A stretch of 42,594 nt of DNA. It comes from Thermoplasmata archaeon (lineage in GTDB: Archaea > Thermoplasmatota > Thermoplasmata > Lutacidiplasmatales > UBA184). Under the pieces are notes generated by a model. The model had not been told where the DNA came from. It was given only the letters and a program-made list of their open reading frames with translations, and made no database searches. Of the stretch, positions 1 through 42,594 are shown in pieces. The position numbers and the translations under genes were made by a program. Numbering within the stretch: the stretch's first letter is position 1; every line of letters starts with the position of its first letter. The stretch covers positions 1 to 42,594 of the forward strand of contig JASHRJ010000037.1 in NCBI GenBank assembly GCA_030037395.1, read 5' to 3'.

Positions 1-540
1 CCGCGCGCGGTCGACCGCGGGGTCCTCGGGCCCGAGCGGCGTCGGCTCGGACCGCTCGAGCAGGCGGCGGGCGGCGGCCGGCGCGTCCACCCCCTCCAGC
101 TCCGGGGCGTCGGTCGACGCCCAGCTCGCGAGCCGCTCGCCGAGCAGGTTCGCCGCGCGGTCGAGGTCCCGGAGCGAGCGGACCGCCTCCTCGACGTGCA
201 CGCTCGGGTCCCACGAGGCGCGGAGCCCCCTCTCGGCCTCCCGGAGGAGCGCCTCCCGGTGCGCCTCGGAGGCGCCGGACGGTTCGACCCCGCCCCGGGC
301 GCGGGGGTCGTAGAGGACCCCGGCCCGCGCGAGCCGTCGGTCCCGGCTCCTCCACGGCTCCGTGCCGCGGTCCCGAAGCAGCGTCTCCTCCTCGGGGGTG
401 AGCGCGCCGACGAGCCGGAGCCGGATCCGCTCGGCCAGCGCGTCGGGGTCGGAGGGCGCGGCCTCGGAACGGAGCACCCGGGACCCCTCGAGGAGGTAGG
501 TCCCCTGCCAGGTAGAGAGGAGCGTGCGCTCGGCGGTCAT
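1..540 (-). CDS. nop5: Nop5/Nop56-58-family C/D box snoRNP protein, N-terminal part (runs off left edge)
   Basis: Minus-strand frame open from ATG at 540 to position 1, absent from the ORF track. Reads MTAERTLLSTWQGTYLLEGSRVLRSEAA...ASWDPSVHVEEAVRSLRDLDRAANLLGERLASWASTDAPELEGVD, resembling the archaeal Nop5 N-terminus (TWFGTFLV... and D.HIIQAI.ALDDIDK.INLLSERLREWY..HFPELD). Confidence 0.72.
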   Translation of the reverse strand, partial: MTAERTLLSTWQGTYLLEGSRVLRSEAAPSDPDALAERIRLRLVGALTPEEETLLRDRGTEPWRSRDRRLARAGVLYDPRARGGVEPSGASEAHREALLREAERGLRASWDPSVHVEEAVRSLRDLDRAANLLGERLASWASTDAPELEGVDAPAAARRLLERSEPTPLGPEDPAVDRAR

Positions 541-648
541 CGCTGCTCCGCTCCCGCCGGAGCCGGGCTCGGCCGGGCCGCCCGCCGCGCGCGCATCGGG
601 GGGCGGAGGCGGCGGGGAGATTAAGAGCGCCGCCGGCTCCTCGAGCCG

Positions 649-1542
649 ATGGTCCCGGAGCCGTCGCCCGCCGGTCCGGTCGTTTCCGAGCGCCGGGGGA
701 CGACGGCGCTGCTGACGATCCACCATCCGCCGGTGAACGTCCTGTCCGCGCCGGTGCTGCTCGCGCTCTCCTCGGCGGTCGCCGCGAGCGCCGAGGACCC
801 CGCCGTGCGGGCGATCGTCCTCGCCGGGTCCGCGGAGCGGGCGTTCGCGGCCGGGGCGGACATCCGGGAGATGCGCGAACTGGACCCTGCGGGAGCGCGG
901 GTCCACGGCGCCCGGGGGCAGGCCCTCACGCGCCAGATTGAGCGGACCCCGCTCCCGGTCATCGCCGCGGTGCACGGCGTTTGCCTCGGCGGCGGCCTGG
1001 AGCTGGCGCTCGCCTGCGACTTCCTGGTCGCGAGCGAGGACGCCCAGTTCGGCCAGCCGGAGATCAACCTCGGGGTCATGCCCGGCTGGGGAGGGACCCG
1101 TCGTCTCCCCCGGCGCATCGGCGCCGCGCGGGCCCGCCGGTGGATCCTCACCGGGAGGACGTACGGGGCGCGCGAGGCGGAGGCGGCGGGCCTGGTCGAG
1201 CGCGTGGTGCCCCGGGCGGAGCTCCTCCCGACGGCCCTCGCGCTCGCCGAGGAGCTCGCCGCGAAGCCGCCGCTGGCCCTCGCGGCCGCGAAGGCGGCGG
1301 TGCTCGCCGCGATCGACCCCGGGGTCGAGCCGGGACTCGCCTTCGAGCTCGAGCTCTGGTGCCGGCTCTTCGGCAGCGAGGGGCAGCGCCGCGCCATGGC
1401 GGCGTTCCTCGAGAAGAAGCCGCTCCCCCCGCTCGGCCGGGAGCGGTGGGCCGAGGAGAGCGTCGGGTTCCCGTGGGAGTCCGAGCGCCCCGCCCCCGCC
1501 GACGGAAAGGGCATTAAGCGGGCAGCGCCGCAGCGGCCGTAG
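649..1542 (+). CDS. Enoyl-CoA hydratase/isomerase (crotonase) family protein
   Basis: AFAAGADIREM, HGVCLGGGLELALACDFLVASEDAQFGQPEINLGVMPGWGGTRRLPR crotonase oxyanion-hole motifs; ATG start with an A/T-rich box (gagattaag) upstream. Confidence 0.93.
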   Translation: MVPEPSPAGPVVSERRGTTALLTIHHPPVNVLSAPVLLALSSAVAASAEDPAVRAIVLAGSAERAFAAGADIREMRELDPAGARVHGARGQALTRQIERTPLPVIAAVHGVCLGGGLELALACDFLVASEDAQFGQPEINLGVMPGWGGTRRLPRRIGAARARRWILTGRTYGAREAEAAGLVERVVPRAELLPTALALAEELAAKPPLALAAAKAAVLAAIDPGVEPGLAFELELWCRLFGSEGQRRAMAAFLEKKPLPPLGRERWAEESVGFPWESERPAPADGKGIKRAAPQRP

Positions 1543-1545
1543 CGC

Positions 1546-1618
1546 GCCGCGGTGGCTCAGCTGGCAGAGCGGCTCCTTGGTAAGGAGCAGGTCGAGGGTT
1601 CGAACCCCTCCCGCGGCT
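1546..1618 (+). tRNA. tRNA-Thr(GGT)
   Basis: Acceptor GCCGCGG/CCGCGGC, D-stem GCTC/GAGC, anticodon arm GCTCC-TTGGTAA-GGAGC, T-arm GAGGG-TTCGAAC-CCCTC. Starts 3 nt after the upstream CDS stop. Confidence 0.95.
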
Positions 1619-1642
1619 GCCCCTACCCGGGCCCTCGGCCGG

Positions 1643-1771
1643 CCGTTCCCCCGAACGGGTCGTCGCGGGGAGGACGCCGGCACCGGGCGCGGGGGGTGCG
1701 CCGGCGTCCGCGCGCGGATCCGGAAGAGCGCGCCGTCGGCCGTGCGGCCTACCGAAGGGGTCATCTTCGGT
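1643..1771 (+). other. Intergenic segment with three consecutive perfect hairpins
   Basis: CCGTTC-CCCC-GAACGG (1643-1658); GGACGCCGGC...GCCGGCGTCC (1672-1709); ACCGAAG-GGGTCAT-CTTCGGT (1751-1771). Confidence 0.5.
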
Positions 1772-1797
1772 CCGGCACACGGGCGCCGGGCACGCAG

Positions 1798-1941
1798 ATG
1801 GCGCAGGCGATCGACCCGGTGTGTGGGATGAAGGTGGACCCGGAGCGCGCGGCCGCGACGGGGAGCTACGGGGGCGCGCCGGTGTACTTCTGCTCGGTGG
1901 CGTGCCGGCGCAAGTACGAGGCGACGCACCGCCCGGAGTAG
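1798..1941 (+). CDS. Small stand-alone YHS-domain protein (47 aa)
   Basis: MAQAIDPVCGMKVDPERAAATGSYGGAPVYFCSVACRRKYEATHRPE, a YHS-domain signature (DPVCGM..., YFCS..C...F/Y). Confidence 0.85.
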   Translation: MAQAIDPVCGMKVDPERAAATGSYGGAPVYFCSVACRRKYEATHRPE

Positions 1942-1990
1942 CGCCCCGGGGCGCTGCCGGCCCGGCGAGAGAGCGGCCGACCCTCCACAG

Positions 1991-2000
1991 TCTTATACGC
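1991..2000 (+). promoter_or_regulatory. TATA-like box of the initiator tRNA-Met gene
   Basis: tcttatacgc about 25-30 nt upstream of the tRNA 5' end. Confidence 0.5.
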
Positions 2001-2022
2001 AAGCCTCCATGGCCGCCTCCGC

Positions 2023-2125
2023 AGCGGGGTAGGGTAGTCAGGAAAGCGGCCGGCGGTGCCGGCCGTCCTGAAATCCCGACGGGCTCATAACCCGTAGATC
2101 CATGGTTCAAATCCATGCCCCGCTA
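2023..2125 (+). tRNA. Initiator tRNA-Met(CAT) with predicted D-loop intron (intron ~2045-2072)
   Basis: Acceptor AGCGGGG/CCCCGCT (A1:U72), anticodon arm ACGGG-CTCATAA-CCCGT (three consecutive G:C pairs, initiator signature), T-arm CATGG-TTCAAAT-CCATG. A 28-nt insertion interrupts the D-loop: CAGG-AAA-GCGGCCGGC-GGT-GCCGGCCGT-CCTG-AAA. Confidence 0.9.
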
Positions 2126-2177
2126 CCTTCGCGCGGGGCCGTCGTAGGGGCCCCCCGAACCGGAGCGGAGGGACCGC

Positions 2178-2684
2178 TCAGTCGTGGATCACGGAGGGGG
2201 TGGCCGACCGCCCCTTGGCGGACCTTCTCCGACCGCCCCGCTTCGGCGCGTCGGATTTCGGTCCTTCGGAGGACGGGCTCGCGGGGGCCGGGTCCGTCCC
2301 CTCCTCCGGCGCGGGCGCGACGACGGGCGCCGGGGCCGGCTCGAGCGCGGGCGCCGACGGGGCCGGCGGAGGAGGCGGAGGGCTAGCGGGGACGATCGGG
2401 GCGGGCGCGGCCGCCGGGGCGGGGGCCGGCGCCGGCCGCGAAGGGATCGGGACGAACTCCCCCGGCCGCCAGGTATGAGGCTGCCGGAGCACGTTCATGT
2501 CCTTGAGGAAGAGGTCGGCGTGGCCGCACCCGCGGCAGACCCGCGTGCCGAGCGCCAGCTCGCCGCCGGAGCGGAGCGACAGCGTTCCGCGACCGATCGT
2601 GCCGGTCTTCAGGTTGTCCGCCCAGACGAAGTCGCTTGCGCCGCAGTTGCTGCAGACCGGCACGGGGATCGCCGCCGGTTCCAC
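2178..2684 (-). CDS. Zinc-ribbon protein with long Pro/Ala-rich, basic-ended disordered tail
   Basis: GTG start 2684; MEPAAIPVPVCSNCGASDFVWADNLKTG...TRVCRGCGHADLFLKD (CxxC...CxxC) followed by PAPAPAPAAAPAP... and KRGGRRRSAKGR. TATA-like tttattat upstream. Confidence 0.7.
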   Translation of the reverse strand: MEPAAIPVPVCSNCGASDFVWADNLKTGTIGRGTLSLRSGGELALGTRVCRGCGHADLFLKDMNVLRQPHTWRPGEFVPIPSRPAPAPAPAAAPAPIVPASPPPPPPAPSAPALEPAPAPVVAPAPEEGTDPAPASPSSEGPKSDAPKRGGRRRSAKGRSATPSVIHD

Positions 2685-2775
2685 GCCCGTCCTCGATAAT
2701 AAACCGTGCGCGGACTGGCGGGGGTCGAGCGCGGCCCACGCAACGGCCTTACGCTGCCCGGAGCTTCCGGGAGCG

Positions 2776-3234
2776 ATGCCGGCGCAGCTCTTTCGGCGGA
2801 TCGCGGTCGCGACCGACGGCTCGGCGAGCGCGAAGGCCGCCGTCGCGATGGCGATCGCGCTCGCAAAGACGTACGGCAGCGAGCTGCTCGTGCTCACGGT
2901 CGCCCCGCTCGTCCCCGTGTACGCCGCGCCGAACGCCCCGCTCGTCGCCGCCCCGCTCCCCGAGAGCGCGGCCCCCCGCTACCGCGAGCTGGTCGACACC
3001 GCGGTCCAGGAGGCGAAGGCCGCCGGGCTCACCGCGGTGAGCGGGGTCTGCGAGGAGGGGGTGGTCGTCGACGAGATCCTCGCCCAGATCGACGAGCGCC
3101 GGCCGGACCTCCTGGTCGTCGGCTCGCGGGGGCTCACGGCGGCGAAGCGGCTGCTGCTCGGAAGCGTCTCGACCGCGCTCGTGACGCACGCGGCGTGCCC
3201 GGTGCTGGTCGTGAGGCCGTCTAGCTCGCCGTAG
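2776..3234 (+). CDS. Universal stress protein (UspA family)
   Basis: RRIAVATDGSASAKAAVAMAIALAK...PDLLVVGSRGLTAAKRLLLGSVSTALVTHAACPVLVVR, a typical Usp G-2x-G-9x-G(S/T) motif. Confidence 0.95.
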   Translation: MPAQLFRRIAVATDGSASAKAAVAMAIALAKTYGSELLVLTVAPLVPVYAAPNAPLVAAPLPESAAPRYRELVDTAVQEAKAAGLTAVSGVCEEGVVVDEILAQIDERRPDLLVVGSRGLTAAKRLLLGSVSTALVTHAACPVLVVRPSSSP

Positions 3235-3727
3235 GCCGGACGATCACGCGGGTCGGCACCGGCAGCTTGTGGGACGCCTTCCGCAGCGCTTCCTTCGCGT
3301 CCGCGAGGTGCGCTTCGGTCGTGTACACGGTCAGCAGCTCCGCTCCGATCGGGGCGCGGACCGCGTGGCCGACCGCCTTGCCGAAGGCGCGGCGCATCCC
3401 GTCCGAGATACGGTCGGCCCCGGCGCCCATCGCCATCTTGTGCTCGCGCAGGATCTGATGCGGGAACCGCCGGACCTTGAGATGGAACTCGTTCGGCGCG
3501 GCCTTCTCGAGGACCCGCACCGCGCTGACCCGCGCCGCCTCGAGCGCGACGTCGCGGACCTGGGCGGCCTCCTCGGTACCGAGGGTCAGCGACCAGGGGA
3601 ACGCGCCGCGCACGTTGCCGGTATCGAACTGGGTGATCCGGCAGGTCGGGATCCCTCCCATGTACTCCTGCCGGGTGTAGACCTGGCCCTCGACCTTGCG
3701 GTACATCCGGGCCGGCTTGCGCGTCAT
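3221..3727 (-). CDS. rpl10e: Ribosomal protein L10e (uL16)
   Basis: MTRKPARMYRKVEGQVYTRQEYMGGIPTCRITQFDTGN..., HLKVRRFPHQILREHKMAMGAGADRISDGMRRAFGK. Confidence 0.96.
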   Translation of the reverse strand: MTRKPARMYRKVEGQVYTRQEYMGGIPTCRITQFDTGNVRGAFPWSLTLGTEEAAQVRDVALEAARVSAVRVLEKAAPNEFHLKVRRFPHQILREHKMAMGAGADRISDGMRRAFGKAVGHAVRAPIGAELLTVYTTEAHLADAKEALRKASHKLPVPTRVIVRPTAS

Positions 3728-4683
3728 GGAGGCTGCGCCCGAGGCCGGGGTCGGCTGAAAACCCTTGCGCCCGCCGCGCGGGCGGCGCGGCGGGGGCCGG
3801 CGCCGTGCTCCCCGACCCTCACCTCCCGGAGCGGGACCCGGGTCCGCGCCGCCCAGCGCCGGAGCTCGTCACCGCGCCGGCCCGGAGGCAGGCGCGCGAA
3901 GTAGCTCTGTCCGAGCATCGCCTGCGCGGCCCTCGCGCCGCGCCGCCGCAGGGCCCGGAGCACCGCGCGGAGCCGTGGGGAGGCGAGCCGGACGGTGTCG
4001 GTGAACCTCTCCGAGGCAGACCAGAACCCCTCCTCGGTCGGCTCGGCGGCGAGCCGGCGGAAGAGCGCGGCGCCCGCGCCGAAGCGGCGCTGCCAGCGGG
4101 GGTCGGCGAGCAGCGCGCGCGTGGAGAGCGGGCGACCGACCGCCCCGAGCGCCAGCGAGGCGTCGTACCGCCGCCAGGCGACCGCGCCGAACGGCGGGAT
4201 CCCGGGGGAGGTGCGCAGCTCGAGCCCCCCGCCGCCCGAGATCGCCGCGACCCCGCCGAGTCCCCCTCCGCCGAACAGGTCGGCGAGATGGGCGATCTCG
4301 ATCGCCCTCGCCCGGGGTCGGCGCAGGGCGGCCGCGACCGCGAGCGCGGTCGCGAGGGCCCCCGCGGCGCTCGTCCCGAACCCCTGAGCGACCGGAAGGT
4401 CGCCGTCGATTCGGACCGAGAGCCGGCCGCGCGCCGGCCCGAGGAGGTGCCGCGCCGCTTCGGCCGAGATCTCGTAGCCGAACGGGGCCGCGCCCCGGAC
4501 CTCCACCGTCGTCCGCGGGCCGGGGACCCACGTCGCGTCTGCGACGACCCCGATGTCCAGCACCAAGCCCGCCCCCAGCGAGCCCCGGGCCCGAGGGTCG
4601 CTCGCTCCGGTGGCCGGCACGAAGATACCGGTGACGTGCGACGGGGCGAACGCGGCCGCGCGTCGGACGACCGGGCCGTCCAC
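3724..4683 (-). CDS. GHMP-family kinase, probable archaeal pantoate kinase
   Basis: GHMP motif VAQGFGTSAAGALATALAVA plus N-terminal ...HVTGIFVPATGASDPRARGSLGAGLVLDIGV typical of archaeal pantoate kinases. Confidence 0.82.
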   Translation of the reverse strand: MDGPVVRRAAAFAPSHVTGIFVPATGASDPRARGSLGAGLVLDIGVVADATWVPGPRTTVEVRGAAPFGYEISAEAARHLLGPARGRLSVRIDGDLPVAQGFGTSAAGALATALAVAAALRRPRARAIEIAHLADLFGGGGLGGVAAISGGGGLELRTSPGIPPFGAVAWRRYDASLALGAVGRPLSTRALLADPRWQRRFGAGAALFRRLAAEPTEEGFWSASERFTDTVRLASPRLRAVLRALRRRGARAAQAMLGQSYFARLPPGRRGDELRRWAARTRVPLREVRVGEHGAGPRRAARAAGARVFSRPRPRAQPP

Positions 4684-4715
4684 CGCTCCCCGGCCCTCGC
4701 CCGACGGTCGAGTAC

Positions 4716-4722
4716 TTATAAG
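4716..4722 (+). promoter_or_regulatory. TATA box for PAN gene
   Basis: gtacttataagcggcc upstream of ATG 4774, in the divergent intergenic region. Confidence 0.6.
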
Positions 4723-4773
4723 CGGCCTCGCCTAGTGACTGACGCGTTCCGCCGGCAGGACCGTCAGAACATC

Positions 4774-5982
4774 ATGAGCGAACCGGAGGCTTCGGCCGGC
4801 GCGCAGCACGAGACGTTCGACCGCGTCAACTTCCTCGAGCTGCGGAACACCCAGCTCGCGGAGGCGATCAAGCGGGTCGAGAGCGAGCGCCACTACATGG
4901 AGGCGGAGATCCTCCGCCTGCAGCGCGAGGTCAAGCGCCTCAAGACCGAGCTCGACCGGCTCCGGTATCCGCCGCTGATCGTCGGCAGCGTACGGGACGT
5001 CCTCACCGACGGGCGCGTGATCGTCAAGTCGTCGACCGGGCCGGACTTCGTGGTCAACGCCGCCGAGACCGTCGAGCACGCGAAGATCACCGTCGGCAGC
5101 CGCGTCGCGCTTAACAAGCAGACCCTGGCGGTGATGGGGGTCCTGCCGGCGTCGCTGGACCCGCTGGTGACGGCGAGCGAGATCGTCGACAAGCCGTCGG
5201 TGACCTACCAGCAGATTGGCGGGCTCTCCGACCAGATCCGCGAGATCCGCGAGGCGGTGGAGTACCCGCTGCTCCGCTCGGAGCTGTACCGCAAGGTCGG
5301 GGTCGACCCTCCCAAGGGGGTCCTGCTGATCGGCTCTCCCGGCACCGGCAAGACGCTGATCGCCAAGGCGGTCGCGCACCACACGAACGCGACGTTCGTC
5401 CGGCTCGTCGGCAGCGAGCTGGTCCAGAAGTACATCGGCGAGGGGGCTCGCCTGGTCCGGGAGCTGTTCCAGCTGGCCCGGGAGAAGGCGCCGACGATCA
5501 TCTTCATCGACGAGGTGGACTCGATCGGAGCGAAGCGGCTGGAGGTCGCCACCAGCGGCGACCGCGAGGTCCAGCGCACGCTGATGCAGCTCCTGGCGGA
5601 GATGGACGGCTTCGAGCCGCTGTCGAACGTCAAGATCATCGCGGCGACCAACCGGCCGGACATCCTGGACGACGCGCTGCTGCGCCCGGGGCGGTTCGAC
5701 CGGATCATCGACGTGCCGGTGCCGACGTTCGTCGGCCGGGTGGAGATCTTCAAGATCCACAGCCGCGGCATGGCGCTGCGCGAGGCGATCGACTTCGAGG
5801 CGCTCGCGGGGCGGTGCGAGGGATCGACCGGGGCGGACATCCGGGCGATCTGCACCGAGGCCGGCATGTGGGCGATCCGCGAGGAGCGGGAGAGCGTGAC
5901 GACGGCGGACTTCGAGCGGGCGATCGAGAAGGTCGTCGGCGAGGAGGAGCTCCGCAAGGAGTCCGTCACGATGTTCGCCTGA
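4774..5982 (+). CDS. pan: Proteasome-activating nucleotidase (PAN), AAA+ ATPase
   Basis: N-terminal coiled coil, OB domain, [78 protein letters not shown]-terminus ...SVTMFA. Confidence 0.96.
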   Translation: MSEPEASAGAQHETFDRVNFLELRNTQLAEAIKRVESERHYMEAEILRLQREVKRLKTELDRLRYPPLIVGSVRDVLTDGRVIVKSSTGPDFVVNAAETVEHAKITVGSRVALNKQTLAVMGVLPASLDPLVTASEIVDKPSVTYQQIGGLSDQIREIREAVEYPLLRSELYRKVGVDPPKGVLLIGSPGTGKTLIAKAVAHHTNATFVRLVGSELVQKYIGEGARLVRELFQLAREKAPTIIFIDEVDSIGAKRLEVATSGDREVQRTLMQLLAEMDGFEPLSNVKIIAATNRPDILDDALLRPGRFDRIIDVPVPTFVGRVEIFKIHSRGMALREAIDFEALAGRCEGSTGADIRAICTEAGMWAIREERESVTTADFERAIEKVVGEEELRKESVTMFA

Positions 5983-6025
5983 GCGGCCCGGAGGTCCCCG
6001 CCGCGCGCGGGCCGGGGGGTCGTCC

Positions 6026-6981
6026 CTACCGGGCCGCCGGCGGAGCCGAGAGCGTCGTCCGCCCCACGAGGCGCGGGCCGGCCGGGACCCCGAGGTCGAG
6101 CACGAACGCCGGCTCACCGGGGGCGTAGACGAGCGGCCGGTCGGCGGCTAGCGTCACGCCGCGGTCGGACAGCTCGCCCAGCCGAGCCGGCACGACCTGC
6201 AACCCGACCGCGAGGTGCACCGCGGCGCCGGCGCCCGCGTCCCCCCTGTAGTACCGGCAGCGGGCCAGCGCGCCCCCGGACAGCTCCGGGGCGACGGAGA
6301 GGGCGCCGGGGGGAGCGAGGCGCTGCCCGCGTCCGAGCTCCTCCGCCTCGACCCCGCGCAGGGCGATCCCGACCCGCTCGCCACAGGCCGCCTCCTTGCG
6401 GTCGACGTCGTGGACCTGGATCGACCGGACCTCCACCTCGCGGCCGGTCGGGTAGAGGACGAGCCGGTCGTGCGCCCGGACGGTCCCCCGCCGCACGACC
6501 CCGAGCGCGACCGGCCCCACGCCCTTCACCGGGAACGCGTGGTCGATCGGGACGTCGACCGGTCCCGCGACCGCGGGCGCGGTCACCTCCGCGAGCGCCG
6601 CGCGCAGGCTCGGTCCGTCGGTCGGCACCGGCCGCGCGCTCGCAAGCCGGCTCCCGCGCAGCGCCCGGGCGAGCTCCTCCTCGCCGACCGAGGGACCCCG
6701 GGCGACGGTGACCGGGAGCTCGGTGGTCTCGACGACCGCGATCGTCTCGGCGACGGCGCGGCTCAGCTCGCCGACGACGACGAGCGCGTGGTCGGCCATC
6801 GCGAGCGCTTGGAACAGCGGCGCGAGCTTCTCGGGGAAGGCGGTCGGCTCTACTGCGGTGACCGCCCGTGCGTCGTGGACCTCGTGGTACAGCGTGAGGT
6901 CCGAGACGGTCCCCTTCTTGCCGAGCTCCTGCGCGAGCGCCGGCGCGCCCACGACCGCGATCGTCACCGCCGCCGGCACGG

Positions 6982-6985
<4 letters not shown>
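6026..6985 (-). CDS. EF-Tu/SelB-like protein with degenerate GTPase domain
   Basis: GTG start 6985 overlaps the ClpB TGA by 4 nt. MTVPAAVTIAVVGAPALAQELGKKGTVSDLTLYHEVHDARAV...; domain-2 region FPVKGVGPVALGVVRRGTVRAHDRLVLYPTGREVEVRSIQVHDVDRKEAACGERVGIALRGVEAEELGRGQRL. Confidence 0.8.
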
Positions 6986-9585
<2,600 letters not shown>

Positions 9586-9640
9586 CGGGCCGCGCCATCG
9601 GGGAGAGCCCCTTTAAGCCGCGCGCCCGTCCTCGGCCGCC

Positions 9641-10579
9641 GTGGCCGAGCTCGGGGTCCGACTCGCCGGTCTCGAGCTGCGGAACCCGTTCCTGCTCGCC
9701 TCCGGCATCTGGGGCGAGAGCGGCGTCTCCCTCGGAGGGGCCTGGAGCGCGGGCGCCGGCGGGGTGATCACGAAGTCGATCGGCTCGGTCCCCCGGGCCG
9801 GCTATCCGAACCCGACGATCGAGACGTACGACCGATGGGGGATGCTCAACGCGATGGGGCTGCCGAACCCCGGCATCGACGAGTACCCCACGGAGATCGC
9901 GGCGGCCCGGGCGGCGGGGGCGCCGGTGATCGGCTCGATCTTCGGCGCCACCCCGGAGGAGTTCGCCGAGCTCGCCCGCCGGATGGCCGCCACCGGGGTC
10001 CTCGCGCTGGAGCTGAACCTGAGCTGTCCGCACGCCGAAGGGTACGGGACCGAGGTCGGGGGCACCCCGGAGGAGGTGGAGGCGATCGTCCGCGCGGTGT
10101 CGCGGGCGGTGCGGCTGCCGGTCCTCGCCAAGATCACCCCGAACTCGGCCGACCCGGCCGGCCTCGCCGAGGCCGCGGAGCGGGGCGGCGCCGCGGCGGT
10201 CAGCGCGATCAACACCGTCCGCGCCCTCGCGATCGACGTCCGGCTGAGGCGGCCGGTCCTGGCGCATGGCCTCGGCGGCCTGAGCGGCTCCGCGATCAAG
10301 CCGGTCGGGCTCGCCTGCGTCTGGCAGATCTACGAGCGGACCCGCCTGCCGATCGTCGGCGTCGGGGGGATCTCCCGCGCGGAGGACGCCCTCGAGTACC
10401 TCATGGCCGGCGCGACGGCGCTGGAGGTCGGCACGGCGATCGCCTTCGACGGGATCTCGGTGTTCGGCCGGCTCGCGGACGGCCTTGCCCGCCTTCTGGA
10501 CGAGCTCGGGATCGCGCGCGCCGCGGACGCGGTCGGGGCGGCGCACCCGGGCGGCGCGGCCGCTCGGCCGAGCCGCTAA
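9641..10579 (+). CDS. pyrD: Dihydroorotate dehydrogenase, class 1B catalytic subunit
   Basis: GTG start; LRNPFLLASGIWGES, NLSCPHAEGYGTEVGG, SAINTVRALAIDV, GLGGLSGSAIKPVGLACVWQIYERTRLPIVGVGGI. Confidence 0.95.
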   Translation: MAELGVRLAGLELRNPFLLASGIWGESGVSLGGAWSAGAGGVITKSIGSVPRAGYPNPTIETYDRWGMLNAMGLPNPGIDEYPTEIAAARAAGAPVIGSIFGATPEEFAELARRMAATGVLALELNLSCPHAEGYGTEVGGTPEEVEAIVRAVSRAVRLPVLAKITPNSADPAGLAEAAERGGAAAVSAINTVRALAIDVRLRRPVLAHGLGGLSGSAIKPVGLACVWQIYERTRLPIVGVGGISRAEDALEYLMAGATALEVGTAIAFDGISVFGRLADGLARLLDELGIARAADAVGAAHPGGAAARPSR

Positions 10580-10603
10580 GAGCGCGAGCGGCTCGTCGCG
10601 CCC

Positions 10604-11380
10604 GTGCGAACGGTCGTCCGGATCACCGAGCGGGTCGTGGAGACCCCCTCGACGGTCACCCTGAGGTTCCCGTACGGTCCCGCCGCGGCGCCGGGCCAGT
10701 TCGTGATGGTGTGGGTCCCGGGCGACGACGAGCTGCCGATGTCGCTCTCGTACGTCGACGGGCCGAGCCGGGGGGTGACGGTGAAGGCGATGGGGGACAC
10801 GAGCCGGAGGATCCTCAGGCTGGACGCCGGGCAGCCGATCGGGGTCCGGGGTCCGTACGGCCGGGGGTTCGACCTCTCCGCCCGCCGGCTGCTCGCGGTC
10901 GCGGGCGGCTCCGGGGCGGCGGTGCTCGCCCCGGCCGCCGAGGCCGCGGTGGCCCGGGGGGCGCGCGTCACCGTCGCGCTCGGGGCGACCACCGCCGCCG
11001 AGCTGCTGTTCGGCGACCGGTTCCGCGCGATGGGCGCCGAGGTCGTCGAGGCGACCGACGACGGTTCGGCCGGCGTGCGCGGGTTCGTCACCGGGCCCGC
11101 CGACCGCCTGCTGGCCGAGCGGTCGTTCGATGCCGTCTGGACCTGCGGCCCTGAGGTGATGATGCTCAAGGTCGTGGGGAGCGCACGGGCCCACGGCGTC
11201 CCGGCCCACTGCTCGGTGGAGCGGCACATGAAGTGCGCCCTGGGGATGTGCGACGCCTGCGCGCTCGGCCCGTTCCACGTCTGCTCGGACGGACCGGTGT
11301 TCGCGGCCGATCGCCTCCTCTCGGAGACGGAGTTCGGCCGGTTCCACCGGGATCCGTCGGGCCGAAGGGTCCCCGGCTAG
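10604..11380 (+). CDS. pyrK: Dihydroorotate dehydrogenase electron-transfer subunit (PyrK)
   Basis: FAD/NAD reductase fold; [2Fe-2S] motif CSVERHMKCALGMCDACALGPFHVCSDGPVF. Directly follows pyrD. Confidence 0.94.
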   Translation: MRTVVRITERVVETPSTVTLRFPYGPAAAPGQFVMVWVPGDDELPMSLSYVDGPSRGVTVKAMGDTSRRILRLDAGQPIGVRGPYGRGFDLSARRLLAVAGGSGAAVLAPAAEAAVARGARVTVALGATTAAELLFGDRFRAMGAEVVEATDDGSAGVRGFVTGPADRLLAERSFDAVWTCGPEVMMLKVVGSARAHGVPAHCSVERHMKCALGMCDACALGPFHVCSDGPVFAADRLLSETEFGRFHRDPSGRRVPG

Positions 11381-11467
11381 CGTCGCGCGGGGCCGCCGGG
11401 CGCTCCGGGCCCTAGCCGCCGCGCAAGTCTTTATGCGCGGGGCCCGCTACGCGCCGCGGGGTTCTCC

Positions 11468-13102
11468 GTGAAGGTCCTGGTCGTCAGCGGAGGCGTGATC
11501 TCCGGGCTCGGCAAGGGGATCACCACCTCCTCGCTCGGCCGCCTCCTCAAGGCCCGCGGCCTCCCCGTGACGATCGTCAAGATCGACCCGTACCTGAACG
11601 TCGACGCGGGCACGATGAACCCGTACCAGCACGGCGAGGTGTTCGTGCTGGACGACGGGACGGAAGCGGACCTCGACCTGGGGAACTACGAGCGGTTCCT
11701 GGGCCAGAGCCTCTCCGGCAGCCACAACCTCACCACGGGCAAGATCTACCGGGCCGTCATCGAGAAGGAGCGGCGCGGCGACTACCTCGGCAACACCGTC
11801 CAGATCATCCCGCACGTCACCGGCGAGATTAAGCGGACGATCCGGGAGGTCGCGGAGGCGGCCGGCGCGGAGGTCGTCCTGGTCGAGGTCGGCGGCACCG
11901 TCGGCGACATCGAGTCGATGCCGTTCCTGGAGGCGCTCCGCGAGCTGTCGTACGAGCTCGGCGAGGGGCACACGGCGTTTGTCCACACGACGCTGGTGCC
12001 GGTGGTGGGGCCGGTCGGCGAGGCGAAGACGAAGCCGACCCAGCACTCGGTCCGGGAGCTGCGGGCGATCGGCATCCGGCCGAACCTGATCATCGCCCGC
12101 GGCCCGACGCCGCTGACCCCGGACATCAAGGCGAAGATCTCGCTGTTCTGCGACGTCCCTCCTGAGGCGGTGATCTCGGTCCCCGACCAGGCGACGATCT
12201 ACGAGGTCCCGCTCGTGCTCGAGGCGCAGGGGGTCGGCCCGCTGCTCGGCCGCCTGCTCCGGCTTCCCGAGCGGGAGCCCGACTACCAGGCGTGGAAGGA
12301 GTTCCTCGCGACGTACCGGGGCGCCCAACGGGCGGTCGAGATCGCGGTGGTCGGCAAGTACACCGAGCTCAAGGACGCCTACCTCTCCCACGCCGAGGCG
12401 TTCCACCACTGCCAGGGCCATCTCGGGGTCGAGGTCCGGCTCCAGTGGTACGACTCGGAAGACCTCGCCCGGAACCCGGGCCTCCTCGGCCGCGTCGAGC
12501 GTTCGGACGGGATCCTCGTGCCGGGCGGCTTCGGCGCCCGCGGCGTGGACGGGAAGATCCGCGCGATCGAGGTGGCCCGCCGGGCCCGGATCCCCTACCT
12601 CGGTGTCTGCTACGGCTTCCAGATGGCCGCGGTGGAGTTCGCCCGGGACGTCCTCGGCCTCGGCCGGGCGAGCTCCACGGAGATCGACCCGGCGACCCCG
12701 GAGCCGGTCGTGAGCCTGCTGGAGGAACAGAAGGGGCTGTCGGACCTCGGCGGAACGATGCGCCTCGGGGCGCAGCGGGTCCTCCTGCGCCCGGGCTCGC
12801 GTCTCGCGGGGCTGTACGGGCAGGCCGAGGTCTGGGAGCGCCATCGCCACCGCTACGAGATCGACCCGAGGTACACGGAGCGGTTCGCCGCCCACGGGCT
12901 GACCGTCTCCGGTACCGCCGTCGACGGGCGCATCGAGGCGGTCGAGCTCGCCGACCATCCGTTCTTCGTCGGGGTCCAGTTCCATCCGGAGTTCCTCTCC
13001 CGCCCCGAGTCGCCCCACCCGCTGTATCTCGCGCTGGTCCGGGCCGCGGTCGCCCGTCAGGAGGTCCCCTCGCGTGCCGCTCCCGCGCCGGCTGTCGCGT
13101 GA
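11468..13102 (+). CDS. pyrG: CTP synthase
   Basis: VSGGVISGLGKGITTSSLGRLLKARGL, KIDPYLNVDAGTMNPYQHGEVFVLDDG, GAT domain YLGVCYGFQMAAVEFARDV and VQFHPEFLSRP. Confidence 0.98.
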   Translation: MKVLVVSGGVISGLGKGITTSSLGRLLKARGLPVTIVKIDPYLNVDAGTMNPYQHGEVFVLDDGTEADLDLGNYERFLGQSLSGSHNLTTGKIYRAVIEKERRGDYLGNTVQIIPHVTGEIKRTIREVAEAAGAEVVLVEVGGTVGDIESMPFLEALRELSYELGEGHTAFVHTTLVPVVGPVGEAKTKPTQHSVRELRAIGIRPNLIIARGPTPLTPDIKAKISLFCDVPPEAVISVPDQATIYEVPLVLEAQGVGPLLGRLLRLPEREPDYQAWKEFLATYRGAQRAVEIAVVGKYTELKDAYLSHAEAFHHCQGHLGVEVRLQWYDSEDLARNPGLLGRVERSDGILVPGGFGARGVDGKIRAIEVARRARIPYLGVCYGFQMAAVEFARDVLGLGRASSTEIDPATPEPVVSLLEEQKGLSDLGGTMRLGAQRVLLRPGSRLAGLYGQAEVWERHRHRYEIDPRYTERFAAHGLTVSGTAVDGRIEAVELADHPFFVGVQFHPEFLSRPESPHPLYLALVRAAVARQEVPSRAAPAPAVA

Positions 13103-14384
13103 GCTCGCCGCGCACGACGGCGAGGCGGTCCGCATCGCCGGGCACCTGGAGGAGTACCGGGCGCTCGGGGGGGTGGCGTTCGCCCTCGTGCGGGACGGGA
13201 GCGGGACCACCCAGGTCACGCTCAAGAAGGGGGCGACCGACCCGGCGATGTTCGCCGCGCTCGAGGGGCTCGCGCGGGAGTCGGTCGTGGAGGTCGAGGG
13301 GACCGTCGCCCGTTCGGAGAGATCGCGCCGGGGGGTCGAGCTCCTCCCCTCGCGCCTGACGGTCGTCACCCCCGCCGAGGTGCCGTTGCCGCTCGGCGTC
13401 GTCGACAAGGTCGGCGCCGACCTCGACACCCGGCTGAACCACCGGGTGCTCGACCTGCGCAAGCCGGCGGTCCGCGCCGTCTTCGAGCTCCGGACCGCGG
13501 TGCTCGCCGGCTTCCGCCGTGCCTTCCTCGACCGGGGGTTCCTCGAGGTCGAGACCCCCAAGATCCTTCGCCAGGGGGCGGAGGGCGGCTCCACCCTGTT
13601 CTCGGTGGACTACTTCGGCACCCGCGCCTACCTCGCCCAGAGCCCGCAGCTGTACAAGCAGATGCTCATCGGCGCGGGGTTCGAGCGGGTCTTCGAGATC
13701 GCCCCGGTGTTCCGGGCGGAGCCGTCGGACACCGTCCGCCACCTCACCGAGATCGGGATGCTGGACGCTGAGGTCGGCTACGTGGACGACCCGGAGGAGC
13801 TCCGCGGCCTCCTGGAGGGGATCGTCGCGGACACCGTGGCGGCGAGCCGGGCCGACCTCGAGCGCCGGGGCAACCCTCTCGCCGCCCGGCTCCCGGAGGC
13901 GAAGACCCCGTTCCCGCGCGTCCCGTTCGCCCGGGCGGAGGCGTGGCTGGGGCGCCCCGGGGCCGGCCGGGACCTGTCGACCGAGGAGGAGCGGGCGGTC
14001 GCCGAGCGGGCGGAGCGGGAGCTCGGCAGCCCCTGGTTCTTCCTCACCGACTTCCCCTCGGCGATCAAGGCGCAGACGTTCTACGCCCGCCGCCAGGAGG
14101 CCGACCCGTCCCTGACGTACTACTTCGACCTGTACGGCGGGACCCTCGAGATCGCGAGCGGAGGCCTCCGGGAGCACCGGGTCGACCGGCTGCGCGCGAA
14201 CATGGAGCGCGCCGGCGTGAGCCCGGCCGCGTTCGAGGGGTACCTCGAGGCGTTCCGGTTCGGGATGCCCCCGCACGGCGGCTGGGGCCTCGGGATCGAC
14301 CGCCTCGTCCAGGCGCTCGCGGGCCTCCCCAATATACGGGAGGCGCGCCTGTTCCCCCGCGACCGCTACCGGCTCGACCCGTAG
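13074..14384 (+). CDS. aspS: Aspartyl-tRNA synthetase (archaeal type; possibly non-discriminating)
   Basis: Class II motifs: FLEVETPKIL, YLAQSPQLYKQMLIGAGFERVFEIAPVFRAE, GGWGLGIDRLVQALAGLPNIREARLFPRD. GTG start overlaps the pyrG end by 29 nt. Confidence 0.95.
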   Translation: MPLPRRLSRELAAHDGEAVRIAGHLEEYRALGGVAFALVRDGSGTTQVTLKKGATDPAMFAALEGLARESVVEVEGTVARSERSRRGVELLPSRLTVVTPAEVPLPLGVVDKVGADLDTRLNHRVLDLRKPAVRAVFELRTAVLAGFRRAFLDRGFLEVETPKILRQGAEGGSTLFSVDYFGTRAYLAQSPQLYKQMLIGAGFERVFEIAPVFRAEPSDTVRHLTEIGMLDAEVGYVDDPEELRGLLEGIVADTVAASRADLERRGNPLAARLPEAKTPFPRVPFARAEAWLGRPGAGRDLSTEEERAVAERAERELGSPWFFLTDFPSAIKAQTFYARRQEADPSLTYYFDLYGGTLEIASGGLREHRVDRLRANMERAGVSPAAFEGYLEAFRFGMPPHGGWGLGIDRLVQALAGLPNIREARLFPRDRYRLDP

Positions 14385-14398
14385 CGGAGGAGCTCCGT

Positions 14399-16507
14399 AC
14401 GGTCGCGGCCCGCACCAGCCTCCCCGCGCCCCCGGAGCTCCAGGGCCGGTGGGCCGCCGTCCTCGAGGAGGCCGGCCTGAGGCCGCGGATCCTGCAGCTG
14501 TTCGACCGGTTCCCCGAGGAGCGGTCCCTCGAGCTCCCGTTCTCGACCGTCGACGCGACCGACACCACGCTCGCCGACGTCCTGCTCGAGCGGCCGGAAG
14601 AGGTCCTCGACGCCGGGATCCGGGCGATGCGGGAGCTGCTGCCGGTGTCGGGACCGGACGCCGAGGGGCTCCGGCTTCGGGTCGTCGGCCTGCCCCCGAC
14701 CGCCGCGCGGCCGGTCCGCGCGATCCGGGAGACCGACCTCAACCACCTGATCGCGGTCGACGGGATCGTCCGCCGGGTCACGGAGGTCCGCCCGCAGATC
14801 CGCGACGCGGTGTTCGAGTGCGTCGCCTGCCGCACCAAGTTCCACGAGCCGCAGGACGAGGCGTCCCTCGTCTTCCGCGAGCCGCTCGAGTGCCCGGAGG
14901 CGCAGGGCGGCTGCGGCAAGACCCAGGGCCGGACCCGCTTCCGGCTGGTCCCGGAGGAGTCGACGTACGTCGACGCCCAGCGGATCGAGGTGCAGGAGCG
15001 GCCGGAGACCCTCAAGCACGGCGCGCACCCTCAGGGCCTGAGCGTCCTGCTCGTCGAGGACCTCGCCGGGAAGGTCCTCCCCGGCAACCGGATCGTCCTC
15101 AACGGGGTCCTGAAGAGCTTCCAGCGCGCGACCGCCGCGCGGGGCGGGGTCGTCCGCAACACGACGTTCGACGTCATGGTCCTCGCGAACTCGTTCGAGT
15201 CGAAGAGCCTCGAGTACACCGAGATCGAGATCGGGCCGGAGGACGTCGCCGTGATCGAGAAGTTCCGGGACGACCCGACGGTCGTCGACAAGATCGTCCT
15301 CTCGCTCGCCCCGACGATCAAGGGGATGGAGGAGGAGAAGGAGGCGATCGCGCTCCAGCTGTTCGGCGGGATCACCAAGACCCACGCGGACGGCGTCCGG
15401 GTCCGCGGGGACATCCACGTCCTCCTCGTCGGCGACCCCGGGGTCGCGAAGAGCCAGCTCCTGCGCTACATCGCCCAGGTCGCGCCGCGGGGGGTGTACA
15501 CGAGCGGCAAGGGGGCGACCGCCGCCGGGCTCACCGCCGCGGCGGTCAAGGACGACTTCGCGGGAGGTCGGTGGGTCCTCGAGGCCGGGATGCTGGTGCT
15601 CGCCGACGGCGGGATGGCGGTGATCGACGAGCTCGACAAGATGACCCCCGAGGACCGCTCGTCGATGCACGAGGCGCTGGAGCAGCAGACGGTCTCGATC
15701 GCGAAGGCCGGGATCACCTCGACCCTGAACGCCCGGTGTCCCGTGCTCGCGGCGGCGAACCCGAAGCTCGGCCGCTTCACCAACGAGCGCTCCATCTCCG
15801 AGCAAATCGACCTGCCGCCGACGCTCCTGTCGCGGTTCGACGTGATCTTCTCGATCCGCGACCTGCCGAACCAGGAGCGCGACCGCCGCCTCGCGAACCG
15901 GATCCTCGCCTCGCACCGCGACGTCGGGATGGACGGCTCCGGCCGTCCCGAGGGGGAGCTCCCGCCGTTCCCGACGGACCTCCTCAAGAAGTACGTCGCC
16001 TACGCCCGCGGGGTCCGCCCCCGGCTCACCGACGAGGCGCTCGCCGTCCTGGAGGACTACTACGTCCGGGTGCGGCGGCAGGGGGAGGAGCCGGACGCCC
16101 CGGTCCCGATCACCGCGCGGCAGCTGGAAGCGCTGGTCCGGCTCAGCGAGGCGGCGGCGCGAGCCCGGCTGAGCGACCTCGTCCGGCCCGAGGACGCGCA
16201 GCGGGCGGTGCGGATCATGGAGAACTACCTGCGCCGGGTCGCCATGACCCCCGAGGGCCGCATCGACATCGACATCACGCAGACCGGGGTCAGCCACACC
16301 CAGCGGGAGCAGTTCGAGCTGGCGCGCACGACGATGCGCGACCTGCAGGGGGCGCCGGGCGGGCAGTTCTCCCTCCAGGAGTACCTGGACGCGATGGGGG
16401 CGCACCACGTCCCCGCGGGCCGGGCGGAGGCGATCCTGCAGACCCTGCGGAACCAGGGCGAGGTCATCGAACCGAGGACCGACCGCTACCAGCTGACCCG
16501 CTTCTGA
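14399..16507 (+). CDS. mcm: Replicative helicase MCM (start codon uncertain; ACG at 14399 is the best candidate)
   Basis: GDPGVAKSQLLRYIAQVAPRGVYTSGKGATAAGLTAAAVKDDFAGGRWVLEAGMLVLADGGMAVIDELDKM and zinc motif CVAC..C...C. No in-frame ATG/GTG/TTG near the N-terminus; GGAGGAG at 14386-14392 lies 6 nt before ACG. Confidence 0.93.
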   Translation, partial: TVAARTSLPAPPELQGRWAAVLEEAGLRPRILQLFDRFPEERSLELPFSTVDATDTTLADVLLERPEEVLDAGIRAMRELLPVSGPDAEGLRLRVVGLPPTAARPVRAIRETDLNHLIAVDGIVRRVTEVRPQIRDAVFECVACRTKFHEPQDEASLVFREPLECPEAQGGCGKTQGRTRFRLVPEESTYVDAQRIEVQERPETLKHGAHPQGLSVLLVEDLAGKVLPGNRIVLNGVLKSFQRATAARGGVVRNTTFDVMVLANSFESKSLEYTEIEIGPEDVAVIEKFRDDPTVVDKIVLSLAPTIKGMEEEKEAIALQLFGGITKTHADGVRVRGDIHVLLVGDPGVAKSQLLRYIAQVAPRGVYTSGKGATAAGLTAAAVKDDFAGGRWVLEAGMLVLADGGMAVIDELDKMTPEDRSSMHEALEQQTVSIAKAGITSTLNARCPVLAAANPKLGRFTNERSISEQIDLPPTLLSRFDVIFSIRDLPNQERDRRLANRILASHRDVGMDGSGRPEGELPPFPTDLLKKYVAYARGVRPRLTDEALAVLEDYYVRVRRQGEEPDAPVPITARQLEALVRLSEAAARARLSDLVRPEDAQRAVRIMENYLRRVAMTPEGRIDIDITQTGVSHTQREQFELARTTMRDLQGAPGGQFSLQEYLDAMGAHHVPAGRAEAILQTLRNQGEVIEPRTDRYQLTRF

Positions 16508-16573
16508 GGCGGGCCGGCCGGCCCGGAATCAAGCATAATATCCGACCGCCGCCGTCGCCGGGAGGGCGGGGCC

Positions 16574-16888
16574 GTGGGCGAGGGGGTCGTGATGCGGATC
16601 CACCGGGTCCGGGCGGAGTTCGTCGTCGCCGCGTGCGATGCGGAGCTGCTGGGCCGGCGGCTGCCGATCGGCGAGAACGGCCACACCGTCACCGTCTCGA
16701 GCCAGTTCTACGGCGAGCGGGAGGTCTCGGTCGAGGAGCTCCTCTGGGCCCTCGAGCGGGCGACGGTGGCGAACCTGCTCGGCTCCCGGGTCCTCCAGAT
16801 CGCCCGCGAGCACGGCCACGTCGACGAAGAGGCGACGACGACCCTCGGCGGGGTCCCGCACGCCGAGATCTTCGCGCTGGTCGGCTGA
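16574..16888 (+). CDS. DUF424-family archaeal protein
   Basis: MRIHRVRAEFVVAACDAELLGRRLPIGENGHTVTVSSQFYGEREVSVEELLWALERATVANLLGSRVLQIAREHGHVDEEATTTLGGVPHAEIF; upstream of nmd3. Confidence 0.85.
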   Translation: MGEGVVMRIHRVRAEFVVAACDAELLGRRLPIGENGHTVTVSSQFYGEREVSVEELLWALERATVANLLGSRVLQIAREHGHVDEEATTTLGGVPHAEIFALVG

Positions 16889-16901
16889 GCGGGGAGGCCC
16901 G

Positions 16902-17663
16902 ATGCCCCCGCACGAGTTCTGCGTGGTCTGCGGCCGCACCGGCCGGACGCTGACCGACGGCGTCTGCGCCGAATGCGCGGCGGAGCGGACCTCCCTGGTC
17001 CGGATCCCCGAGCACGTGCAGGTGGTCCTCTGCCCCCAGTGCGGCGCGCGCCGCGGGGGGGGTCGGTGGTCGCGCGCCGGCGCCTCCTCGGTGATCACCG
17101 CGGAGGACCTCGCCCCGTTCCTCGTCCTGGACCCCGAGGCGGCGGTCCGCGAGGTCCGCTGGACGGAGCGGGGGGGCACGCCGTCCCGGCGCGAGCTCCG
17201 GGGGATGGCCCGGGTCCGCTTCCGCGGGCTCGAGCGCGCCGTCGCGCTGGACGTGGTGGTCCGGGTCGTCGGGCAGACCTGCACGGACTGCGGCCGACGG
17301 AGCGGGCGGTACTACACGGCGATCGTCCAGCTGCGCGGCGAGGCGTCCCCCCGGACCCGGCGCCCGAAGGAGCTGCGCCGGCGGCTCGACGGGGTATGGC
17401 AGGGGCTCTGGGAGGAGTTTCGCGGCGACTGGCGCTCGGCCGTCGCCTGGCGGGAGGAGCGACCGGAGGGCTGGGACGTCTACTTCACCGACACGCTCGC
17501 CGCCCGTTCGGTCGCCCGGCTCGCCCGGCAGCGGTTCGGCATCCCGATCGTCGAGTCGGCTAGCCTGTTCGGCCGGAGGAACGGCCAAGACGTCTACCGC
17601 GTGACGTTCTGCCTGCGGTTCCCCGGCCGCGACGACCGGACGCCCCCCGGCCCGGAGCGTTAG
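16902..17663 (+). CDS. nmd3: NMD3-like ribosome export/biogenesis protein
   Basis: CVVCGRTG...GVCAECAAERTSLVRIPEHVQVVLCPQCGARRGGGRW..., CTDCGRRSGRYYTAIVQLRG, DVYFTDTLAARSVARLARQRFG. Confidence 0.9.
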   Translation: MPPHEFCVVCGRTGRTLTDGVCAECAAERTSLVRIPEHVQVVLCPQCGARRGGGRWSRAGASSVITAEDLAPFLVLDPEAAVREVRWTERGGTPSRRELRGMARVRFRGLERAVALDVVVRVVGQTCTDCGRRSGRYYTAIVQLRGEASPRTRRPKELRRRLDGVWQGLWEEFRGDWRSAVAWREERPEGWDVYFTDTLAARSVARLARQRFGIPIVESASLFGRRNGQDVYRVTFCLRFPGRDDRTPPGPER

Positions 17664-19777
17664 GCCGCCCGCACCGACCGGGCCGCGACCGACGGAGACC
17701 CGACCCCCCAGGTCCCGCCCCCGCCGCAGCCCCCGTGCCCGAGGAGGGTGAACCGGACCTGGACGACCACGTCCCGGTCCGTGAGAGGGACCGTCCCGTT
17801 CGCCGGCTGCGCCCGGTACCCGCTCACGGCGCCGACCGCGAAGGAGTACGTGTCCGCGGTAAGGTTCGCGAAGAGGAGGGTCCGCCCGGAGGTGCACGCC
17901 GGGGCGGTGAGGTTCACGCACCAGGTCGTTCCCCACGGGAGCCCCTGCTCCTCGAAGGTGATCGAAAGCGCCGGCGGCCCCGAGGCGAAGGTGACGTTGA
18001 CCGTCACGTTCGCGCCGGCGACGGTCACCGGCGAGGCGGGCAGGGACGAGGTGACGCGGTAGCCGGCCGGCGCGCCGATCGCGTAGGCATAGGTGCCGTT
18101 CGGTTCCGCGAACGTGAGCGAGGTGCCGTGGGTCGTCTGGGTCGCGCCGCCGAGCGTGACGCTCCAAGAGAGGTTCGACGTACCGTTCTGGCGGCGGCAG
18201 CCGCAGCCGCCGCCCCCCCCGTGCCAGTCCGGGCCGATCGCCGACGCGCGGCCCCAACCGGAGCCCCCGCCGCGGGAGCAGTTCGAGGCGAGGCCCGACT
18301 CGACGAAGGTGACGGCGTACTCCGCCGTGGAGACCGGCGCGAAGCGGACCTCCACGGTCTGGTTGGCGTCCAGCACGGTGAGCGGCGACCCCGGCTCGGA
18401 GGAGAGCAGGAGGTAGCCGGTCGGCACGCCGATCGTGTAGGCGTACTCCCCGGGCAGCTCGTCGAACACGATCGCCGCGCCGGCGGAGCTCGCCGGCTGC
18501 CCGCCGAGCGTCACCGACCAGCTCGTGCCGGAGGCGAGGCCGGTCTCGTTGAACGTCACCGAGAACGCCGGCGCGAGCACGCTGACGTCGCTCGACCCCG
18601 AGTCCGTCACGTAGACGTAGCCGTCGGCCGGGTCGTAGAGGTCGGAGGTCGGCAGCGCACCGACCGTGACGGTGCCGAGGACGGCGTCGTCGTACAGCAC
18701 GGTCACGGAGTCGCCGACCCCGTCGACCACGAACGCCAGCGGGCCGACCGGATCGAACGCGACCCAGACCGGTCCGAGGCCCACCGGCACCGTCGCCGCG
18801 ACCTCGGTGCCGTTCAGGATCGAGACGTTGCTGGAGTTCTCGTTGACGCAGTACATCGCTCCGCCGGCCGCGTCGTAGGCGAGGAACGACGGGTTCGTGC
18901 CGACGCTCACCGCGCCGATCGGCGCGATCCCCGAGAGCACGCTCACGTTCCCCGAGCCGTTGTTCGCGACGTACACCGACGCGTCGGCCGGGTCGTAGGC
19001 GACGGCGATCGGCTCGCTCCCGACCGTCACGGACGCTTCGAGCGAGGTGCCGTTGAGGACCGTCACGTTGTCCGAGCCGTTGTTGGCGACGTACACCCAC
19101 CCGTCGGCCGGGTCGTAGGCGCCGGCCCAGGGGCTGGTCCCGGCCGGGATCGTCTGCGCCAGGTGCGTGCCGGAGAGGACGGTGACGGTGTTGTTCCCCG
19201 AGTTGGTGACGTAGACGTCGCCGGTCGCCGCGTCGACCGTGGCGGAGCTCGGGAGCGGGCCGACCTGCACGGTCGCGGCGACCGAGGTCCCGCTGAGCAC
19301 CGAGACGGCCCCGGTGCCGCTCTCGAAGTCGTAGCGGTCGACGACGTAGACGTACTGGTTCACCGCGTCGTACGCCACGTAGTCCGGCGCCGCCGTCTGG
19401 TTCGCGGTCATGTTGACCGTGGCGACGACGACCGTGCCGCTGAGCACGCTGACGGTGCTCGAGATCAGGTTGGCCACGTAGACGTACTGGTTGGCCGGGT
19501 CGTACGCCGCCATCACGGGCTCGTCCCCGACGGGGACCGACGTCAGGACCTCGGGAAGGATCGGGAGCGAGGCCGGGACGCTCTCCACGGCCCCGGAACC
19601 CGCGACCGTCGGGACCAGGGGCCCAACGACCCCGGGGGGAGCGCCCGCGGCGGCCGCGAGCGGGGAGGCTCCCCCGGTTCCGCCGATCAGCCCCGCCGCG
19701 GGGACGACCAGCGCCGCCACCGCGATCCAAAGGACCGCACGTGACCCCCCGCGGGGGCTCTCCCGAGGAGCCCGCAT
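17660..19777 (-). CDS. Secreted YVTN-type beta-propeller protein with C-terminal ETGLxxGTSW repeats
   Basis: Signal peptide; eight units of the type PADGWVYVANNGSDNVTVLNGTSLEASVTVG; three repeats of the FSVTFNETGLASGTSWSVTLGG...Y.Y.IG.P.GY type. ORF extends to a TTG at 19804; ATG 19777 preferred. Confidence 0.85.
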   Translation of the reverse strand: MRAPRESPRGGSRAVLWIAVAALVVPAAGLIGGTGGASPLAAAAGAPPGVVGPLVPTVAGSGAVESVPASLPILPEVLTSVPVGDEPVMAAYDPANQYVYVANLISSTVSVLSGTVVVATVNMTANQTAAPDYVAYDAVNQYVYVVDRYDFESGTGAVSVLSGTSVAATVQVGPLPSSATVDAATGDVYVTNSGNNTVTVLSGTHLAQTIPAGTSPWAGAYDPADGWVYVANNGSDNVTVLNGTSLEASVTVGSEPIAVAYDPADASVYVANNGSGNVSVLSGIAPIGAVSVGTNPSFLAYDAAGGAMYCVNENSSNVSILNGTEVAATVPVGLGPVWVAFDPVGPLAFVVDGVGDSVTVLYDDAVLGTVTVGALPTSDLYDPADGYVYVTDSGSSDVSVLAPAFSVTFNETGLASGTSWSVTLGGQPASSAGAAIVFDELPGEYAYTIGVPTGYLLLSSEPGSPLTVLDANQTVEVRFAPVSTAEYAVTFVESGLASNCSRGGGSGWGRASAIGPDWHGGGGGCGCRRQNGTSNLSWSVTLGGATQTTHGTSLTFAEPNGTYAYAIGAPAGYRVTSSLPASPVTVAGANVTVNVTFASGPPALSITFEEQGLPWGTTWCVNLTAPACTSGRTLLFANLTADTYSFAVGAVSGYRAQPANGTVPLTDRDVVVQVRFTLLGHGGCGGGGTWGVGSPSVAARSVRAA

Positions 19778-19944
19778 CCCGGCGGGGATATACTTCACCC
19801 TCAAGAAGGATACCTAGTGGGCTTCGCGGTCGCCCGCGCCGGATCCGGCGGTCTGGGCTCCCGTCCGCCCCGGCGAGCCGGGCCGGGCCCTCGCCGGCCG
19901 CGCACGTCTTGTGCCGCCATCCCTCCCGAGCGAAGGAGCCGACG

Positions 19945-20877
19945 ATGCCGCGCAGCCCGGTCCGACCCCCCCCGGAGGCCCTGGGGGAGGAGGTGCGTCG
20001 GGTCTGGAACGCCAACGCGGCGTTCTGGGACGAGCGGATGGGGGACGGCAACTCGTTCCACCGCCAGCTGTTGCTCCCGGCCCTGGAGCGGCTGCTCTCG
20101 CTCTCGCGAGGGGAGCGGGTGCTCGAGATCGCGTGCGGGAACGGCCAGCTCGCGCGGTGGATGGCGGGCCGAGGCGTCCGGGTCGTCGCCACCGACCTGA
20201 GCGAGCGGCTGATCGAGCTCGCGCGCCAGCGCACCGACCTGCGCGGGACGGCGATCGACTACCGCCTCCTGGACGCCTCCGACCCGGGCGCCCTGGCGCG
20301 CCTCGGCCCCGGGGCGTTCGACGCGGTCGTGTGCAACATGGCGCTGATGGACATGCCGTCGATCGAGCCGCTCGCCGAGGCGATCCCCTCTCTCCTGCCC
20401 GCCGGCGGGCGGTTCGTCTTCTCCGTCACGCATCCCTGCTTCAACACCGGGGACTCGCGCAAGGTCGCCTCCGCTACCGACGAGGGCGGTCGCTTCGAGG
20501 AGACGCTCGGCGTCGAGGTGCGCCACTACCTCTCGCCGCGGACCGTGCGGGGGCTCGCGATGCTCGGCCAACCGGAGCCCCAGCCGTACTTCGAGCGGCC
20601 GCTGAGCCTGCTCCTCGGAACGTTCCTGCGGGCCGGTCTCGTCCTGGATGCCCTGGAGGAGCCCGCCTACCCCTCGCCCGAACCGGCGTCCGCCCCCTGG
20701 CACTCTTGGTCGAGGTTCGCGGAGATTCCCCCGGCGCTGGTCGTGCGCCTGCGGCCACGACCCCGCCGAGGGGGCCCGGCGCCGTTCCGAGCCCCGCCCG
20801 GCCGCCCGCGCTCCCCCCGCCGGCGGCATGCCGGTGGAGGAGGCGGGGCCGGGGTCCTGGGACCGACGCGGTCGTAG
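19945..20877 (+). CDS. SAM-dependent methyltransferase (class I)
   Basis: FWDERMGDGNSFHRQLLLPALERLLSLSRGERVLEIACGNGQLARWMAGRGVRVVATDLSERLIELARQR; low-complexity Pro/Arg C-terminal tail. Confidence 0.9.
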   Translation: MPRSPVRPPPEALGEEVRRVWNANAAFWDERMGDGNSFHRQLLLPALERLLSLSRGERVLEIACGNGQLARWMAGRGVRVVATDLSERLIELARQRTDLRGTAIDYRLLDASDPGALARLGPGAFDAVVCNMALMDMPSIEPLAEAIPSLLPAGGRFVFSVTHPCFNTGDSRKVASATDEGGRFEETLGVEVRHYLSPRTVRGLAMLGQPEPQPYFERPLSLLLGTFLRAGLVLDALEEPAYPSPEPASAPWHSWSRFAEIPPALVVRLRPRPRRGGPAPFRAPPGRPRSPRRRHAGGGGGAGVLGPTRS

Positions 20878-20948
20878 CCGGTCGAGGTCCGGGGGCGTTC
20901 CCCTCCGCCGACGCGCCGTTTTCAGGACGGGGGCCCTACCGAGCGGGG

Positions 20949-21542
20949 ATGCGAGCGCGCCCGGAGCCCCGGGTCCGTCTGCGGCCGATGTCCGAGGAGG
21001 AGTTCCGGGCCGCCGTCGTCCAGGGGATCGCCCGCCACGCCGCGGACCGGGTCCGGCGCGGGTGGTGGAGCGCGCGTGCGGCGAGGTCCGCGAGCCGGAG
21101 GGACTTCGCCCAGCTGCTCCCGAACGGTCGGAAGACCCCGCATCGCCACTTTCTCGCGGTGACCGACGCGAGGACGGGCGCGAGGGTGGGCGAGACCTGG
21201 TACCTCGCCGAACGGAAGGGCGGCCTGCCGCAGTTCTGGATCGACTGGCTGTGGATCGATCCCGAGCACCGCCGCCGGGGGTACGCCCGAGCCGTGCTCC
21301 GGCAGCTCGCGGAGGAGGCGGCCCGCCGGGGCGCGTCGCGCGTCGGGCTCAACGTCCTGGCCGACAACCGACCGGCGCTCGCCCTGTACGCGCAGCTCGG
21401 CTACCGGCCGACAGCGCACCACCTCGCGGCGCCGGTCGGTCCTACTCGGTCGAGACGTCCGAGCGCAGGTAGGCGCGGATCGCGAGCCCCAGGACCACCG
21501 CGGTCGCGGCGACGAGCCCGAGCATCTCGTAGCCGTTCGTGA
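20949..21542 (+). CDS. GNAT-family N-acetyltransferase
   Basis: FWIDWLWIDPEHRRRGYARAVLRQLAEEAARRGASRVGLNVLADNRPALALYAQLGYR. C-terminus runs 101 nt into the convergent ABC permease gene. Confidence 0.87.
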   Translation: MRARPEPRVRLRPMSEEEFRAAVVQGIARHAADRVRRGWWSARAARSASRRDFAQLLPNGRKTPHRHFLAVTDARTGARVGETWYLAERKGGLPQFWIDWLWIDPEHRRRGYARAVLRQLAEEAARRGASRVGLNVLADNRPALALYAQLGYRPTAHHLAAPVGPTRSRRPSAGRRGSRAPGPPRSRRRARASRSRS

Positions 21543-22209
21543 CCCCGAGGGTGCCCAGGTACCCCGCGCGCGCGGTGTCGGCGACGTACGTCAGCGGGTT
21601 CGCGGCGAACAGCACCCGGAGCGACAGCGGGAGGGCCGGCGTCGACGGGTAGAAGACCGTCGAGGCGAAGTTGACGAAGAAGATCAGGAGCACCTGGATG
21701 CTGTTGTAGGCGTTGTTCGACTTCACCTTGGCCGAGATCAGGAGCATCAGCGACCCGAAGAAGATCGAGCCGACCGCGATCGCCCCGTAGATCGCGACCG
21801 CCCCGGTCCAGCTGGCGACCGTCGAGCGGAGCAGGACGGCGGCCAGCGCGAGCATGACCGTCGCCCCCCCGAGCCCGAAGAGGAGCGAGGTGAGCATGAT
21901 CCCGAACAGGTACTCCGTGCGGGTGAACGGGCCGACGAGGAGCTGGCTGAGCATCCCCCAGCGCCGGTCCGCCCAGAGCATGCTGCCGCCGACCGTCCCG
22001 GCCATCACCGCCTGGAACGCCATGATCCCGGGGGCGAGGAACGATAGGTAGCTCGTGCCGGCGCCGCCGCTCGAGGAGAACGACTGGAAGCCGAACCCGA
22101 AGAACACGAGGTACATCGCCGGCAGGCCGAGGAGGATGACGAGGCTCGCCGGGTCGGTGTTGACCCGGACGTTCCGGTAGATCAGCCGGACGAGGTTAGG
22201 GGCGGCCAG
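21442..22209 (-). CDS. ABC-2 type transporter permease (start codon uncertain; CTG 22209 candidate, first ATG 22116)
   Basis: NLVRLIYRNVRVNTDPASLVILLGLPAMYLVFFGFGFQSFS...GGSMLWADRRWGMLSQLLVGPFTRTEYLFGIML...NPLTYVADTARAGYLG; adjacent to an ABC ATPase. Confidence 0.85.
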   Translation of the reverse strand: MAAPNLVRLIYRNVRVNTDPASLVILLGLPAMYLVFFGFGFQSFSSSGGAGTSYLSFLAPGIMAFQAVMAGTVGGSMLWADRRWGMLSQLLVGPFTRTEYLFGIMLTSLLFGLGGATVMLALAAVLLRSTVASWTGAVAIYGAIAVGSIFFGSLMLLISAKVKSNNAYNSIQVLLIFFVNFASTVFYPSTPALPLSLRVLFAANPLTYVADTARAGYLGTLGVTNGYEMLGLVAATAVVLGLAIRAYLRSDVSTE

Positions 22210-23167
22210 CTCCCTCCCCTCCGGATCCGATCGACTGCAGGAAGACGTCCTCGAGGGTGTTCTGCCGCACCGTGAGCCACTCGAGCTGTACCCCGAGCTG
22301 CTGCGCCAGCTCGACGATGGCGGCCAACGCCGTCTTCGGTTCCTCCACCAGCACGACCGCGCTCGGGCCGCGCGCGGTCACCGTGGCCGACGGCCCGAGC
22401 CGACCGGCGAGCGCGGGGAAGAACCGGGCGCCGTCCTGCGGCCCGACGGTGAGGTCGATCGTCTTGCGCCCGCCGTACAGCCGCTTGAGGTTCGCCACCG
22501 TGTCGAGCGCGAGGATCCGGCCCTCGTCGATCACCGCCACGCGGTCGCACAGGTAGTCGGCCTCCTCGAGGTTGTGCGTCGTGAAGACGACGGTGAGGCC
22601 GCGCCGCGCCTCCGTCCGGATCGAGTCGAGCAGGACGCGGCGCATCACGACGTCCAGCCCGATCGTCGGCTCGTCGAGGAACAGGATCTCCATGTCGTGC
22701 ATGAACTCCCGAGCGACCTGGACCCGTCGCTTCTGGCCGCCCGAGATATCGAACGACCGACGGTGTCGGAACTCCGCGAGCCCGAACCGCTCGATCAGCG
22801 CTTCCCGGCGCTCGGTGCGCTCCGGTTTCGGGACCTTCCACAGGTAGCCGTACAGGTCGAGGTTCCCTTCGACCGTGGTGAACTCGAACGACTCCCCCTG
22901 CTGCACGACCCCGATCCGCTCCCGGATGCGCCGGCCCTCGTGCCGGGGGTCGTGCCCGAGCACGCGCAGGGTCCCGGAGGTCGGCTGGATCAGCGTGGTC
23001 ATCGCCTTGATGAGGGTCGACTTGCCCGCCCCGTTGCGGCCGAGCAGGCCGAACACCTCCCCCCGGGCGACCGTGAAGTCGACGCCGGCGAGCGCGAGCC
23101 GACGCCCGTCGTACGAGTGTTGGAGGGCCTCGGCGAGGATCGCCGGTTCGGCCGCGCCCGAGTTCAG
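22196..23167 (-). CDS. ABC-2 type transporter ATP-binding protein (start codon uncertain; CTG 23167 candidate)
   Basis: ILAEALQHSYDGRRLALAGVDFTVARGEVFGLLGRNGAGKSTLIKAM, FDISGGQKRRVQVAREFMHDMEILFLDEPTIGLD. No in-frame ATG/GTG/TTG between the in-frame TAA (~23270) and GTG 23056. Confidence 0.9.
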   Translation of the reverse strand: MNSGAAEPAILAEALQHSYDGRRLALAGVDFTVARGEVFGLLGRNGAGKSTLIKAMTTLIQPTSGTLRVLGHDPRHEGRRIRERIGVVQQGESFEFTTVEGNLDLYGYLWKVPKPERTERREALIERFGLAEFRHRRSFDISGGQKRRVQVAREFMHDMEILFLDEPTIGLDVVMRRVLLDSIRTEARRGLTVVFTTHNLEEADYLCDRVAVIDEGRILALDTVANLKRLYGGRKTIDLTVGPQDGARFFPALAGRLGPSATVTARGPSAVVLVEEPKTALAAIVELAQQLGVQLEWLTVRQNTLEDVFLQSIGSGGEGAGRP

Positions 23168-23389
23168 CGTCCCGATCCCCTCCGCGCGAGCCCCGCACGG
23201 CCGCGCGGTCCGGGACGGACCGGGGCCCCCTCGAGGTTCTGCGCGGCACCGACCGCGGTGCCGGGTTTAAAGCTGGCTCACGCTCGGAGAGCTCCGCGCG
23301 AGCGCGGCGGCCCGCCCGTCGCTCGCGCCTCGCCGCGTCGCCGTTTGTAAACGACAACCTCCATCCCCCGACGGCGGCTCCCACGGCCG

Positions 23390-24616
23390 GTGTCGCGGTG
23401 GGGCGGCTACCGGGAGCTCCTCGGCCACCGTCGCTTCCTGCTCTACGAGGCGTCGTCGACCGCCGCCAGCGTCGGCTACTCGGTGTACGCGGTCTCGGTC
23501 CCTTGGCTCGCGCTCGACCTTTCCGGAGGCCTCCTGCTCGTCGGCCTGGTGCTGCTGGCCGAGTACGGGGCCTACACCCTGACGTTCCTGGTCGCGCCGT
23601 GGGTCGACCGGGCGCGGAACAAGCGCACGGTGTTCCTCGCCTGCTACCCGGCCCAGGCGCTCGCCGCCGCCGCGATCGGCTGGGGCCTCGTGGACCATCG
23701 CCTTGGTCCGGGGCTGCTGCTGGTGCTGGTCGCCGGGATCTCGTTCCTCTGGGACTTCGCCTGGGCGGCGTACAACGTCGTCCCCCGCCTGTTGCTCTCC
23801 CAGGACCAGCTGTTCCGCGCCCAGGGCCTGGGGGGGATCTTCGGCGGTGCGACGCAGCTCGGAGGTTTCGCCGGAGGTGCGGCGCTGGTGGTCCTGGTCG
23901 GGCCCGCGGGGGGGATGTGGCTGTACGCGGCCCTCCTCGCCGCCGGCACGGCGATCGCCGCCACGGTCTCCCTGCCGTCCGCGGGCCCGGCCCCGGCGAG
24001 GCCGAGCTACCGGGCGGAGTTCCTCGCCGGCTGGCGGCACTTCGCGCGGCATGCCGAGCGCTCGCTCCTCCCGCTCGGCGCCTCCGAGCTGCTGCGGGGA
24101 TTCTTCGTGGCGGCGCCGGCCCTGCTGATCACGCTGGTCGCGGCCCGGTCGCTGGGAGGGAGCGCGGCGGGCTACGGGGTCCTGTTCGTCGCCTTCGTGG
24201 TGGGAGGGGTCGCCGCCGGCGTCCTGCTCGGGGAGCTCAACCCCCGCCGGACGGTCGGCGCGCTCCTCCCGGTCGCGGCGGCGGTCGAGGGGGTCGCCCT
24301 GCTCGGAGCGGTGGCGTTCGCCCCGCGGGTGCTCCCGGGGGCGCTGCTCTGGGGGATCGTGGGGGCCTCCGGGACCGTCTACCTGACCTCGGCGTACACC
24401 TTCCTGCGCGGGGCGTTCCCTCCCGAGGAGCTCGCCCGGATCTCCGCGAACCTCTACCTGTTCACCGGCCTGGCGAGCTCCGCCGGGGCGTTCGTCCTCG
24501 GCGAGCTGGCGAGCGCCGGCTCGGCGTGGCTCCTCGGCGGGGTCGTCGGCGTAGGGTACCTTGTGCTCGCGGCGCTGGTCGCGTCGGTCCCCTCGATACG
24601 TCGGCTGGCGTTCTAG
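23390..24616 (+). CDS. Major facilitator superfamily transporter
   Basis: Multiple hydrophobic helices; APWVDRARNKRTVFLACYPAQALAAAAIG loop motif. GTG start; A/T-rich gtttgtaaac upstream. Confidence 0.88.
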   Translation: MSRWGGYRELLGHRRFLLYEASSTAASVGYSVYAVSVPWLALDLSGGLLLVGLVLLAEYGAYTLTFLVAPWVDRARNKRTVFLACYPAQALAAAAIGWGLVDHRLGPGLLLVLVAGISFLWDFAWAAYNVVPRLLLSQDQLFRAQGLGGIFGGATQLGGFAGGAALVVLVGPAGGMWLYAALLAAGTAIAATVSLPSAGPAPARPSYRAEFLAGWRHFARHAERSLLPLGASELLRGFFVAAPALLITLVAARSLGGSAAGYGVLFVAFVVGGVAAGVLLGELNPRRTVGALLPVAAAVEGVALLGAVAFAPRVLPGALLWGIVGASGTVYLTSAYTFLRGAFPPEELARISANLYLFTGLASSAGAFVLGELASAGSAWLLGGVVGVGYLVLAALVASVPSIRRLAF

Positions 24617-24701
24617 CCTCGGCGGGGTCGCGCCCCGCCTCGAACGATACCCTTAAGAAACGACCCCGCCGTCGAGCCGGCGGACGGCAGAGGTCCTCAC
24701 C

Positions 24702-25082
24702 ATGATGAAGAAGAGCGGCATCCTCCGGCGGCACCACGGCAACGAGACGTTGGAAGAGGGATCGTTCCTCGACCTGGGCTCCATGCAGTTCGAGGACGAG
24801 GCGGGCGCGCTCTCCGGCGTGCACGGCACGGTCCGCCTGGCGGAGCTCCTCCGCTTCGAGGACCTGCACACGGTCTCCAAGTTCGCCTACCAGGGGGACG
24901 TCGTCCTGGTGGACTATACCTCGATCGCCAACGACCAGATCGCCATGAAGCGCATGAGCGTCGACCTCAAGAACGTCGCACGGGATACCGGCGGCGATGT
25001 CGCCGGCATCGCGAAGAACCTCCTCGCCATCACTCCCGCGGGGATCCGAATCGACCGCCAAAAGATCCGACCGTCCTTCTAG
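24702..25082 (+). CDS. sepF: Archaeal cell-division protein SepF (DUF552 family)
   Basis: GTVRLAELLRFEDLHTVSKFAYQGDVVLVDYTSIANDQIAMKRMSVDLKNVARDTGGDVAGIAKNLLAITPAGIRIDRQKIR. Confidence 0.88.
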   Translation: MMKKSGILRRHHGNETLEEGSFLDLGSMQFEDEAGALSGVHGTVRLAELLRFEDLHTVSKFAYQGDVVLVDYTSIANDQIAMKRMSVDLKNVARDTGGDVAGIAKNLLAITPAGIRIDRQKIRPSF

Positions 25083-26619
25083 CGCGGGCGTCCCGGTCCG
25101 CGTCGCGCTCGCCGCGGGCGACGAGCTGCGGGCCCGTCCGGACGTCATCGTCCGGGGGGTCTTCGAGCGCGGGACGGACGACGCGGCGCTCCCCACGCCC
25201 CTCGCCGCGGTCGACGCCGTCACCGGCGGAGTCGTCCGCCGCGCCTGGGACCGCCGGGAGTTCGTCGGCAAGCGCAAGGAGCTGACGGTCTTTCACCGCC
25301 CCGACGACAGCGGGCGGATCGTCCTGGTCGGGCTCGGACCCCGGGCCACGCACACCGCCGAGCGCGTCCGGCGGGCGGCGGCCGAGGTGGTCAAGAGCCT
25401 CCGCGGCCGCGGGGCCGCGTCGATCGGCTTCGGCCTGCCGTCGTTCGTCGCCCGGCCGGTCGACGCGGCGACCGCCGTTCGGGCGCTGGTCGACGGCGCC
25501 GTGCTCGGCAGCTACGAGTTCCTGCGGTACAAGCCGAACCCCGACCACGGCGCCGAGCAGGTGACGATCCATGCCGGCGAGCACGGTCCGCGGCCGAGCC
25601 GGGCGCTCGCAGTCGCCTTCGACGAGCAGCGGACCATCGCCGAGTCGGTGGTCTGGACCCGGGAGATCGCGAACCTGCCGGCGGACACCGCCACCCCGGC
25701 GCGCCTCGCGGAGGAGGCGTCGCGCCTCGGTCCCGAGCTCGGGCTCAAGGTGACCGTCTTCGACGAGGCCGAGCTCGCCCGGCTCGGCTGCGGGGGGCTG
25801 CTCGCGGTCGGGGGGGGCTCGTCGCACCCGCCCCGGATGATCATCCTCGAGTATCCCGGACGGGGCAAGCACCCTCGGACCGTGGCCTTGGTCGGCAAAG
25901 GGATCACCTTCGACTCCGGCGGCATCTCGATCAAGGACGCCCCGCAGATGTCGTACATGAAGTTCGACAAGTCGGGCGCGATGGCGGTCCTGGGGGCCGT
26001 GCGGGCGGCGGCCCTCCTCCGCGTCGCCCCGAAGGTCGTCGGGATCCTCTGCTGCGCCGAGAACCTCCCGAGCGGCCACGCCTACCGGCCCGGGGACGTC
26101 GTCCGGACGTTCGGCGGGAAGACGATCGAGGTCCTGAACACCGACGCCGAGGGCCGGGTCGTCCTCAGCGACGGGCTCGGCTACGCGACCGCGACGTACC
26201 GCCCGGACGTCCTGATCGACGTCGCGACCCTCACCGGCGCCGAGGTGGTCGCGCTCGGGGACGACACCGCCGGTCTCGTGGCCGTCGACGAAGCGCTCGC
26301 CCGCGGCCTCCTGGCCGCGTCCCGGGCCACCGGCGAGCCGATCTGGCGGATGCCGCTCACCGACTACCACCGCGAGCTGGTCCGCAGCGACCTCGCGGAC
26401 GTCCGCAACTCGATCGAGATCCCGCTCGCCGGGATGCTCACCGCCTCGGCGTTCCTCGAAACGTTCACCGGTGGCGCCCGGTGGGCGCACCTCGACATCG
26501 CCGGGCCGGCGTACACCACGATCACCACCCGGAAGTACCAGCCGGCGTACCAGAACATCGGCGCCACCGCGTTCGGCGTCCGCCTGCTGGTGCGCTACCT
26601 GCTCGACGCGACGGCCTGA
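25081..26619 (+). CDS. pepA: Leucyl aminopeptidase (M17 family); precise start unresolved
   Basis: VALVGKGITFDSGGISIKDAPQMSYMKFDKSGAMAVLGAVRAAAL, LNTDAEGRVVLSDGLGYA. In-frame ATG only at 24997, inside sepF; none at the homology-implied start (~25090). Confidence 0.93.
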   Translation, partial: SAGVPVRVALAAGDELRARPDVIVRGVFERGTDDAALPTPLAAVDAVTGGVVRRAWDRREFVGKRKELTVFHRPDDSGRIVLVGLGPRATHTAERVRRAAAEVVKSLRGRGAASIGFGLPSFVARPVDAATAVRALVDGAVLGSYEFLRYKPNPDHGAEQVTIHAGEHGPRPSRALAVAFDEQRTIAESVVWTREIANLPADTATPARLAEEASRLGPELGLKVTVFDEAELARLGCGGLLAVGGGSSHPPRMIILEYPGRGKHPRTVALVGKGITFDSGGISIKDAPQMSYMKFDKSGAMAVLGAVRAAALLRVAPKVVGILCCAENLPSGHAYRPGDVVRTFGGKTIEVLNTDAEGRVVLSDGLGYATATYRPDVLIDVATLTGAEVVALGDDTAGLVAVDEALARGLLAASRATGEPIWRMPLTDYHRELVRSDLADVRNSIEIPLAGMLTASAFLETFTGGARWAHLDIAGPAYTTITTRKYQPAYQNIGATAFGVRLLVRYLLDATA

Positions 26620-26640
26620 CGGCCGGCGGGCCCGGTCGGC

Positions 26641-28116
26641 CTACGCGGCGACGACCTGGACGCTCTCTCCGCCGTGCCGGCTCGCCCGGGGCCGGACCTC
26701 GCAGAACAGCGGGGTGTAGTAGCCGCCGCCGGTGATCAGGGCGACCCCGACCGGCAGCGACTGGATCATCTGCGTCATCCCGTCGGTGAGCCCCTCGATC
26801 GACTGGGCGATCGCCCTCAGGTCGAGAGGGTTCGTCACCTGCAGGATCAGCTGGGTGTTGCACTGCGACAGCACGCTCTTGTCGATCCGGGCCGCCCGCT
26901 GCGTGACCGCGCAGAGGCCGAGGCCGAACTTGCGCCCCTCGCTGGCGATGTTCTTGAGGACCCTGGAGCAGGTGGCGGTCCCCTGCTGCGGCGCGAAGTT
27001 GTGCGCCTCCTCGATGACGAGGAACAACGGCGGGATCTTCTCCTTCTTCCGGTTCTCGAACAGCGTCGCGGCGATCCGGGCGACCACCAGCTCCTGGACG
27101 TCCGGCGCGATCCCCCGGAGGTTCACGAGGGTCGCGCCCCCGCGCTGGACGAGGTCGTTGAGGCTGGTGCCGACCGGCCCGAGCAGTTTGGTCTGCTCCA
27201 CGTACTCGAGGCGCTCGCGGAGCGTCTCCGCGACCGCCCCCTCCGTCATCTCGGCGGCCCGCACGAGATCCTTGACCGCGTACTCGGGGTTCGCCTGCGC
27301 GACCCGCTCCAGCAGCTGCTTGAGCGGCCCGAGGTAGGTCTTGATGTTCGTCAGGCCCATGAACACGAGGAGGTCGCGCGGGTCGGTGTGGCGGAGCGAG
27401 AAGGTGAGCGGCTTCGCGGACGGGTTCAAGGAAACGTCCGGCGAGTACTCCTGGACCTGGCGGCCGAACCCCTGCACCTCGACGCCGAACCGGCCGGTCG
27501 CCGCGTTCTTCTCCGCCGGCGCGCGCAGCGAGCCGTACTCGCCGTGCGGGTCGATGATCACGCAGGTGACCTTGTGGCGGAGGAGCTCCTCGATCAGCAC
27601 GCCGAGGAGGTAGCTCTTGCCGCCGCCGGTCTTCGCGAGGACGCTCACGTGGCGCTGGACGAGCTGGTTGATGTCGAGCTCGACCCGCAGGTTGTGGTTG
27701 CGCAGCAGCCCCACGTAGGCGCCGGTCGCCGGCCGGTGCTTCAGCCCGAGGACCTCGGCGATCAGCGGCTCGTCCGCGCGGAAGACGTGCGCGCCGGGCC
27801 GGAACGGGATCGTAGGGCACTTCACGATCCCGCCGGGGTCGCGGTAGCCGAGGATCCGCGAGACCCCGAGCAGGTTCTGGTGGATCGCGATCTCGTCGCT
27901 CCCGGCGAGCGCGCCGGCGCGGGCGAGGTCGAAGTCGCTCGTCCGGCGCAGGTCGTCCAGCTGGCAGAGGACCTTGCCGTGCAGCTCGTCCTCGACGGCG
28001 AGGTAGTCCCCCCGCTCGACCGGCCGCGTCAGGAGAACGTGGAACTGGCCGAGGCCGACGTCCCCGAAGATGCGGCCCACTTCCTCCACGGCGCGTTCCA
28101 TCCGGGGGTCCGGCAT
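26641..28116 (-). CDS. herA: HerA-family DNA translocase/helicase ATPase
   Basis: RHVSVLAKTGGGKSYLLGVLIEELLRHKVTCVIIDPHGEYGSL, PPLFLVIEEAHNFAPQQGTATCSRVLKNIASEGRKFGLGLCAVTQRAARIDKSVLSQCNTQLILQVTNPLDLRAI. Confidence 0.95.
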   Translation of the reverse strand: MPDPRMERAVEEVGRIFGDVGLGQFHVLLTRPVERGDYLAVEDELHGKVLCQLDDLRRTSDFDLARAGALAGSDEIAIHQNLLGVSRILGYRDPGGIVKCPTIPFRPGAHVFRADEPLIAEVLGLKHRPATGAYVGLLRNHNLRVELDINQLVQRHVSVLAKTGGGKSYLLGVLIEELLRHKVTCVIIDPHGEYGSLRAPAEKNAATGRFGVEVQGFGRQVQEYSPDVSLNPSAKPLTFSLRHTDPRDLLVFMGLTNIKTYLGPLKQLLERVAQANPEYAVKDLVRAAEMTEGAVAETLRERLEYVEQTKLLGPVGTSLNDLVQRGGATLVNLRGIAPDVQELVVARIAATLFENRKKEKIPPLFLVIEEAHNFAPQQGTATCSRVLKNIASEGRKFGLGLCAVTQRAARIDKSVLSQCNTQLILQVTNPLDLRAIAQSIEGLTDGMTQMIQSLPVGVALITGGGYYTPLFCEVRPRASRHGGESVQVVAA

Positions 28117-28173
28117 ATTAGCATGATGCGGCAGACGAACTCCCTCGGCGGCGCGCGGCGGCCCGCTCCGGAG

Positions 28174-28184
28174 CCTTTATATCG
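28174..28184. promoter_or_regulatory. Possible bidirectional TATA element between herA and the COG1340-like gene
   Basis: cctttatatcg reads tttatat on + and cgatataaagg on -, within the 128-nt divergent intergenic region. Confidence 0.5.
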
Positions 28185-28244
28185 AGAGGATTTTTCGAAA
28201 CGACCCCCGCCTCGACCAAGCCGCCGCGGCGGACGGGTGGCCGA

Positions 28245-29108
28245 TTGCCCGACGCTACCGAGGAACTGCAGCACCGCCACGAGGAGTCGAACGCCCGGGC
28301 CGACGCGTTCCGGGCGACCCGCGACCGCCTCAACGCCGAGGCGCGGGCGCTCGCCGACGAGCGGGCCCGCATCGTCGACGCGATCCGGGCGAACAGCGCC
28401 GAGGCGCAGGGCCACCGCCAGCGGCGCGACGAGCTGAACGCCCAGGTCCGCGAGGAGAAGGGGCTGCGCGAGGAGTGGAACCGCCGGTTCCAGGAGCTCG
28501 GGACCCAGGTGCAGGAGGTGCGCCGCGCCCGGCCGTCCCGCCAGGGCGCGGTGCCGGTCTGGCGCCTGAAGAAGGAGCTCAAGGAGCTCGAGTTCCGCCA
28601 CATGACGACGGCGCTCACCGGCGAGCAGGAGAAGCGCCTGATCGAGGAGATGAAGCGCCTCGAGGCGGCGATCCGGGAGCAGGACGACCAGCTCCGCCGC
28701 GACCCCGATGTCGAGGCGACCCTGAAGGCGTTCGGCGAGGCGCGGGAGGAGTCCGAGCGCCACCATGCCGCGGTCGGCGAGCTCGCCGAGGCGGCGCAGC
28801 GAGAGCACGAGGCGATGGTCGCGCTGTTCGAGGCCGGGGACGAGCTCCGTCGGCAGGCCGACGACGTGCAGGGCCGCCTGGTCGACGTGAAGGGCCGGGC
28901 CGACGAGGCGCACCGCCAGCACATCGCGGCGATCGAGGAGGTACGCGACATCGAGAAGCTCCTGTACGCCGCCCGGGGCGGTCGGGCCCCCGCGTCGTGG
29001 TCGCCGGCCGAGGCGCCGCGGGAGGAGGACTTCCTCGCCCGCCTCAAGAAGGGCGAGAAGGTCTCCACCGAGGACCTGCTCGAGCTGCAGAAGCGCGGAC
29101 GGGCGTAG
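28245..29108 (+). CDS. Archaeal coiled-coil protein (COG1340-like)
   Basis: TTG start; nearly continuous Glu/Arg/Gln-rich heptad pattern ending KKGEKVSTEDLLELQKRGRA. Confidence 0.75.
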   Translation: MPDATEELQHRHEESNARADAFRATRDRLNAEARALADERARIVDAIRANSAEAQGHRQRRDELNAQVREEKGLREEWNRRFQELGTQVQEVRRARPSRQGAVPVWRLKKELKELEFRHMTTALTGEQEKRLIEEMKRLEAAIREQDDQLRRDPDVEATLKAFGEAREESERHHAAVGELAEAAQREHEAMVALFEAGDELRRQADDVQGRLVDVKGRADEAHRQHIAAIEEVRDIEKLLYAARGGRAPASWSPAEAPREEDFLARLKKGEKVSTEDLLELQKRGRA

Positions 29109-29120
29109 GCGCCCCTCGGA

Positions 29121-29897
29121 GTGGTCGTGGCCGGCGCCGGCGAGACCCGGGCGGTCCTGTTCGACCTGGACGACGTTCTCGTCCCGTTCCAGACGGTCTC
29201 CTCTTGGCAGTGGGCCTGGCGGCCCCAGGGGCCACGCCTCGTCGAGCGGCACGCGCGGACGGCGCTGCGGCGCGCGCAGAAGGCCTGGGACCGCCGTCGG
29301 TGGCTGGGGCTCTCGCGGAAAGCTCCGCCCGCCGACCTCACGGCCTGGCACGACCACCTCACCGCGACGCTCCGGCAGCTCGCCGGCCACGCGGTGGCCC
29401 CCGCGGAGAGCGAGGCGGTCGTCCGTCGGTTCCTGCGGCCCGCGGGCGAGGTGGAGCGGTTCGCCGACGCGGCGCCCGCGCTGGAGCGGCTCCGGGCCCG
29501 CGGGACGGCGGTCGGGGTCCTCACCTCGCTGCCCGGGGAGACGGCGCGCTGGCTGCTGCATCGCACCGGGCTCGCGGAGGAGCTGCTCCTGGGGACCGGG
29601 GACGGTCCCGCCCCGGCGGTGCCCGCCCGGGCCGCGTTCCGCGGCGCCGCCGAGCGGCTCGGCGCCCCCCCGGACCGGACGGCGTTCGTCGGCGACCTCT
29701 ACTGGAGCGACGTCCGGGCGGCGCAACGGGCCGGCCTGGTCGGCATCCTGGTCGACCGCGCCGGCCTCTGGCCCGCCGTGCGGGCCGGTAGGATCGAGGG
29801 GCTCGACGGCCTGGAGGCGGCGCTCGCGATCGCGGCGCGGGCCGGGCCCGCGCCTCCCGGCGCCTCCGCCGGCGGTTCGCCGGAGGACCTTTTATAG
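29121..29897 (+). CDS. HAD-superfamily hydrolase
   Basis: VLFDLDDVLVPFQT motif I, GVLTSLPGE motif II, AFVGDLYWSDVRAAQRAGLVGILVDR motif IV. Confidence 0.85.
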   Translation: MVVAGAGETRAVLFDLDDVLVPFQTVSSWQWAWRPQGPRLVERHARTALRRAQKAWDRRRWLGLSRKAPPADLTAWHDHLTATLRQLAGHAVAPAESEAVVRRFLRPAGEVERFADAAPALERLRARGTAVGVLTSLPGETARWLLHRTGLAEELLLGTGDGPAPAVPARAAFRGAAERLGAPPDRTAFVGDLYWSDVRAAQRAGLVGILVDRAGLWPAVRAGRIEGLDGLEAALAIAARAGPAPPGASAGGSPEDLL

Positions 29898-29921
29898 GGG
29901 CGCCCCCGGTGGGCCGCGACG

Positions 29922-30329
29922 ATGGCGCTCCGTCAAGTCAAGATCGACCAGACGGAGCTCCGCCAGATCAAGGAGCTCTACGAGGGCGTGATGTCCCACG
30001 CCTGCCACGGCCTGTTCTTCAAGGAAGGCTCGGTGATCGGCGGCAACATGGCCGAGGAGGCGCTCAAGGACCGGGCGCATTACTTCGACCGGGCCGCCCG
30101 CCTCCTCGAGGAGCGCGGCTGGGTCGAGGAGGTCCGCTTCTCCGACCACGAGGTCGTCGCGCGCGGCTCCATCGAGGTCGCCCCGAGCGACATTGCGACC
30201 TGCCACCGCCTCCGGGGCATCCTTCGCGAGTTCTACGAACGTTTTAAGGGGGAGCGCGTCAAATGCACCGAGGAGGCGTGCGCGAGCACCGGGCAGCGCG
30301 AATGCCACTTCCGGGTCGAAGAGCTGTGA
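29922..30329 (+). CDS. V4R-domain protein
   Basis: ELRQIKELYEGVMSHACHGLFFKEGSVIGGNMAEEALKDR...GILREFYERFKGERVKCTEEACASTGQRECHFRVEEL, the V4R C-terminal Cys motif. Confidence 0.78.
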   Translation: MALRQVKIDQTELRQIKELYEGVMSHACHGLFFKEGSVIGGNMAEEALKDRAHYFDRAARLLEERGWVEEVRFSDHEVVARGSIEVAPSDIATCHRLRGILREFYERFKGERVKCTEEACASTGQRECHFRVEEL

Positions 30330-30342
30330 GGGGATCGAGGGG

Positions 30343-30702
30343 ATGATGGCCACAGGCAACGTCGGCGCGGTGATCAAGGACCTCAAGACGAGGATCTCCG
30401 GGATCGCGACCGCGCTGGTCTCGCGGGACGGCCTGGTCCTCTTCGCCGACGTGCCCGCGGGCGTCTACACCGAGACGTTCGCGATCATGTGCGCGACGAT
30501 CCTCGGGGCCGCCGCGACCGCGAACACCGAGCTCAACCGGGCCCCGCCCGAGAAGATCGTCGTCGAGGGGAACGACTCCCGGACGATCATCGTCGGCAGC
30601 GGCAAGAAGGCGCTCCTGGTCGCCGTGGTCGACCAGACGGCCGACGTGACGAAGGTCCTGGACGAGGTCGCGAAGGTCGCCGACCTCCTCAAGGCGAACT
30701 AG
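30343..30702 (+). CDS. Roadblock/LC7-domain protein
   Basis: VIKDLKTRISGIATALVSRDGLVLFADVPAGVYTETFAIMCATILGAAATANTELNRAPPEKIVVEGNDSRTIIVGSGKKALLVAVVDQ. Confidence 0.87.
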   Translation: MMATGNVGAVIKDLKTRISGIATALVSRDGLVLFADVPAGVYTETFAIMCATILGAAATANTELNRAPPEKIVVEGNDSRTIIVGSGKKALLVAVVDQTADVTKVLDEVAKVADLLKAN

Positions 30703-30710
30703 ATCCCGCG

Positions 30711-31580
30711 TCAGGCCGCCGGCCCGGAGCGGGCGGTTCCCGACGGAAGCTCCGCCTCGCCGGTCCCCGGACCGAGCCGTCGGGCCCCGCCCGTCAGGAC
30801 GCGGGTCGCGTAACCGCCCAGGGCGGCGACCAGGCGCGCCCAGGCGATCACCCCTTTCTGCCCGGCGAGGAGGCGGCGGACGCGGTAGCGGACCCAGAGG
30901 CTCCCGTGCTTCTCCGTGAGCTGCTTGCGGCCGTAGCCGTTCCAGAACGCCTGGTAGAGGAACCGGACGAACGTCGCCCGCATGTGGTGGAGCACGATCG
31001 CCTGGTCGTCGTACCGGATCGAGGCGCCGCCGCGCACCGCGCGCAGGTTCAGGTCGATGTCCTCCGCGGTCACGAACCGGGTGTCGAAGCCCCCGAGCCG
31101 CTCGAACAGCGCCCGCGGGTAGACCAGGTTGCAGGAGGGGTAGGTGACGTCGTAGCCGCCCTGGAACAGCTCGACCCTCTCGAGCGCGCCGTAGCGGGGC
31201 TTGCCGATGGCGACGGTGAGGCCCGCGACGACCGTCTTCGGCCCGAACGAGAGCCGGAGGCGGCCGAGCCAGCCGGAGTCGGCGATGCAGTCGCCGTCGA
31301 TGAAGGCGACGTACTCGCCGCGCGCCTCCGCGACCCCTACGTTGCGCCCCCCGCCCCGCGAGCAGCCGCGGACGACGATCCGCAGCAGGCTCGGATGGCG
31401 CGCCCGGAACTCCTCGGCGACCGCGACCGTCCGGTCGCGGCTCAGGGCGTCGACCAGGACGATCTCGAACGGGGGGTCCTGGTGCGCGAGGCTCTCCAGG
31501 AGCTGGCCGACGTGCGGCTCCTCGTTGCGGGTGGTGACGACGATCGAAACCAGCGAACGCCCGGCGGGCTCACTTCCCAA
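30711..31580 (-). CDS. Family 2 glycosyltransferase
   Basis: VSIVVTTRNEEPHVGQLLESLAHQDPPFEIVLVDALSRDRTVAVAEEF...GGGRNVGVAEARGEYVAFIDGDCIADSGWL. Confidence 0.93.
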   Translation of the reverse strand: MGSEPAGRSLVSIVVTTRNEEPHVGQLLESLAHQDPPFEIVLVDALSRDRTVAVAEEFRARHPSLLRIVVRGCSRGGGRNVGVAEARGEYVAFIDGDCIADSGWLGRLRLSFGPKTVVAGLTVAIGKPRYGALERVELFQGGYDVTYPSCNLVYPRALFERLGGFDTRFVTAEDIDLNLRAVRGGASIRYDDQAIVLHHMRATFVRFLYQAFWNGYGRKQLTEKHGSLWVRYRVRRLLAGQKGVIAWARLVAALGGYATRVLTGGARRLGPGTGEAELPSGTARSGPAA

Positions 31581-31812
31581 TGTCCATCACGACGACGTCC
31601 TTGACCGCGCGCATGCTCTTGAAGGGGAGCACGAGCCGGCCGGCCGCATCGCTCTGGAACAGGCGCTGCTCGACGTCCTCGCTCGGGGTCACGAGCACGT
31701 GCGCGATCCCGCCGCTCAGGGTGTCGACCACGAAGTTGTCGATCATCCCGAGGATCTGGCCGTCCCCGGTCATCACGGTCTTCCCCCGAAGCTCGGTCAG
31801 GAACTTGCGCAT
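31570..31812 (-). CDS. PRC-barrel domain protein
   Basis: MRKFLTELRGKTVMTGDGQILGMIDNFVVDTLSGGIAHVLVTPSEDVEQRLFQSDAAGRLVLPFKSMRAVKDVVVMDIGK. Minus TATA attaaata (31847-31854) favours ATG 31812 over 31833. Confidence 0.85.
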   Translation of the reverse strand: MRKFLTELRGKTVMTGDGQILGMIDNFVVDTLSGGIAHVLVTPSEDVEQRLFQSDAAGRLVLPFKSMRAVKDVVVMDIGK

Positions 31813-31940
31813 CGCGAACGCCTCGAGCGCCATGGGCGGGGCGGCGTATTTAATCGTTGGCGGGAACAGGAAGGCGCGCGTCGCCGGGGTGCCGCCGGTC
31901 CTCGGCGGGAGCTCGGCGCGCCCCCGGCCCGCCCCAACGC

Positions 31941-31946
31941 TTATAT
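31941..31946 (+). promoter_or_regulatory. TATA box of ribosomal protein L18e operon
   Basis: cgcttatatcgg about 28-33 nt upstream of ATG 31974. Confidence 0.6.
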
Positions 31947-31973
31947 CGGCCACCCGGGTCGAACGCCGCCCTC

Positions 31974-32339
31974 ATGGTGGCCCGTCGTCGGAAGGGGAAT
32001 CCGGAGCTGGTGCGCCTCCTTGCGGAGCTCCGCCATGCGGCCCGGCAGCACGCCGCGCCGATCTGGGAGGCGGTGGCGGAGCGCCTGGAGCGGCCGCGCC
32101 ACCAGACGGTCCCGGTGAACGTCGGGCAGCTCGATCGCCTCGCCCGGGCCGACGAGACGATCGTCGTGCCGGGCAAGCTGCTCGCGGACGGCCGGCTCGC
32201 CAAGCCGCTGACGGTCGCCGCCGTCGCGTTCTCGGCCGAGGCGCGGACGAAGATCCACGCCGCCGGCGGGACCGCGCTCGGCCTTCGGGACGTGATCAAG
32301 GCCCGGCCGGACGGGGCGGGGGTGCGGCTCCTTGCCTGA
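31974..32339 (+). CDS. rpl18e: Ribosomal protein L18e
   Basis: NPELVRLLAELRHAARQHAAPIWEAVAERLERPRHQTVPVNVGQLDRLARADETIVVPGKLLADGRLAKPLTVAAVAFS. Confidence 0.94.
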   Translation: MVARRRKGNPELVRLLAELRHAARQHAAPIWEAVAERLERPRHQTVPVNVGQLDRLARADETIVVPGKLLADGRLAKPLTVAAVAFSAEARTKIHAAGGTALGLRDVIKARPDGAGVRLLA

Positions 32340-32775
32340 CGCCCCGAAGGCGCCCGGCCCGACCGTCGTCGACGCGAGCGGGTTGGTGCTCGGTCGGGCG
32401 GCGAGCCGGATCGCGCACCGCCTCCTGGCCGGCGAGTCGATCGTCGTGGTCAACGCCGAGCAGGCGGTCGTGACTGGCTCTCGGGCCAGCGTGCTGGCCC
32501 AGTACACCGCGCTGCGGGCGCGCGGCTCGGTCCGCTCGGGGCCGCACTTTCCGCGGTACCCGGACCGCATCTTCCGCCGGACGGTCCGCGGCATGCTGCC
32601 GCACCTCCGCCCCCGGGGGAAGGCGGCGTTCGCTCGCCTGAAGGTCCACATCGGGGTGCCCGAGCCGCTCCGCCCGCTGCCCCGCAGCACGATCGACGAC
32701 GCCAAGGCCCGCCCCGCGCTGAAGCCGCCGCTCACGCTCGCGGAGATCACCCGACTGTTGGGGGCCCGCCTGTGA
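32332..32775 (+). CDS. rpl13: Ribosomal protein L13 (uL13)
   Basis: TTG start overlapping the L18e stop; VVDASGLVLGRAASRIAHRLLAGESIVVVNAEQAVVTGSR...IFRRTVRGMLPHLRPRGKAAFARLKVHIGVP. Confidence 0.95.
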   Translation: MPDAPKAPGPTVVDASGLVLGRAASRIAHRLLAGESIVVVNAEQAVVTGSRASVLAQYTALRARGSVRSGPHFPRYPDRIFRRTVRGMLPHLRPRGKAAFARLKVHIGVPEPLRPLPRSTIDDAKARPALKPPLTLAEITRLLGARL

Positions 32776-33179
32776 AGGCGCCGGTCATCGTCCTGTCGAC
32801 CGGCAAGCGCAAGTCGGCGATCGCCCGGGCCACCGTCCGCAAGGGCCAGGGCTTGATGCGGTACAACGGGATCCCGCTCGAGCTGGTCGAGCCCGAGCTG
32901 GTCCGCCAGAAGATCCAGGAGCCGCTCCTGATGGTCGGCGAGCGGGCGAAAGGGCTCAACATCTCCGTCCGGACCCGCGGGGGCGGGATCGTCGGCCAGG
33001 CGGCCGCCGCCCGCACGGCGGTCGCCCGGGGCCTCCTCGGCTGGCTGAAGGACGACGCGTTGCGGGAGACGTTCAAGCACTACGACCGGACGCTGCTCGT
33101 GAACGACCCGCGCCGGAAGCTTCCGAAGCGCCCCGGCGGCCGCGGCGCCCGCGCCCGGCGGCAGAAGTCGTACCGTTAG
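32772..33179 (+). CDS. rps9: Ribosomal protein S9 (uS9)
   Basis: STGKRKSAIARATVRKGQGLMRYNGIPLE...VRTRGGGIVGQAAAARTAVARGLL...RPGGRGARARRQKSYR; GTG start overlaps the L13 stop. Confidence 0.96.
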   Translation: MKAPVIVLSTGKRKSAIARATVRKGQGLMRYNGIPLELVEPELVRQKIQEPLLMVGERAKGLNISVRTRGGGIVGQAAAARTAVARGLLGWLKDDALRETFKHYDRTLLVNDPRRKLPKRPGGRGARARRQKSYR

Positions 33180-33197
33180 GGAGGTAGGTAAGGTCCG

Positions 33198-33395
33198 ATG
33201 ACGATGATGGTGCCGGTCCGCTGCTTCACCTGCGGCGCGGTGATCGGCCAGCACTGGGACGAGTACCGCGAGCGGACGATGCGCGGCGAGCCGGCCGGCG
33301 CGGTGTTCGACGCCCTCGGGCTCGAGCGGTACTGCTGCCGGCGGATGCTGCTCACGCACGTCGACCTCCTGGACGAGGTCGGCCCGTACGGGTAG
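33198..33395 (+). CDS. rpoN: DNA-directed RNA polymerase subunit N (Rpb10/Rpo10)
   Basis: MVPVRCFTCGAVIGQHWDEYRER...DALGLERYCCRRMLLTHVDLLDEVGPYG. Confidence 0.97.
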   Translation: MTMMVPVRCFTCGAVIGQHWDEYRERTMRGEPAGAVFDALGLERYCCRRMLLTHVDLLDEVGPYG

Positions 33396-33434
33396 GGCCC
33401 ACCGCCGTCCACGACGGCGCGCTCGCGCGCGACG

Positions 33435-33458
33435 GTTCCCCGGCGGGGGCCGGGGAAC
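33435..33458. terminator. Perfect 9-bp hairpin between convergent genes, candidate bidirectional terminator
   Basis: GTTCCCCGG-CGGGGG-CCGGGGAAC between the rpoN stop (33395) and the convergent CDS stop (33470). Confidence 0.45.
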
Positions 33459-33469
33459 GGGCCTACCGA

Positions 33470-36400
33470 CTACGGCTCGTCGTCGTCGTCCGCCGCCGGC
33501 TTGCTGGCGCCGCGCTCCAGGCCGCTCCGGCCCGAGCTCGGCTTCCCGCCGCCGCTCGTCTTGCGCGTGCGGCGGCGGTAGAACAGGTACAGCAGCACGA
33601 ACACCACCACGACCCCGGCCGCGATCCCGCCGTACTCGATCAGCTGCGTGGTCGGGTTCGGATGGACGCTGATCGGCAGGGAGGCGATGCTGACCGAGGT
33701 GCTGTTGTTGAACTGGTCGGTGGAGAACGCCTGGGCGTAGAGGATGTACGAGCCGGTCTGGCTCGGGGTCCAGGAGATCTGGGCGCGGACCGTCACGTTG
33801 TACGACAGGTTCTCGATCACCCCCGGCGTCACGGTCGCGATCGGCGTCGTGTTGACCGTGGCGTTCGTCGAGTTGTTCGAGTAGCCGTAGAAGACGACCG
33901 AGCCCGGGGTGCCGGCGATGTACTTCTTGCTGCCGGTCCCGCTCGCCGAGAGCAGGTAGAACGAGACGGTGACGTTGTTGGCGATCGAGAGCGCCCCGCC
34001 CCCGACGGTGACGTTCACCCAGAAGGTGTACGCCGAGCCGGCGTTGACCGTGGTCGGTCCGGTGAGGTTGCTCGCCTCCATGATCGGCCGCGTGGTGGTG
34101 TTCGGCGAGACCTGGAGCGACTGCGTCGTGTTCCCGACGTTCCCGTTCTTGTCGGTGACGCTGAGCTTGATCTTGTAGGTCGTCGACATCGGCACGAGCT
34201 TCAGCTTCGGCAGCGGGGTCGGGCTCGTGAGGTTCGTCAGGTTCGTGATGTTCGTGAACGACGAGTTCCCCGGGTTCGTGATCAGCCAGGTGTACTTCAG
34301 GATCGAGCCGTTGCCGAGGTCCACCGACGGGGTCGCGTTCAGCTGGATCAGCGCGTAGTGGTTGGGCCCTTCGACGATGCTCCCGGTGGTGATCTTCGAG
34401 CCGACCGAGTTCAGGATCTGGAACGAGGCGATCGGCTTCTGCGAGTCGTAGATCAGGATCGTCAGCTTGGTCGACGCGCTCGTGCCGGTGGCGGTCCAGA
34501 CGGTGAGGGTCATGTTGTAGATCCACCCCCAGCCGGTGACGCCGCTCGGGGTGCTGTTGAACTTCACGTTCGCGAGGTTGATGTAGTAGCCGTGGCCCGG
34601 CGCGGTGGTGTTCGTCCCGTTCTTCGAGCCGAAGCTCACCGTCCAGTTCGCGGTGTACTTGGCGCCCTTGGAGACCGAGAAGTTCTGGCTCGCGCTGTAG
34701 TTCTTCGCGGTCACGTTGAACAGCGCGATCGAGATCGCGTTGTGGGTCCCGCCCGCGCTGCTGTTGCTCGCGTTGAACTGGAGGGTCGTCGACCAGTTCA
34801 CGAACAGGAACGCAACGCCGCCGGCCTTCTTCTGCTGGGCCGCGGTGGCGCTCGAATGGATCCCGGCCGTGGGGATCGAGTTCTCCACCCAGATGTAGAA
34901 GGAGGTCGTGTTGTTCACGCCGGACGAGCTGATCACCTTCAGGGTGCCGTCGTACGGGGTCGCCCCGCTCACCCGCGTGTAGGTGTGGTTGGTCGTGACG
35001 TTCGGGGTGGTGGTGTTGTTGCCGTCGCCGAAGTTCCAGACGAACGACGTGCCGTTCGCCCCGGACGGGTAGGTCGTGGCCGCCGCGCTGAACGTGGCGT
35101 TCTCCCCGGGCGCGAGGACGACCGTGTAGTTGCCGTGGGTCTTGTTGAGGATGTTCGCCGAGGAGAAGTAGAAGCTCGACGAGGTGACGTTGAGGTTCAC
35201 CGTCAGGTTCGCCACCTTCACGGCGGTGAAGGTCGCCACCGCGGCGGGGGTGCTGCTCGCGTTGGACACCAGCGTGAACGTGGTCCAGTTCCCGTCCGAC
35301 CCCTTCCCGACGAGCGAGGTGTGCGTCGGGGCGGTCGTGCCGGCCGAGAGGGCGTAGCCGGACGGCAGCACGACCGTGTACTCGTACTTGACCGCCGGGC
35401 TGGACGGGTGCGCGAAGTGGAAGGAGATGGTGTACGACGAGGCGTTCTTCGGCACCGTGCCGTTCAGGGTGTACGAGTTCGACCAGGAGTAGGTGAGCCG
35501 GGCCGCGCTGTTCAGGCCGCAGTAGCCCGCACAGGTCGAGCTGAACGCGCCGATCGGCTGCGTCGCGTTCGGGCCGTAGAACGGCGTGCCGTTCACGGTC
35601 GTGCCGGCCTGGTAGGCGGGGAAGAACGGTCCCGAGGCGCTCAGCCACGGCTTGAGGTACGTCGCGAGGTCCCCCGCCGGGAGCTCGAGGGTGTGGTTGA
35701 AGTCGAGCCCGAGCTGCGCCCAGAGCTGTCCGACGGTGGCGTTCGGCAGCCCGGCGATCACCGAGTCGTTGCCGAGGTTCACGCTCGTGTTGACCGCCAG
35801 CGTCCCCTTACCGGTCGCCGGGCTGATGCCGGAGAAGTTCAGGGTGGTGTTCGCCCAGCCGAGGCTCGCGGTCGAGATCGGCGACAGCGCGAGGCTCCGC
35901 GACTGGGGGGTCGTGCTGTTGACGGTCAGGTTGTAGTAGCTCGTCTGGAACGTGCCGGACGACAGGATCACGTTGAACGTCTGGTTGCCGCTCGTGAACC
36001 CCGCCGGGTACGTCGCGAACGAGTAGTACCCCCCGACCGGGGTCGCGGTCGTGTACAGGTAGTGGCTCGTGGGGTCGAAGAGCGTCGCGTTCCCGACGGT
36101 CGTGACGTAGCTGTGGGTCACCGACGAGAGGATCCGGCCCGAGATCGCGTAGCCGTGCAGCTTCGGGCTGACCTGCGGCGGGGTCGACGAGGCGATCGTG
36201 ACGTTCGTCGAGTTCGTGTACAGGTACGGCCCGAGCGTCCGGGTCGTCTGCAGCAGCCAGGTGCCGAACGGCACGCTCAGGTTGTAGAAGCCGGTGGCGT
36301 TGGTGGTGTTCGTCGAGAAGACGAACCCGTCCGAGCCGGGGGCGAGGAGCTTCACGGTCGCGTCCGAGACGGCGGTGCCGTTCTGCGTGACCGTGCCGTT

Positions 36401-36877
36401 CAGGATCGCCTGGTACGGCAGGATCGAGACGTTCCCGATCACCGTGGTGTACGTCGTGTTCGTAAGGAACGTCTTGTTGTAGAAGGCGAACGTCGGGGCG
36501 CTGAGCGCCGGGAGGACCGCGCAGTGCTTGCAGCCGGTCAGGCTCACGTTCGACTCCGACGGGACGTACAGCCCCCAGTAGCCCGGCTCCAAGGCGCTCG
36601 AGGTGCTGCTCGACGTGAACGAGAACTGGCCTCCGCTGCCGGTCACCGTCGTGGTGTAGGTGGCCCCGGTCGCGCGGGAGACGAGGTCCACCGTGACGCC
36701 GGCCGGCACCGGCGGGGCACCGGGCCCACCGGGCTGATCGACGAATCCGGCCAAGGTGTACGTCGTCGAACTGGCGGCCGCGGCGGTCCCTAGGAGCGCC
36801 GCGAACGAGCTCGCCAGCACGGCGACGACTAGGACCCACGACGCGGCGCCGTACAGGGGGCTGCGCAACGGATTCAC
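33470..36877 (-). CDS. Large secreted, N-glycosylation-sequon-rich cell-surface protein with PKD-like region and C-terminal TM anchor
   Basis: Signal peptide ASWVLVVAVLASSFAALLGTAAAA; many NxS/T sequons; PKD-like SFVWNFGDGNNTTTPNVTTNHTY; C-terminal YGGIAAGVVVVFVLLYLFYRRRTRK and acidic tail ADDDDEP. Confidence 0.85.
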   Translation of the reverse strand: MNPLRSPLYGAASWVLVVAVLASSFAALLGTAAAASSTTYTLAGFVDQPGGPGAPPVPAGVTVDLVSRATGATYTTTVTGSGGQFSFTSSSTSSALEPGYWGLYVPSESNVSLTGCKHCAVLPALSAPTFAFYNKTFLTNTTYTTVIGNVSILPYQAILNGTVTQNGTAVSDATVKLLAPGSDGFVFSTNTTNATGFYNLSVPFGTWLLQTTRTLGPYLYTNSTNVTIASSTPPQVSPKLHGYAISGRILSSVTHSYVTTVGNATLFDPTSHYLYTTATPVGGYYSFATYPAGFTSGNQTFNVILSSGTFQTSYYNLTVNSTTPQSRSLALSPISTASLGWANTTLNFSGISPATGKGTLAVNTSVNLGNDSVIAGLPNATVGQLWAQLGLDFNHTLELPAGDLATYLKPWLSASGPFFPAYQAGTTVNGTPFYGPNATQPIGAFSSTCAGYCGLNSAARLTYSWSNSYTLNGTVPKNASSYTISFHFAHPSSPAVKYEYTVVLPSGYALSAGTTAPTHTSLVGKGSDGNWTTFTLVSNASSTPAAVATFTAVKVANLTVNLNVTSSSFYFSSANILNKTHGNYTVVLAPGENATFSAAATTYPSGANGTSFVWNFGDGNNTTTPNVTTNHTYTRVSGATPYDGTLKVISSSGVNNTTSFYIWVENSIPTAGIHSSATAAQQKKAGGVAFLFVNWSTTLQFNASNSSAGGTHNAISIALFNVTAKNYSASQNFSVSKGAKYTANWTVSFGSKNGTNTTAPGHGYYINLANVKFNSTPSGVTGWGWIYNMTLTVWTATGTSASTKLTILIYDSQKPIASFQILNSVGSKITTGSIVEGPNHYALIQLNATPSVDLGNGSILKYTWLITNPGNSSFTNITNLTNLTSPTPLPKLKLVPMSTTYKIKLSVTDKNGNVGNTTQSLQVSPNTTTRPIMEASNLTGPTTVNAGSAYTFWVNVTVGGGALSIANNVTVSFYLLSASGTGSKKYIAGTPGSVVFYGYSNNSTNATVNTTPIATVTPGVIENLSYNVTVRAQISWTPSQTGSYILYAQAFSTDQFNNSTSVSIASLPISVHPNPTTQLIEYGGIAAGVVVVFVLLYLFYRRRTRKTSGGGKPSSGRSGLERGASKPAADDDDEP

Positions 36878-37025
36878 TTCTCCCGTTCGTTCCCTCTCCT
36901 TCGAGAGGCGCGGCGCCGAACTTGGCCCTATTACTTAGCGATTTCTCTTGGAAACTCCGGCGGCCGGGCCGCCGCGGGGGCCCCCGGGCCCTCGGGACCC
37001 CGCTCCCCCGGGGGGGCCGGGGCCG

Positions 37026-40320
<3,295 letters not shown>

Positions 40321-40379
40321 GCTCCCGGCGCCCGTCGACCGCCTCCGCCGTCAAATACCACCGGCCCGTCGGCCGCCCG

Positions 40380-40991
40380 GTGATCGTGGACCAGCTGCTC
40401 GTCGGCCCGTTGCTGAACTTCACCTACCTCGTCGCGGACCGCGAGGGCGGCTCGGCCGCCGTGATCGACCCGTCGTACGGCCTCGAGCCCGTCTTCGAGG
40501 CGATCGACCGTCGGGGGGTGAAGGTCCGCTACGTGATGAACACGCACGGCCACGCGGACCACGTCGCCGGCAACGGCGAGGTCGTCCGGCGGACCGGAGC
40601 CAAGGTCGTCGCCCACCGACGCGCGCCGGCCCCGCCGGACGTCCCGGTCGACGAGGGCGCCGAGCTCGTGGTCGGCGACCTCTCGGTGAAGGTCCTCTAC
40701 ACGCCCGGGCACACGAAGGACAGCGTGCTCTACCGGTTCGCCGGCCACCTGGCGACCGGCGACACCCTGTTCGTCGGGGAGTGCGGCAGGACCGACCTTC
40801 CCGGCGGCGACCCGTCCGAAATGTACGACTCGCTCGTCGGACGGATCGCCCGGCTGGAGGACGAGCTCATCGTGCTGCCGGGCCACGACTACGGACCGAC
40901 GCCGACCTCGACGATCGGGCGGGAGAAGCAGGAGAACTACACCTTGCGGCCGAGGAGCCGCGAGGAGTTCCTCCGCTTCCTCGCCGACTGA
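40380..40991 (+). CDS. Metallo-beta-lactamase-fold hydrolase (glyoxalase II-like)
   Basis: GTG start; NFTYLVADREGGSAAVIDPS, MNTHGHADHVAGNGEVVRRTGAKVVAH, LYTPGHTKDSVLYRFAGHLATGDTLFVGECGRTDLPGGD, VLPGHDYGPTPTSTIGREKQEN. Confidence 0.94.
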   Translation: MIVDQLLVGPLLNFTYLVADREGGSAAVIDPSYGLEPVFEAIDRRGVKVRYVMNTHGHADHVAGNGEVVRRTGAKVVAHRRAPAPPDVPVDEGAELVVGDLSVKVLYTPGHTKDSVLYRFAGHLATGDTLFVGECGRTDLPGGDPSEMYDSLVGRIARLEDELIVLPGHDYGPTPTSTIGREKQENYTLRPRSREEFLRFLAD

Positions 40992-40995
40992 ACCC

Positions 40996-41562
40996 GTGCC
41001 GCCGTTGCCCCCGCCGTCCGAGCGCGTCCTTCGCGCGGTCGGGGCCCGGCGCCCGACCGCGGGAACCCCGACCGCGGCGGCGCTGGTGTCGACGCTCCGC
41101 GCCGTCGCCCGAGAGTCGGAGGCGCTGGTCGCGCTCCTGGACGCCGACGCGGTCGCCGGCGAACGCCATCTCCTCTCGGCGTGGGCCCACCTCGGACGGT
41201 CCCGGCAGCGGGGCGCGGCGAGGCTGCGGGACCGGGCCGCCGAGTTCGTCCTGTACGTCGCGGGCGACGACCAGCTTCCCCGGGCGCTCGCGAAGGTCGG
41301 GGTCGGAGCGGCGACTGAGCGGTTCGTGATCGTCGCGGAGCGACCCCTCGATCCGGAGGGGCTGGCCGAGCGGTTCGGCCTGGTCCCGGACGCGGCGGCG
41401 TACCCTCGGCCGGCCGACGCCGGCACCCTGGAGCGGCTGGGGATCGGGGCCGAGGAGCGGGCGGCGCTCCCCGCGGCGGCGTGGGAGGGGCTCGTGCTGG
41501 AGCGCGTGGCGCTGGTCGATCTCGGCGGGGCGCCGGCCCGGACCGCGACGTCAAAGCCTTAA
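40996..41562 (+). CDS. cgi121: KEOPS complex subunit Cgi121-like protein
   Basis: LVALLDADAVAGERHLLSAWAHLGRSRQRGAARLRDRAAEFVLYVAGDDQLPRALAKVGVGAATERFVIVAE matches the Cgi121 pattern (aG..HL..A...a, E.LLY.aG..Qi..Ai...G). Confidence 0.75.
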   Translation: MPPLPPPSERVLRAVGARRPTAGTPTAAALVSTLRAVARESEALVALLDADAVAGERHLLSAWAHLGRSRQRGAARLRDRAAEFVLYVAGDDQLPRALAKVGVGAATERFVIVAERPLDPEGLAERFGLVPDAAAYPRPADAGTLERLGIGAEERAALPAAAWEGLVLERVALVDLGGAPARTATSKP

Positions 41563-41599
41563 TCCCGGTCGGCGGTCGCTCGCCGTCCGCGGGGTCCGC

Positions 41600-41700
41600 G
41601 CAGGTGTAATCTAGTGGTAGGATGTCAGCCCTCCAAGCTGACCGCCCGGGTTCGAATCGGCGGGTCGGCTCGGCCCGCCGCGGGACTCCCGGCACCTGCA
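41600..41700 (+). tRNA. tRNA-Gly(TCC) with predicted T-loop intron (intron ~41657-41686)
   Basis: Acceptor GCAGGTG/CACCTGC + A73; anticodon arm TCAGC-CCTCCAA-GCTGA. T-arm interrupted: CCGGG-TTCG-AAT-CGGCGGG-TCGGCTCGG-CCCGCCG-CGGG-ACT-CCCGG; removing 30 nt gives CCGGG-TTCGAAT-CCCGG. Confidence 0.9.
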
Positions 41701-41763
41701 TCGACCCCCGCGGTCCCCTCGGGCCGCTGGATTTAATCGGGTCGGCCGCGCTCCGTCGCCCGC

Positions 41764-41847
41764 GCTGAGGTAGCCTAGTCCGGCAAGGCGCCAGCCTTGA
41801 AAGCTGGTGGCGGTGACGCCACGGGAGTTCGAATCTCCCCCTCAGCG
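41764..41847 (+). tRNA. tRNA-Ser(TGA)
   Basis: Acceptor GCTGAGG/CCTCAGC, anticodon arm CCAGC-CTTGAAA-GCTGG, long variable arm GTGGCGGTGACGCCAC, T-arm GGGAG-TTCGAAT-CTCCC; upstream box gatttaatc. Confidence 0.95.
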
Positions 41848-41886
41848 GCGCCGTCCGGCCCCCCGTTCCCCGCCCTTCGCGGCCGC

Positions 41887-41896
41887 CTTATAAGTC
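41887..41896 (+). promoter_or_regulatory. TATA box of mutS
   Basis: ccttataagtc about 25-30 nt upstream of ATG 41920. Confidence 0.6.
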
Positions 41897-41919
41897 GGGG
41901 CTCGCCTAGCCGCCGCGCC

Positions 41920-42594
41920 ATGACGGAGGCGGCGCCCTCGACCCCGCTTCTCGAGCAGTACGAGGGGGTCCGGGGCCGTTACCCGGGCCACCTGGTACTG
42001 TTCCGGGTCGGAGATTTCTACGAGACGTTCGGGGACGACGCGCGCCTCCTCTCGAGGGAACTGGACGTGGTGCTCACCGCGCGGGGCCCGGACGCCCGGG
42101 GCGACCGGATCCCGATGGCCGGCGTCCCGCACCACGCGATCGAGACGTACCTCGGTCGCCTCGTCCGGAAGGGGTACAAGGTCGCGCTCTGCGACCAGGT
42201 GGAGGACGCCCGGCTCGCGCAGGGGTTGGTCCGTCGGGAGGTCACGCGGGTCGTGACCCCGGGGACCGTCGTCGAGGACGGGATCCTGGGGGGCCCGGAG
42301 CACAGCTTCCTCGCGTGCGTGGAGCTGCCCGCCGCCGGCCCGGGGACGTACTCCGCGGTGGACGTGACGACCGGCGAGTGGCTCCGGGGACCGGCCGACG
42401 GGCCGGGGGCCGACGGGCTGGTCTCGGCGCTGGCGGCGCTCCAGCCGCGGGAGATCCTCTGGACCGCCGACCGGGCCGGCGCCGAGGCGCTGGCGCGCGA
42501 GCTCCGGCGGGAGTTCCCCCGCGCGCGCCTCGAGGAGGCCCCGGCGCCGGCGGCCGTCGCCGAGCTGCCGGCCCCGCTGCGGGCCGACGGCGCT
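41920..42594 (+). CDS. mutS: DNA mismatch repair protein MutS (N-terminal part, runs off right edge)
   Basis: TPLLEQYEGVRGRYPGHLVLFRVGDFYETFGDDARLLSRELDVVLTARG...RIPMAGVPHHAIETYLGRLVRKGYKVALCDQVEDARLAQGLVRREVTRVVTPGTV. Confidence 0.96.
   Translation, partial: MTEAAPSTPLLEQYEGVRGRYPGHLVLFRVGDFYETFGDDARLLSRELDVVLTARGPDARGDRIPMAGVPHHAIETYLGRLVRKGYKVALCDQVEDARLAQGLVRREVTRVVTPGTVVEDGILGGPEHSFLACVELPAAGPGTYSAVDVTTGEWLRGPADGPGADGLVSALAALQPREILWTADRAGAEALARELRREFPRARLEEAPAPAAVAELPAPLRADGA

Follow-up and report, generated by a model that had tools for sequence, protein, structure and literature searches.

The window, as we call the whole 42,594-nt stretch of DNA that was analyzed, contains the only initiator tRNA-Met gene of a Thermoplasmata archaeon. 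With a probability of about 0.9, this gene carries a genuine BHB-type intron at a non-canonical D-loop site, gained once and removed by a loop-less alpha'2 EndA. The intron type is known, and the novelty lies in the combination of phylum, initiator position, clade-wide fixation and loop-less enzyme. The source genome is an 83.8% complete MAG of 1.58 Mb in 140 contigs. When GTDB-representative genomes were scanned for enlarged initiator D-loops, this intron turned up in dozens of records bearing the title Thermoplasmata archaeon, Candidatus Lutacidiplasma silvani and UBA184 among them. In the NCBI taxonomy, Lutacidiplasma belongs to the order Lutacidiplasmatales of the phylum Thermoplasmatota. 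The window is assigned to this group on the strength of near-identical orthologs and of kinship in the genome search. The Lutacidiplasmatales were described from acidic soils, and introns are not mentioned in the main text of that description (PMC9287336).

A preliminary description of the window had reported a 28-nt insert in the D-loop, with the segments CAGG, AAA, CCTG and AAA. On direct reading, its letters and coordinates were found to be exact to the base. The gene and its intron are composed as follows.

1993..1997, + strand: promoter element TTATA, resembling a TATA box, some 30 nt before the first base of the tRNA (direct reading)
2023-2125, + strand: initiator tRNA-Met, whole gene (direct reading)
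2023..2044, + strand: exon 1, with the acceptor 5' strand, the D-stem 5' strand and the D-loop up to position 20a
2039..2042, + strand: central helix 5' strand CAGG, containing the conserved G18 G19 (from the fold; invariant in orthologs)
2043-2045, + strand: 5' bulge AAA (direct reading)
2045..2072, + strand: D-loop intron of 28 nt at about position 20a/21, made up of a 9-bp hairpin and the CCTG strand
2046-2066, + strand: intron hairpin GCGGCCGGC-GGT-GCCGGCCGT (direct reading)
2067..2070, + strand: central helix 3' strand CCTG
2071-2073, + strand: 3' bulge AAA (direct reading)
2073..2125, + strand: exon 2, with the D-stem 3' strand, the anticodon arm (CAU), the T-arm, the acceptor 3' strand and A73

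The marks of an initiator were read directly from the exons: an A1-U72 pair, the CAU anticodon and three G-C pairs next to the anticodon loop (GGG/CCC stem end). A separate elongator Met gene is present elsewhere in the genome. Transcription of the initiator gene is supported by the conservation of the TATA-like box, which begins between -29 and -31 in almost every ortholog tested. When the 28 nt (2045-2072) were taken out, the product AGCGGGGTAGGGTAGTCAGGAAATCCCGACGGGCTCATAACCC...CCCCGCTA was called tRNA-Met(CAT) by ARAGORN; the unspliced sequence yielded 0 genes. The restored tRNA is canonical, with a D-loop of the length seen in sister genera. A whole-genome search matched RF00005 to the exon 2 region (2052-2125, 34.5 bits), and within the window tRNA-Thr and tRNA-Ser are the only tRNAs reported by ARAGORN or by Rfam at the gathering score. 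A small ORF at 1797-1941, between two tRNAs, encodes a peptide (MAQAIDPVCGMKVDPERAAATGSYGGAPVYFCSVACRRKYEATHRPE) that looks YHS-domain-like.

Two 3-nt bulges, AAA and AAA, flank the 4-bp exon-intron helix CAGG/CCUG. The bulges, central helix and hairpin of the BHB layout were as first described, but the layout is not a strict hBHBh'. The 3' bulge is followed by a U.U and then mostly by non-pairs, with no exon helix until the D-stem. On its 3' side the motif is a relaxed bulge-helix-loop (BHL/hBH), a recognised variant. Because both bulges read AAA, the exact cut within them is ambiguous from sequence, and the product is identical either way. The predicted fold of 2015-2135 has an energy of -58.2 kcal/mol vs -44.2 +- 4.1 in shuffles (z = -3.4), with 1/200 shuffles folding as well.

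The intron was found in 95 loci with 67 distinct hairpins; in some cases two loci stand for one and the same genome, reached via two collections. AAA forms the 5' bulge at 92 of these loci and the 3' bulge at 91, and the intron strand of the central helix reads CCTG in 93/95 and ACTG in 2/95. For the 45 distinct hairpins of 21 nt, 93% of the pair cells were paired; when the pairing register was slid by 1-3 columns, only 26-65% were. Double changes occupied 31 cells vs 9.5 +- 2.6 after shuffling, and 0/500 shuffles reached 31, a count that is not a probability because the shuffles keep relatedness in place.

The hairpin is stable in the predicted fold, as it would be if the insert were never spliced and extended the D-loop of the mature tRNA. 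Such an extension needs neither 3-nt bulges nor a 4-bp helix, yet both are kept across about 70 distinct versions of the intron. It would also sequester G18/G19, with loss of the elbow, and it sits poorly with the many other BHB introns of the genome and with intron-less sisters that have exactly the spliced length. Retention of the insert is thus considered very unlikely, and these patterns indicate that the initiator intron is almost certainly spliced in the cell.

The conserved motif, the covariation and the intron-less sisters of spliced length strongly support the earlier proposal of an intron in the sole initiator gene. An uninterrupted tRNA-iMet, the search for which had been recommended, was found neither in the source genome nor in a congener reported 100% complete. 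The incompleteness of the source MAG (just 83.8% complete) leaves some room for an intact initiator gene elsewhere, in which case the interrupted copy would be a pseudogene. This is made extremely improbable by the congener, whose sole initiator has the intron, by exons that do not differ within the genus although the hairpin does, and by genome surveys in which no intron-less archaeal initiator was found within the intron-carrying genera. With a spliced intron in the only initiator gene, all translation initiation would, by inference, depend on splicing of the initiator tRNA.

The enlarged D-loop pattern occurred in 66 of the 400 genomes surveyed across the class, the genomes behind this survey being MAGs. 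The window's genus accounts for 55, the genera g25 and g29 of its family for 10 and another family for 1. Four genera of the same family (g24, g26, g27 and g28) are intron-less and have GGGTAGTCAGGTCATCCC (or GGCCATCCC, GGTTATCCC), identical in length to the spliced GGGTAGTCAGGAAATCCC. The initiator is also without an intron in sister families f2 and f3 of the order. In an EndA tree, built from one gene and 27 rows, the intron carriers form one clade (support 100/98). Given this clade and the intron-less sister genera, a single gain is the simplest history, placed in the common ancestor of the three carrier genera, which belong to one Lutacidiplasmatales-group family.

Separate initiator D-loop introns lie at or near the same place in genomes G053 (locus L033) and G049 (also L111) and in a Lokiarchaeota contig (L108). 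Their hosts are other Thermoplasmata families and an Asgard archaeon; the introns are apparently independent, and their position suggests that G18-G19 is a recurrent intron landing site. Another initiator D-loop intron candidate, L157, was grouped with them. Bacterial matches from the scan for D-loop-interrupted initiators (Peptoniphilus, Marinobacter, Actinotalea and others) were rejected as upstream sequence beside ordinary fMet genes. Contig JASIAO010000353.1 (L082), filed as an Acidobacteriaceae MAG, has an archaeal intron-bearing initiator gene identical to that of the Thermoplasmata MAG L125, and is probably mis-binned.

The source genome contains at least 12 non-canonical tRNA introns, three in D-loops and nine in T-loops (59/60). 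The second interrupted tRNA of the window is of the latter kind.

41600..41700, + strand: tRNA-Gly(UCC); ARAGORN calls tRNA-Gly(tcc) once the intron is removed
41657..41686, + strand: T-loop intron (59/60) of tRNA-Gly(UCC), 30 nt, with a UUCG/CGGG helix, AAU and ACU bulges and the T-stem adjoining

The motif of this intron is a strict BHB, and tRNA-Gly(UCC) at 41600-41700 is listed neither by ARAGORN nor by Rfam at the gathering score. A T-loop parser identified further introns at 59/60 in Ser-GCT, Ser-GGA, Ala-GGC, Glu-CTC, Lys-TTT, Gln-CTG and His-GTG, and that of Arg-TCG (L249) was found by inspection. In the T-loop introns the exon contributes UUCA or UUCG (54-57) to the central helix; UUCG forms four pairs and UUCA leaves an A.G mismatch beside the bulge. 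As the T-stem directly adjoins, these motifs are strict or nearly strict BHBs. The parser was used instead of a brute-force BHB scan via ARAGORN, which returned about 12,000 candidates with no useful ranking. Its long-intron matches without an anticodon were set aside as chance, except tRNA-Gly(UCC), which was checked by hand. Placement of the introns at 58/59 with 4-nt bulges was dropped, since 59/60 with 3-nt bulges suits every case.

Further D-loop introns were parsed by eye. Lys-TTT (L032, G000:C129:2279-2381) has two introns, one in the T-loop and one in the D-loop (CCGG/CCGG). Arg-GCG (L026, L226) has a D-loop intron before G18 with the helix GUAG/CUAU, and Arg-GCG of family f3 (L244) also has one there, with GUAG/CUAC. 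The Arg-GCG D-loop motif is relaxed, like that of the initiator, and the intron looks older than the initiator intron because it is common to families. T-loop introns are also present in G061, which is without the initiator intron, and in two tRNAs of family f2; this distribution indicates that the T-loop set is the older one. The same intron pattern was observed in congener G029, reported 100% complete. Anticodon-loop introns occur in Tyr, elongator Met and Leu-TAA of the source genome. A Trp-like tRNA with a long anticodon-region intron was also noted, as a 167-nt match in G061 (L313) and a partial match in G029 (L234). This intron resembles the C/D-box-bearing tRNA-Trp introns of other archaea.

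Typing of the splicing endonuclease, also recommended in the preliminary description, gave one EndA gene of the alpha'2 type. In the source genome PF01974 matches two units within one open frame, and the protein has the two fused units in one polypeptide, with Tyr/His/Lys in the C-terminal unit. PF01974 matched in each of the 27 near-complete, low-contamination genomes among the 61 searched, usually with exactly two units, and no matches beyond the two repeats of one gene were found in near-complete relatives. An RtcB gene is present. The Tyr/His/Lys triad and the equivalents of A. fulgidus R280/K287 are retained in the family EndA. As judged from the alignment, none of the family EndA aligned has, in its catalytic repeat, the Lys-bearing CSL/ASL-type loop before the LSLIE strand to which broad specificity is credited. 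In carriers and non-carriers of the intron alike, what is missing there is the A. pernix alpha insert around VEKPRG; at this site the catalytic repeat is as long as in A. fulgidus, and only a short loop is present in the N-terminal repeat. We take this insert to be the crenarchaea-specific loop, partly after the loop description in PMC6379350. EndA architecture is the same in carriers and non-carriers. The earlier hint at a Thermoproteales-type lineage was wrong, the host being a member of the Thermoplasmatota with an alpha'2 EndA and not an alpha2-beta2 enzyme, which makes the case more unusual than had been supposed.

EndA cleavage of the bulges and joining of the exons by RtcB are the established archaeal pathway. 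In the pre-tRNA, C-A-G18-G19 of exon 1 is predicted to pair with CCUG at the intron end, exposing the two AAA bulges. Each of these would be cleaved after its second nucleotide by the one EndA, of homodimer type (alpha'2), and RtcB would presumably ligate the exons to a normal initiator tRNA. With the intron in place, its pairing would tie up G18/G19 (in the T-loop cases, U54-C56) and keep the D-loop/T-loop elbow from forming. Splicing should therefore precede folding, elbow-dependent end maturation and use in initiation. The initiator intron was probably added to T-loop (59/60) and D-loop introns that were already there, and the whole set would be processed by an EndA with neither the crenarchaeal nor the ARMAN loop.

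The enzyme step is the weakest link in this explanation, because the motif is relaxed on its 3' side and structural studies limit loop-less alpha'2 enzymes to strict motifs. Loop-less alpha'2 EndA has been described as narrow (PMC6379350) and as possibly limited to the canonical BHB (PMC12397907). With both the initiator and the Arg-GCG D-loop motifs relaxed, the intron might be removed by something other than, or besides, this enzyme, such as an undetected second subunit or a helper protein. However, only the two repeats of one gene were found with PF01974 in near-complete relatives, carriers and non-carriers share the EndA architecture, and homodimers have been stated, to the contrary, to cleave BHL-like motifs (PMC8707768). 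Involvement of another factor is thus rated unlikely, and cleavage by the loop-less alpha'2 EndA is preferred.

In the prevailing model, non-canonical tRNA introns go with EndA types that have a specificity loop. According to reviews, the introns of euryarchaeal alpha4/alpha2 organisms are essentially all canonical (PMC4090602). Korarchaeum is given as the only alpha2 case with non-canonical introns, and its enzyme is loop-bearing (PMC4033280); three thermophilic euryarchaeal methanogens also have non-canonical introns (Chan 2011, PMC3218864). In this literature picture, drawn from reviews and a 2025 structure paper, published statements conflict on the cutting of relaxed motifs by homodimeric EndA. 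A report of non-canonical tRNA introns in the Thermoplasmatota was not found in a search of freely available papers, so that priority is not certain.

On balance, the present data favor the view that a loop-less alpha'2 EndA naturally processes relaxed BHL D-loop introns, including one that would stand behind all translation initiation. If so, a broad substrate range would have evolved in the Thermoplasmatota without a CSL/ASL-type loop, and the proposed rule that the specificity loop and non-canonical introns co-evolve would be broken. The clade offers natural substrates, in the form of conserved, essential and relaxed introns with one loop-less enzyme and sister genera without the initiator intron, so that the question of homodimer specificity is directly testable. 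Dense non-canonical tRNA introns now extend to a lineage of soil archaea in which ARAGORN and the Rfam tRNA model miss or under-score the interrupted tRNAs. With one gain, and with both the earlier and the later state at hand, the initiator intron also illustrates how an intron enters an essential gene.

The closest likeness is to the Thermoproteales/Crenarchaeota, where short BHB-type introns also lie in the D- and T-loops, near 20/21 and 59/60, and a tRNA gene sometimes has two introns, as in the window's genome (Yoshihisa 2014, PMC4090602; Chan 2011, PMC3218864). Those organisms have an (alpha beta)2 EndA with the crenarchaea-specific loop, whereas the present host belongs to the Thermoplasmatota and has a loop-less alpha'2 enzyme. 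Many non-canonical tRNA introns outside the Crenarchaeota have recently been described for soil genomes of the Asgard Atabeyarchaeia/Freyarchaeia as well (PMC11291895); these belong to another phylum and are far denser in introns, with 92-95% of their tRNA genes interrupted. Korarchaeum cryptofilum likewise combines a homodimer-type EndA with non-canonical introns (PMC4033280), but its EndA is reported with a crenarchaeal-type loop and the EndA here is without one. The split initiator of Nanoarchaeum equitans and the permuted initiator of Thermofilum pendens are also essential single-copy genes that need EndA-type processing (PMC3218864). Their breaks are at 37/38 and 59/60, whereas here the gene is contiguous and the D-loop intron is fixed clade-wide.
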